Part shown: piece after piece, positions 1-46,018 of the stretch
Layout: the number at the start of each line of letters is the position of its first letter
How positions within the stretch are numbered: position 1 is the first letter of the stretch
Assembly (NCBI GenBank): GCA_012797775.1
Contig: JAAZOM010000024.1
Location: 1-46,018 of the forward strand
DNA: 46,018 nucleotides
Origin: Candidatus Kuenenbacteria bacterium
GTDB lineage: Bacteria; Patescibacteriota; Patescibacteriia; UBA2196; GWA2-42-15
Direction: 5' to 3'
The notes under the pieces: generated by a model
The model's input: only the letters and a program-made list of their open reading frames with translations
Database searches by the model: none
What the model was told of the DNA's origin: nothing
Translations under genes and position numbers: made by a program

Positions 1-11
1 AAATATAAGAA

Positions 12-770
12 ATGTCATGGGATATAAATATGAATATTATTAAAACAAAATCATTTGAGTTGGCAATTCTTTCTAGGGGAGATTGCAGTGCGCCGAAATT
101 GGCTATTTTGATTCCCGGGAGATTAGATACAAAAGATTACATTAATTTCGTCAGTCATGCAGAATATCTAACTGGAAATGGTTTTCTTGCGGTGGCCTTT
201 GACCCGCCGGGAGTATGGGGTAGTCCTGGTGGTATAGAACTTTATACAACGACAAATTATATAAAAGCAATAAATGAGTTAATCGAATATTTCGGCGATA
301 AGCCGACGTTGCTACTCGGTCATAGTCGAGGAGCGGCAGCTGCAATTTTGGCTAGCTCAAATATAAATGTAATTGGTGTTGTTTCTGTAATGGCGAATTT
401 TGGCGCTCCTACCGTTCCGAGCGGAGAGGCCCAAGGAAAAGGTTTTGAAATTACACGTCGTGATTTACCCCCGGGTGGTACACCAACCAAAGAGAGAAAA
501 GAATTTACTTTGCCGATTGCTTATTGGGATGATGGTAAAAAATATAATACAATCGAAACTTTAAAAAAATGTATTAAACCAAAATTGATAGTTTGTGGTA
601 CAACTGACCAATTTACCACTCCAGATGAGGTGAAAAATCTATATAAGATGATACCGGAGCCAAAAATGATAAAAGAGATTAATTGCAACCATGACTATCG
701 TTATTATTTGGGAGCCATTCAAGAGGTCGAAGAGGCATTGGGCCAATTTTTATACAGATATAAACTTTAA
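12..770 (+). CDS. alpha/beta hydrolase family protein
   Basis: Predicted cytoplasmic serine hydrolase of about 252 residues; substrate unknown. The nucleophile elbow GHSRG lies at residues 103-107 (Ser105). A candidate acid is Asp200 (CGTTDQF) and a candidate base is His228 (NCNHDY), in the usual Ser-Asp-His order of the fold. An oxyanion-type segment (LIPGRLD) lies near residue 35. No signal peptide or membrane segment is seen. Only 11 bases precede this start, so a second in-frame ATG at 30 cannot be excluded and the promoter is not visible. A small unknown gene follows 11 bases downstream. The family call is firm; esterase, dienelactone hydrolase or peptidase activity cannot be separated. 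Confidence 0.8.
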   Translation: MSWDINMNIIKTKSFELAILSRGDCSAPKLAILIPGRLDTKDYINFVSHAEYLTGNGFLAVAFDPPGVWGSPGGIELYTTTNYIKAINELIEYFGDKPTLLLGHSRGAAAAILASSNINVIGVVSVMANFGAPTVPSGEAQGKGFEITRRDLPPGGTPTKERKEFTLPIAYWDDGKKYNTIETLKKCIKPKLIVCGTTDQFTTPDEVKNLYKMIPEPKMIKEINCNHDYRYYLGAIQEVEEALGQFLYRYKL

Positions 771-781
771 ACAAATTAAAT

Positions 782-1072
782 ATGGGTTTATTAGATTTTA
801 TTTTTACTACTACACCGCATAAGAAGAATGTGGCTTTTGGCGAGGACAAAATGAAACTGACACGGCAGGATATTATTGATTTAGTTTGGAGTATTGACAG
901 TTTGCAGGATTCTCAAAAAGAGATGATCAGAGCTGAATTGGAAAGAGAGCTGGACGATGGCGGCGTATCACAATTTGAATATAAGAATATTGTCCAACGG
1001 CTGGCGGAAAAAAGAGCGCAGCTGGGGTTGAGTGAAGTGGATGTGAAAAATCTTAGGAGGGTATTGGGTTAG
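782..1072 (+). CDS. small hypothetical protein
   Basis: A 96-residue protein I do not recognise. The N-terminal 20 residues are hydrophobic or basic (MGLLDFIF...). From Met24 on (ATG at 851) it becomes charged and helical (LTRQDIIDLVWSIDSLQDSQK, then an alternating Glu/Arg/Lys helix). No Cys, no clear membrane segment and no catalytic motif are seen. It follows the hydrolase by 11 bases and may be cotranscribed with it. The start could be 782 or 851. A GC-rich palindromic repeat follows the stop codon. Confidence 0.55.
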   Translation: MGLLDFIFTTTPHKKNVAFGEDKMKLTRQDIIDLVWSIDSLQDSQKEMIRAELERELDDGGVSQFEYKNIVQRLAEKRAQLGLSEVDVKNLRRVLG

Positions 1073-1104
1073 TTTATTAAAATTTACCTTGAGCGATTAG
1101 CGAA

Positions 1105-1165
1105 AGGTCTCGTGAATATTTTTTGGCACGAGATCCTTCCCCCGCCTCGGGCGGGGTCAGGATAA
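1105..1165. repeat. GC-rich palindromic dispersed repeat, copy A
   Basis: Two adjacent hairpins occupy the gap before adk. One pairs 1106-1114 with 1127-1136 (GGTCTCGTG with CACGAGATCC, one bulge). The other pairs CCCCGCC (1140-1146) with GGCGGGG (1150-1156). The unit ends in TCAGGATA (1157-1164). Its reverse complement matches the left half of the element at 45212-45334, from TATCCTGA through the GCGGGGGAAGGATC block to CGTG(C/T)CAAAA. No U-run follows either hairpin, so it is not a clean terminator. Confidence 0.7.
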
Positions 1166-1177
1166 AATTATTTGATT

Positions 1178-1816
1178 ATGTATAAAATTCTTTTTATCGG
1201 TCCGCAAGGATCAGGCAAAGGTACGCAGGCGCAACTTTTGGCAGAAAAATTTGGATTGCCGATTTTTTCTACTGGCAATATTTTGCGTCAAAAGGTCCAA
1301 CAGCAAGATGAGCTCGGCCGAGAGATAAAAAGCTTGATCGATGCCGGGTATTTGGTGCCCGATGAATTAGTAAATAAAATAATTGCTGAAAAAATAAAAA
1401 CAGACGGACAAAAAGGTTATATTCTGGATGGCTATCCGCGAAATCTGGCGCAAGCCGAATTTTTGGCAAACCAAGATGAGCTGACACATGTTATAGAAAT
1501 AGATTTGCCAGAGGAGGAAACAATCAGAAGGGTTGGAGGACGAAGAACCTGCCCGGAGTGTCAAAGGGTCTATCACATTGAGCATAATCCGCCGGAGGTA
1601 GAGGGATTGTGCGATGATGATGATGAGTCGCTGGTAATAAGAGAAGACGAGACAGAAGAAGCTCTAAAAAAGAGACTGGCAATATATCATGAGCAAACAG
1701 AGCCGGTGATAGAGTTTTACAAAGCGAAGAATATTCATCATAAGATTGACGGCCGACCGGCGATTGAAAGGGTGTTTGAGGAGGTGATGAGTAAATTAGC
1801 AACTAGTAATTCGTAA
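1178..1816 (+). CDS. adk: adenylate kinase
   Basis: Catalyses ATP + AMP = 2 ADP in the cytoplasm. The P-loop GPQGSGKGT lies at residues 8-16, followed by the AMP-binding region (STGNILR) and DGYPRN. The LID carries a zinc-type site, Cys-x2-Cys (CPEC) and then Cys-x2-Asp (CDDD), the Cys3-Asp arrangement known from Bacillus subtilis Adk. The ATG at 1178 is chosen because MYKILFIGPQ fits the family N terminus; an upstream TTG at 1172 also reads in frame. Length (212 aa) is normal. The last residues (ATSNS) are encoded by a low-complexity AACTAG-type microrepeat that runs into the next gap, so the tail looks repeat-derived. Confidence 0.95.
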   Translation: MYKILFIGPQGSGKGTQAQLLAEKFGLPIFSTGNILRQKVQQQDELGREIKSLIDAGYLVPDELVNKIIAEKIKTDGQKGYILDGYPRNLAQAEFLANQDELTHVIEIDLPEEETIRRVGGRRTCPECQRVYHIEHNPPEVEGLCDDDDESLVIREDETEEALKKRLAIYHEQTEPVIEFYKAKNIHHKIDGRPAIERVFEEVMSKLATSNS

Positions 1817-1845
1817 CTAGCAATATGAATTATGATTTAAGATTT

Positions 1846-2763
1846 ATGAATAAGAAGATAGTGGTCACACAAAATTTAGGTTTGTCGGAAGATCAAGGGA
1901 TTAGATTGAGTAAAATTGGTGATGTTAAATTTTATAAGGATTTGCCTAAAGATGAGAGCGAATGGCTTTGCAGATGTCAAGAGGCTGATATTATTTTGTC
2001 CGGCAAACACTGGGCGAAGAAAGCTATGCTTAAGTTGGAAAATAAATTTTTTTCCTTCCCTTTTGTTGGCTATGGCTGGTTAGATATTGAAAAATGTAAA
2101 GAAAAAAATATTATAGTAGCTATATCACCCGGTTGCAATAAAGATGCTGTTGCTGAGTGGATGGTGGGTTTTATGATAAATTTATTACGGCAACAATATT
2201 TGTTCATTAATATGGCAAAGGAAGGGTCTTATGCTGGCGAAGCAGCAAAGACAATTGGCTTGAGAGATAAAAAAGTGTCAGTATTGGGCAAAGGGCATGT
2301 TGGCTCGAAGGTGGGGAAGATATGCGAGGCTTTTGACATGGTTGTTGAATATTTTGTCAGAGGTGATGATTTGTTTAAAAAAACGCAATATGCCGACGTC
2401 GTTTTTAACTGCTTATCGCACAATCCAACGACTGAAAAATTATTAGATGATAATTTTTTTATTAATTTAAAAGAAGGCGCTTATTTTATTAGTGCGACTT
2501 CAGATGAAGTTTTTGATACCGATGGATTAATGCATGCTTTAGATTCAGGCCACTTAGCTGGTGCTGGTATAGACGCTGGGAGTGTATCAGTCGGTGATTG
2601 TACAAATCTTTATTATTTGAAATTAGCAAGACATGGCAAGATACTGGCGACGCCACATGTGGCATATAATACTGATATTACTAATTTAATATGCGGTGAC
2701 ATGATGATAGAAAACGTGGAGGCTTGGGTAAATGGGCAACCAATAAATTTGGTAACAAGATAA
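1846..2763 (+). CDS. divergent D-isomer 2-hydroxyacid dehydrogenase-like protein
   Basis: NAD-dependent 2-hydroxyacid dehydrogenase fold, about 305 aa. The Rossmann glycine motif GKGHVG is at residues 148-153 and the catalytic-type His is in ATPHVAYN (His271). The segment that normally reads N-T-A-R-G here reads ISATSD, so the substrate-binding Arg is Ser219, and the Glu after the GID motif is not evident. It may be inactive or act on an unusual substrate. An in-frame ATG at 1825 adds seven residues. These are encoded by a microrepeat also seen near 23990 (17 shared bases, TTATGATTTAAGATTTA), so I favour 1846. It is followed three bases later by map. Confidence 0.75.
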   Translation: MNKKIVVTQNLGLSEDQGIRLSKIGDVKFYKDLPKDESEWLCRCQEADIILSGKHWAKKAMLKLENKFFSFPFVGYGWLDIEKCKEKNIIVAISPGCNKDAVAEWMVGFMINLLRQQYLFINMAKEGSYAGEAAKTIGLRDKKVSVLGKGHVGSKVGKICEAFDMVVEYFVRGDDLFKKTQYADVVFNCLSHNPTTEKLLDDNFFINLKEGAYFISATSDEVFDTDGLMHALDSGHLAGAGIDAGSVSVGDCTNLYYLKLARHGKILATPHVAYNTDITNLICGDMMIENVEAWVNGQPINLVTR

Positions 2764-2766
2764 ATT

Positions 2767-3522
2767 ATGACCACGATAAAAAAACCAGAGGAAATAAAAA
2801 TTATTGCTGAGGGCGGTAAGAAACTGGCCAAGATTTTGAAATTGGTGATAAAAAGAGCGCAGCCCGGGATAAATGCTTGGCAATTGGATCAATATGCTGA
2901 AGAGTTGATTATTAAAGCTGGTGGGCACCCAGCGTTTAAAGGGCACGCAGGTTTCCCCGGGACTTTATGTATATCACCGAATGAAGCAGTGGTGCATGGG
3001 GTGCCGAAAAAAGAAATGATTTTAAAAGAAGGAGACATCGTGGGGGTTGATATTGGGATGCGTTATCCGGCGGTCGATGGACTCTATACTGATATGGCGC
3101 GAACGGTGGGTGTGGGAAAAATTTCTGATGAGGCAAAGAAATTAATCAAGGTAACAGAAGAATCTTTTTTTCAAGGAATAAAAACGGTGAGGGAGGGATC
3201 GAGAGTCGGTGATTTGGGCGCGACAATACAAGAATATGTAGAAAAAAATGGTTTCTCAGTGATTAGGAGCTTGTGCGGACACGGGGTCGGTTATAGCGTG
3301 CACGAAGATCCGAAGGTGATGAATTTTGGGCAAAAAGGAACCGGGGAGGTTTTGAAAGAAGGCGTGGTCCTAGCGATAGAGCCGATGGTGGCGGCCGGAC
3401 ATTATGAGCTAGAAACATTGGAAGACGGCTGGACAGCAGTGACCAAAGACCGAAAATTGGCAGCGCATTATGAAAATACAATCGTAGTGACAAAAAGTGG
3501 TTGCAAAATATTGACTAAGTAA
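2767..3522 (+). CDS. map: methionine aminopeptidase, type I
   Basis: Removes the initiator Met from nascent proteins. The dinuclear-metal ligands of the family are visible: Asp in VGVDIGMRY, Asp in LYTDMARTVG, His in CGHGVGYSVHEDP, Glu in AIEPMVAAG and Glu in HYENTIVVT. Its 251 aa are typical of type Ia enzymes without an N-terminal extension or type II insert. It starts three bases after the dehydrogenase stop and precedes ruvX by eight bases, so it is probably cotranscribed with both. In many bacteria map sits near adk, as it does here. Confidence 0.95.
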   Translation: MTTIKKPEEIKIIAEGGKKLAKILKLVIKRAQPGINAWQLDQYAEELIIKAGGHPAFKGHAGFPGTLCISPNEAVVHGVPKKEMILKEGDIVGVDIGMRYPAVDGLYTDMARTVGVGKISDEAKKLIKVTEESFFQGIKTVREGSRVGDLGATIQEYVEKNGFSVIRSLCGHGVGYSVHEDPKVMNFGQKGTGEVLKEGVVLAIEPMVAAGHYELETLEDGWTAVTKDRKLAAHYENTIVVTKSGCKILTK

Positions 3523-3530
3523 TTTTATTT

Positions 3531-3926
3531 ATGAGAAGCACTGACGGCAGGATTTTGGGTATAGATTTTGGAGAAAAAAATATTGGGCTAGCTATTTCTG
3601 ACCGAGAACAGAGTCAGGCTTTTGTTTATGGGACGCTTAAAGTGTCCAATAATCTTTTTGATGATTTGAAAGAAATTTGTGAGAAAGAATTGATCGATAA
3701 AATAGTGGTGGGATTGCCATTGTCACTGAAAGGGGAATATACGAATAAAACAGAAGAGGTGGTCTATTTTGTGGAGGAGCTGGAGATAAAAACAAAATTA
3801 TTGGTAGAAACTCAGGACGAGCGATTGAGCAGCGTGGAGGCGGACAAGACGGGTAGCGGACACGGCAGAGACGAGGAGTCAGCGAGGATTATTTTGCAGA
3901 GCTATTTGGATAAAAAGAACAGTTAA
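3531..3926 (+). CDS. ruvX: RuvX/YqgF family putative Holliday junction resolvase / pre-16S rRNA nuclease
   Basis: RNase H-like fold protein of 131 aa. The N terminus ILGIDFGEKNIGLAISD carries the first conserved Asp. KIVVGLPLSLKGE is the second strand motif, and the C-terminal part (ETQDERLSSVEAD) holds the remaining acidic positions. In Escherichia coli the homologue acts in 16S rRNA 5'-end maturation; a role on Holliday junctions has been proposed. Length fits the family. Gap to map is eight bases and to rmuC 31 bases. Confidence 0.9.
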   Translation: MRSTDGRILGIDFGEKNIGLAISDREQSQAFVYGTLKVSNNLFDDLKEICEKELIDKIVVGLPLSLKGEYTNKTEEVVYFVEELEIKTKLLVETQDERLSSVEADKTGSGHGRDEESARIILQSYLDKKNS

Positions 3927-3957
3927 TATTTATTATTTAGGATTTGGGAATAATTTT

Positions 3958-5028
3958 ATGTCAACAACTTTACAAATTATAATTTTAATAATTGTGGCTG
4001 GAGGGTTTGGGCTGGTTTTATTTTTGTTGATGAAAAATAATAAACCCGGTGAACACAAAGAGGAATTATTTCGGATGAAAGAAGAAGTGGGAGAGATGAT
4101 GCGACGGGAAATCGGACAGATACGAGAAGAGATGAAGGGCAGCCTGGAAAAAAATATTGATTTTATTCAAAAACAATCTTTTCAAACTAGTTCAATTGTC
4201 AAAGATGTGACCAGTAAATTGGAAAAATTGGAAGCAACCAATAAACAAGTAATTAGTTTTACTGACCAGCTGCAAAATTTAGAGAAGGTTTTGACTAATT
4301 CCAAAAATCGTGGGTCACTCGGTGAGGCGAGTCTGGAACTGATCCTTGGTAATATTTTGCCGCCGCAGAGCTATGAGATGCAGTATAAATTTAAAAACGG
4401 CGAGGTGGTAGACGCGGTGGTAAAAATCAAAGACAAATTATTGCCGGTGGACGCCAAGTTTTCTTTGGAAAATTATCGGCGGATTTTGAATGAAGGGAAT
4501 GAAGAGAGAAAGAGGGAATTAGAAAAAGAATTTAAAAATGATCTGAAAAAGAGAATCGATGAAACAGCCAAATACATCAGACCGACGGAAGATACTTTGG
4601 ATTTTGCTTTTATGTTTATACCGGCCGAGGGTATTTATTATGATTTATTGATTAATGAAGTGGGGGCGGTCAAGGTGGATACCGGGGGCTTGATTGATTA
4701 TGCCTTTAAAGAAAAAAAGGTGATTATTGTCTCGCCAACAACTTTTGCGGCTTATCTCCAGACGGTTTTGCAGGGTTTGCGTGCCCTGCAGATCGAGGAA
4801 TCGGCCAAGGAAATCCGAAAAAGGGTGGAAGAGCTGGGGCGGCATTATGCCAGCTTTGATGAGTATATGAAAAAGTTGGGCAATACTTTGGGGACGACTG
4901 TCAATACTTACAATAGCGCTTATAAAGAGTTGAACAAAATAGATAAGGATGTGGTAAAAATTACTGAGGGGGAGAGGAAAATTGAGCCACTGGCCCTCGA
5001 TAAGCCAAATATGGGGAAAGAAGACTAG
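3958..5028 (+). CDS. rmuC: DNA recombination protein RmuC homologue
   Basis: 356 aa. An N-terminal membrane anchor (residues about 5-25) is followed by a charged coiled-coil segment (about 30-115) and then the RmuC nuclease-like core. The core begins with the family signature GSLGEASLELILGNILPP and continues with LPVDAKFSLENYRR and FMFIPAEGIYYDL. In E. coli RmuC limits inversion at short inverted repeats; biochemistry is poorly defined. That role is of interest in a window rich in short palindromes, but any link is inference. It ends the first gene cluster; the ATP synthase promoter lies just downstream. Confidence 0.9.
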   Translation: MSTTLQIIILIIVAGGFGLVLFLLMKNNKPGEHKEELFRMKEEVGEMMRREIGQIREEMKGSLEKNIDFIQKQSFQTSSIVKDVTSKLEKLEATNKQVISFTDQLQNLEKVLTNSKNRGSLGEASLELILGNILPPQSYEMQYKFKNGEVVDAVVKIKDKLLPVDAKFSLENYRRILNEGNEERKRELEKEFKNDLKKRIDETAKYIRPTEDTLDFAFMFIPAEGIYYDLLINEVGAVKVDTGGLIDYAFKEKKVIIVSPTTFAAYLQTVLQGLRALQIEESAKEIRKRVEELGRHYASFDEYMKKLGNTLGTTVNTYNSAYKELNKIDKDVVKITEGERKIEPLALDKPNMGKED

Positions 5029-5063
5029 ATTAAGGATATTTTTGGGTTAGTAATTTTAGACCC

Positions 5064-5092
5064 TTGACTCATAGCCAAAATCAGTTTAGAAT
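5064..5092 (+). promoter_or_regulatory. promoter of the ATP synthase operon
   Basis: TTGACT (5064-5069) and TAGAAT (5087-5092) are separated by 17 bases, a good sigma70-type match. The predicted leader is about 80 bases. It contains a small hairpin, GCTTTC/GAAAGC, near 5133-5150 before the first gene. Confidence 0.7.
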
Positions 5093-5177
5093 AAAGGTGA
5101 AAATTGTGGAAAATTAAGGCCCAAAGCCGAGGCTTTCTCACAAGAAAGCTATTTATTTTTGTTACAAAAAGAAAACG

Positions 5178-5462
5178 ATGGATAAAAAAGATGAGCAGAA
5201 AGACGGTAATGGGTCAGATAAAAATCAAACCATGATAGCTTTGGCGGTAGTGGGTAACTTGATATACACAATAGCGATACCAATAGTATTGTTTACTCTT
5301 TTGGGTAAATATTTAGATAATGAGACTGGCAAAAAATTTACTTTTATTTTAGCCGGTGGGGGTATTGGTATATTGGTTGGCATGTGGGGGGTTTATAAAA
5401 AAGCGGAAGAGCTCAAAAATAGGGTTTACGGGGAGAATAAAAATTCTAGTAACAAAAAATAA
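5178..5462 (+). CDS. AtpI/AtpZ-like F0F1 ATPase accessory membrane protein
   Basis: 94 aa with two membrane helices (about residues 20-43 and 52-72) joined by a short polar loop (GKYLDNETGKKFT) and flanked by charged tails. This matches the small AtpI/AtpZ family that heads many atp operons and is thought to help c-ring assembly or Mg handling. It is first in the operon and two bases upstream of atpB. Family placement rests on architecture and position, not on a catalytic motif. Confidence 0.75.
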   Translation: MDKKDEQKDGNGSDKNQTMIALAVVGNLIYTIAIPIVLFTLLGKYLDNETGKKFTFILAGGGIGILVGMWGVYKKAEELKNRVYGENKNSSNKK

Positions 5463-5464
5463 TT

Positions 5465-6241
5465 ATGCATATAAGTTTGGCCGCGGAACCAGTATTCCAT
5501 ATAGGTGGGTTTCCGGTTACCAATTCAATAATAAATACTTGGATAGCTGTTTTGATTTTTTTAGCCGTGGCGGTTGCTCTTAAGAGTAAAAAATTAAAAA
5601 ATGTGCCAAGCGGCCTGCAGAATTTTTTGGAGTATGTCCTGGAATTACTATTGGGGTTGATAGACGGGGTGACCCACAACAGAAAGAAATCAGAAAGGTT
5701 TTTGCCAATAGTAGGTACTTTATTTCTTTTCATATTAATTTCTAATTGGATGGGGCAGTTGCCGGGCACTGGGTCTATTGGCTGGAGTGAACATGGTAAG
5801 ATATTGCCTTTTTTGAGGCCAGGTACGAGCGATTTAAATACTACATTAGCTTTGGCCGTGTTCGCTGTTTTGACAACGCATGTTTATGGCGTGGTGACTA
5901 TTGGTTTTTTTAAGTATGCCAACAAGTTTGTTTATCTTGGCGGGCTATGGAAGGCGTTAAAAACTTTTAACCCAATGAATATATTTACTGCCATTATAAA
6001 TTTTTTTATTGGAATAATAGAATTTTTTTCTGAAATTTCCAAAACGGTTTCTTTGTCGTTGCGGTTGTTCGGAAATATTTTTGCCGGTGAGGTTCTTTTG
6101 ACAGTGATGGCTTCTTTGATTGCTTTTATTGTGCCTATACCTTTTATGTTTTTGGAGCTTTTGGTCGGTGCGGTACAAGCGACGATATTCGCAATGTTGA
6201 CGATAGTTTTTTTGGAAGTGGCAACGAGCGAGGCTCATTAA
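5465..6241 (+). CDS. atpB: F0F1 ATP synthase subunit a
   Basis: Membrane proton-channel subunit, 258 aa and multi-helical. The essential Arg lies in SLSLRLFGNIFAGE near residue 200, the best conserved stretch of the family. The last helix contains the usual Gln (VQATIFAMLTIVFL). The N terminus carries the PVFHIGGFPVTNS segment seen in many a subunits. About 97 bases without a gene separate it from atpE. Confidence 0.95.
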   Translation: MHISLAAEPVFHIGGFPVTNSIINTWIAVLIFLAVAVALKSKKLKNVPSGLQNFLEYVLELLLGLIDGVTHNRKKSERFLPIVGTLFLFILISNWMGQLPGTGSIGWSEHGKILPFLRPGTSDLNTTLALAVFAVLTTHVYGVVTIGFFKYANKFVYLGGLWKALKTFNPMNIFTAIINFFIGIIEFFSEISKTVSLSLRLFGNIFAGEVLLTVMASLIAFIVPIPFMFLELLVGAVQATIFAMLTIVFLEVATSEAH

Positions 6242-6338
6242 TTTTAAAAATTATTAATTAATTTTATTTGGACGTTAATAATATTTTGGCGTATTGATCG
6301 GCTCGCCTCGGTCCGTCCAGATAGGAAAGGTAATATTT

Positions 6339-6557
6339 ATGGATGCAGAAGTTATAACAGTTGTAGCAAAAGGCGCTACTATGACAATCGGTGGTATTTT
6401 TCCAGCCATTGCCATTGGCAAGATAGTTTCTAAAGCAATGGAAGCTATTGGCCGCAACCCAGAAGCTGGTAGCAAGCTTTTCACTCCAATGTTGGTCGGT
6501 GCAGCTTTTGCCGAAGCCATCGCCATTTATGCTTTGGTCGTGGTGTTTACTTTATAG
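6339..6557 (+). CDS. atpE: F0F1 ATP synthase subunit c
   Basis: 72-residue hairpin of two membrane helices joined by the polar loop AIGRNPEA (the family RQP-type loop is RNP here). The ion-binding Glu is in AFAEAIAIY of helix 2. The residues after it (AIA) lack the Ser/Thr of sodium-type c subunits, and helix 1 has Pro where they have Gln, so proton coupling is more likely. ATG 6339 is chosen because AGGAAAGG precedes it and MDAEVITV begins the conserved sequence; an upstream in-frame ATG at 6294 would add 15 polar residues. Two strong hairpins follow the stop codon. Confidence 0.93.
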   Translation: MDAEVITVVAKGATMTIGGIFPAIAIGKIVSKAMEAIGRNPEAGSKLFTPMLVGAAFAEAIAIYALVVVFTL

Positions 6558-6563
6558 TAAAAA

Positions 6564-6633
6564 GCCGTCTTCCAATAAGAAGACGGCAGACAAGAGATTA
6601 ATTATAGATGTTTTGATAATTAATTTCTTGTCT
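6564..6633 (+). promoter_or_regulatory. tandem intercistronic hairpins after atpE
   Basis: Hairpin 1 pairs GCCGTCTTC (6564-6572) with GAAGACGGC (6579-6587), a nine-base-pair GC-rich stem. Hairpin 2 starts on the next base and pairs 6588-6605 with 6616-6633 over 18 positions, with one G-U pair. Neither is followed by a clean U-run. They separate the c gene from atpF and could stabilise the upstream message or reduce read-through, which would suit the high copy number of subunit c. The function is inferred; the structures are directly visible. Confidence 0.65.
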
Positions 6634-6655
6634 GTTAAATAAATTTATAATAAAT

Positions 6656-7216
6656 ATGATTATTGACTTGATAAACATTGCCCAAGCGGCGGAAGAAGTT
6701 AGCCATGAGGTCGAGCCACAGTCATTGACCGCGATTTTAGGCATAGACTGGAAATTATTTGTTGCCCAATTGATAAATTTTGGTTTGGTGCTTTTTGTTT
6801 TGTGGCGATGGGTTTATAAACCATTAGTTAAAATTTTAAACGAAAGGACAAAAAAAATAGAAAAAAGTTTAAAAGAAGCTGAAGAGATTGAGAAGAGACT
6901 GGGCGAGACAAAAGAACAACAGGAAGAGATCTTGGCCAGTTCAAGGAAAGAAGCGGCGGTAATTTTGGAAAGTGCCGAGAAAGAGGCAGTGGAGAACAAA
7001 AATAAAATGTTGAAGGAGGCGGAAGACAAGATAAACAAACAGATTGATCTGGCCCGACAGCGACTGGCAGAGGAGAAAGACAAGATAGCCAAGGAAATAA
7101 AATTGGAGGTAGCTGATATAGTAGAGGAATCTTTGAAAAAGATTATTCCAGAGCAACTCGATAACAAGATTGACAAAAGAATTATTAAAAAAAGTTTAGA
7201 AAAGCATGAAAGTTAA
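6656..7216 (+). CDS. atpF: F0F1 ATP synthase subunit b
   Basis: Peripheral stalk subunit, 186 aa. One membrane helix (about residues 30-52, KLFVAQLINFGLVLFVLWRW) is followed by YKPLVKILNERTKKIEKSL and a long charged coiled coil to the C terminus, as expected for subunit b. About 30 residues precede the helix, which is long for the family. It overlaps atpH by 11 bases, indicating tight coupling. Confidence 0.92.
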   Translation: MIIDLINIAQAAEEVSHEVEPQSLTAILGIDWKLFVAQLINFGLVLFVLWRWVYKPLVKILNERTKKIEKSLKEAEEIEKRLGETKEQQEEILASSRKEAAVILESAEKEAVENKNKMLKEAEDKINKQIDLARQRLAEEKDKIAKEIKLEVADIVEESLKKIIPEQLDNKIDKRIIKKSLEKHES

Positions 7217-7604
7217 AACACAGGAGTACGTACAATTATTTTATAAATTATTATCCGAGAGCGAGGAACCCAAACAAGTGATCGGAGATTTTTTGCAATT
7301 GATCTATGCTAATGGTGATCTGGGAAAAATAGAGGGCATAATAAGATCGTTTGAAGGATACTATCAAAAGATGGAGGACGTATCAGTTGCTCGGGTAGAA
7401 ACCGTTAAGCCGCTCGATGATGATGTCCGGAACATGATAAAGGGTTATATAAAAAAAATAAAGCCAGGCGTAAAGAGGGTCGAAATTGAAGAGGTGGTGG
7501 AGCCAAATATTTTGGGCGGAGTGAAGATAACGGTTGATGATATTTTGTTCGACGGCACAATAAAAAAACAATTAATAAATTTAAAAAATAGCTTAATTCA
7601 GTAA
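7206..7604 (+). CDS. atpH: F0F1 ATP synthase subunit delta (short form)
   Basis: 132 aa against about 175-180 for typical bacterial delta, so the N-terminal helical domain is reduced. The C-terminal part keeps the recognisable [28 protein letters not shown], matching the family end (GGxxIxxxDxxxDxSxxxxL). It joins the peripheral stalk to F1. Assignment also follows from its place between atpF and atpA. The ATG overlaps the end of atpF, and atpA follows after 11 bases. Confidence 0.88.
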
Positions 7605-7615
7605 CTTTTAGTTTT

Positions 7616-9136
7616 ATGAAAATAAACAAAGAAGAAATATTAAAGGAATTGCGCCAACAGCTGGCTAATTTTAGGGCGACCGCCGGCGAAGAGCAGGTGG
7701 GCCGCGTGGTCGAGGTGGGAGATGGCATAGCGAGACTAGCCGGCCTTAACCAGGTACGCATGTCAGAAATGATCGAGTTCAAAAAAGAGGGCAGGGAGTC
7801 AATTTATGGTGTAGCCCTGAATCTCAATGAGGGCAGTGTGGGGGCTATGATTTTGGGTGACACCAGTAACATTGAAGAAGGGGATACTGCTTATGCGACC
7901 GGGAGAATTTTGGAGGTGCCAGTGGGAGATAAGATGATTGGTCGTGTGGTTAATCCGCTCGGACAACCGGTCGACGGCAAGGGAAACATCAAGGAAGATT
8001 CTTTTTACCCAGTGGAAAAAATAGCTCCAGGCGTAATTACTCGTCAATCAGTTAATAAACCTATTCAAACTGGGTTAAAAGCCATAGATGCTTTGATACC
8101 GATTGGTAGAGGGCAAAGAGAATTAATTATTGGTGATAGGCAAACTGGCAAAACCGCTATCGCTATTGATACAATTATTAACCAGAAGGATAAGGAAGTG
8201 ATTTGCATTTATGTAGCTATTGGGCAGAAGGAATCAAAGGTGGCAAAAATTGTGGCAGAGCTTAATAATCGCGGAGCCATGGAAAACACGATTGTGGTTG
8301 TAGCTGGCGCCTCTGACCCGGCGGCTCTTTCTTTTATTGCCCCATATACTGGGTGTGCTATTGGTGAATACTTTATGGACAAAGGGAAAGATGTTTTGGT
8401 TGTTTATGATGATTTGTCAAAACATGCTTGGTCTTATAGAGAAATATCTTTGCTTTTACGTCGCCCGCCAGGACGCGAGGCTTACCCGGGCGATATTTTT
8501 TATCTTCATTCTAGGCTTTTGGAGCGTTCAGCCAAATTAAACCAGGATTTTGGCGGTGGATCGCTGACAGCTTTGCCAATTATCGAGACACAGGCTGGCG
8601 ATGTTTCGGCCTATATTCCCACCAATGTGATTTCTATCACTGACGGGCAAATTTATTTAGAGTCGGATTTGTTTTATCAGGGTGTGCGGCCAGCTTTGAA
8701 TATTGGTTTATCAGTTTCTAGGGTGGGAGCGGCAGCGCAGATAAAATCCATGAAGCAGGTGGCCGGTAAATTAAGAATAGACTTGGCTCAATTCAGAGAA
8801 TTGGAGGCTTTTGCTCAATTTAGTTCTGATTTGGACTCAGAAACAAAGAAGAGACTGGAATTGGGGAAAAGGCTTTCAGAAATATTGAAACAAGGGCAAT
8901 ATGAACCAGTACCAGTGGCCAACCAAGTGGCTGTTTTGTATGCTGCAACAAATGGTCTTTTGAATGAAATTCCAGTAGAAAAAATAAAGGAGTGGGAGGC
9001 CGGTTTTATAAAATATTTCACTAATAATTATAAGAAAACAGCCGATGAGGTGGTAAAGCCGGAAGGATTGACAGACAAAATAAAAGAAGATTTAAGTAGG
9101 GCGGTGGAGGAATTTAATAAAATTTTCAATAAATAA
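7616..9136 (+). CDS. atpA: F0F1 ATP synthase subunit alpha
   Basis: 506 aa, full length. Walker A is GDRQTGKT, and the noncatalytic-site motif [17 protein letters not shown] and Walker B region [12 protein letters not shown] are present. The family signature [13 protein letters not shown] appears as [13 protein letters not shown], with the arginine finger in SRVG. The N terminus ([15 protein letters not shown]) matches the helix that contacts delta. It is the second largest gene of the operon block after the DUF4012 gene downstream, and it precedes atpG by 11 bases. Confidence 0.97.
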
Positions 9137-9147
9137 AATTGGTTTTT

Positions 9148-10074
9148 ATGGCACGCGCCACCAGAGAAATTAAAAGACGCATAAAGTCAATAAAGAGCAC
9201 CGGCAAGATAACCAAAGCAATGGAGCTGGTTTCGGCTGTAAAAATGCGTAAAGCAGTAGATCACATGTTGTCGAGTAGGGCTTATGCACACTTGGCTTGG
9301 CAGATCGTGACTGACTTGGCCAAGAGGGTCAATGTAAATTATCACGAACTGTTAATAGAGAGACCGGTAAAAAAAGTAGCCATTGTTTTGGTGGCCTCCA
9401 ATAGAGGGCTATGCGGGTCTTTCAATAGTCAAATAGTGGCGAGCGCCTATAAACATTCTCTGGATCTGGGCAAAGAAGGAAAGGATAAGCCGGAAATAGA
9501 ATTTATATTGTTGGGCAAAAAGGCTAGAGATATCGTGTCAAAATATAAAAAACAAGCGGTAGCTGAATTTGAGAAGCCAGATGTGACGCTAAAGGTTGAA
9601 GAAATTTTTTCTTTATCAAAGATGATTATTGGTGGCTATATGGAGGGTAAATATGACAGAGTCGCTTTGGCTTATACTGATTATGTTTCTTCTTTGAAGC
9701 AAACACCAAGAATCAAGCAACTGCTGCCAATACCCAAGGAAGAAGACGTCGTTTTGGGTAGCGTTGGAGAGTGGGAAAGTTTTTCAAAAACAGAGTCCAT
9801 GGATATGCGTGAGTATATATTTGAGCCTAGCCCAGAAAAAGTTTTAGAAAACATTTTGCCGAGATTGATCGAAACCCAAATTTATCAGGCAGTTTTAGAA
9901 TCAGATGCTTCTGAGCATTCAGCTAGAATGATGGCTATGAAAAATGCAACTGAAGCAGCCCATGACTTAATAGATGATTTAACCTTGGCTTTTAACCAGG
10001 CGAGACAAGCGGGCATCACCCAGGAGATAGCGGAAATTTCTGGTACCAAAGCAGCCATGAATAATGATAATTAA
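9148..10074 (+). CDS. atpG: F0F1 ATP synthase subunit gamma
   Basis: Central rotor shaft, 308 aa. The N terminus RATREIKRRIKSIKSTGKITKAMELVSAVKM is the classic conserved helix, and the C-terminal helix AMKNATEAAHDLIDDLTLAFNQARQAGITQEIAEI is also intact. ATG 9148 is chosen over an in-frame TTG at 9139 because MARATREI matches the family N terminus. The central Rossmann-like domain shows SNRGLCGSFN. It lies between atpA and atpD as expected. Confidence 0.95.
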   Translation: MARATREIKRRIKSIKSTGKITKAMELVSAVKMRKAVDHMLSSRAYAHLAWQIVTDLAKRVNVNYHELLIERPVKKVAIVLVASNRGLCGSFNSQIVASAYKHSLDLGKEGKDKPEIEFILLGKKARDIVSKYKKQAVAEFEKPDVTLKVEEIFSLSKMIIGGYMEGKYDRVALAYTDYVSSLKQTPRIKQLLPIPKEEDVVLGSVGEWESFSKTESMDMREYIFEPSPEKVLENILPRLIETQIYQAVLESDASEHSARMMAMKNATEAAHDLIDDLTLAFNQARQAGITQEIAEISGTKAAMNNDN

Positions 10075-10086
10075 AATTTATAATAA

Positions 10087-11508
<1,422 letters not shown>

Positions 11509-11513
11509 TAAAT

Positions 11514-11954
11514 ATGGAGAGCAAAAAGATTTATTTTGAGATAACGACACCGGAAAAAAATGTCTACCGAGACGAGGTAGATAGTATTAGTCTGCCGACA
11601 GAGATGGGCCAGATTACTATTTTGGCCAATCACATACCGCTGGTTTCTTCTTTGACCCCAGGTGAGCTGATTATTAGAAAAGATGGTAAGGAGCTCGACA
11701 TGGCAGTGTCTGGCGGTTTGGTAGAAGTGCGGGGTAATAATCATGTGGTTGTTTTATCTGATACGGCAGAACACGCTGAGGAGATTGATGAGGCGAGAGC
11801 AGAGGAAGCCAGGAAAAGAGCAGAAGAGTTATTGAAAGAAAAGAGGGACGATGCCTCAGAATATGCAATCGTAGCGGCTAAGCTGCAAAGGGAACTGGCC
11901 AGACTCAGAGTAGCTAGGAAGCATAGGAACAAGAAGGGGATGCAAATAGATTAA
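11514..11954 (+). CDS. atpC: F0F1 ATP synthase subunit epsilon
   Basis: 146 aa. The N-terminal beta-sandwich shows FEITTPEKNVYRDEVDSISLPTEMGQITILANHIPLVSSL, the standard family start (G-Q-I-T-I-L..H-P). A GGLVEV segment follows, and then a two-helix C-terminal domain rich in Glu, Arg and Ala. Full length including the inhibitory C-terminal helices. It starts five bases after atpD and is followed by a strong terminator that ends the operon. Confidence 0.93.
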   Translation: MESKKIYFEITTPEKNVYRDEVDSISLPTEMGQITILANHIPLVSSLTPGELIIRKDGKELDMAVSGGLVEVRGNNHVVVLSDTAEHAEEIDEARAEEARKRAEELLKEKRDDASEYAIVAAKLQRELARLRVARKHRNKKGMQID

Positions 11955-11962
11955 TTATTTGT

Positions 11963-11991
11963 AAAAAACACGCCCACATGGGCGTGTTTTT
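11963..11991 (+). terminator. terminator of the ATP synthase operon
   Basis: Inverted repeat AAAAACACGCCC / GGGCGTGTTTTT with a four-base loop (ACAT) directly after atpC, ending in a T-run. Symmetric enough to work on both strands. Confidence 0.88.
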
Positions 11992-12023
11992 GGTTTATTA
12001 ATTTTTATTTTTCCATGAAAAGG

Positions 12024-12032
12024 TGCTAAAAT
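12024..12032 (+). promoter_or_regulatory. probable extended -10 promoter for the DUF4012 gene
   Basis: TGCTAAAAT (TG at 12024-12025, TAAAAT at 12027-12032) lies about 55 bases upstream of the gene and just after the atp terminator. The -35 region is weak (TTTATT at 12004-12009, spacing 17). Confidence 0.5.
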
Positions 12033-12086
12033 AAAAGTGTGGAAAAGACTGGGCCAGAGCGGCCGAGCAAATTTTAGATTAGAGCG

Positions 12087-14843
12087 ATGAGCCAAGAAAA
12101 TAAAGAAAAAAATAATAATGATTTTTTGAGCGATGAGTTGCAGCAGGAGCTGGAAAAGCTATCTTGGGAGTTTTTGTTGAAAGAAAAAGAGGCCAAGGAA
12201 AAAGCAGTTATTGAAAATAGAGTGGATGATGAAAAATATTACCAACCGGCCAATAGTTATAGTGAGCTAGATAATCTTTATGGTGGCTCGTCGGCAGACA
12301 ATAGGAATTTTGAGTTTTGGCATAATAGTGAGGAGGTGGGCATAAATAATCTCAACAGAGATTCCGGCATTCTTTTCAATGAGGAAAAACTGGAAAAACA
12401 TAAGGTGGTAGCCTGGAGGCAGGCACCGAGACTTAGAGAGCCTGGGTATAAAATATTTTTTAAAAAACTTGCAAGGACCTCAATTTTGCCATTTAAATTA
12501 ATTATTTCAGTTTCTGTGGGGATGACTACAGCTATTGGCAAATCGGTGATTTGGGTTTTAAATATTGTTTATAAAATTTTAAATGGGGCGTTGATTATTT
12601 TATGGCAAACGCTCGTGGCCTTTAAATATATTTTTGTTTATATTTTTGGAGATTTTAGCTGGCCCAAGAAAGAAAAATTGGCGCTTGAGTCAGCAGCGGC
12701 GGATAATTTTTATAGTAAAAAGACAAGAAAATATTTAATTAAATATCCAGCCATGAGGATGGCGGCATCTTTCGCGGCAGTCGCTTTGCTTTTGGTTTTG
12801 CCGGTACAGTTATATTATTTTTATAATAAAGCCGAGAAAATAAAAGGAGAGGTGCTGGGTGCTTCGGAGATAGGGATGGCCCACTTACTTCAGGCAGGGA
12901 TAGCTGGCAAGAATTTGGACATTGCCAATTTGGGTAAAGAGTTTAATCTGGCGAGTCTGGAGTTTGAAAAGGCAAGAACCAATTTTAAAGAATTGGGCAT
13001 TGTGTCTGTCGCGGCTTCGGCAGTGGTACCTGACGTCGAGGCCGGGGAAAAATTATTGACTATAGCGGAAAAATCAACAGACATTGGTTTGAGATTGACA
13101 GGCACAATACAAGCCTTTGGAGATCTAATGGTTGGCGCAAAGGAAGAAGGCGGTGGTTTGGAGTTACGGGGTGATTTATTGCAAATACAGGTGACAGAAA
13201 ACAGGGGTAAAAGAAAAAACTGGCAAGAGATAAATAAGAATTTGGATATGGTTGTATTAGAGGCAAATGAGATACAAAGACAGCTAGATATGCTAGACCT
13301 AGAGAACACAAAATTATCAGCTTATGGCGAGCAGATAAGTTTGGCCAAAGAGCAGATGCCAAAGATGATAAGTCTTTTGCAAGACTATAGGGATCTCACC
13401 AGAATATTTTTGACTATTGTGGGGGTTGATGAGCCAAGACGCTGGCTTTTGGTTTTTCAGAACAATACAGAGATAAGGCCGACCGGTGGCTTTATGGGTT
13501 CTTACGCCGTGGTTGATGTGAAGGACGGAAAAATAGAAAAAATAGAAGTACCTGGCGGGGGCTTTTACGATTTGAAGGGTTCTATGTCTCGAAGTGTAGA
13601 TGCGCCATATCCCTTTCATCTTTTTTCGGCGGTTTGGCAGCCATGGAATGCTAATTGGTTTCCCGATTGGCCGACTTCGGCCGAAAAAATAATGTGGTTT
13701 TATGATAAATCAAGCGGGCCAAGCGTTGACGGGGTTATTAGTTTTACTCCCGATGTACTTGGCTCCTTGTTGGAGATAACTGGTCCGATAGAATTGCCAG
13801 AATATATGATGACAGTGGATAGTAATAATTTTTTATATACCATACAGAAAGAGGTTGAATTTGACTATGACAAAAAAGAGAATAAACCAAAGAAAATTAT
13901 TGGCGATTTATTGCCAAAAATTTTGGAAAGAACACTAGCTCTTGATGGCAAAAATGGCGTGATAGCAGCGGAAAAGATTATCAGCTCTTTGGGCAATAAG
14001 AGTATATTGCTTTACTTCAAAAATAAAGATACCCAAAAAATTGTAGATAATTTTTATTGGTCAGGCAGGGTGCAAGATTATGACAAGGATTATTTGGCAA
14101 TAGTGCATACCAATATAGCTGGTGGAAAGACAGACTTGGTGGTGAAAAATAATATTTGGCATAATACCGAGATAACTAATGACGGACAGATTTTAAATAC
14201 GGTTGTTTTGACGCGAGAGCACCTTGGTAAAAGGGATGATATTTTTGAAAGCAGTACCAACACAGATTTTGTTCGTTTTTATGTGCCCCAAGGCAGTAAA
14301 TTGATCACGGCGGAAGGTTTTGATGGGATACCGGTCGGTCGTCAGTATCAAGTAGCTACTGGCAGCATAGACGTCGATCCGCATTTGGCAGAAATAGAAA
14401 GAAATATACGTATTGATAGTGAATCTGGGACGAGAATTATTGACGAATTTGGCAAAACATCTTTTGGTAATTGGATCACAGTTGGCCCTGGGGAGAAACA
14501 GTCGGTTACAATAAAATATTTATTACCTTGGAGGCTGGAGAGTAAAAAGGTTATGAATATTAGTACTACGGATACAAGCGCTAGCTGGTGGCAGTCTTTG
14601 AAGAAATATTTTGCAGGCCAGGAGAAGCAGGATGAGGTGCCAGAAAATATTTATGGGTTATTGATACAGAAACAACCGGGTACAGCAGAAGATGGTTTTG
14701 TGGGCACCTTGACTGTGGGCGATAGATGGCAGATAGGAGACTTTTTGCCCAAAGATGGGGTAGCGTCCAATAGAGATTTTCTGGAGGCAGGATTTAAAAT
14801 GGACGGTGATAAATATTACGGGGTTATTATAAAGGAAAAGTAA
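12087..14843 (+). CDS. DUF4012 domain large membrane protein
   Basis: 918 aa. The N-terminal 120 residues are charged and probably cytoplasmic. A hydrophobic or amphipathic stretch (about 130-190) and one clear membrane helix (about 225-247) follow, and the rest is probably outside the membrane. The DUF4012 core is visible at about 451-600: RRWLLVFQNNTEIRPTGGFMGS, then GGGFYDLKG, and WFPDWPTSAEKIMWFY. DUF4012 proteins are common in CPR and some Gram-positive genomes; their function is not known, and a cell-surface role is inferred. It is the largest gene in the window, sits alone behind its own promoter, and is followed five bases later by a lipid-head-group transferase, which fits an envelope context. 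Confidence 0.85.
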   Translation: MSQENKEKNNNDFLSDELQQELEKLSWEFLLKEKEAKEKAVIENRVDDEKYYQPANSYSELDNLYGGSSADNRNFEFWHNSEEVGINNLNRDSGILFNEEKLEKHKVVAWRQAPRLREPGYKIFFKKLARTSILPFKLIISVSVGMTTAIGKSVIWVLNIVYKILNGALIILWQTLVAFKYIFVYIFGDFSWPKKEKLALESAAADNFYSKKTRKYLIKYPAMRMAASFAAVALLLVLPVQLYYFYNKAEKIKGEVLGASEIGMAHLLQAGIAGKNLDIANLGKEFNLASLEFEKARTNFKELGIVSVAASAVVPDVEAGEKLLTIAEKSTDIGLRLTGTIQAFGDLMVGAKEEGGGLELRGDLLQIQVTENRGKRKNWQEINKNLDMVVLEANEIQRQLDMLDLENTKLSAYGEQISLAKEQMPKMISLLQDYRDLTRIFLTIVGVDEPRRWLLVFQNNTEIRPTGGFMGSYAVVDVKDGKIEKIEVPGGGFYDLKGSMSRSVDAPYPFHLFSAVWQPWNANWFPDWPTSAEKIMWFYDKSSGPSVDGVISFTPDVLGSLLEITGPIELPEYMMTVDSNNFLYTIQKEVEFDYDKKENKPKKIIGDLLPKILERTLALDGKNGVIAAEKIISSLGNKSILLYFKNKDTQKIVDNFYWSGRVQDYDKDYLAIVHTNIAGGKTDLVVKNNIWHNTEITNDGQILNTVVLTREHLGKRDDIFESSTNTDFVRFYVPQGSKLITAEGFDGIPVGRQYQVATGSIDVDPHLAEIERNIRIDSESGTRIIDEFGKTSFGNWITVGPGEKQSVTIKYLLPWRLESKKVMNISTTDTSASWWQSLKKYFAGQEKQDEVPENIYGLLIQKQPGTAEDGFVGTLTVGDRWQIGDFLPKDGVASNRDFLEAGFKMDGDKYYGVIIKEK

Positions 14844-14848
14844 AACCA

Positions 14849-15475
14849 ATGATGATATTAAAAAAAATAGATATTTGGTTGGACAAATTGAATGTCAAAA
14901 TTCAAGAGAGCAAAGATAAATTACTTAGGCCCGTTTTATTTTTTTTAAGGAAGATTGGATTCACTGCAAATATTTTGAGCACGCTAAAGGTTGTCGTCGC
15001 TTGTTTGGCTGTTTATATTGCACGGGAAAATTTAATTTTTGCCGCTTGGGTATTTATGGGGGTTTATTTTCTCGATGTCCTTGACGGGTCAATGGCTCGA
15101 TATATGGGTAAGAACTCTGACCGCGGGAAATTTATTGATGTTTTTACAGATCAGGCTATTTATACTTTGATTGTTTTTACTTTGATCCTAATAGATTTTT
15201 TGGATATAAAGGCCTTGGCCTATAATTTGTTGGTTGTGCCGGTATTATACTTGTTTGTTATTATAGAGAGAAACGAGGGCAAGCCAACAGATTGGGTTAT
15301 TAAGCCAGTTGCTAAATTAACCTATTATAAAATATTAATATTGGGGGCTGCACTGATGGTTGTTTTCGGTTGGGGGAGTAAGGTGACGGCCAATTGGGTT
15401 TTGTATTTTACTAATTTTTTAGTGACCCTGCATCTAATACATTCTTATGGGGTGGTGATAAAGAGGAAAGCTTAG
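14849..15475 (+). CDS. CDP-alcohol phosphatidyltransferase family protein
   Basis: 208 aa integral membrane enzyme. The family signature D-x2-D-G-x2-A-R-x8-G-x3-D-x3-D is complete in DVLDGSMARYMGKNSDRGKFIDVFTD (residues about 75-100). Members move a CDP-activated diacylglycerol or other CDP-alcohol group onto an alcohol acceptor such as glycerol phosphate or inositol phosphate. The acceptor cannot be told from sequence. Several further hydrophobic helices follow. The start is either of two adjacent ATGs (14849 or 14852). A weak hairpin with a T-run follows at 15501-15526. Confidence 0.85.
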   Translation: MMILKKIDIWLDKLNVKIQESKDKLLRPVLFFLRKIGFTANILSTLKVVVACLAVYIARENLIFAAWVFMGVYFLDVLDGSMARYMGKNSDRGKFIDVFTDQAIYTLIVFTLILIDFLDIKALAYNLLVVPVLYLFVIIERNEGKPTDWVIKPVAKLTYYKILILGAALMVVFGWGSKVTANWVLYFTNFLVTLHLIHSYGVVIKRKA

Positions 15476-15500
15476 TAAATAATATAAAAAGATAAATAAT

Positions 15501-15526
15501 AAAACAGGAAATATGCTTTCTGTTTT
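15501..15526 (+). terminator. probable terminator after the phosphatidyltransferase gene
   Basis: AAAACAG(G)AAA pairs with TTTCTGTTTT around the loop TATGC, with one bulged G, and is followed by TTTAT. AT-rich and modest, but correctly placed. Confidence 0.6.
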
Positions 15527-15575
15527 TTATTTTGGCTAATATTAGTATTTTTATTTATATTTTTTGTTTTTTCTA

Positions 15576-15604
15576 TTGACAACATTTAATATATGTGCTA
15601 TTAT
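15576..15604 (+). promoter_or_regulatory. strong promoter of structured RNA 1
   Basis: Consensus TTGACA (15576-15581), a 17-base spacer, and TATTAT (15599-15604) preceded by an extended -10 TG (TGC at 15596-15598). Predicted start of transcription near 15611. No protein start follows, only the paired RNA described next. Confidence 0.75.
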
Positions 15605-15610
15605 ATTAAG

Positions 15611-15885
15611 ATTTATAGAATTATTGGAAGAACTTTAAAAATTAATATTTTTAATTAAAACAAGTAATTTGGAGGTTTAGATATTAATTAGTGGTTATTA
15701 ACTCGGTTTCGACTGGGTTTGGCCATTTAGTTAATATTTTTAGTAATAAAGCTTTTGGCTTATATTACACCTTTTATAACCATGCTTAATTATTTCATGG
15801 TTTTAGATCCGCCCAAGCGGCGGGCTTTAACCTCCAAATTACTTTGTTTAATTAATAACCCCTGCCCTTATAAGGCAGGGGTTTT
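15611..15885 (+). ncRNA. unidentified structured non-coding RNA 1
   Basis: About 275 nt between a strong promoter and a strong terminator, with no convincing reading frame. A 27-position closing stem joins 15651-15677 to 15829-15855 with only two central mismatches. Inside are a stem-loop CTCGG-TTTCGA-CTGGG (15702-15717), a long stem GTAATAAAGC (15743-15752) with GCTTATATTAC (15758-15768), AACCATG (15778-15784) with CATGGTT (15796-15802), and CCGCC (15809-15813) with GGCGG (15819-15823). GTGGTTAT (15691-15698) can also pair with ATAACCAT (15776-15783), so alternative folds exist. The segment CGGTTTCGACTGGG recalls the 5' part of tmRNA, but no T-arm or CCA-type end is present. It does not show RNase P or SRP signatures. 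Class unknown. Confidence 0.7.
15857..15885 (+). terminator. intrinsic terminator of structured RNA 1
   Basis: AACCCCTGCC / GGCAGGGGTT, a ten-base-pair stem around CTTATAA, then TTTATATTT. Two bases after the closing stem of the RNA. Confidence 0.9.
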
Positions 15886-15889
15886 ATAT

Positions 15890-15918
15890 TTGCATTTTTT
15901 TATTTTTTTATGTATAAT
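15890..15918 (+). promoter_or_regulatory. promoter of structured RNA 2
   Basis: TTGCAT (15890-15895), 17 bases, TATAAT (15913-15918). Predicted start near 15925. It sits between the terminator of RNA 1 and the next paired element. Confidence 0.65.
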
Positions 15919-15924
15919 GTGATA

Positions 15925-16065
15925 AGTAAAATTTAATATTTTGCACCAAAAGGCTGCCGATTAAAAACGGGCCCAGAAATCTCAAAACTTCCGACCATAC
16001 TCGAAGAAAAAACAAAAAATTTTTGAGCCCTGGCAAAAAAGATCGGCAGCCTTTTGGTTTTGCCA
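15925..16065 (+). ncRNA. unidentified rod-like structured RNA 2
   Basis: A perfect 17-base inverted repeat (15945-15961 with 16042-16058, ACCAAAAGGCTGCCGAT and its complement) closes a 114-nt unit. Inside, nested pairings continue the rod: GCC(C)AG (15971-15976) with CTGGC (16030-16034), CTCAAAA (15981-15987) with TTTTGAG (16021-16027), and an apical CTTC(C)GA / TCGAAG (15988-15994 with 16001-16006). The right arm runs into TTTTGGTTTTGCC, a poor terminator-like end. The shape recalls a small SRP RNA, but the conserved SRP apical motif is absent on both strands. The strand is set by the upstream promoter. It could instead be an unusual leader for hrcA, but a separate hrcA promoter lies downstream. 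Confidence 0.6.
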
Positions 16066-16078
16066 ATATTTTAAGACC

Positions 16079-16106
16079 TTGACACAAATATTTTTAGTGT
16101 TATATT
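16079..16106 (+). promoter_or_regulatory. promoter of the hrcA-dnaK heat-shock operon
   Basis: TTGACA (16079-16084), 16 bases, TATATT (16101-16106) with an extended TG (TGT at 16098-16100). The predicted start near 16112 coincides with the first base of the CIRCE operator. Confidence 0.8.
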
Positions 16107-16111
16107 TATAA

Positions 16112-16138
16112 TTAGCACTCATACTTGACGAGTGCTAA
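16112..16138. promoter_or_regulatory. CIRCE operator (HrcA binding site)
   Basis: Perfect match to the known CIRCE consensus: TTAGCACTC (16112-16120), nine bases, GAGTGCTAA (16130-16138). It overlaps the predicted transcription start, so bound HrcA would block initiation and the operon should be self-regulated and heat-induced. Confidence 0.97.
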
Positions 16139-16180
16139 CCGAAAGTATATAATATTTTTAGGATAATAAACAACCCTGAT

Positions 16181-16855
16181 ATGAATACAAGACAAGAGGA
16201 GTTATTTATCAAAATTATAAAAGAACACATAAAAACCGCCAAGGCGGTTGGTTCAGAGCTCTTGGCCAATAAATACAATATGGGTGTTTCTTCGGCTACC
16301 ATTAGAAATGACATGGCCGAATTGGAGGGTTTGGGTTTTATTGGACAACCCCATACATCGGCTGGCCGGGTTCCAACCGAAAAGGGCTATCGCTATTATA
16401 TTGATAATTATTTAAAAAAAGACATAGAAATAAGTAGTCAGGGTAAAAAAGAATTAGATAAAATATCAGAAGAATTACCAAACGATGTTTCGATAAAGGA
16501 TAAGGCCTTGGCTAAGGCCATAGCAAAAATTGCTGACACGGCAGTGATAGTTGCATGGTCCAAAGACGATGTTTATTATACGGGGATCGCCAATTTGTTG
16601 TCCCAGCCAGAATTTGAGGATTTTAATTTGATCCATAATATTTCGGCCGTGGTGGATAGATGCGAGGGTATTCTGGAAGATATTTTCGACAAAGTTGAGG
16701 GAACAGAAATAAAAATTGGTAAAGAAAATTATTTTTCCCCACAATGCGCTAGTATCATTACTAAAAGCAAGAATAGACTGATCAGTATTTTGGGGCCGAT
16801 GCGTATGGATTATGAAAAAAATTTGAGTTTGATTAATTATGTTAATAAAATTTAA
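16181..16855 (+). CDS. hrcA: heat-inducible transcription repressor HrcA (short form)
   Basis: Represses chaperone operons by binding CIRCE. The N-terminal winged helix (residues 1-75) is well conserved: VGSELLANKYNMGVSSATIRNDMAELEGLGFIGQPHTSAGRVPTEKGYRYYID. At 224 aa it is about 110-120 residues shorter than typical HrcA. The family end GPMRMDYEKNLSLINYV is present, so the loss is internal, in the GAF-like and dimerisation-insert part. A palindrome ACCGCCAAGGCGGT lies inside the coding region near 16226. The perfect CIRCE upstream argues that it is functional. grpE follows after 11 bases. Confidence 0.93.
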   Translation: MNTRQEELFIKIIKEHIKTAKAVGSELLANKYNMGVSSATIRNDMAELEGLGFIGQPHTSAGRVPTEKGYRYYIDNYLKKDIEISSQGKKELDKISEELPNDVSIKDKALAKAIAKIADTAVIVAWSKDDVYYTGIANLLSQPEFEDFNLIHNISAVVDRCEGILEDIFDKVEGTEIKIGKENYFSPQCASIITKSKNRLISILGPMRMDYEKNLSLINYVNKI

Positions 16856-16866
16856 AACTAAAATTT

Positions 16867-17358
16867 ATGGATAAACACCACCAACAGCAACCAAAAGAAG
16901 ATAAGATATGCTCAGAAGACCAGCAAGAGCTAGAGAAGAAATGCGAAGAGTATTTGCACGGCTGGAAGAGGGCACAGGCGGATTATGAGAATTTGAAAAA
17001 GACAACGGAGAAAGAAAAACTAGAGTGGGTAAAGTTGGCCAATCAGGGAATTTTGCTCCAATTATTGCCAATTTATGATCATTTGAAGCTAGCTATAAAA
17101 CATATACCAGAGGGAGAGAAGAAAACAAATTGGGTCGTGGGTATAGTAAATATTAAAAATCAGCTGACAAAATTTTTGTCAGAAGCGGGAGTGGAAGAAA
17201 TAAAGACAGTAGGTGAGAAATTTAACCCTGAGGAGCACGAGGCTGTGGCAGTAAGTGAAGATAATATTGATAACCAAGAGGAGGAAATTAGTGAGGAGTT
17301 GCACCCGGGTTATAAATTGCATGGTAAGGTATTGTATCCGGCTAAAGTAAAAATTTGA
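16867..17358 (+). CDS. grpE: nucleotide exchange factor GrpE
   Basis: 163 aa co-chaperone that releases ADP from DnaK. An acidic and charged N terminus is followed by a long helix (about 20-60, containing YLHGWKRAQADYENLKKTTEKEK) and the beta-wing domain (VEEIKTVGEKFNPEEHEAVAV ... HPGYKLHGKVLYPAKVKI), which is the GrpE signature. Second gene of the CIRCE operon. Confidence 0.95.
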   Translation: MDKHHQQQPKEDKICSEDQQELEKKCEEYLHGWKRAQADYENLKKTTEKEKLEWVKLANQGILLQLLPIYDHLKLAIKHIPEGEKKTNWVVGIVNIKNQLTKFLSEAGVEEIKTVGEKFNPEEHEAVAVSEDNIDNQEEEISEELHPGYKLHGKVLYPAKVKI

Positions 17359-17411
17359 TTATTATTAATTTGTCCGTTTGCCAAGGGCGGCGGGCAAAAA
17401 TAGAGGAAAAT

Positions 17412-17816
17412 ATGTCACTTATAAAGTGGTCACCAATGCTCGAACCGTTCGGGGATTGGGACAGATGGCTCGATGCGCCATTTGCTTTTGCCCCAGCGGT
17501 GAATATTTGGGAGGACGAAAATAATGTTTACGTAGAAGCTCCCTTACCAGGAGTTGACCCCGAGAACGTCAATATCGCTATTGAAAACGATATTTTGACT
17601 ATCGAGGGAATGCAGGAAAAGAAAAGCGAAGTGGAAGAAAAGAATTATTATCGCAAAGAAGTGCGCTCTGGTTCTTTTCACCGGGCGTTGGCTCTCCCAA
17701 CGGCAGTTAAGGGTGATGAAGCTAAGGCGGAATATGAAAAAGGGATTTTGAAAATAGTGGTGCCCAAAGAAGAGAGGGCCAAGCCGAAGAAAGTGAAGGT
17801 GGAAGTGAAGAGGTAA
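17412..17816 (+). CDS. small heat shock protein, Hsp20/alpha-crystallin family
   Basis: 134 aa ATP-independent holdase. The alpha-crystallin domain spans about 30-125: PAVNIWEDENNVYVEAPLPGVDPENVNIAIENDILTIEGMQEKK, then SFHRALALP and the closing YEKGILKIVVPKEE. An IxI/V-type C-terminal motif is not clear, as the chain ends in KVKVEVKR. ATG 17412 is chosen because AGAGGAAAA precedes it and MSLIKWSP is a normal start; an in-frame ATG at 17355 would overlap grpE and add non-conserved residues. A GC hairpin (TTTGCC / GGGCAAA) lies in the short gap after grpE. Confidence 0.93.
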   Translation: MSLIKWSPMLEPFGDWDRWLDAPFAFAPAVNIWEDENNVYVEAPLPGVDPENVNIAIENDILTIEGMQEKKSEVEEKNYYRKEVRSGSFHRALALPTAVKGDEAKAEYEKGILKIVVPKEERAKPKKVKVEVKR

Positions 17817-17822
17817 GTAACT

Positions 17823-17875
17823 AGTAAAAGAGTAATTTTTTTACTAATTCCCCATTTGTCTTTGGACAAGTGGGG
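17823..17875 (+). promoter_or_regulatory. two hairpins between hsp20 and dnaK
   Basis: AGTAAAA / TTTTTACT (17823-17845) is followed by CCCCATTTGTC (17850-17860) with GACAAGTGGGG (17865-17875), an eleven-pair stem with one G-U and loop TTTG. No U-run follows the second, so a processing, stability or attenuation element is more likely than a terminator. Confidence 0.5.
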
Positions 17876-17917
17876 AGACGTGAGAAAATTATAAATTAAA
17901 AATTAATTTAATTATAT

Positions 17918-19816
17918 ATGCCAAAAATATTAGGTATTGATCTTGGTACCACTAATTCCTGCATGGCGATCATGGAAGGTGGTAGCCCAAAAATTTTGGA
18001 AAATAAGGAAGGTAATCGTACTACGTCGTCAATTGTGGCTATTAATAAAACCGGCGAACGATTGGTCGGTCTTTTGGCCAAGCGTCAGGCGGTGACTAAC
18101 CCAACTAACACTTTATTTTCCATTAAGCGTCTGATTGGTCGCAGGTTTGAAGACGAAGAGGTGCAAAGAGATTTAAAATCTATGCCTTTCAAAATCAAAC
18201 AAGCTGGCGTGGGCGTAAAAGTGGAAATGAGCGGCAAAGATTATACGCCGCAGGAGATTTCGGCGATGGTTTTGGCCAAACTAAAAGCTGATGCTGAAGA
18301 AAAATTGGGTGAAAAAATTACCGAAGCGGTGATTACGGTGCCGGCTTATTTTGATGATGCACAAAGACAAGCAACAAAAGAAGCTGGAGAAATAGCCGGT
18401 TTAACTGTTAAAAGAATTATTAACGAACCAACAGCCGCGGCTTTGGCTTATGGTTTTGAAAAGAAAAAAGGCCAGCAAATCGCCGTTTATGATTTGGGCG
18501 GCGGTACTTTTGATATTTCTATTTTGGATGTTTCTTCTGATACAGTAGAAGTAAAATCAACCAATGGTGATACCCATCTTGGTGGCGATGATTTTGATCA
18601 AAGAATTATGGGTTGGATTTTGGATGAATTTAAAAAGACTGAAGGCATTGATTTATCAAAAGACCCGATGGCTCTGCAAAGAGTAAAAGAAGCGGCAGAA
18701 AAAGCTAAAATAGAGCTTTCTACGGCCATGGAAACAGAAATTAATCAGCCATTTATAACTTCTGGAGCTGACGGCCCGAAGCATATGCTGATAAAGATAA
18801 CCAGAGCGAAATTAGAAGAGCTGGTCGGTGATTTGGTAGAAAAAACTTTAGAGCCAACGAAAAAGGCCCTAGCCGATGCTGGGCTCGAGGCAAAAAATAT
18901 TGAAGAAGTGGTTTTGGTGGGCGGTATGACCAGAATGCCTTTGGTCCAACAAACAGTAGAGAAATTTTTTGGTAAAAAGCCAAATATGAGCGTGAACCCA
19001 GATGAAGTGGTAGCGGCTGGCGCGGCTGTCCAGGCCGGGGTTTTACAGGGTGATGTAAAAGATGTGCTACTTTTAGACGTAACGCCCTTAACTCTTGGTA
19101 TTGAAACATTGGGAAGTGTAGCCACCCCTTTGATTGAGAGAAATACCACTATTCCAACTTCTAAATCACAGGTATTTTCTACGGCCGTTGATAATCAGCC
19201 AAGCGTGGAAATTCACGTGGTCCAAGGTGAAAGGCCCATGGCGCATGACAATAAAACCCTGGGTAGATTTATTTTGGATGGTATTATGCCGGCACCTAGG
19301 GGCGTGCCGCAAATTGAAGTAACTTTTGATATCGACGCCAATGGTATTTTGAATGTGAAAGCCAAAGATAAAGGCACTGGCAAAGAACAGCATATTACCA
19401 TTACTGCTTCAACTGGTCTTTCCAAAGATGAGATTGAGAAGATGAAAAAAGAAGCTGAAGCGCATGCGGATGAGGACAAAAAAAAGAAAGAGCAGATTGA
19501 GGTAAAGAATATGGCTGATACTTTATCTTATACTACTGAGAAGGCGCTAAAAGAAGCTGGCGACAAGGTTGACGTAAATATTAAAAAAGATGTAGAAGAA
19601 AAGTTGGAGGTTCTAAAAAAAGTTAAAGACGGAGAGGATACTGAGGCAATTAAAAAAGCCACAGAAGAATTGTCGCAAGCGGCGCAAAAGATTGGGGAAG
19701 CACTTTATAAACAACAAGCAACTAGCAACCAGCAACAAGCGACAGATAATGCGCAGGCGCCTGGTGCCGAGGAAAAGAAGGCGGAGGAGGCTCAGTATGA
19801 GGAGGTAAAAAAGTAA
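17918..19816 (+). CDS. dnaK: molecular chaperone DnaK (Hsp70)
   Basis: 632 aa. ATPase motifs: [16 protein letters not shown] (phosphate 1), the Lys-containing [38 protein letters not shown] as [12 protein letters not shown], and [15 protein letters not shown]. The substrate-binding domain begins after [11 protein letters not shown]. The disordered C-terminal tail includes [15 protein letters not shown], encoded by a CAACAAGCAACTAGCAACC-type microrepeat like those found in gaps, and the usual acidic EEVKK end. Both flanks of the gene carry intercistronic hairpins. Confidence 0.98.
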
Positions 19817-19853
19817 GTTTTGTATAATTTGCTAGTTATTATCAATTATAGTT

Positions 19854-19877
19854 AGAGACGCGCTGCGGCGCGTCTCT
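19854..19877 (+). promoter_or_regulatory. GC-rich hairpin between dnaK and the DUF3467 gene
   Basis: AGAGACGCGC (19854-19863) pairs perfectly with GCGCGTCTCT (19868-19877) around TGCG. The following bases (GTAAAAG) are not a U-run, so it may protect the dnaK message or weaken read-through rather than terminate. Confidence 0.55.
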
Positions 19878-19912
19878 GTAAAAGTGAAAAATTTATTAAT
19901 TAAACTAATAAC

Positions 19913-20209
19913 ATGGAAAATCAACAGGGACAACAAAAGCAGATACAGATCAAAGTTTCTGATGAAACTTTGAAAGGTTTTTATGCCAATGCCATGCAGG
20001 TGATGCACTCTAAAGAAGAGTTTGTCTTGGATTTTATGAATTTGTCGCCAGTGCAGGGCGTGGGCATTGTGGGCTCAAGAATTATTATGTCACCGGGACA
20101 CATGAAAAGAGTGATTGCGGCGCTGCAGGATAATATGGCAAAATATGAGAGTGGATTTGGTAAAGTGGAACAGGCTGATGAGCCCGGGGAAATGGGCTTT
20201 AAAGGATAA
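19913..20209 (+). CDS. DUF3467 family protein
   Basis: 98 aa, soluble. The family pattern is clear: IQIKVSDETLKGFYANAMQVMHSKEEFVLDFMNLSP ... GIVGSRIIMSPGHMKRVIAALQDNMAKYE. DUF3467 has no established function. Here it lies between dnaK and dnaJ in the HrcA-controlled cluster, which suggests expression with the chaperones. A direct chaperone role is inference. Confidence 0.85.
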   Translation: MENQQGQQKQIQIKVSDETLKGFYANAMQVMHSKEEFVLDFMNLSPVQGVGIVGSRIIMSPGHMKRVIAALQDNMAKYESGFGKVEQADEPGEMGFKG

Positions 20210-20248
20210 TTTAAATTTATAATTTTTTAGACTAGAATATATTTTTTC

Positions 20249-21376
20249 ATGGCAAGTGATTATTACGAAATTCTTGGGGTGCCAAAGAGTGCCAGCCAAG
20301 AGGAAATAAAAAAAGCTTTTCGGAAATTGGCGCACGAACATCATCCGGATAAAAAGAGTGGTAATGAGGCCAAATTTAAAGAAATAAACGAGGCATATCA
20401 GGTTTTGAATAATCCGGAAAAGCGCAAACAATATGATCAGTTCGGCCAGACTTTTAATAGTTCTGGTGGTTTTGGCGGTAGTCAAGGATTTGGGGGGGGT
20501 GGATTTAATTGGCAGGATTTTGCCAATCAGTATGGGAACCAGAGCGGCTTTAGGACTAATATAAACTTTGAAGATTTGGATTTAGGTGATATTTTTGGTG
20601 AATTTTTTGGCGGCGGAGCAAGGAGAGGCGGACGAGCAGGCCGCAGGGCAAGAGGTGAGGATTTGGAATATAAGATTGAGATTACTTTAAAAGAGGCCGT
20701 TTTTGGTGTGGAAAAAATAATTAATATAAAAAAGCAGGAAAGTTGTAGCAATTGTCAGGGGAGGGGTTATGATGGTTCGGCTAAGTTGGAAAATTGTAAA
20801 ACCTGTGATGGCAAGGGCAGAATAGTGCGACAGCAAAGGACTATTTTTGGTGTTTATCAGAGCGAGCAGGCGTGTGGGGATTGTGACGGTAGTGGCAAAA
20901 AGCCAGATAGATATTGTAATATTTGTGGTGGAGATGGTAGATTGATAAAAGAGAAGCAGTTAAAGATAAAAATTCCAGCTGGTATAGATAACGGGCAAAG
21001 TATAAAATTGACAGGCGAGGGCGAAGCGGGTGAAAAAGGATCGCCGGCTGGCGATCTTTATATTAGTTTTATGGTCTTGCCCATGGCTGGTTTTAAACGC
21101 GAGGGCGATGATATTTTATCTAAAAAAGAAATCAATATTGCTCAGGCGGCTTTGGGTGATAAGGTTGAGGTGGAAACTTTGGACGGCTGGGTTAATTTAA
21201 AGATCCCTTCTGGAACTCAGGGCGGCAAGGTTTTTAAATTACCAGGCAAGGGGATCAACAGATTGCACGGGAGGGGCCGGGGAGATCAGTTGGTAGAGAT
21301 AGTCGTGAAGACGCCCGAGAATTTGAGTCGGAGAGCAAAAAGCCTATTGGAAGAGTTGGAGGAAGAAATAAAATAA
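20249..21376 (+). CDS. dnaJ: chaperone protein DnaJ (Hsp40)
   Basis: 375 aa, class I DnaJ. The J domain (residues 1-70) has the HPD motif in HEHHPDKK. A Gly/Phe region (about 72-105) follows. The zinc domain has four repeats, CSNCQGRG, CKTCDGKG, CGDCDGSG and CNICGGDG. The C-terminal substrate domain contains GDLYISFMVLPMAGFKREGDDI and LPGKGINRLHGRGRGDQ. Stimulates DnaK ATPase and delivers clients. Last gene of the heat-shock cluster; a terminator follows. Confidence 0.97.
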   Translation: MASDYYEILGVPKSASQEEIKKAFRKLAHEHHPDKKSGNEAKFKEINEAYQVLNNPEKRKQYDQFGQTFNSSGGFGGSQGFGGGGFNWQDFANQYGNQSGFRTNINFEDLDLGDIFGEFFGGGARRGGRAGRRARGEDLEYKIEITLKEAVFGVEKIINIKKQESCSNCQGRGYDGSAKLENCKTCDGKGRIVRQQRTIFGVYQSEQACGDCDGSGKKPDRYCNICGGDGRLIKEKQLKIKIPAGIDNGQSIKLTGEGEAGEKGSPAGDLYISFMVLPMAGFKREGDDILSKKEINIAQAALGDKVEVETLDGWVNLKIPSGTQGGKVFKLPGKGINRLHGRGRGDQLVEIVVKTPENLSRRAKSLLEELEEEIK

Positions 21377-21377
21377 A

Positions 21378-21403
21378 GACGGCCGAGAGGCCGTTTTATT
21401 ATT
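21378..21403 (+). terminator. terminator of the heat-shock operon
   Basis: ACGGCC (21379-21384), loop GAGA, GGCCGT (21389-21394), then TTTATTATTTT, directly after dnaJ. Confidence 0.85.
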
Positions 21404-21412
21404 TTGGTATTA

Positions 21413-21421
21413 TGTTATAAT
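21413..21421 (+). promoter_or_regulatory. extended -10 promoter of a leaderless gene
   Basis: TGTTATAAT (TG at 21413-21414, TATAAT at 21416-21421) ends eight bases before the ATG at 21430. Transcription would start about one or two bases before the start codon. The -35 is weak and overlaps the dnaJ terminator T-run. Confidence 0.6.
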
Positions 21422-21429
21422 AAAAACAT

Positions 21430-22002
21430 ATGTTGACTTTTATTTTGGATTTATCAATCAAGGCTCCTGCCGGGGTCGGCGAGATTGCTGGGCAAGTGAC
21501 CAATACCAGCTATGTTGGCAATATTTTGGTAGCCTTGTTTTTTTTGGTTATTATCGCGGTATATGGATTTTTTTTAGATCCACACAACCGTTTGATAAAT
21601 TTAATAGGCGTTTATATGGGAGTGGTGGTAGTTGAGTTTTTCCCGTTCGAAAATTTGTTTTTTGGGGGTTTATCTTTGTGGCTGGCTCAACTATTGGTTT
21701 TCTCAATAACGCTTTTTCTGGCCGCAGTATTTTTGTCGATGACCCATTTATTGAAGGTTGTTTTTGTGAAGAATTTTTTAAAGAGGTGGTTAGAGTCTGG
21801 CATTAACGGATTTTTACACGGTGCTTTTTTGGTGAGTTTTGTCTTATCTTTGTTGCCAGTAAAATTTTTGACCCAGTTTTCTCCCTGGGTATTAAATACA
21901 TTTATCAGCGAAAAGGCTAGGTTTTGGTGGGCGATTTTGCCTTTGGCTGGATTGTTGTTAATGCGCAATAAATCAAAAGTTGGCAGGCCACCAGCGTATT
22001 AG
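21430..22002 (+). CDS. multi-spanning membrane protein of unknown function
   Basis: 190 aa. About five hydrophobic segments are visible (near 30-50, 55-72, 78-105, 125-145 and 165-180). A PHNRLINLIGVYMGVVVVEFFPFEN segment and a basic C terminus (NKSKVGRPPAY) stand out. I do not recognise the family; it may be a CPR-specific membrane protein. The mRNA is probably leaderless (see promoter). Its stop codon overlaps the end of the convergent dus gene by four bases. Confidence 0.7.
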   Translation: MLTFILDLSIKAPAGVGEIAGQVTNTSYVGNILVALFFLVIIAVYGFFLDPHNRLINLIGVYMGVVVVEFFPFENLFFGGLSLWLAQLLVFSITLFLAAVFLSMTHLLKVVFVKNFLKRWLESGINGFLHGAFLVSFVLSLLPVKFLTQFSPWVLNTFISEKARFWWAILPLAGLLLMRNKSKVGRPPAY

Positions 22003-22928
22003 ATAATAGATTTTATTCCAGACAGGGTTTCAGCTTGGATAATTTTTTGTCTCCAGCCAGAGGCATTTTTTTGTCCTTTGAAATAGTGGACCAGGTGTTT
22101 CCGCAAGGGGATAAGATTATTGTTGTCTTTTAGAAATAATTTGGCGTGGCGCAAAATTATTTTTTTTCTTTCAGCCAAAGTGGTGTTGATGGATCTGTTA
22201 TTTTTTATTTCCTGAAAAAGCCAGGGATTGCCAATGACTCCTCGAGCTAGCCCTAGTCCGTCGGCTCCAGTTTTGTTCAGAATATCTTTGGCGTCCTCAA
22301 GCGAATTGAGGCCGCCATTGGCCAAGACAATTTTATCTGGGATAAGCGTTTTTATTTTTTTAATTAAATCACAATCAATGTCGCCATTGAAGCCCTGTTT
22401 CAAGGTGCGGCCGTGGATCATAACAGCAGCCCAAGGCAAATTTTTGACTTTTTTTATAAAATCCAGAGCAGAGACATTTTTTATCCCAGCTCGGATTTTT
22501 ATAGAAACTGGCAGTTGGCTATTATCACAAACGGCCTGGATGATTTTGTAAGATTTATTTAAATCATTCATAAGAGCGGCGCCAGCACCGTTTTGGGCAA
22601 CTTTGGGTGCAGGGCAGCCAAAATTAATGTCAATACCCACTGGGTGATGAGCAATTATTTTATTAATGATTTTTACAGCGCTGGCGAATTTGTCTGGGTC
22701 TGTACCGAAAAGCTGAAAAACAAGGGGACATTCTTTGGAATTGAATTTTAGTAGATCAAGAGTTTTTTTGTTTTTATAACACAGGCCATCAACAGAGATC
22801 ATTTCTGAATAAACAACATCGGCGCCAAATTCACGGCAAAGCAGGCGAAAAGCCGAGTCGGTGTAGCCGGCCATGGGAGCGAGGGCGACTATTGGTTTTG
22901 AGAGCTTGAGCCAGAAGTTATTAATCAT
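21999..22928 (-). CDS. dus: tRNA-dihydrouridine synthase
   Basis: 309 aa flavoenzyme that reduces uridines in tRNA D-loops. The TIM-barrel start ALAPMAGYTDSAFRLLCREFGADVVYSEMIS is diagnostic. The catalytic Cys is in INFGCPAPKVAQNGAGAALM, and FMN-binding segments ADGLGLARGVIGNPWLF and LANGGL are intact. It most resembles the DusB group of Gram-positive type, but the subclass is not assigned. It lies just downstream of tRNA-Tyr on the same strand, past that tRNA's terminator. Its own promoter is not obvious. Confidence 0.93.
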   Translation of the reverse strand: MINNFWLKLSKPIVALAPMAGYTDSAFRLLCREFGADVVYSEMISVDGLCYKNKKTLDLLKFNSKECPLVFQLFGTDPDKFASAVKIINKIIAHHPVGIDINFGCPAPKVAQNGAGAALMNDLNKSYKIIQAVCDNSQLPVSIKIRAGIKNVSALDFIKKVKNLPWAAVMIHGRTLKQGFNGDIDCDLIKKIKTLIPDKIVLANGGLNSLEDAKDILNKTGADGLGLARGVIGNPWLFQEIKNNRSINTTLAERKKIILRHAKLFLKDNNNLIPLRKHLVHYFKGQKNASGWRQKIIQAETLSGIKSII

Positions 22929-22977
22929 ATAAATATTTAATCATATAAACATTAAAACATAAAGGGCAATAAGATAA

Positions 22978-23010
22978 TCAAAAAATCCCGAGGGCATCGG
23001 AATTTTTTGA
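22978..23010 (-). terminator. terminator of tRNA-Tyr
   Basis: Fourteen-base inverted repeat with one mismatch, TCAAAAAATCCCGA / TCGGAATTTTTTGA around GGGCA, immediately after the encoded CCA. On the minus strand it ends in TTTTTTGA. Confidence 0.85.
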
Positions 23011-23096
23011 TGGTGGGCCGGGTTGGATTCGAACCAACGAAGGCAAAAGCCAGCAGATTTACAGTCTGCCCCAGTTGACCGCTTTGGTACCGACCC
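23011..23096 (-). tRNA. tRNA-Tyr (anticodon GTA)
   Basis: 86 nt with CCA encoded. The acceptor stem pairs GGGTCGG with CCGGCCC (one G-U), discriminator A. The anticodon arm is CAGACTGTAAATCTG with GTA, and the long variable arm is typical of class II tRNA-Tyr. The T arm shows GTTGGTTCGAATCCAAC. Promoter and terminator both flank it. Confidence 0.97.
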
Positions 23097-23119
23097 AGGA
23101 GATATTTGATTTTAGTTTT

Positions 23120-23148
23120 AGATTAACATAGTTTTGATGATTAATCAA
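23120..23148 (-). promoter_or_regulatory. promoter of tRNA-Tyr
   Basis: On the minus strand TTGATT (23143-23148), 17 bases, TAATCT (23120-23125) with TGT before the -10. About 25 bases upstream of the mature tRNA 5' end. Confidence 0.6.
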
Positions 23149-23172
23149 GGTCTGGTCAGGGAGTATTGGTTT

Positions 23173-23181
23173 TGTTAGAAT
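23173..23181 (+). promoter_or_regulatory. extended -10 promoter of leaderless thpR
   Basis: TGTTAGAAT (TG at 23173-23174, TAGAAT at 23176-23181) ends seven bases before the ATG at 23189, so transcription should begin at or one base before the start codon. The -35 is weak. Confidence 0.55.
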
Positions 23182-23188
23182 AGATAAT

Positions 23189-23737
23189 ATGACAAAAAGA
23201 TTATTTTTGGCAATAGATTTGCCGGAGAAAATGAAAGATGAACTTGTTGGCTGGCAAAGGAATCTGGCTGGAGAATCAGGCGTGCGCTGGACGCCAAGGG
23301 AGAATTTGCATATTACTGTAGCTTTTTTGGGTGATATTGAGGAAGATAAGATAGGAGAGTTGATCGAAAAAGTGAAAGGAGCATTGAGAGAATCAAAGCC
23401 TTTTAAACTGGAATTTCGAGGGGTGGTCCTGGCGCCACCGCGAGGCGAGCCAAGAATGATTTGGGCTGATTTTTTTGAAAACAGGGAATTTGGTGAATTG
23501 GCAAAAATGATATGGTTGGCAGCAGGGGATTATGTGTTGCCGGAGATTTATAATAAAATTGGAGAGCAGAAGATTCATGTGACTTTGGCGAGATTTAGAC
23601 AGCCGATTTATTTAAGTGTTTTAAGACAGCCGGAATTGTCGGAGAAAATTTTTGAAGTTGGGGAGATATTTTTGATGGAATCAGAATTGACTCCCGAGGG
23701 GCCGTATTATAAAACAATTTTTAATTTTAAATTTTAA
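23189..23737 (+). CDS. thpR: RNA 2',3'-cyclic phosphodiesterase (2H family)
   Basis: 182 aa of the LigT/ThpR group. The two catalytic H-x-T-x motifs are HITVAF (near residue 43) and HVTLARF (near 130), the hallmark of the 2H phosphoesterase fold. The enzyme opens 2',3'-cyclic phosphates on RNA; the natural substrate in bacteria is uncertain. The N terminus MTKRLFLAIDLPEKMKDEL is typical. Its stop is immediately followed by the ATG of the MGMT-domain gene, so the two are translationally coupled. Confidence 0.92.
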   Translation: MTKRLFLAIDLPEKMKDELVGWQRNLAGESGVRWTPRENLHITVAFLGDIEEDKIGELIEKVKGALRESKPFKLEFRGVVLAPPRGEPRMIWADFFENREFGELAKMIWLAAGDYVLPEIYNKIGEQKIHVTLARFRQPIYLSVLRQPELSEKIFEVGEIFLMESELTPEGPYYKTIFNFKF

Positions 23738-23989
23738 ATGGAGGAATTTCAAAAGGAAGTTTTTCGGGTGGTGAAGAAAATACCAAAGGGGCAGGTTTTG
23801 ACCTATAAACAGGTAGCGAAATTGGCTGGGCGGCCCAAGGCGTATCGGGCAGTGGGGAATATTTTGAATAAAAATTATGACCCGAAAATACCGTGTCATC
23901 GGGTGATCCGGTCGGATGGGAGAGTGGGAGGGTATAATCGGGGAGAGGTGAGAAAGGTCGAGATATTGAGGAAAGAAAAAGCGATTTAA
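23738..23989 (+). CDS. MGMT-type DNA-binding domain protein with active-site Cys
   Basis: 83 aa, just the C-terminal DNA-binding domain of O6-alkylguanine-DNA alkyltransferases. Visible are the helix-turn-helix region (KGQVLTYKQVAKLAG), the nucleotide-flipping Arg (AYRAVG, Arg37) and the reactive-Cys motif PCHRVIRSDG (Cys53), then GGYNRGE. Alkyltransferase-like ATL proteins have Trp in place of this Cys. With Cys kept, this mini-protein could still accept alkyl groups, or could act as a lesion sensor. It sits between thpR and mutM in what looks like a small nucleic-acid repair cluster. Confidence 0.85.
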   Translation: MEEFQKEVFRVVKKIPKGQVLTYKQVAKLAGRPKAYRAVGNILNKNYDPKIPCHRVIRSDGRVGGYNRGEVRKVEILRKEKAI

Positions 23990-24038
23990 GATTTATGATT
24001 TAAGATTTAAGAATTATTTAAAATTTAAAATTGTAAAC

Positions 24039-24923
24039 ATGCCGGAATTACCAGAAGTAGAAACAATAAAAAGAGAGTTGGTCGAACTGATTAAAAACCC
24101 GCCCAATGGCGAGGCAAGTAAAAAAATAAAATCAGTAGATATAAATTTGGCCAAACAGGTGAAAATGCCCAAGGCTAAATTTTTGCGTTTGGTTGAGGGG
24201 CAAAAGATTAAAAACATAAGGCGCAGAGCCAAGATGATTATTTTTGATTTGGCCAGTGGGTGGCATTTGGTTTTCCATTTGAAAATGACGGGGCAGTTGA
24301 TTTATCGAGGCAAGGGCGGCAAATTGGCCGGTGGCGGTCATCCGATTCGACAAGATCTGGAAGATTTACCCAATAAGTATTCGCATGTGATTTTTAATTT
24401 CCAAGGCGGGAGCAGATTATTTTTTAATGATCTGCGGCAGTTTGGCTGGGTAAAATTGGTAAATAATAAAGAGTTGGAAAAAATTGATAAGGAATTTGGG
24501 ATAGAGCCACTGGAAAGAGAATTTACTTTTAAAAGATTCAAAGAGTTACTGGAGAAAAAGCAGAATAAAGTGATCAAGCCATTATTGCTGGAACAAGGCG
24601 TGATCGCTGGTATCGGTAATATTTATGCTCAGGAAGCGTGTTTTTGCGCGGGGATAATGCCCAATCGGCGGGTAAAGGATATTGATGAGGCGGAGTTAAA
24701 AAAACTTTACAACTGTTTGATTAAAATATTAAAATTGGCTGTAGAAAAGAAGGGGACCTCGGCTGATAATTATGTAGATGCTTTTGGTAGACAAGGATCT
24801 ATGGTAGAATATTTAAAAGTGTATGATCGTAAAGGAAAGAAGTGTTATAAATGTCGAGGAGAGATAAAAGTTATGAAGCAGGGGTCGAGAACAACGGCGT
24901 ATTGTGGAGCGTGCCAGAGGTAA
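24039..24923 (+). CDS. mutM: formamidopyrimidine-DNA glycosylase
   Basis: 294 aa base-excision repair enzyme for oxidised purines. The mature N terminus PELPEVETI supplies catalytic Pro and Glu, the helix-two-turns-helix region follows (QGVIAGIGNIYAQEA), and a C-terminal zinc finger C-x2-C ... C-x2-C is present (CYKC, CGAC). Relative to E. coli there is a short insert near residues 20-28 (NPPNGEAS), encoded by a GCCCAATGGC palindromic stretch that resembles the GC hairpins found elsewhere in the window. The gap upstream is a run of GATTTAAGATTTATG-type microrepeat. Confidence 0.95.
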   Translation: MPELPEVETIKRELVELIKNPPNGEASKKIKSVDINLAKQVKMPKAKFLRLVEGQKIKNIRRRAKMIIFDLASGWHLVFHLKMTGQLIYRGKGGKLAGGGHPIRQDLEDLPNKYSHVIFNFQGGSRLFFNDLRQFGWVKLVNNKELEKIDKEFGIEPLEREFTFKRFKELLEKKQNKVIKPLLLEQGVIAGIGNIYAQEACFCAGIMPNRRVKDIDEAELKKLYNCLIKILKLAVEKKGTSADNYVDAFGRQGSMVEYLKVYDRKGKKCYKCRGEIKVMKQGSRTTAYCGACQR

Positions 24924-24971
24924 TTTAAGAATTTTTAATTTTTAAATTAAAACAGTAAAATTAATTATAGT

Positions 24972-25409
24972 ATGAAATTTTATCACGGCTCTAGAAACGG
25001 CAACCTTAATACAATAAAGAAACAGCAAGCGGCAGCAGCTGAGGGATTAGTGGTCCCCGAGGATGAATTATTAAATGCTATTTACTTAACACCACGCTAT
25101 GATTATGCTTTGGCGATGGCCGCTAGGCCCGAGGGCGTAACTCACATTGATACAAAAAATAATATAATTGAATTTGAGCACCCTGAATTATTTGATCCAG
25201 AAAAGGAGGTATATATTTATGAAGTGGAAGTTCCGGAGGTAGAAGCAAGACAAATCGATGATTTGCAATGGGTGGTTGAAAATCGAGAAGAGGTTGGACT
25301 GGTGAATAAGTCGCCTCATAAAGCCGGGGAGATAGAACAATATTATAGATTAAAAAATTGGGCTAGGGAAGGAGAAAGTGAATTTAGATCAGGATTAAGA
25401 AGGAGATAG
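24972..25409 (+). CDS. possible ADP-ribosyltransferase-fold protein
   Basis: 145 aa, not firmly recognised. The start KFYHGSRNGNLNTIKKQ and the later AIYLTPRYDYALAMAARPEG follow the pattern of small ADP-ribosyltransferase-like or DUF3990-type proteins: an aromatic-His-Gly-Ser/Thr strand, then a hydrophobic-Tyr-x-Ser/Thr strand and a helix with Ala-x-Ala. A candidate catalytic Glu is in GEIEQYYRLKNW. If correct it would bind NAD. No antitoxin partner is next to it; neighbours are mutM and a UDP-sugar dehydrogenase. Alternative: an unrelated housekeeping protein of similar topology. Confidence 0.4.
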   Translation: MKFYHGSRNGNLNTIKKQQAAAAEGLVVPEDELLNAIYLTPRYDYALAMAARPEGVTHIDTKNNIIEFEHPELFDPEKEVYIYEVEVPEVEARQIDDLQWVVENREEVGLVNKSPHKAGEIEQYYRLKNWAREGESEFRSGLRRR

Positions 25410-25461
25410 TTTTTAAAATTAAAAAATAGGGTTATTAATTAAAAATTAAAATTGTACTAAT

Positions 25462-26241
25462 ATGCCGGATTATACAGATAAATATTCGGTCGGAATTATT
25501 GGCGGGGGAATGGTGGGGAGTGCGGCCAAGCAATATTATAAAAATGCACGGGTTTATGATCTTGACCCCAAGCGCGCGACGCACAGTTTTGAAGAGGTGT
25601 GCGAACAAGATTATATTTTTGTGTCGGTGCCGACGCCAATGGGTGAGGGAGGTAAAATAAATTTGACTGCGGTGGAGGAGACGCTGGAGAGGATTCCCAA
25701 TGGTAAGAAAATTATTTTAAAATCAACGGCAGTGCCGGGGACAACGGAGCGGTTGCAAGAGAAGTATCCTGACAAGCAGATGGTTTATGTGCCAGAATTT
25801 TTGACGGCCAAGTTCGCGGCTGAGGATTTTGCTTTCCCGGACAAAAATGTGGTGGGTTATACCAAAAGATATCCTGATCTGGCCAAGGAGGTGGCGGAGA
25901 TTTTACCCCGGGCTAATACCCTGATCTGTAAGGCGACAGAAGCTGAGATGATCAAATATTCTACCAATTCTTATTATGCGATGAAGGTGATTTTTGCCAA
26001 TGAGATTTATGATTTGTGCCAAGCATTGGGAATTGATTATGAAGTAGTGCATAAAGGGTTTACTTTGGATAAGAGAATTAATGATTCCCATTTTCAGATA
26101 TTTTTTGATGGTAAGCGGGGAGTAAGGGGGGCTTGCTTGCCAAAGGATACGGCGGCGATCGTGGAGAGAGCCAAGGAGCTTGGTGTGGATTTGAGTTTGA
26201 TCCGGCAGGTAATCGAGGCGAATAAGAAATACGTGAAATAG
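25462..26241 (+). CDS. UDP-glucose/GDP-mannose dehydrogenase family protein, C-terminally short
   Basis: 259 aa against about 430 for full-length enzymes. The NAD domain is present (VGIIGGGMVGS, residues 10-20; SVPTPMGEGG). The central domain holds the catalytic-type residues (EMIKYSTNSYYAMKVIFANE with Lys165 and Asn169, and GACLPKDTAA with Cys225). It stops soon after, so the C-terminal UDP-binding domain is missing, and a clean terminator follows. It may work as a dimer with another protein, act on a different sugar nucleotide, or belong to a short family variant common in CPR. No frameshifted remainder is seen downstream. Confidence 0.75.
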   Translation: MPDYTDKYSVGIIGGGMVGSAAKQYYKNARVYDLDPKRATHSFEEVCEQDYIFVSVPTPMGEGGKINLTAVEETLERIPNGKKIILKSTAVPGTTERLQEKYPDKQMVYVPEFLTAKFAAEDFAFPDKNVVGYTKRYPDLAKEVAEILPRANTLICKATEAEMIKYSTNSYYAMKVIFANEIYDLCQALGIDYEVVHKGFTLDKRINDSHFQIFFDGKRGVRGACLPKDTAAIVERAKELGVDLSLIRQVIEANKKYVK

Positions 26242-26269
26242 AATTATGAATAATGAATTATGAATTATG

Positions 26270-26300
26270 GGGGCGTGCAGGGCGCGCCTCTTGTTTTTGT
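26270..26300 (+). terminator. terminator after the UDP-sugar dehydrogenase gene
   Basis: GGCGTGC (26272-26278) pairs with GCGCGCC (26282-26288) with one G-U, followed by TCTTGTTTTTGTTT. Confidence 0.75.
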
Positions 26301-26329
26301 TTGATTTTTTCGGGGTTTTAAAGTAAAAT
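26301..26329 (+). promoter_or_regulatory. promoter of lysS
   Basis: TTGATT (26301-26306), 17 bases, TAAAAT (26324-26329). An inverted repeat TTAGGATA / TATCCTTAA lies around the predicted start and could be an operator or leader hairpin. Confidence 0.6.
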
Positions 26330-26366
26330 TAGGATATATTATCCTTAATTAAATTAAGCTAAAAAT

Positions 26367-27803
26367 ATGTTAGATGAGCAACAAATCCGCAAGGAAAAGC
26401 TAGATAAAATAAAAAAAGCCGGGGTTAATCCCTATCCGTCAAAATTCCAGAAAAAAGACGAGGTGATACAGATAAAAGAAGCTGAAGACGGCACCAAATT
26501 AAAAACTGCCGGTCGGCTTTTGATTACTAGGATTATGGGCAAATTGTGTTTTGCTCACATTGAAGATTTTTCCGGTAAGGCTCAAATTGCCTTGAAAGCT
26601 GATGAGGTGGGTGAGGAGAAGTTTAAATTTTTTACAGACCATTTTGACCCGGGTGATTTTATTGGTGTGGAGGGTGAGGTTTTTACCACCCATAAAGGCG
26701 AGAAGACATTATTGGTGAAAAAATATGAATTATTATCAAAAGCGCTTTTGCCTTTGCCAGAAAAATGGCATGGTCTGAAAGATGAGGAAGAGAAATTGCG
26801 CAAAAGATATCTAGATATGATCGCCAACCCAGAGGTAAAAGAAATGATTATTAAAAAAGCAAAATATTATCAGTCCATGAGAGAATTTTTAATCAAGAAA
26901 GGATTTGTGGAGGTCGAAACCCCGGTTTTGGAAAACACCACTGGCGGAGCGGACGCTAGACCATTTATCACTCACCATAATGCTTTGGATATGGATGTTT
27001 ATTTGCGGATTTCAGTTGGGGAACTCTGGCAGAAAAGACTCATGGTCGGCGGACTAGAAAAAACGTTTGAAATGGGTAGGATTTTCCGCAATGAGGGTAT
27101 GGATGCCGAGCATTTGCAGGATTATACATCGATGGAGTTTTATTGGGCGTATGCTAATTGGCGAGATAACATGCGACTGACCGAAGAATTGGTGAAATAT
27201 GTGGCCAAGGAAACTTTCGGGACTTTGAAATTTAAGATCAAAAATTTTGAAGTTGATTTGGGTAAGAAGTGGGAAGAATATGATTACCGTGAAGAGATTT
27301 TGAAGCGTACGAAAATTGATATTGACAAGACTGATGTCAAAGAAATAAAGAAAAAACTACAAGAACTGAAAGTAGAATATGATGATTTTAATAATTTGGA
27401 GCGGGGAATTGATCAGCTTTGGAAATATTGCCGTCGGCAAATTGCCGGTCCGGGCTATTTGGTTTATCCACCAAAAACCGTGTCGCCACTAGCCAAAGAA
27501 TCCCCCGAGAGGCCAGGTTATGTGGAGAGATTTTGGCTTATTATGGCTGGTAGTGAACTTTGTAATGGTTATAGTGAGTTGAATGATCCATTGGATCAAG
27601 AAGAAAGATTTAGAGAACAACAAAAGATGCGAGATAAGGGTGATGACGAGGCGCAGATGAAAGATGATGATTTTGTAGAAGCCCTGAAACATGGTATGCC
27701 GCCGACAACCGGCCTTGGTATTTCCGAGCGGTTGTTTGCTTTTCTTTTGGATAAACCGGTGCGGGAGTGCCAGATATTTCCCTTGATGAAACCAAGGAAT
27801 TAA
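26367..27803 (+). CDS. lysS: lysyl-tRNA synthetase, class II
   Basis: 478 aa. The N-terminal OB-fold anticodon domain (about 45-135) contains AGRLLITRIMGKLCFAHIEDFSGKAQI. The class II core has motif 1 near VEVETPVLENTTGGADARPFITHHNALDMDVYLRIS, motif 2 in FEMGRIFRNEGMDAEHLQDYTSMEFYWAY, and motif 3 as GLGISERLFAFLLDKPVRECQIFPLMKPR, where the usual GIDR is GISER. Charges tRNA-Lys. A low-complexity TAAGTATAAGG run follows the stop codon. Confidence 0.95.
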   Translation: MLDEQQIRKEKLDKIKKAGVNPYPSKFQKKDEVIQIKEAEDGTKLKTAGRLLITRIMGKLCFAHIEDFSGKAQIALKADEVGEEKFKFFTDHFDPGDFIGVEGEVFTTHKGEKTLLVKKYELLSKALLPLPEKWHGLKDEEEKLRKRYLDMIANPEVKEMIIKKAKYYQSMREFLIKKGFVEVETPVLENTTGGADARPFITHHNALDMDVYLRISVGELWQKRLMVGGLEKTFEMGRIFRNEGMDAEHLQDYTSMEFYWAYANWRDNMRLTEELVKYVAKETFGTLKFKIKNFEVDLGKKWEEYDYREEILKRTKIDIDKTDVKEIKKKLQELKVEYDDFNNLERGIDQLWKYCRRQIAGPGYLVYPPKTVSPLAKESPERPGYVERFWLIMAGSELCNGYSELNDPLDQEERFREQQKMRDKGDDEAQMKDDDFVEALKHGMPPTTGLGISERLFAFLLDKPVRECQIFPLMKPRN

Positions 27804-27830
27804 GTATAAGGTATTAAGTATAAAGCATTT

Positions 27831-28412
27831 ATGGAAAAAAGCTTATCAAAATTACAAATTACTCGCGAAACCTGTTTTAAACTGGTAGGGAAATATGTGT
27901 CGCCGGAAGGCCGGCCGCATTTGTTTAATACTGAAGCGGCGATGGCGGCTTTGGCGCGGGAGTTTGGAGAAGACGAGCACACTTGGGCCATGTGCGGGCT
28001 ACTTCATGATATTGATTATGAGAAAATTACGAGTAAAGAAAATATGGAAGCGCACATGCAGGAGCACTGCGGAGAAATGACCGAAAAATTTTTAAAAGAG
28101 ATTGATTTTCCAGATGATTTGATTCGCGCCATTCAATCCCACAATGAAGTACAAAATATACCGAGAGATTCAAAATTGGCCAAAGCCCTTTTTGCGGTTG
28201 ACGGCTTGACTGGGTTTATTGTGGCGGTTTCCAAAGTGATGCCGGACAAATTAGTTTCTTCAGTAAAAATTGAATCAGTTCTAAAAAGGTTTAAAGAAGC
28301 GCGTTTTGCCGCGGCAGTCAGTCGGGAAAATATTTTTACTTGCGAGAGCGAACTCGGGATACCGAGAGAAAAGTTTGTGGAGATAGTTTTGAAGGCAATG
28401 AAGAATGTATAA
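27831..28412 (+). CDS. HD domain protein
   Basis: 193 aa predicted metal-dependent phosphohydrolase. His in EGRPHLFNTEAAMAALAREF, the central CGLLHDIDYEK (His-Asp pair), a following His in MQEHCGEMTEKFLKEIDFP, and DLIRAIQSHNEV give the usual HD ligand series; Asp in LFAVDGLTGFI completes it. Substrate unknown (nucleotide or phospho-compound). It is 27 bases after lysS, joined by microrepeats. Its stop codon lies at the edge of the inverted repeat flanking the next gene. Confidence 0.82.
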   Translation: MEKSLSKLQITRETCFKLVGKYVSPEGRPHLFNTEAAMAALAREFGEDEHTWAMCGLLHDIDYEKITSKENMEAHMQEHCGEMTEKFLKEIDFPDDLIRAIQSHNEVQNIPRDSKLAKALFAVDGLTGFIVAVSKVMPDKLVSSVKIESVLKRFKEARFAAAVSRENIFTCESELGIPREKFVEIVLKAMKNV

Positions 28413-28434
28413 TGTATTATGTATAATGTATTAT
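28407..28434. repeat. left inverted/tandem repeat flanking the IVP-type gene
   Basis: Two exact tandem copies of GTATAATGTATTAT (28407-28420 and 28421-28434). The 21 bases 28413-28433 are the perfect reverse complement of 28808-28828. The copy covers the last codons and stop of the HD gene and the first base or two of the ATG of the following gene. Confidence 0.85.
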
Positions 28435-28810
28435 GGAAAATACAAAAATTACAAAGTTTACTGATTTAAACGCCTGGAAAGAAGCGCATAAGTTAGTTTT
28501 GTTAATTTATAAAATAACAAAAGATTTTCCCAAGGAAGAAATATATGGGTTGACTAGCCAATTAAGACGTTGCGCAATTTCTATTTCTTCTAACATTGCC
28601 GAAGGGTTCAGTCGACAATCGTTCAAAGACAAAGCAAATTTTGATAGTATGGCTCTTGGTTCGACCACAGAATTGCAGAATCAGATTTTAGTGGCAAAAG
28701 ATGTTGGTTATATAACAGCAGAGAAATTTAACCAAATTGCCGACCAGACGATTATTGTTCACAAGTTAATCAACGGCTTAATAAAATATTCCCGATCCCA
28801 TAATACTTAA
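28433..28810 (+). CDS. four-helix-bundle protein, 23S rRNA intervening-sequence (IVP) type
   Basis: 125 aa. The family pattern is clear: FTDLNAWKEAHKLVLLIYKITKDFPKEEIYGLTSQLRRCAISISSNIAEGFSR, then a Ser-rich helix and a final helix. These small basic or amphipathic bundles were first seen in intervening sequences of bacterial 23S rRNA and occur as stand-alone genes in many CPR and Bacteroidetes genomes. The function is unknown. Both start and stop codon lie in the arms of a perfect 21-base inverted repeat, which suggests the gene moved as a cassette. Confidence 0.9.
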   Translation: MENTKITKFTDLNAWKEAHKLVLLIYKITKDFPKEEIYGLTSQLRRCAISISSNIAEGFSRQSFKDKANFDSMALGSTTELQNQILVAKDVGYITAEKFNQIADQTIIVHKLINGLIKYSRSHNT

Positions 28811-28828
28811 TACATTATACATAATACA
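28808..28828. repeat. right inverted repeat flanking the IVP-type gene
   Basis: Reverse complement of 28413-28433 without mismatch. It begins with the TAA stop of the gene. Confidence 0.85.
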
Positions 28829-28853
28829 ATTTAGTAATTAATTTAAAAAACAT

Positions 28854-29594
28854 ATGTGGTACACAATTTTAGGGATTATTGTGTTTCTGGTCCTTATTTC
28901 TCTCCGCCAGATCAATCAATATGAACGGGGTGTGATGTTCACTATGGGCCGCTATACAGGCATGAAAAATCCGGGCTGGAGAATTGTTTGGCCGATTTTT
29001 CAATCAATGAAAAAAGTGGATATCCGCGTCAAGGCCGTGGATGTGCCAGATCAAGAGGCCATTACCAAGGATAATATATCGGTGCGCGTTAACGCGGTGA
29101 TTTATTATAAAATATCTGACGCGGCCAGAGCAGTAATTGAAGTGCAAGACTTTTATTACGCCGTGTCACAATTAGCTCAGACTACTATGAGAAATGCTGT
29201 GGGCGAAGTGGATTTGGATCAATTGCTTTCTAACCGTGATGAAGTATCAAAAAGAATTCAGATGGTGGTGGACGCGGCCACGGATCCGTGGGGCATTAAA
29301 GTGGATTCAGTGGAATTGAAAGATATCAATTTGCCAGAAGACATGAAGAGAACGATTGCTAAACAAGCAGAAGCCGAGCGCGAAAGACGAGCGGTGATTA
29401 TTAAAGCCGAAGGCGAAGTGGTGGCGGCCGAGAATATGGCCAAAGCGGCCAATATCTTGGCGAGTTCGCAAGGTGCTTTGCATTTGCGCACTTTGCAGAC
29501 GATTAATGATGTTTCTTCGGATCAATCTAATACTTTAGTGTTTGCGATACCACTCGAGGTTTTGAGGGCGTTTGAGGGGATGAAGAAAGTATAA
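28854..29594 (+). CDS. slipin / stomatin-like SPFH domain protein
   Basis: 246 aa. One N-terminal membrane helix (about 2-18) is followed by the slipin start INQYERGVMFTMGRYTGMKNPGW and the SPFH domain (DIRVKAVDVPDQEAITKDNISVRVNAVIYYKI, then VSQLAQTTMRNAVGEVDLDQLLSNRD). A helical C-terminal part (EAERERRAVIIKAEGEVVAAENM) follows. Forms oligomers at the membrane, often partnered with NfeD. No NfeD gene is next to it here. The role is unknown. Confidence 0.9.
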   Translation: MWYTILGIIVFLVLISLRQINQYERGVMFTMGRYTGMKNPGWRIVWPIFQSMKKVDIRVKAVDVPDQEAITKDNISVRVNAVIYYKISDAARAVIEVQDFYYAVSQLAQTTMRNAVGEVDLDQLLSNRDEVSKRIQMVVDAATDPWGIKVDSVELKDINLPEDMKRTIAKQAEAERERRAVIIKAEGEVVAAENMAKAANILASSQGALHLRTLQTINDVSSDQSNTLVFAIPLEVLRAFEGMKKV

Positions 29595-29614
29595 TGTAGA
29601 GTGTATAAAGTATT

Positions 29615-30019
29615 ATGGAATATTTAAAAAATTCTTATAAAACCTTAAAACATTTAATCGCCATACCTTTGGTGAGTACTTTAATAATCCCGTTATTAAT
29701 AGCAGATATCTGGGTAGAAATTTATCATCGGATTTGTTTTCCTTTGTATGGAATTCCATATATAAAAAGAAAGGCATATATAAAAATAGTTGATCGGGCC
29801 AAGCTTAAATATTTAAATTTTTGGCAAAAGATATATTGTATGTATTGTGGTTATGGTAATGGCGTTGTAAATTATTGGACAAAAATCGCCGGAGAAACAG
29901 AAAGATATTGGTGTGGCATAAAACATAAAAAAGATAGTAATTTTGTAGAGTCAGAAAGCCAGAAAGAATTTGCAGAATATAATAATGAAGAAAGTTTTAA
30001 TAAAAAATATAAAAAATAA
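29615..30019 (+). CDS. hypothetical membrane-associated Cys-containing protein
   Basis: 134 aa. A hydrophobic segment (about 13-33) is followed by a basic or aromatic region. Then come the motifs YCMYCGYGNG and YWCGIKH, whose three Cys plus His could bind a metal. The C terminus is acidic then Lys-rich. I do not recognise a named family. It is between the slipin gene and serS with short spacers of TATAAAG-type microrepeat upstream, and its stop is four bases before the serS start. Confidence 0.65.
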   Translation: MEYLKNSYKTLKHLIAIPLVSTLIIPLLIADIWVEIYHRICFPLYGIPYIKRKAYIKIVDRAKLKYLNFWQKIYCMYCGYGNGVVNYWTKIAGETERYWCGIKHKKDSNFVESESQKEFAEYNNEESFNKKYKK

Positions 30020-30023
30020 TTTT

Positions 30024-31268
30024 ATGCTTGATATAAACAAAATCCGCAATCAAAAAGAAGAAGTGGAAAAAGCCCTACTCAAAAGGATGGAGCGGGGGAG
30101 TTTTGATCTGGATGAAATAATTACATTGGATGACCGGCGAAAGGAACTAATTCAAAAGACTGATGAATTGAAGGCAGAGAGAAATAAATTTTCCAAAACT
30201 AAACCCACACCAGAAATTATTGAAGAGATGAAAAAAGTGGGGGAGAATATAAAGGAATTAGATGAGAAGTTGGCTAGGGTGGAGGAAGAATTAAAAGAAA
30301 AATTGTCAGCTTTGCCGAATATTCCGGCGGATGATGTCGTGGCAGGAGGCAAGGAAAATAATAAAGTTTTAAAAACATTTGGTGATAAACCAGAGTTTAA
30401 ATTTTCAGCAAAAGATCATGTGGAATTGGCCACTAGCTTGGGCTTGATTGATTATGAACGCGCGGCCAAGATGAGCGGGGCTGGTTTTTGGTGCTATACT
30501 GGCGATGGGGCGCTGCTTGAGTGGGCGTTATTAAATTATTTTATTGAATTTCACAAAAAAAATGGCTATGAATTTTTGCTTTTACCATTTTTGTTAAATG
30601 AGGCGTCGGCTTATGCTTCCGGGCACTTGCCAAAATTTCGCGAAGATTTATTCTGGGTGGAGGACGGGCTGTGTTTGGACGCTACTTCAGAAATGATGAT
30701 TAATAATTTTCACCGCGATGATATTTTGGATGGCGAAAAATTGCCCAAGAAATATTATTCATATTCGGCGTGTTTCCGGCGCGAAGCGGGGAGCTACAGA
30801 AAAGAGGAAAGAGGAATGGTTAGGGGACATCAGTTTAATAAAATTGAAATGTTTCAATTTACTAAACCAGAAGATTCTTGGGTCGCGTTTGACGAATTAG
30901 TAAAAAATGCCGAAGAATTGGTGAGTGGTTTGGGACTTAATTTTCAAACAGTGCAACTGGCAGCAGCTGATGCTTCGGCGGCGATGGCGAAAACTATTGA
31001 TATTGAAGTCTGGATTCCATCAATGAATACTTATAAAGAAGTGTCGTCTGTTTCTAATGCTTTGGATTATCAGGCCAGACGGGCAAATATTCGTTATAAG
31101 GCGGAAAATGGCAAGAATGAATTTGTCCATACTTTGAATGGTTCAGGGCTGGCCACCTCTAGATTAATCCCAGCGATTTTGGAACAATTTCAGCAGAAAG
31201 ATGGGAGTGTGGAAGTGCCAAAGGTTTTGCAGAAAATGGTGGGGAAGAAGAAAATAGAGAAAAAATAA
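30024..31268 (+). CDS. serS: seryl-tRNA synthetase
   Basis: 414 aa from ATG 30024; upstream in-frame ATG codons overlap the previous gene and add non-family residues. The N-terminal helical hairpin arm (about 30-100, KKELIQKTDELKAERNKFSK...) binds the long arm of tRNA-Ser. The class II core has motif 2 as SACFRREAGSYRKEERGMVRGHQFNKIEMFQF and motif 3 as LNGSGLATSRLIPAILEQFQQKDGSVEVPKVLQ. Charges tRNA-Ser. Confidence 0.95.
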   Translation: MLDINKIRNQKEEVEKALLKRMERGSFDLDEIITLDDRRKELIQKTDELKAERNKFSKTKPTPEIIEEMKKVGENIKELDEKLARVEEELKEKLSALPNIPADDVVAGGKENNKVLKTFGDKPEFKFSAKDHVELATSLGLIDYERAAKMSGAGFWCYTGDGALLEWALLNYFIEFHKKNGYEFLLLPFLLNEASAYASGHLPKFREDLFWVEDGLCLDATSEMMINNFHRDDILDGEKLPKKYYSYSACFRREAGSYRKEERGMVRGHQFNKIEMFQFTKPEDSWVAFDELVKNAEELVSGLGLNFQTVQLAAADASAAMAKTIDIEVWIPSMNTYKEVSSVSNALDYQARRANIRYKAENGKNEFVHTLNGSGLATSRLIPAILEQFQQKDGSVEVPKVLQKMVGKKKIEKK

Positions 31269-31304
31269 GTAATTAGTGACTCGTAATTAGTAATTTTTAG
31301 AATT

Positions 31305-32420
31305 ATGAAAAAAATAAATGTAGCAGTAATATTTGGCGGGCGGAGCGGGGAACATGAGGTGTCTCTGGTTTCGGCTACGTCGGTGATAAAAAATTTGAAT
31401 AAGAAAAAATATAATATTATTCAGGTGGGTATCACCAAAGATGGCCAGTGGCTAGTGGGGCCCGATACTTTGAAATATTTGAAAACCGGACAGGGTAAAA
31501 ATTTTGTAAGAGAGGCGATCGGACCAGATACCCTCAAGAATAAGCTCGGAAAAAATAAGATTGATGTGGTATTCCCGGTTGTACACGGGACCTTCGGCGA
31601 AGACGGGACGTTGCAGGGACTAATGGAGTTGGCTGATGTGCCATATGTGGGAGCCGGGGTTTTGAGTTCGGCTGTGTGTATGGATAAAATAATGCAGAAA
31701 ATTTTGTGCGGAGCAGAGAAGATTTTAGTGCCAGATTGGATTTGGTTTTCCAAAAGCGAATGGTCTTTAATAAAAGGAAATAAAATTTATTTCAAGAAAT
31801 GGGCGGAGGGTATTGAGAAACGATTGGGCTACCCAATGTTTGTCAAACCATCTAATTCTGGTTCGTCGGTAGGTATCAGTAAGGCCCATGATCGGGGGGA
31901 ATTGGTCAAGGCGATTCACGAGGCAGTCAAATATGACCGGAGAATTTTGGTTGAAAAGGGAATCGAGGGCGCGATGGAGATAGAGGTGGCGGTTTTGGGC
32001 AATGAAAAGCCGGAAGCATCTACTCCGGGACAGGTAATACCATCAAACGAATTTTATGATTATGATGCCAAGTATGTTGATGGTAAGTCAAAGTCTCTGA
32101 TCCCGGCTCCCTTGCCAAAAGAGGTGATAAAAAAGATACAAGATATAGCGATAGAGTCTTTCCGGCTATTGGATGGTGCGGGGATGGCCAGAGTAGATTT
32201 TTTGGTAAAAAAAGAGACAATGGGCTGGAAGATTTATTTGAATGAATTGAATACCATACCGGGTTTCACCTCAATCAGTATGTATCCAAAAATGTGGGAA
32301 GCGAGCGGGGCGGTCTTTGGTAAGTTGTTGGAGGCCTTGATAATACTTGCGAGAAGGAGATATGACGAGAAAAAAAAATTGCAGACTAGCTATAAAACAA
32401 AGAAGGCGTGGTATAAGTAG
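31305..32420 (+). CDS. ddl: D-alanine--D-alanine ligase
   Basis: 371 aa ATP-grasp enzyme making the D-Ala-D-Ala dipeptide for peptidoglycan. The N-terminal VAVIFGGRSGEHEVSLVSATSV is the standard signature. ATP-grasp residues are seen in YPMFVKPSNSGSSVGISKAHD, EIEVAVLGN, and GMARVDFLV ... LNELNTIPGFTSISMYPKMW. Shows that the organism makes a peptidoglycan wall. It is followed by ftsQ, the ddl-ftsQ order of the division and cell-wall cluster, though murC, ftsA and ftsZ are absent here. Confidence 0.95.
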   Translation: MKKINVAVIFGGRSGEHEVSLVSATSVIKNLNKKKYNIIQVGITKDGQWLVGPDTLKYLKTGQGKNFVREAIGPDTLKNKLGKNKIDVVFPVVHGTFGEDGTLQGLMELADVPYVGAGVLSSAVCMDKIMQKILCGAEKILVPDWIWFSKSEWSLIKGNKIYFKKWAEGIEKRLGYPMFVKPSNSGSSVGISKAHDRGELVKAIHEAVKYDRRILVEKGIEGAMEIEVAVLGNEKPEASTPGQVIPSNEFYDYDAKYVDGKSKSLIPAPLPKEVIKKIQDIAIESFRLLDGAGMARVDFLVKKETMGWKIYLNELNTIPGFTSISMYPKMWEASGAVFGKLLEALIILARRRYDEKKKLQTSYKTKKAWYK

Positions 32421-32467
32421 GTAAGTGGGTCAGTAGGAAGTTTTATAAAAAATATAAAAAAAATTTG

Positions 32468-33304
32468 ATGAATAGAAAATTTTTAAAAACCAAAGGGCAG
32501 TTGGATATTTTGGCTGAGAGAAAGCCTAAGGGTAGGATGGGCAAATCGGCGCATAAGAAAAAAAGACTAGTTTTTCTTTTTTTCTTTTTTTTGATTTTGG
32601 CAGGATTGATTTATTTTTTTGTTTATTCATCATTTTTTAGGATAAATAGGGTTATTATTAATGGCATTAATGAGGTCGAGAACATAAATGCGGTGCAAAT
32701 AGGAGTAAATAAATATACTGAAGGATATAAGTTTTTTATCTGGCCCAAAAATAATATTTTGTTTTTGAATAAAGGAAAGGCAGTTTTATTTTTGGGTCAG
32801 GATATAAAAATTGAGGATATAAAAATTGCGAAAGAATTGCCGAGGACTCTAATTGTGGAGGCCAAGGACAAATTGCCAATTCTTTTTTGGCAAGAGGTCG
32901 AGCAGGGTTATTATATTGATAAGAGCGGTTTGGTTTTGGCGGCCGTGAACGATAATACAAAATATAATTTACCGGTTATCGCGAGGAGTACGACCACGGC
33001 AGTATCGGTGGGGGTAAAGATTATTGGCGAAAACGACGTGTCTTTTATCAGAATGGCAATAGGTAAGATTGGTGAGAAGTTGAGGGGATTTAAAATCGCC
33101 AAGATAGAGGTCAAGGATTATAGTAACAGGGATGTTAGTTTTTATATTGATGGTGGGTGGAGGTTGATAATGAGTGTCGCAGGAAAAAAGGAGATTGATG
33201 GCGCCTTAGATAATTTGGTTGGTTTTTTGGAGCAAGAGGTGGTAGACACAAAGCAAATTGAGTATATAGATATTAGGATACCAGATAAAATATTTTATAA
33301 ATAA
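32468..33304 (+). CDS. ftsQ: cell division protein FtsQ/DivIB
   Basis: 278 aa bitopic protein. A basic cytoplasmic N terminus (about 1-32) and one membrane helix (about 33-55, FFFFLILAGLIYFFVY) are followed by a POTRA-like domain (FRINRVIINGINEVENINAVQIG) and a beta domain. ATG 32468 is chosen; a TTG directly upstream would add one residue. Homologues scaffold the divisome. Sequence identity in this family is low, so assignment rests on architecture and the adjacent ddl. Confidence 0.85.
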   Translation: MNRKFLKTKGQLDILAERKPKGRMGKSAHKKKRLVFLFFFFLILAGLIYFFVYSSFFRINRVIINGINEVENINAVQIGVNKYTEGYKFFIWPKNNILFLNKGKAVLFLGQDIKIEDIKIAKELPRTLIVEAKDKLPILFWQEVEQGYYIDKSGLVLAAVNDNTKYNLPVIARSTTTAVSVGVKIIGENDVSFIRMAIGKIGEKLRGFKIAKIEVKDYSNRDVSFYIDGGWRLIMSVAGKKEIDGALDNLVGFLEQEVVDTKQIEYIDIRIPDKIFYK

Positions 33305-33308
33305 AAAA

Positions 33309-33335
33309 GCGAGTTAAGCGAGGTAAGTGAGTTAA
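33309..33335. repeat. short tandem repeat after ftsQ
   Basis: Three nine-base units: GCGAGTTAA, GCGAGGTAA, GTGAGTTAA. Similar AAGCGAGATAAG-like runs occur at the end of the window after tsf. Confidence 0.6.
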
Positions 33336-33418
33336 GCACCAATACGAATTATCTGCCCGCAATGTTGGCATAAGCGCTGCAGGTGGGCGAATATTTACAA
33401 ATATACAAATAAGACATT

Positions 33419-34102
33419 ATGCTGTATGTAATAGCGACGCCAATTGGAAATTTGAAAGACATAACACTTCGAGCGCTGGAGGCCTTGCAGGAGGTAGATT
33501 TTATTTTATGCGAAGACACCAGGGTAACCAAAAATTTATTAAATCATTATGAGATTCAGGATAAGAAACTAATTAGCTTTCATCAACATACTGATGAAAG
33601 AAAATTGGCAGGATTGGTGGAATTGGTAAAAAATAATAAAGTCGCTCTGGTGACTGATGCGGGTACGCCGGGGATAAATGATCCGGGGGGAATGCTCATT
33701 AAAACATTAAAACACGAAAGCATTAAAACAAATCAGGAAATTATGGTTGTTCCTATACCCGGAGCATGTGCGGCGATTGCGGTTTTGAGCGCGAGTGGTT
33801 TCCCGACTGATGAATTTTTGTTTAAAGGTTTTGTGCCACACAAAAAGGGCAGGCAGACATTTTTGAAAGAAGTTTTAAACGAAAAAAGAACAGTGGTTTT
33901 TTACGAATCATGCCATAGGATTATTAAGTGTCTCGAAGAATTAAAGAAATTTAGTGAAGAGCTCGTGGCAGAAAAGGAATTGGTGGTAGGAAGAGAGCTG
34001 ACTAAAAAATTTGAAACAATCTACCGAGGGAGTATTGGTGAGGTTTTGGAGAAGGTGAAGGCGGATCCGGTGAAGGGGGAGTATGTGGTGGTGGTACATT
34101 AA
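33419..34102 (+). CDS. rsmI: 16S rRNA (cytidine1402-2'-O)-methyltransferase RsmI
   Basis: 227 aa SAM-dependent methyltransferase of the tetrapyrrole-methylase fold. The start LYVIATPIGNLKDITLRALEAL and CEDTRVTKNLLNHY are diagnostic, and TDAGTPGINDPGG and VPIPGACAAIAVLSASG complete the SAM site. It is shorter than the E. coli protein (286 aa) at the C terminus. About 13 residues (HESIKTNQE region) between the ATP/SAM strands are encoded by a CATTAAAACA-type microrepeat (33697-33735), probably an in-frame insertion. Confidence 0.93.
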   Translation: MLYVIATPIGNLKDITLRALEALQEVDFILCEDTRVTKNLLNHYEIQDKKLISFHQHTDERKLAGLVELVKNNKVALVTDAGTPGINDPGGMLIKTLKHESIKTNQEIMVVPIPGACAAIAVLSASGFPTDEFLFKGFVPHKKGRQTFLKEVLNEKRTVVFYESCHRIIKCLEELKKFSEELVAEKELVVGRELTKKFETIYRGSIGEVLEKVKADPVKGEYVVVVH

Positions 34103-34139
34103 AGCATTTAAACATAAAAACATAAAAACAAAGAAATAA

Positions 34140-34166
34140 AAAAAGATGGAGTCAGAGACCCCATCT
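34140..34166 (-). terminator. terminator of the 34.2 kb small gene
   Basis: On the minus strand AGATGG-G-GTC, loop TCT, GAC-T-CCATCT, then TTTTTT. Nine pairs with one mismatch. Confidence 0.75.
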
Positions 34167-34196
34167 CGGTTTCGCGGTTTCTGCGGCCGGCTGTAG

Positions 34197-34370
34197 TTAC
34201 GCCAGTACTATCCCTGCCGGTTTTTTAAAGAATACAATGTCGATCGCCGGCTGCTGGTCAGGAACTCTGGTTTCGGTGCGGCTCAACACCACGAATTCCC
34301 CTGGTTTGATCCGATTTTTGTTCAGGAAATCAACCAGATCAGCCGGGTGTAGGGTTGCTTGTTCCCACAT
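34197..34370 (-). CDS. 57-residue protein of unknown function with perfect ribosome binding site
   Basis: Monocistronic minus-strand gene encoding MWEQATLHPADLVDFLNKNR followed by 37 more residues ending KKPAGIVLA. Support: a consensus promoter upstream, AAGGAGGTG placed six to seven bases before the ATG, and a terminator about 30 bases after the stop. The codons are clearly more GC-rich than neighbouring genes. Predicted soluble, one N-terminal helix then beta strands; no Cys. The core IKPGEFVVL and the end AIDIV...AGIVLA resemble in layout the other 57-residue protein at 40772. No family recognised. It lies between rsmI and rfbB on the opposite strand. Confidence 0.7.
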   Translation of the reverse strand: MWEQATLHPADLVDFLNKNRIKPGEFVVLSRTETRVPDQQPAIDIVFFKKPAGIVLA

Positions 34371-34402
34371 ATGACACCTCCTTGTTTTAGTGGTAACGTG
34401 AT

Positions 34403-34431
34403 ATATTATAATATAAAATAAGCCTTGTCAA
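34403..34431 (-). promoter_or_regulatory. promoter of the 34.2 kb small gene
   Basis: On the minus strand TTGACA (34426-34431), then TAATAT (34403-34408) at 17-base spacing, or TATAAT (34405-34410) at 15. The same AT-rich segment also has TATAAT on the plus strand (34407-34412), so the divergent rfbB gene may share it. Confidence 0.7.
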
Positions 34432-34460
34432 GAGTTTAAAAATTAAAGAATTAAAGAATT

Positions 34461-35423
34461 ATGAAAATATTAGTAACCGGTGGAGCTGGTTTTATTGGTT
34501 CAAATTTTATTCATTATTGGCTCAAGAATCATCCGGAGGATGAAATTTTTAATTTGGACAAATTGACCTATGCTGGCAATCTAAATAATTTGAAAGATGT
34601 TGAGGGCGCGCTTAATTATCATTTTATCAAAGGCGACATATGTGATAAAGAAGTGGTGGATAAGGTGATGGGCGGTATTGATAAAGTAGTCCATTTTGCG
34701 GCCGAGAGCCATGTAGATAATTCAATAAAAGGACCGGATGTTTTCATCGAAACAAACGTGTTGGGTACGCATGTTTTATTGAAGAGCGCTCTGGAAAATA
34801 AAATAAAGCATTTTCATCATATTTCCACAGACGAGGTTTTTGGCAGTTTGGAGATGGAGACGGCCGATAAATTTAATGAGAAAACTGCTTACGACCCTAG
34901 TTCACCTTATTCGGCGAGCAAGGCAGGCTCTGATTATTTGGTGCGAGCATATTTTAAAACATTTGGGTTGCCGGCGACTATCACCAATTGTTCTAATAAT
35001 TATGGCCCTTACCAACATCGAGAAAAATTTATCCCAACAATTATTACCAGTTTGCTTCAAGACAAAAAAGTGCCGGTTTATGGTGATGGTAAAAACGTGC
35101 GTGATTGGGTGTATGTCGATGATCATTGTCGAGCAATTGCGTTAATTTTGGAAAAAGGTAGGGCGGGGGAGACTTATTGTATCGGCGGCATGAATGATGA
35201 TGTTAATAATTTGGAGATCGTCAGAAAAATATTGGCTATTTTGGGAAAAGGCGAAGAATATATCGAGTTTGTAAAAGATAGACCGGGTCATGATAGACGC
35301 TATGCGATTGATTGGAGTAAAGCTAAGAGTGAATTGGGCTATGAACCAAGGTTTGGTTTGGATGAATATTTACGAAAGACAGTGGAATGGTACAAAAATA
35401 ATGAATGGTGGTGGAAGAAATAA
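34461..35423 (+). CDS. rfbB: dTDP-glucose 4,6-dehydratase (RmlB-like)
   Basis: 320 aa extended short-chain dehydrogenase. NAD motif GGAGFIGSNF at the N terminus, LDKLTYAGNLNNL, HFAAESHVDNSI, the active-site TDEVFGSLE and Tyr-x3-Lys in YSASKAGSD, then SNNYGPYQHREKFIPT. This is the pattern of RmlB, which makes dTDP-4-keto-6-deoxyglucose for surface sugars. rmlA, rmlC and rmlD are not in the window, so a related UDP-sugar dehydratase is possible. It heads a block with a flippase and two glycosyltransferases. Confidence 0.9.
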   Translation: MKILVTGGAGFIGSNFIHYWLKNHPEDEIFNLDKLTYAGNLNNLKDVEGALNYHFIKGDICDKEVVDKVMGGIDKVVHFAAESHVDNSIKGPDVFIETNVLGTHVLLKSALENKIKHFHHISTDEVFGSLEMETADKFNEKTAYDPSSPYSASKAGSDYLVRAYFKTFGLPATITNCSNNYGPYQHREKFIPTIITSLLQDKKVPVYGDGKNVRDWVYVDDHCRAIALILEKGRAGETYCIGGMNDDVNNLEIVRKILAILGKGEEYIEFVKDRPGHDRRYAIDWSKAKSELGYEPRFGLDEYLRKTVEWYKNNEWWWKK

Positions 35424-35458
35424 ATCAAAATTTAAAAATTAAAAATAAAAATTAAGGT

Positions 35459-35477
35459 ATCCCGCCTGGGGCGGGAT
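35459..35477. repeat. short GC-rich palindrome
   Basis: ATCCCGCC, loop TGG, GGCGGGAT in an AT-rich gap. Resembles the hairpin cores of the elements at 1105 and 45212. No T-run follows. Confidence 0.55.
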
Positions 35478-35494
35478 GAATTAATTAATATTTT

Positions 35495-36946
35495 ATGCCC
35501 GAAGAAATAAAAAAACAAGATTCTATTGCCAGAAATACAACTTATTATACTAGTGCTTTGATTATCCAAAAAGTGTTGGCTTTTGTTTATTTTTCTTTGA
35601 TCGCCAGATTTCTAGGCACTGAAGATACTGGTAAATATGTTTTTGCTTTGTCATTTACGACTTTATTCGCGATTTTTATTGATTTGGGCTTGGCGTCAGT
35701 TTTGGCCAGAGAGATTGCCAAGCACAAAGAAAAGACGCAAAATTATTTATCCAACGTTATCGCTTTAAAGATTCCTTTGGCAATCATAACTTATATCTGC
35801 GTGGCGGTTATGATAAACATTTTGGGTTATCCAGCGCTGACAAAAAATTTGGTTTATCTTTCGGGGGTGATAATGTTTTTAGATTCATTTTCTATGACTT
35901 TTTGGGCAGTAATGCGCGGTCACCAGAAATTAAAATATGAAAGTCTAGGAATAATAGGTTTGCAGTTTATCACCGTGGGTTTGGGCGGGTTGGTTTTGTA
36001 TTTTCATTTGGGACTCGAATTTTTGATGTTGGCCTTGATGACCGGCAGTTTGTTCAATTTGATTTTTGCCACCATAAAAATGAGTAGATATCTAAAAATT
36101 AAAATTATACCGCATTATGAGCCAGTGGTTTTGAAGGCACTTTTTGCCATAGGCATACCGTTTGCTTTGGCTGGTATTTTTAGCCGGGTTTATAGTTCAC
36201 TCGACACGGTCTTGCTTTCTGTTCTGCGAGGAGATGCAGAGGTTGGTTGGTACAGTATACCAACAAGGGTGACGGGAGCTTTGCAATTTTTGCCAATGGC
36301 TTTTATGGCCGCTCTTTTTCCGGCGATGAGTGAATATTTCGTGACCGATAAAGAAAAACTCAAAAAAACATTTGAAAAAGCCATGCATTATCTCATGATT
36401 ATCAGCCTGCCATTGGCTGCCGGTGTGATAATATTGGCCGAGCCGGTGGTTTTAAAGATTTATACTGAAAATTATTATAATTCTATCTCGCCCCTGAAAA
36501 TACTGATGGTGGGTTTATTTTTTTTATTTATCAATTATCCGGTTGGTTATCTTTTGAATGCTGGCAATCGTCAGGTGACCAATACTATTAATTCCGGGGT
36601 GACAGTGTTGGTTTCCGTGGTGATGAATATTGTTTTGATTCCAAAGTATGGTTATATCGGAGCGGCTATTAGTTCTCTTGCCAGTACATTTATTTTATTC
36701 ATCCTAGGGATGTATTGGGTGCCGAAGATTATTCATTTTGATCAGTGGTATTTGATAAAAAGTTTTATAAAAACCCTCACCGCCAGCGCGATAATGGCCG
36801 GGGTGATTTATTTTTTGATGCCAGTAGTCAGTGTTTGGGTTTTGATACCTGTCGGGATGGTGGTTTACTTCTGTTCTTTACTGGTTTTTGGTGGTATAAC
36901 AAAACAGGATTTTTGGGATATTTGGAATTCAGTAATAAAGGGTTAA
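35495..36946 (+). CDS. polysaccharide flippase, MATE/Wzx (RfbX) family
   Basis: 483 aa with about 12-14 membrane helices. The start SIARNTTYYTSALIIQKVLAFVYFSLIARFLGTEDTGKYVFALSFTTLF is typical of Wzx-type oligosaccharide exporters, and SRVYSSLDTVLLSVLRGDAEVGWYSIPTRV matches the middle of the fold. Exports lipid-linked sugar units. Four bases separate it from the GT4 gene. Confidence 0.88.
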   Translation: MPEEIKKQDSIARNTTYYTSALIIQKVLAFVYFSLIARFLGTEDTGKYVFALSFTTLFAIFIDLGLASVLAREIAKHKEKTQNYLSNVIALKIPLAIITYICVAVMINILGYPALTKNLVYLSGVIMFLDSFSMTFWAVMRGHQKLKYESLGIIGLQFITVGLGGLVLYFHLGLEFLMLALMTGSLFNLIFATIKMSRYLKIKIIPHYEPVVLKALFAIGIPFALAGIFSRVYSSLDTVLLSVLRGDAEVGWYSIPTRVTGALQFLPMAFMAALFPAMSEYFVTDKEKLKKTFEKAMHYLMIISLPLAAGVIILAEPVVLKIYTENYYNSISPLKILMVGLFFLFINYPVGYLLNAGNRQVTNTINSGVTVLVSVVMNIVLIPKYGYIGAAISSLASTFILFILGMYWVPKIIHFDQWYLIKSFIKTLTASAIMAGVIYFLMPVVSVWVLIPVGMVVYFCSLLVFGGITKQDFWDIWNSVIKG

Positions 36947-36949
36947 ATT

Positions 36950-38068
36950 ATGAAGAGAACACTTCTTGTAACTTTGGATTTTTATCCCAAAATTGGCGGG
37001 GTGGCCAATTATTATTATAATTTATGTCTGAATTTGCCGAAAGAAAAAATATTTGTTTTGACTACTAAAGAAAAAGAAGCTGGAACCTCGCAAAAATTTC
37101 AAATTTATAGAGAAAAATTATTGGCCGAAAGTTTTTTTGTTTGGCCCAAGTGGCTGCTCTTGGTTTTTGAACTTTGGAAGCGGGCTCGAGCCCTGAAAAT
37201 AGAATTAATATGGAGCGGTGACATTTTGCCGACTGGGACAGCTGCCCTAATCGTTTCTAAATTATTAAAAATTCCTTATATTGTATCATGCCATGGCAAG
37301 GATTTACTCTTGGCCGATGGGCATAGGAGAAAAAGTTGGCTGGCTAGATTTGTTTTGCGTCGAGCCAAGTTGGTGACCGTTAATAGTAAATATACAGGGG
37401 AAATAGTTAGAAGTTTTGGGGTGGACAAAGAAAAAATAAGAATAATTTATCCGGGGATAAATAAGCCAGCCGATGGAGCAATAAGCGAAGAAGAAAAAAG
37501 CGAATTGTTAGAAAAATATGAGCTTAAAAGTAAAGAGGTTTTGTTGTCCGTGGGCAGGCTGGTAGAGAGAAAAGGATTTGATAAGGTGATAGAGGCGATA
37601 GCTGCCGCTCGGCGGGATTTGCCGGATTTGATTTATATTATTTCAGGGACAGGGGAGGACAGAGAGAGGCTAACAGATTTGGCAGCCGGTAAAGAGGGAA
37701 TAAGGTTTATTGGCAGGTTGAGTGACAGGGAGAAAGATATTTTGTTTTCTGTGGCCGATGTTTTTATTATGACTTCTAGGGCCAGCGAGGATGACGTAGA
37801 GGGTTTTGGGATTGTCTATCTAGAGGCGGCCATATTTGGCAAGCCATCAATAGCTGGTGGCGAGGGAGGGGCAAAAGAAGCAGTCGTGGATGGGGAGACG
37901 GGAATCTTGGTCGATCCGAGAAGTGAGCAAGAGATAGCTCGGGCAATAATTAAATTATTTAAAAATAAAAATATTCGTCAGGAAATGGGTCAAAGGGCAA
38001 AAGAGAGAGCAGAAAAAGATTTTTTGTGGCAAAAAATAGCTAAGGAGATGGAGATAATTTTGAATTAA
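36950..38068 (+). CDS. glycosyltransferase family 4 (GT-B fold)
   Basis: 372 aa. The N-terminal acceptor domain has PKIGGVANYYYNL, and the C-terminal donor domain has LLSVGRLVERKGFDKVIEA and the E-x7-E motif in EDDVEGFGIVYLEAA, which binds the nucleotide sugar. Retaining glycosyltransferase for a surface glycan; donor and acceptor unknown. Three bases separate it from the next gene. Confidence 0.93.
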   Translation: MKRTLLVTLDFYPKIGGVANYYYNLCLNLPKEKIFVLTTKEKEAGTSQKFQIYREKLLAESFFVWPKWLLLVFELWKRARALKIELIWSGDILPTGTAALIVSKLLKIPYIVSCHGKDLLLADGHRRKSWLARFVLRRAKLVTVNSKYTGEIVRSFGVDKEKIRIIYPGINKPADGAISEEEKSELLEKYELKSKEVLLSVGRLVERKGFDKVIEAIAAARRDLPDLIYIISGTGEDRERLTDLAAGKEGIRFIGRLSDREKDILFSVADVFIMTSRASEDDVEGFGIVYLEAAIFGKPSIAGGEGGAKEAVVDGETGILVDPRSEQEIARAIIKLFKNKNIRQEMGQRAKERAEKDFLWQKIAKEMEIILN

Positions 38069-38071
38069 ATT

Positions 38072-38776
38072 ATGATTTCAATAATAATACCAGTTTATAA
38101 TAATTGTGATAATCTGGAAAAATGTTTGACGAGCTTAGCCAAACAAACTTTTAAGGATTTTGAAGTGATAGTGGTGGATGATGGATCACCAGAGCCAGTT
38201 GGCTCTGGAATTCCCAATTCCCAATTTCCAATTTCCAATTTAAGGTTTTTTAGGATTAACCATGGGGGGGCGCCAAAGGCGAGGAATTATGGATTTTCTC
38301 AATCAAAGGGAGATTTGATTTTATTTTGCGACGCAGATATGGAATTAAGAAAAGATTGTCTAGAAAAAATGAAGGCAGCACTTGATAATAATCCAGACAA
38401 GTCTTACGTTTATTCTGATTTTAAATATGGCTGGAAAACATTTAGATTTTGGCCGTTTGATGCTGGTAAGTTGAAAGAAAATAATTATGTGAACACGTGT
38501 TCTTTGCTCCGGCGGGGGGATTTCCTTGGCTTTGACGAATCTTTGGAAAAATTTCAGGATTGGGATTTGTGGCTGACGCTTTTGGACGCTGGCAAGGGTG
38601 GCGTTTATATACCGGAGGTTTTATCCAAAGCCAGTACAAGAGGAGGGAAAATAAGTAATTGGTGGCCGAAATTTATTTACAGGGTACCCTTTTTGAAGTT
38701 CAAGTCTTTGGAGAGATATAGAAAATGGAAGGAGATAGTGAAGAAAAAACATGGGATAAAGAGCACCAATCAATAA
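38072..38776 (+). CDS. glycosyltransferase family 2 (GT-A fold)
   Basis: 234 aa. The start ISIIIPVYNNCDNLEKCLTSLAKQTFKDFEVIVVDDGS and the Asp-x-Asp motif in LILFCDADMELRKD are classic GT2. Between DDGSPEP and HGGAPKARNYGF is a stretch of about 16 residues (VGSGIPNSQFPISNLR) encoded by a hairpin plus (CCAATTT)n repeat at 38189-38250. It looks like an in-frame repeat insertion. The catalytic core is otherwise whole. Last gene of the polysaccharide block. Confidence 0.9.
   Translation: MISIIIPVYNNCDNLEKCLTSLAKQTFKDFEVIVVDDGSPEPVGSGIPNSQFPISNLRFFRINHGGAPKARNYGFSQSKGDLILFCDADMELRKDCLEKMKAALDNNPDKSYVYSDFKYGWKTFRFWPFDAGKLKENNYVNTCSLLRRGDFLGFDESLEKFQDWDLWLTLLDAGKGGVYIPEVLSKASTRGGKISNWWPKFIYRVPFLKFKSLERYRKWKEIVKKKHGIKSTNQ
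38189..38250. repeat. hairpin plus tandem microrepeat inside the GT2 gene
   Basis: CCAGAGCC (38189-38196), loop AGTT, GGCTCTGG (38201-38208), followed by repeats of CCCAATT / CCAATTT up to 38250. In frame with the gene. Confidence 0.7.
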
Positions 38777-38813
38777 GAGAGGCAAGCTTATTAATTGGCA
38801 AGATAAGCGTAGG

Positions 38814-38842
38814 TTGCTAGGTGGCGATTTAAATATTATAAT
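38814..38842 (+). promoter_or_regulatory. promoter of the small gene-gpmI unit
   Basis: TTGCTA (38814-38819), 17 bases, TATAAT (38837-38842); start predicted near 38849, about 21 bases before the ATG. Confidence 0.65.
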
Positions 38843-38869
38843 GTATTTATAATAAATATTGATAAATAT

Positions 38870-39127
38870 ATGAAAAACATAGGTCAAAAAACAATAGATC
38901 AGTATTTGGAAGGCTTAAAGATTGAAAATTCTAATAAAGAGAAGATTGTATTGGCCATAACACATTTGGTTTACCAGCGCAACCAAAAGGTTGTACAGTT
39001 TGAAACTGAGAGTGATAAAGAAAAAGGGGCACAGTTTTTGCGCTCCATTGATGAATATGATCAACTGATCAAGGATGAGATAGATAAAATTTTAAAAGGA
39101 GAGAAAGGGCCAACTTATGACTTCTAA
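38870..39127 (+). CDS. small hypothetical protein upstream of gpmI
   Basis: 85 aa, soluble, helical and charged (MKNIGQKTIDQYLEGLKIEN ... KDEIDKILKGEKGPTYDF). No known family recognised. It has its own good promoter and overlaps gpmI by 11 bases, so the two are translationally coupled. The GGAGAG in its last codons serves as the gpmI ribosome binding site. Confidence 0.65.
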   Translation: MKNIGQKTIDQYLEGLKIENSNKEKIVLAITHLVYQRNQKVVQFETESDKEKGAQFLRSIDEYDQLIKDEIDKILKGEKGPTYDF

Positions 39128-40700
39128 ACCAGTAGTATTGATAATTTTGGACGGGTGGGGGGTGGCGGCGCCGACAGCCGGTAACGCTATTACTAATGCC
39201 CGGCCAGAATATTGGGAATATCTTTTGAAAAATTATCCAGCCACACTGCTCCAAGCTTCGGGCGAGGCGGTGGGTTTGCCGTGGGGCAAAATGGGTAACT
39301 CAGAGGTCGGGCACCTGACGATTGGTGCTGGACAGATTTTTTTGCAGAGTTTAGAGAGGATAAATAGGGAGATAGCCGCGGGCAGTTTTTTTGAAAATCA
39401 GGCTTTTTTAAAAGCAATTAATCATGTAAAAAATAATAATTCTAAATTGCACCTAATCGGACTTTTGGGTGATGGCGGGGTGCATGCTCATCAGGGTCAT
39501 TTATTGGCTCTTTTAGATTTGGCCAGTAAAAATAATTTACACAATAAAACTTATTTACATTTATTTTTGGATGGTCGTGATACAGCGAAAGATAGCGGGC
39601 TTGTTTTTGTTCAGGAAACAGTAGAAACAATAAATAAGATTAATTGTGGCCAGATCGCTAGTATCGGCGGTAGATATTATGGAATGGATAGAAACAATAA
39701 TTGGGATCGGATAGAAAAAGCTTACGGGGTAATTACTGGTGGTACTAAAAATGTTAGTGACGACGTGATCGAGGCGGTAAAAGAATCTTATAAAAAAGGG
39801 ATTTTTGACGAAGAGTTGGAGCCGATTTCTATCGCCCAAGATAAAGACAATGTGGTCGGGGTAGATGATAATGACGCGATTATTTTTTTTAATTTTAGGT
39901 CTGACCGGGCAAGACAGATAACCAAAGCTTTTGTGGCCGAAGATTTTGAAGGATTTAAGAGAGAGAAAAAAATAGAGAACTTATTGTTTGTTGGATTTTC
40001 TGATTATGAGGATGGTCTGCCTATTGAGGTGGCTTTCCCCAAAATTACCATTGAGAATACTTTGGCTGGAGCAATCAGCCAAGCTGGGCTGAAACAGCTC
40101 CACATCGCCGAGACAGAAAAATATGCTCATGTAACTTTTTTCTTGAACGGACTCCGAGAAGATCCATATCTGGGGGAAGAGAGGATTTTGATCCCTTCGC
40201 CGGCGGTGGCGAGTTATGATGAAAAGCCAGAAATGTCTGCTTTTTTGATAAGGGATCAGGTTTTGGAAAAGATAAAAAATGAAGAGTTTGATTTTATTGT
40301 TATAAATTTTGCCAATCCGGATATGGTGGGCCATACTGGTAATATAAAGGCAGGAATAGAGGCAATAGAGGTAGTAGATAAATGTCTTTATGAAATAGTA
40401 GAAACGGTGGTGGGAAAAGGGGGACAGGTGCTTATAACTGCGGACCATGGCAATGTCGAGGAGATGATAAATTTGGAGACAAGGAGAATAGATAAAGAAC
40501 ATAGTAATTTTCCGGTGCCAATGATTTTGGTGAAGGAAGAGCTACGCGGGCAAGGCGCTCAAAAGACAAATAGCGAATTGTGCAACATGAAGATAAGGGG
40601 AGCTTTGGTGGATATAGCGCCGACAATTTTGTCGATGCTCGGGGTGGCTAAGCCAGAGAAGATGATCGGGATAGATTTACAGAGAACAATTGGTGGTTAA
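39117..40700 (+). CDS. gpmI: 2,3-bisphosphoglycerate-independent phosphoglycerate mutase
   Basis: 527 aa, Mn-dependent alkaline-phosphatase-fold enzyme of glycolysis converting 3- to 2-phosphoglycerate. VVLIILDGWG holds the first metal Asp, and the phosphorylated Ser is in GNSEVGHLTIGAG. LLGDGGVHAHQGHL, FLDGRDT, FFNFRSDRARQ, NPDMVGHTG and ITADHGNVEEM are all intact. Full length. A strong terminator follows. Confidence 0.96.
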   Translation: MTSKPVVLIILDGWGVAAPTAGNAITNARPEYWEYLLKNYPATLLQASGEAVGLPWGKMGNSEVGHLTIGAGQIFLQSLERINREIAAGSFFENQAFLKAINHVKNNNSKLHLIGLLGDGGVHAHQGHLLALLDLASKNNLHNKTYLHLFLDGRDTAKDSGLVFVQETVETINKINCGQIASIGGRYYGMDRNNNWDRIEKAYGVITGGTKNVSDDVIEAVKESYKKGIFDEELEPISIAQDKDNVVGVDDNDAIIFFNFRSDRARQITKAFVAEDFEGFKREKKIENLLFVGFSDYEDGLPIEVAFPKITIENTLAGAISQAGLKQLHIAETEKYAHVTFFLNGLREDPYLGEERILIPSPAVASYDEKPEMSAFLIRDQVLEKIKNEEFDFIVINFANPDMVGHTGNIKAGIEAIEVVDKCLYEIVETVVGKGGQVLITADHGNVEEMINLETRRIDKEHSNFPVPMILVKEELRGQGAQKTNSELCNMKIRGALVDIAPTILSMLGVAKPEKMIGIDLQRTIGG

Positions 40701-40720
40701 ATAACAAATTGCGAGTATAA

Positions 40721-40766
40721 AAAAAGTCCTCTCAAGCTGATGAGTATATCGGCGAGAGGACTTTTT
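40721..40766. terminator. bidirectional terminator between gpmI and the 40.8 kb small gene
   Basis: AAAAAGTCCTCTC (40721-40733) pairs perfectly over 13 bases with GAGAGGACTTTTT (40754-40766). T-runs on both strands serve the two convergent genes. Confidence 0.88.
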
Positions 40767-40771
40767 GGTTA

Positions 40772-40945
40772 TTAGGCATAGCCCAAAATCGCATATTTAC
40801 CACCCTCGATTTTTACGTTGAAGGCTTGATTTCCGAGCATGAGAATTATTTTTTGCCCGGGTTTTGGATTCAGCTTTTCGAGATTTTCATAGCCTCTGAC
40901 GATCAAAGGGCGGAGTCTTTTGGTCTTTTTAGCGGTTTTTTTCAC
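40772..40945 (-). CDS. 57-residue basic protein of unknown function with perfect ribosome binding site
   Basis: Begins at GTG (40943-40945), giving VKKTAKKTKRLRPLIVRGYE and 37 more residues ending GGKYAILGYA. An in-frame GTG at 40952-40954 lies within the Shine-Dalgarno sequence and is rejected. AAAGGAGGTGATC (40949-40961) is complementary to the 16S 3' end over its whole length, at good spacing. Basic N terminus, then KPGQKIILML and NVKIEGG suggest a small beta barrel. It is 40 bases downstream of prmC on the same strand and ends at a terminator, so it is the last gene of that unit. Same length and similar layout as the 34.2 kb protein. No family recognised. Confidence 0.7.
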   Translation of the reverse strand: MKKTAKKTKRLRPLIVRGYENLEKLNPKPGQKIILMLGNQAFNVKIEGGKYAILGYA

Positions 40946-40984
40946 AGAGATCACCTCCTTTGGGTAGTTTGTGTTTGGTTTTTG

Positions 40985-41956
40985 TTATTTATGATTTAAT
41001 TTTATAATAATTAATCTATTGCGTCCAGCTAGGTCTTTTTTGATTAATATCGAAGATTTTGTAAAATACTGGTGGATAACTTTTTTGATATTTTTTGTTT
41101 GGCTGGGATCGATTTCTAGGAAAATAGTGATGGGTGATGGGTAATGAGTAATGTGGGCTAGGGTTTTAATTTGCTGGAGCAGAGTGCGATAATATTTCAG
41201 GCCGTCAGGGCCGGCGAGGAGGGCTTGGCGCGGTTCGTATTTGAGTTCTGGGTTGGATGCATAAAGTTTAATAGGGAGATAGGGGAGGTTGGCGGTAATA
41301 ATAAAATTAGTATTAAGTATAAAGTATTTGGTATTTTGTATGTTTTTTAGCAAGTCGTTTTGGATGAATTTTATTTTTTTGGAGAGGCCGTGCAATTGGG
41401 CATTGAGCTTGGCGACAGCCAGAGCTTTTTTTGAAATATCCAGACCGTAATATTTTATATGCGGAATATGAGATAAGTTTTTGGCCAGAGTGATCGGGAT
41501 ACAGCCGGAGCCGGTACCGATATCAACAAGCGTGACGGGTAATGAGTCCGTCTTGACTCGCTGTCGCTTGTCGATCCGCCTAGACTCGGCTAGGCTGGCG
41601 CGTGACGGGTAATGGGCAATGTGTGATTTTTTTATAATATCTAATGCTTCAGCAACTAGTAATTCTGTTTCGGGGCGGGGGATAAGGACATTTTTGTTAA
41701 TGACAAAATTAAGGCCATAAAATTCTTTGTGGCCAGTGAGAATTGCGATGGGCTCACCCTTGGAGCGGCGAGTGGTTAATTGCTTTAATTTTGTCATTTG
41801 TGAGGGTGTAAGGTCGTGTTCTGGGCGGGAATAGAGAAATTCTTTTGGTTTTTCGAGAACAAAAGATAATAAAATTTCCGCATCGAGAGAGGCGGAGGCT
41901 ATTTTGTTGCCCCGGAGTTTTTGGGTGGCTAGAGCAAGAGCTTGGTTGATGGACAT
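40985..41956 (-). CDS. prmC: peptide chain release factor N5-glutamine methyltransferase
   Basis: 323 aa against about 280 usual. Methylates the GGQ glutamine of release factors. The N-terminal helical domain is followed by NVLIPRPETELLVAEAL, the SAM motif LVDIGTGSGCIPITLAK, and IITANLPYLPIKLY, where the usual NPPY active-site motif is NLPY. Extra length comes from segments encoded by short repeats: HIAHYPSRASLAESRRIDK... (about 28 residues before the SAM motif), KYFILNTN before NLPY, and HITHYPSPIT near the C terminus. All are in frame and the conserved motifs remain. Confidence 0.9.
   Translation of the reverse strand: MSINQALALATQKLRGNKIASASLDAEILLSFVLEKPKEFLYSRPEHDLTPSQMTKLKQLTTRRSKGEPIAILTGHKEFYGLNFVINKNVLIPRPETELLVAEALDIIKKSHIAHYPSRASLAESRRIDKRQRVKTDSLPVTLVDIGTGSGCIPITLAKNLSHIPHIKYYGLDISKKALAVAKLNAQLHGLSKKIKFIQNDLLKNIQNTKYFILNTNFIITANLPYLPIKLYASNPELKYEPRQALLAGPDGLKYYRTLLQQIKTLAHITHYPSPITIFLEIDPSQTKNIKKVIHQYFTKSSILIKKDLAGRNRLIIIKLNHK
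41127..41157. repeat. GGGTAATGAGTAATG-type microrepeat inside prmC (3' part)
   Basis: A run of related units (GTGATGGGTGATGGGTAATGAGTAATG...) encoding HITHYPSPIT on the minus strand. Shares its core with the repeat near 41530-41614. Confidence 0.6.
41306..41342. repeat. TATTAAGTATAAAG-type microrepeat inside prmC
   Basis: GTATTAAGTATAAAG (41310-41324) is identical over 15 bases to the gap between lysS and the HD gene (27811-27825). It encodes KYFILNTN-type residues in PrmC. Confidence 0.65.
41530..41614. repeat. direct-repeat-bounded insertion inside prmC
   Basis: GCGTGACGGGTAATG occurs at 41530-41544 and again at 41600-41614. The 55 bases between contain a partial palindrome (GCCTAGAC...GGCTAGGC). 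It encodes the extra PSRASLAESRRIDKRQR-like residues in frame. Confidence 0.7.
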
Positions 41957-41973
41957 AGAAAAAGTGATATAAT
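41946..41973 (+). promoter_or_regulatory. promoter of the 42.0 kb membrane protein gene
   Basis: TTGATG (41946-41951), 16 bases, TATAAT (41968-41973) with an extended TG (TGA at 41965-41967). It overlaps the start codon of the divergent prmC, so the two genes may interfere. Confidence 0.65.
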
Positions 41974-42004
41974 GATATTATGACTAAATAATTTATCGAA
42001 AAAT

Positions 42005-42805
42005 ATGGAAGATCAAAAAGATTCCTTGCCAAACGGCTCTAGTCCAGTAACCGTGGTGACTCGCCAACAGCTGATTGGGCCAATGGAGCTTTTAAGTAGG
42101 GCGATAGATATCTATCGCGAAAAATTTATAAAAATTGTTTATCTTAATCTTTTTGCGCTCGCATCATTTTTGCCCCTAGGGCTAGTATTCGGTTTGTATT
42201 TTTTAGTAAGCAGTGATGTTCTGGGTATTGCCCCCGGCACAAAATCAATTTTACAGATAGTTTTGGGGCTGGCCGGATTGGTAGCATTGGTTATAGCTGT
42301 TTTTTTCAATATAGCGGCTCAAGCTTCTTTTTATTTAGCGCCAGAGAGTGCCAGAGAAGAAAAAGCAACCGAATTGTTCAGACGCGGCCGAGCCTTTGTG
42401 GCTCGATATTTTTGGGTGAGTTTTTTGGTTGGGGTGTTTACTCTATTGTGGACGTTGCTTTTTATAGTTCCTGGCATAATAATGTCGGTTTATTATTCTT
42501 TGGCCGTTTTGTGTCTTGTATATGAGGGTCATAGAGCAACCGGTGCTATCAAGAGAAGCAAAGAGATATCAAAGGGTTATTGGTGGGCCCTGGCTGGTCG
42601 TTATTTATTTTTATCACTTATTTTGTTTTTGTTTTATCTCATATTATCAATACCAACTTGGTTTTTAGAAGAGGGTTCGGCGGTAATGTCTGGTTGGGAT
42701 GTGGTGACGCAGATAATTGGTTTTTTCATAGCGCCAGTTCAGTCGATATATGTTTATCTTATTTTTAGGGGGCTGCAGAGCATAAAAGGCGAGAAAAAAG
42801 TTTAA
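42005..42805 (+). CDS. polytopic membrane protein of unknown function
   Basis: 266 aa with about six hydrophobic segments. A polar N terminus (about 35 residues) is followed by LLSRAIDIYREKFIKIVYLNLFALASFLPLG, an arrangement common in YciC or glycerophosphodiester-phosphodiesterase membrane-domain-like proteins. A middle loop contains KRSKEISKGYWWALAGRYLF, as in those families. The biochemical role is unknown. It sits on the plus strand between prfA and prmC, which are usually adjacent, and so splits that pair. Confidence 0.7.
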   Translation: MEDQKDSLPNGSSPVTVVTRQQLIGPMELLSRAIDIYREKFIKIVYLNLFALASFLPLGLVFGLYFLVSSDVLGIAPGTKSILQIVLGLAGLVALVIAVFFNIAAQASFYLAPESAREEKATELFRRGRAFVARYFWVSFLVGVFTLLWTLLFIVPGIIMSVYYSLAVLCLVYEGHRATGAIKRSKEISKGYWWALAGRYLFLSLILFLFYLILSIPTWFLEEGSAVMSGWDVVTQIIGFFIAPVQSIYVYLIFRGLQSIKGEKKV

Positions 42806-42815
42806 TAGTAATTTT

Positions 42816-42845
42816 AAAATAGGCCGTCTTTGGCGGCCTATTTTT
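42816..42845. terminator. bidirectional terminator between the 42.0 kb gene and prfA
   Basis: AAAATAGGCCG (42816-42826) pairs with CGGCCTATTTT (42834-42844) around TCTTTGG, with T-runs on both strands, between two convergent stop codons. Confidence 0.88.
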
Positions 42846-42851
42846 ATTTTA

Positions 42852-43904
42852 TTAATGGTCAGCTTTTTTCAGAGTTTCAATAATATTTTTTATCTCACCA
42901 TCCATGATAACCGAGAGATTGTGCCAATTCTGTTTGATGCGGTGGTCGGTCAAGCGGTCTTGGGGGAAATTGTAGGTGCGGATTTTTTCGCTACGATCAC
43001 CAGTGCCGATTTGCGATTTGCGGTCAGCAGATAGTTTTTTGCGACGCTCCTCTTCGGCGGCGGCCAAAATGCGTGATTTTAAAACACGCATAGCCTTTTC
43101 CCGATTTTGAAGCTGGGAGCGTTCATCTTGGCAGGTGACAACCGTATTGGTGGGCAGGTGAGTAATGCGAACAGCAGAATAAGTAGTATTGACTGATTGG
43201 CCGCCGTGGCCGCCAGCGCAGAAGGTATCAATTTTTAAGTCCTCTGGCTTTATCTCTATTTCCTGGTCCTCAGCTTCTGGCAAGACAGCCACCGTGACAG
43301 CAGAGGTATGTACGCGACCGGCTTTTTCTGTTTCAGGCACTCTTTGGACACGATGAGTGCCACTCTCATATTTTAACCAGCCATAACTGCCAGCGCCATT
43401 GACTTCAAAAATAATTTCTTTAAAACCACCAATGCCAGTGCGGTTGGAATCATCAATCTTGATTTTCCATCCCATTTTTTCGGAAAAGCGTGAATACATC
43501 CGAAAAAGTTCGGCAACAAAAAGAGCTGATTCTTCGCCGCCTGTACCAGCGCGGATTTCCATAATGGCGCTTTTTTTGTCGAGAGGATTTTTGGGTTGAA
43601 AATATTCTTCGATCTCGGACTCTAGCTGAGTTTTGTTTTCCAGCAAATTTTGGTTTTCAGTCATGGCCAAAGAAATCAAATCAGGATCTTCCTCGTTGGC
43701 CACTATTAGTTCATTTTCTTTGATGTTTTTTTCAATTTCTTCAAGCCTGGTGATTTGATCTATAGTTTCTCCGATTTCGTAGAATTCTTTATTGGTTTCC
43801 GTTAATTTTTTGGAGTCATTTAAAATAGCTGGATTTTCCAAATCAGCGCGCAGTTGATCATGCTTGAGCTTTAATTCTTGAAATTTTTGTGAATAATCAA
43901 TCAT
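42852..43904 (-). CDS. prfA: peptide chain release factor 1
   Basis: 350 aa, terminates at UAA and UAG. The GGQ motif is in [24 protein letters not shown]. The codon-recognition tripeptide is P-x-T (PET in [19 protein letters not shown]), the RF1 type; RF2 would have SPF. The long N-terminal coiled domain is present. RF2 is not in the window. UGA is used as stop here (for example grpE), so no UGA recoding is suggested. Confidence 0.95.
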
Positions 43905-43935
43905 ATTGTTGAATTAGTATTTGCTTTAATAAATA

Positions 43936-43971
43936 AAAAATCCCGCTTAAGATAATAATAGCAGGATTTTT
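43936..43971 (-). terminator. terminator between rpmE and prfA
   Basis: On the minus strand AAAAATCC-T-GC, a loop of about 14 bases, GC-G-GGATTTTTT. Long loop but a good T-run, placed after rpmE. Confidence 0.65.
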
Positions 43972-43984
43972 GAAGATAAAAAAG

Positions 43985-44266
43985 CTACTTGGCCGCCTTG
44001 GCTGCTTTTTTGGTGGCGCGGCGGACTTTCTTTTTGCCAGCTGGTTTGGCGTCGGATAAGGTTTTGGATTTGGCGGTTTTGGCTTGGAATTTTTCAACCC
44101 GGCGTGCGGTATCAATCAATTTTTGCTTGCCAGTAAAAAATGGATGGCAGGCGCTGCAGATTTCTACGTAAATTTCGTCTTTGGTCGAGCCAGTAACAAA
44201 AGTATTGCCGCAGGCGCATTTAACCTGGCAATTTTTATTGTATTTCGGATGGATATCTTTTTTCAT
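43985..44266 (-). CDS. rpmE: 50S ribosomal protein L31
   Basis: 93 aa. The start [27 protein letters not shown] and [26 protein letters not shown] are the L31 signature. The Cys pairs (CAC and CSAC) are of the zinc-binding form. A Lys/Ala-rich C-terminal tail of about 25 residues is an extension beyond the common 66-70 aa form. It is divergent from rpsB, with about 190 bases between. Confidence 0.94.
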
Positions 44267-44322
44267 ATTTACTATTTTGTTCAGTTATTATATTGTTGCT
44301 ATTTTAACACAGAGGGATAGAT

Positions 44323-44351
44323 TTGACAAGTGGGTGGCTATTTGATAAGCT
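44323..44351 (+). promoter_or_regulatory. probable promoter of rpsB
   Basis: TTGACA (44323-44328), 17 bases, TAAGCT (44346-44351); a second possible -10, TATTATAAA, lies near 44358. The leader of about 100 bases holds a hairpin TCGCC / GGCGA (44407-44420). Confidence 0.5.
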
Positions 44352-44458
44352 AAAAGCGTTATTATAAACTAAATTCTCATACTCTGATAAAAATTTTCCT
44401 GTTCTGTCGCCCGTGGGCGATGGGATAAGCGGGGTAGAGGATAAAGGAAAATAAATAT

Positions 44459-45202
44459 ATGGTAAAGATACCAGACAGCAAGGAATTGCTGCGTGCTGGG
44501 GTTCATTTTGGGCACAAGACCCAAAAATGGGATCCAAAGATGCGCAATTTTATTTTTGGCGTCAAAAATGGCGTGCACATATTTGATTTGGACAAGACAA
44601 CAGATAGTTTGTCTGAAGCTCTAAAAAAAGTGACTGCGATCGTGGCAAAGGGGGGAGTAGTTTTATTTCTGGGAACAAAAAAGCAGGCTCGTAATATTGT
44701 TTTGAAATATGCGACAGAAGTTGGCATGCCTTGTGTAACCGAGCGCTGGGTCGGCGGTACGGTGACAAATTTTCAGGAGATAAATAGATTGATAAAGAAA
44801 CTTGACGGCCTAGAAGAGGCGGCTATGGACAGCGATTATGAGAAGAAATATACTAAAAGGGAAAGAGCTCTTTTTTCGGAGGAACGTGAAAGGCTCCTAA
44901 AGATGATTGGTGGTATTAGGCAAATGAAAAAAGTACCAGATTTGATTTATATAGTTGGGGTTAAAGAAGAGAAAAATGCGGTGAAAGAGGCAAGGGTAAA
45001 GAAGGTTAAAACCCTTGGCATCATAGATACCAATACTGATCCTGATGATGTGGATATCCAGATTTATGCCAATGATGATGCGGTCAGGTCAATTGAATTG
45101 ATCACTATGCTGGTAGCCGAGGCAATAAAAGAGGGCAAAGAAGAAGCGGCCAAAGTGGCAGCAGCAGCCAATCCGGTCAAGGTATTAAATAAAGATGAAT
45201 AA
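44459..45202 (+). CDS. rpsB: 30S ribosomal protein S2
   Basis: 247 aa. The start LLRAGVHFGHKTQKWDPKMRNFIFGVKNGVHIFDLDKT is the family signature. VLFLGTKKQARNIVLKYA, ERWVGGTVTNFQEI, PDLIYIVGVKEEKNAVKEA and IDTNTDPDDVDIQIYANDDAVRSIELI are all present. Followed by tsf as in most bacteria, but with a 160-base gap that holds a palindromic repeat. Confidence 0.97.
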   Translation: MVKIPDSKELLRAGVHFGHKTQKWDPKMRNFIFGVKNGVHIFDLDKTTDSLSEALKKVTAIVAKGGVVLFLGTKKQARNIVLKYATEVGMPCVTERWVGGTVTNFQEINRLIKKLDGLEEAAMDSDYEKKYTKRERALFSEERERLLKMIGGIRQMKKVPDLIYIVGVKEEKNAVKEARVKKVKTLGIIDTNTDPDDVDIQIYANDDAVRSIELITMLVAEAIKEGKEEAAKVAAAANPVKVLNKDE

Positions 45203-45211
45203 TACCCAGTC

Positions 45212-45334
45212 TATCCTGATCCCCGCTAATGCGGGGGAAGGATCCCGTGTCAAAATGTTATTATGCTAATTGTAGTTAGTGTGAGCCTAGGCGGGATCCC
45301 TCGTCCCGCTAAATATAGTGCGGGACTCAGGATA
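45212..45334. repeat. MITE-like palindromic element between rpsB and tsf, copy B
   Basis: Ends in terminal inverted repeats TATCCTGA (45212-45219) and TCAGGATA (45327-45334). Just inside are CCCCGC/GCGGGG (45221-45236) and, on the right, TCCCGC...GCGGGA. GGATCCCG (from 45240) pairs with CGGGATCC (to 45299). No coding capacity. The left half matches the reverse complement of 1105-1165. It looks inserted into the normally compact rpsB-tsf unit. Confidence 0.75.
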
Positions 45335-45364
45335 AAGTTAATAAAAAATTAAATTTAAAATTAT

Positions 45365-45952
45365 ATGGCAAATCTTGATTTAATCCAAAAAATGAGAAAT
45401 GAAACCGGAGCTGGGATTATGGATATAAAGCAGGCACTAGTAGAAGCCAAGGATGATGAAAAATTGGCTTTGGAGCTCTTGCGCAAGAGGGGCCAGAAGA
45501 TCGCGGCCAAAAAACAAGCAGAGAGAGTGGCCAAAAGCGGAATTGTGGAAGCTTATATTCATGCTGGCGGCAGGGTGGGCTCTATGGTGCTCTTGGCTTG
45601 CGAGACGGATTTTGTGGCCAAAAATGAGGCTTTTAAAAATCTGGCCAGAGAAATAGCCATGCAGGTGGCGGCGATGAAGCCGGAATATGTCAGCCGTGAA
45701 GATGTCCCCATGGACATGGTGGAAAAAGAGAAAGAGATTTACAAAGAACAGTTGAAGCAAGAGGGCAAGCCAGAAGCGATGTGGGACAAAATTGCCGAAG
45801 GTAAGTTGGAAAAGTTTTATGAGCAGGTGTGTCTTTTGGACCAAGTTTATATAAAAGATGATAGCAAGAAGATCAAAGATTTGATCAATGAGGCCACGGC
45901 CAAGATCGGAGAGAAAATAGAAGTAAAGCAGATGGTGGTGTTTGGGGTTTAG
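45365..45952 (+). CDS. tsf: translation elongation factor Ts (short form)
   Basis: 195 aa, like the compact form of Thermus rather than the 283 aa E. coli protein. The N-terminal UBA-like domain NLDLIQKMRNETGAGIMDIKQALVEAKDDEKLALELLRKRG, the Asp-Phe motif in CETDFVAKNEAFKNLAREIAMQVAA, and the closing VKQMVVFGV are present. Exchanges nucleotide on EF-Tu. A terminator follows at the end of the window. Confidence 0.95.
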   Translation: MANLDLIQKMRNETGAGIMDIKQALVEAKDDEKLALELLRKRGQKIAAKKQAERVAKSGIVEAYIHAGGRVGSMVLLACETDFVAKNEAFKNLAREIAMQVAAMKPEYVSREDVPMDMVEKEKEIYKEQLKQEGKPEAMWDKIAEGKLEKFYEQVCLLDQVYIKDDSKKIKDLINEATAKIGEKIEVKQMVVFGV

Positions 45953-45990
45953 ATAGCAGTCAGGAGTAAGCAAGATAAGCGAGATAAGTA

Positions 45991-46018
45991 AAAGAACGGT
46001 GGAGAGCCGTTCTTTTTG
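45991..46018 (+). terminator. terminator after tsf
   Basis: AAAGAACGG (45991-45999) pairs with CCGTTCTTT (46007-46015), then TTTG, where the window ends. AAGCGAGATAAG-like microrepeats precede it. Confidence 0.85.

Follow-up and report, generated by a model that had tools for sequence, protein, structure and literature searches.

A structured RNA gene kept across one ABY1 family

The window (the whole stretch of DNA that was analysed, 46,018 nucleotides) contains a stand-alone structured noncoding RNA gene that has been kept across one family of ABY1 Patescibacteria, in all of the genomes of that family that were sampled. To judge from sequence comparison, this RNA (referred to here as the window RNA) appears to have been built, as a larger RNA confined to that family, around a hairpin domain of a second, class-wide RNA. 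The family is made up of Kuenenbacteria-like ABY1 Patescibacteria and was represented by six genomes from four genera, the window's own genome (G000) and five others (G001 to G005). It is placed in Kuenenbacteria because the class-wide RNA of a Kuenenbacteria record (L194) is identical to that of G001 over the displayed stretch. The parts of the gene and the evidence for each are as follows.

15576 to 15604, plus strand: promoter with an extended −10 TG (TTGACA at 15576-15581, 17-nt spacer, TATTAT at 15599-15604); motif search
15611 to 15886, plus strand: RNA gene, inferred transcript of ~275 nt; fold, family homologues, and covariation
15611 to 15660, plus strand: 5′ leader, variable in length; comparison of six loci
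15661 to 15677, plus strand: closing helix P1, 5′ strand, with a nearly invariant inner part, UUUGGAGGUU (the longer repeat starts at 15648); inverted repeat and covariation
15679 to 15738, plus strand: P2, a long interrupted helix, the putative domain in common with the class-wide ABY1 RNA; covariation and R3 profile (see below)
15700 to 15719, plus strand: P2 apical hairpin, AACUCGGU-UUCG-ACUGGGUU; fold, pattern search, and R3 profile
15741 to 15769, plus strand: P3 hairpin; covariation helices 3 and 4, with two-sided changes in 8 of 10 pairs
15778 to 15802, plus strand: P4 hairpin, AACCAUGC...CAUGGUU, nearly invariant in sequence; covariation helix 5
15808 to 15824, plus strand: P5 hairpin, GC rich, variable in sequence and length; helix 6, with two-sided changes in 4 of 6 pairs
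15829 to 15846, plus strand: closing helix P1, 3′ strand, AACCUCCAAAUUACUUUG; inverted repeat and covariation
15857 to 15883, plus strand: intrinsic terminator of 10 pairs (7 GC), followed by a T-rich run; terminator search

The promoter scored 11 of 12 matches and headed the list of promoters for the region, tied with two sites that precede hrcA, and at all six homologous loci we could read TTGACA-17-TAnnAT preceded by TG. Terminator-like hairpins stand at the equivalent place in the relatives, with a different sequence each time (six loci). Both ends of the transcript are inferred, the start from the promoter and the end from the terminator; no transcript was seen, and there were no RNA-seq data. 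Since the leader varies from about 45 nt in the window to about 165 nt in four relatives, the conserved unit is the core closed by P1. No open frame spans this core, and the homologues have indels. Upstream of the promoter lies a sequence at 15530-15545 (TTTTGGCTAATATTAG), possibly an operator or a terminator remnant; similar, partly palindromic sequences occupy the equivalent place in the relatives, and the counterpart in G004 is nearly fully palindromic.

The RNA (15611-15886) folded at −94.1 kcal/mol, compared with −54.4 ± 4.6 kcal/mol for shuffled sequences (z = −8.7; 0 of 200 shuffles), and removal of the terminator left a z score of −7.3. A 30-nt inverted repeat (15648-15677 with 15829-15858; 90% complementary, about 27 pairs) contains the closing helix P1, which encloses the four inner helices P2 to P5 in a multibranched plan. 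Single-sequence folds of G000, G001, G002, and G004 had this plan in common (z = −8.6 to −9.8 in the relatives), with P4 less clear in the minimum-energy fold of G001. An earlier note on this DNA had described a TTGACA/extended TATTAT promoter, no plausible protein, a 27-position closing stem, at least four internal hairpins, and a ten-pair GC terminator, and all of these features were borne out.

A blastn search of 56 related genomes gave clear copies of the window RNA in G001, G002, and G004. A covariance model made from four sequences of the window RNA (R1, run with default filters in the wider search) found it in all six family genomes, with E-values of 4e-49 to 4e-17; when 381 genomes of the class were sampled, nothing beyond the family matched except G045 and G135, both weakly. 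Neither reading nor R1 revealed a direct homologue ahead of hrcA in the sister family.

In an alignment of the six sequences (A5), 92.5% of the cells pair and 30 of the 67 pairs show two-sided changes, compared with a mean of 12.5 in shuffled controls and at most 12 when pairing partners were slid; the covariation score was 0.471 (shuffled controls, 0.217; slid partners, no more than 0.162). Half of the 26 pairs scored in P2 (13 pairs) had two-sided changes. Because A5 was fitted to the structure of the model, it leans toward that model; both the slid controls and the folds made independently nevertheless point the same way. Compensatory base changes in the window RNA exceed chance, and by this criterion it is a structured noncoding RNA; the lack of such changes among homologues was one of the outcomes that, according to the earlier note, would have refuted its proposal.

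A class-wide hairpin RNA in ABY1

The two weak R1 matches in G045 and G135 both lie a short way downstream of clpP, opposite a VanW-like gene (we named the two genes from a reading of their proteins), and each of the 30 clpP loci retrieved for G135's family has this element, about 105 nt long, at that place. This class-wide RNA is a stand-alone unit followed by a terminator, and it has no Rfam match. Its alignment (A4) consists of a long closing helix, a bulge (ACGACAAGCAUGG) facing UUCUU, and an upper hairpin. The bulge, ACGACRAGCAUGG, is one-sided and invariant, apart from an A-to-G change in some lineages.

A model of this RNA (R2) located it in 250 of the 286 ABY1 (Patescibacteria) genomes searched, mostly as a single copy. 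In a 315-genome sample of the phylum, all 23 matches fell inside the class and none in the roughly 290 genomes outside it. Across 83 distinct sequences (two rows of the alignment being reverse-strand matches), 94% of the cells pair and two-sided changes affect 24 of 28 pairs, against an average of 20.8 in shuffles; covariation scored 0.737, compared with 0.200 for shuffled sequences. Named carriers are Uhr-, Falkow-, Magasanik-, Buchanan-, Kerfeld-, Komeili-, and Kuenenbacteria, which by established taxonomy we take to belong to the ABY1 class. Matches to the class-wide pattern in other bacteria were a minority and chance-like, and none of three viral matches showed the RNA. In many lineages the RNA sits between clpP and the VanW-like gene, and three Buchananbacteria records (L166, L170, and L212) carry two tandem copies about 220 to 230 bases apart.

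The window's genome has a class-wide copy of its own (G000:C11:45529-45632). No class-wide copy was found in G003 or G005, both of which have the window RNA, a point that weighs against the common partner proposed below.

A hairpin domain that links the two RNAs

Because the window's genome carries its own class-wide copy, so that both RNAs occur in one genome, the window RNA is a gene in its own right; it is not that genome's single-copy orthologue of the class-wide RNA. The two RNAs are alike in having a long closing helix, in being stand-alone units followed by a terminator, and in an upper hairpin with GG/CC in midstem and an apical UCnGGY...RCUnGA. In P2, the corresponding marks (GG/CC in midstem and an apical UCnGGU-loop-ACUnGA) are present in most copies. 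The class-wide RNA is ~105 nt long and unbranched, with an invariant bulge, whereas the window RNA has helices P3 to P5 in addition and lacks ACGACRAGCAUGG; with filters off, R2 had no match at 15660-15848.

Among 381 genomes, the apical P2 pattern GGTTYCGACTRGANNNNNCCW had six occurrences, all of them in the two RNAs: four in the window RNA and two in the class-wide RNA. We also used a profile made from 68 class-wide upper hairpins only (R3, alignment A7), which scores sequence alone. Over 60.6 kb holding the six loci, its five best matches were P2 of G005 (E = 1.8e-5), G002 (3.9e-4), G001 (0.0079), G004 (0.014), and G003 (0.016). P2 of the window (15699-15731) was the best match within the window, weak by itself (E = 0.22). 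With E-values of up to 0.016 as the criterion, the upper hairpin domain of the class-wide RNA is thus met with in five of the six genomes and only weakly in the window. In G000, G001, and G002, the two RNAs also have exact words of 10 to 13 nt in common at the apical loop (0 to 4 of 200 shuffles reach such lengths). The link therefore runs both ways, since the only nonfamily matches of R1 are class-wide RNAs and R3 picks out P2.

A sequence-conserved hairpin common to two stand-alone RNAs is most simply explained by a common partner, and that both RNAs bind one partner seems to us most likely, although it is unproven. The function that we favor, with confidence that stops somewhat short of even and as an inference in the absence of data on partner, expression, or phenotype, is that of a trans-acting RNA whose P2 docks the partner of the class-wide RNA. 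The window RNA would be transcribed and would act in trans as a stable structured RNA, and the common hairpin, with its GG/CC midstem and apical UCnGGY...RCUnGA, would be the docking site for that partner, most likely a protein, which would be the one that binds the class-wide RNA. That would make the window RNA a second, family-specific member of the system, which might be an expanded paralogue or might compete for the partner. Each RNA has a second conserved element, namely the bulge in the class-wide RNA and, in the window RNA, the inner P1 duplex together with P4; this invariant P1 core, along with P4, may serve a separate function of its own.

P2 of the window is weak alone; the case rests on its orthologues. 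UUCG-capped hairpins are common, and part of the likeness could be convergence. Taken to its end, this possibility makes the window RNA genuine, trans-acting, and family specific but unrelated to the class-wide one, the P2 likeness being that of stable UUCG-type hairpins in general. Only one of the five helices is common to the two RNAs, the bulge motif is missing from the window RNA, and G004 has no long exact word in common with its own class-wide copy. Against this, the five best matches of an independent profile coincide exactly with P2 in five genomes, and both nonfamily matches of the strict pattern lie at the corresponding place in the class-wide RNA, which makes up well below 0.1% of the searched sequence. 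We therefore regard wholly convergent hairpins as possible but rather unlikely.

Comparison with known RNA families

Run over the whole window with gathering scores as cutoffs, cmscan matched only tRNA-Tyr. When Rfam 15 was searched at E-values of up to 10 on 15500-16180, all matches were far below the curated cutoffs and none was to an RNase P model. The low-E matches were rejected: they were mostly on the minus strand and tracked AT-rich sequence and the terminator hairpin (rli40 reached 26.5 bits, against a cutoff of 100). The plus-strand RNA had no credible Rfam match, and the five homologous loci were likewise without a relevant one. We also discarded a phage origin, there being no match in phage records. 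Nothing relevant on structured RNAs of the Candidate Phyla Radiation (CPR) or ABY1 turned up in the openly licensed literature. There is thus strong comparative support for a new RNA family, one that fits none of those tested, in Rfam 15 or in the openly licensed literature; a description that is unpublished or available by subscription only is not excluded. The earlier note had seen no RNase P, 6S, SRP, or full tmRNA hallmarks, had named a significant Rfam hit as a possible refutation, and had suggested a new CPR RNA class. The first observation stands, no such hit appeared, and the suggestion is supported with two corrections: there is no functional tie to hrcA, and the likeness to tmRNA is accidental.

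The likeness to the 5′ region of tmRNA (RF00023) that the earlier note had proposed comes down to the hairpin GGUUUCGACU, a sequence that the genome's real tmRNA lacks at its 5′ end; the string in the window RNA that was likened to tmRNA is UUCGACU. The window RNA has no RF00023 match at the gathering score, and no acceptor stem, T arm, CCA end, or tag frame is visible in it. ARAGORN found only tRNA-Tyr in the window; because it also misses the genome's real tmRNA, the Rfam result carries more weight. A tmRNA is present in 37 of 37 relatives, and the copy in the window's genome lies on another contig (G000:C5:24981-25378), where it scores 82 bits in Rfam and goes unrecognized by ARAGORN. Since the real tmRNA sits elsewhere, we ruled out a tmRNA fragment or relative.

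Among the features of 6S RNA (RF00013) are a long closing stem and a stand-alone transcription unit, and the window RNA has both. It differs in being multibranched, with five helices and no central bubble between two stems, in having no Rfam match, and in being confined to one family. To bacterial SRP RNA (RF00169) it bears no specific likeness: it lacks a GNRA-capped domain IV, has no match, and is family restricted. RF00169 matched nothing in the window RNA or anywhere in the window's genome, nor in 12 ABY1 genomes or 380 Patescibacteria (E up to 0.001), whereas 11 of 14 controls matched.

A divergent RNase P RNA, 6S RNA, SRP RNA, or tmRNA, or a lineage-specific substitute of the 6S or SRP kind, has to be considered all the same, since the silence of RF00169 in 380 Patescibacteria raises the possibility of unrecognized RNAs, and CPR RNase P RNAs can be so divergent that lowered cutoffs are needed (PMC8172020). 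Such RNAs would be expected in all relatives, however, and the window RNA is limited to one family; relaxed cutoffs on 15500-16180 gave no Rfam match, and tmRNA is accounted for elsewhere in the genome. We consider a housekeeping identity for the window RNA improbable.

Genomic neighborhood and hrcA

The window RNA always lies 3′ of a DUF4012 gene, with or without a CDP-alcohol phosphatidyltransferase gene. The earlier note had proposed collecting homologues upstream of hrcA or elsewhere in related genomes. In G000, G001, G002, and G005 hrcA does follow, but it does not adjoin the RNA in G003, where the next gene is a sugar nucleotidyltransferase-like open reading frame and hrcA is on another contig. 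The arrangement in those four genomes is what speaks for a cis-acting leader or attenuator of the downstream hrcA-grpE-hsp20-dnaK operon. Yet the RNA stops at a strong terminator ~300 nt short of hrcA, which has promoter-like sites and a CIRCE operator of its own (16112-16138, TTAGCACTC-N9-GAGTGCTAA, read from the sequence). The earlier note had also reported an alternative pairing, of 15690-15701 with 15852-15863, but this antiterminator-like pairing requires the terminator sequence of G000 and is not conserved, the terminators of the relatives lacking it. The separation in G003 and the operator at hrcA make a leader function very unlikely.

Between the RNA gene and hrcA lies an inverted-repeat element (15945-16058) with 17-bp perfect arms, ACCAAAAGGCTGCCGAT, and a z score of −6.5 as RNA; it is found near the equivalent place in G001 and G002 and is not repeated elsewhere in the window.

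Weakest of all is the idea of an antisense regulator of the class-wide RNA, in which the P4 strand CCAUGCUU would pair with AAGCAUGG of the bulge: eight bases are complementary to the common bulge form (seven in G000 and G002 with their own copies), but words of such length are expected by chance (116 to 132 of 200 shuffles reach them) and cofolding gains nothing over separate folding, so that the idea is scarcely tenable.

A possible ABY1-specific RNA system

Returning to the favored reading, of a trans-acting RNA that docks the partner of the class-wide RNA through P2, we can tentatively extend it to an RNA system specific to ABY1, an extension that we think possible but doubtful. A near-universal bulged hairpin RNA and one family's larger branched RNA would have a hairpin domain in common and would depend on one conserved partner, and the system might replace a housekeeping RNA (SRP or 6S, for example) that standard models miss. 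That an unrecognized RNA may carry a housekeeping role is left open by the absence of RF00169 and is not demonstrated by it. Structured RNAs that are near universal within a class and restricted to it are rare and usually do core work. The pair described here offers two RNA families open to experiment, in organisms whose cell biology has so far been learned almost entirely from genomes, and suggests that the Candidate Phyla Radiation is not fully covered by the standard RNA libraries.
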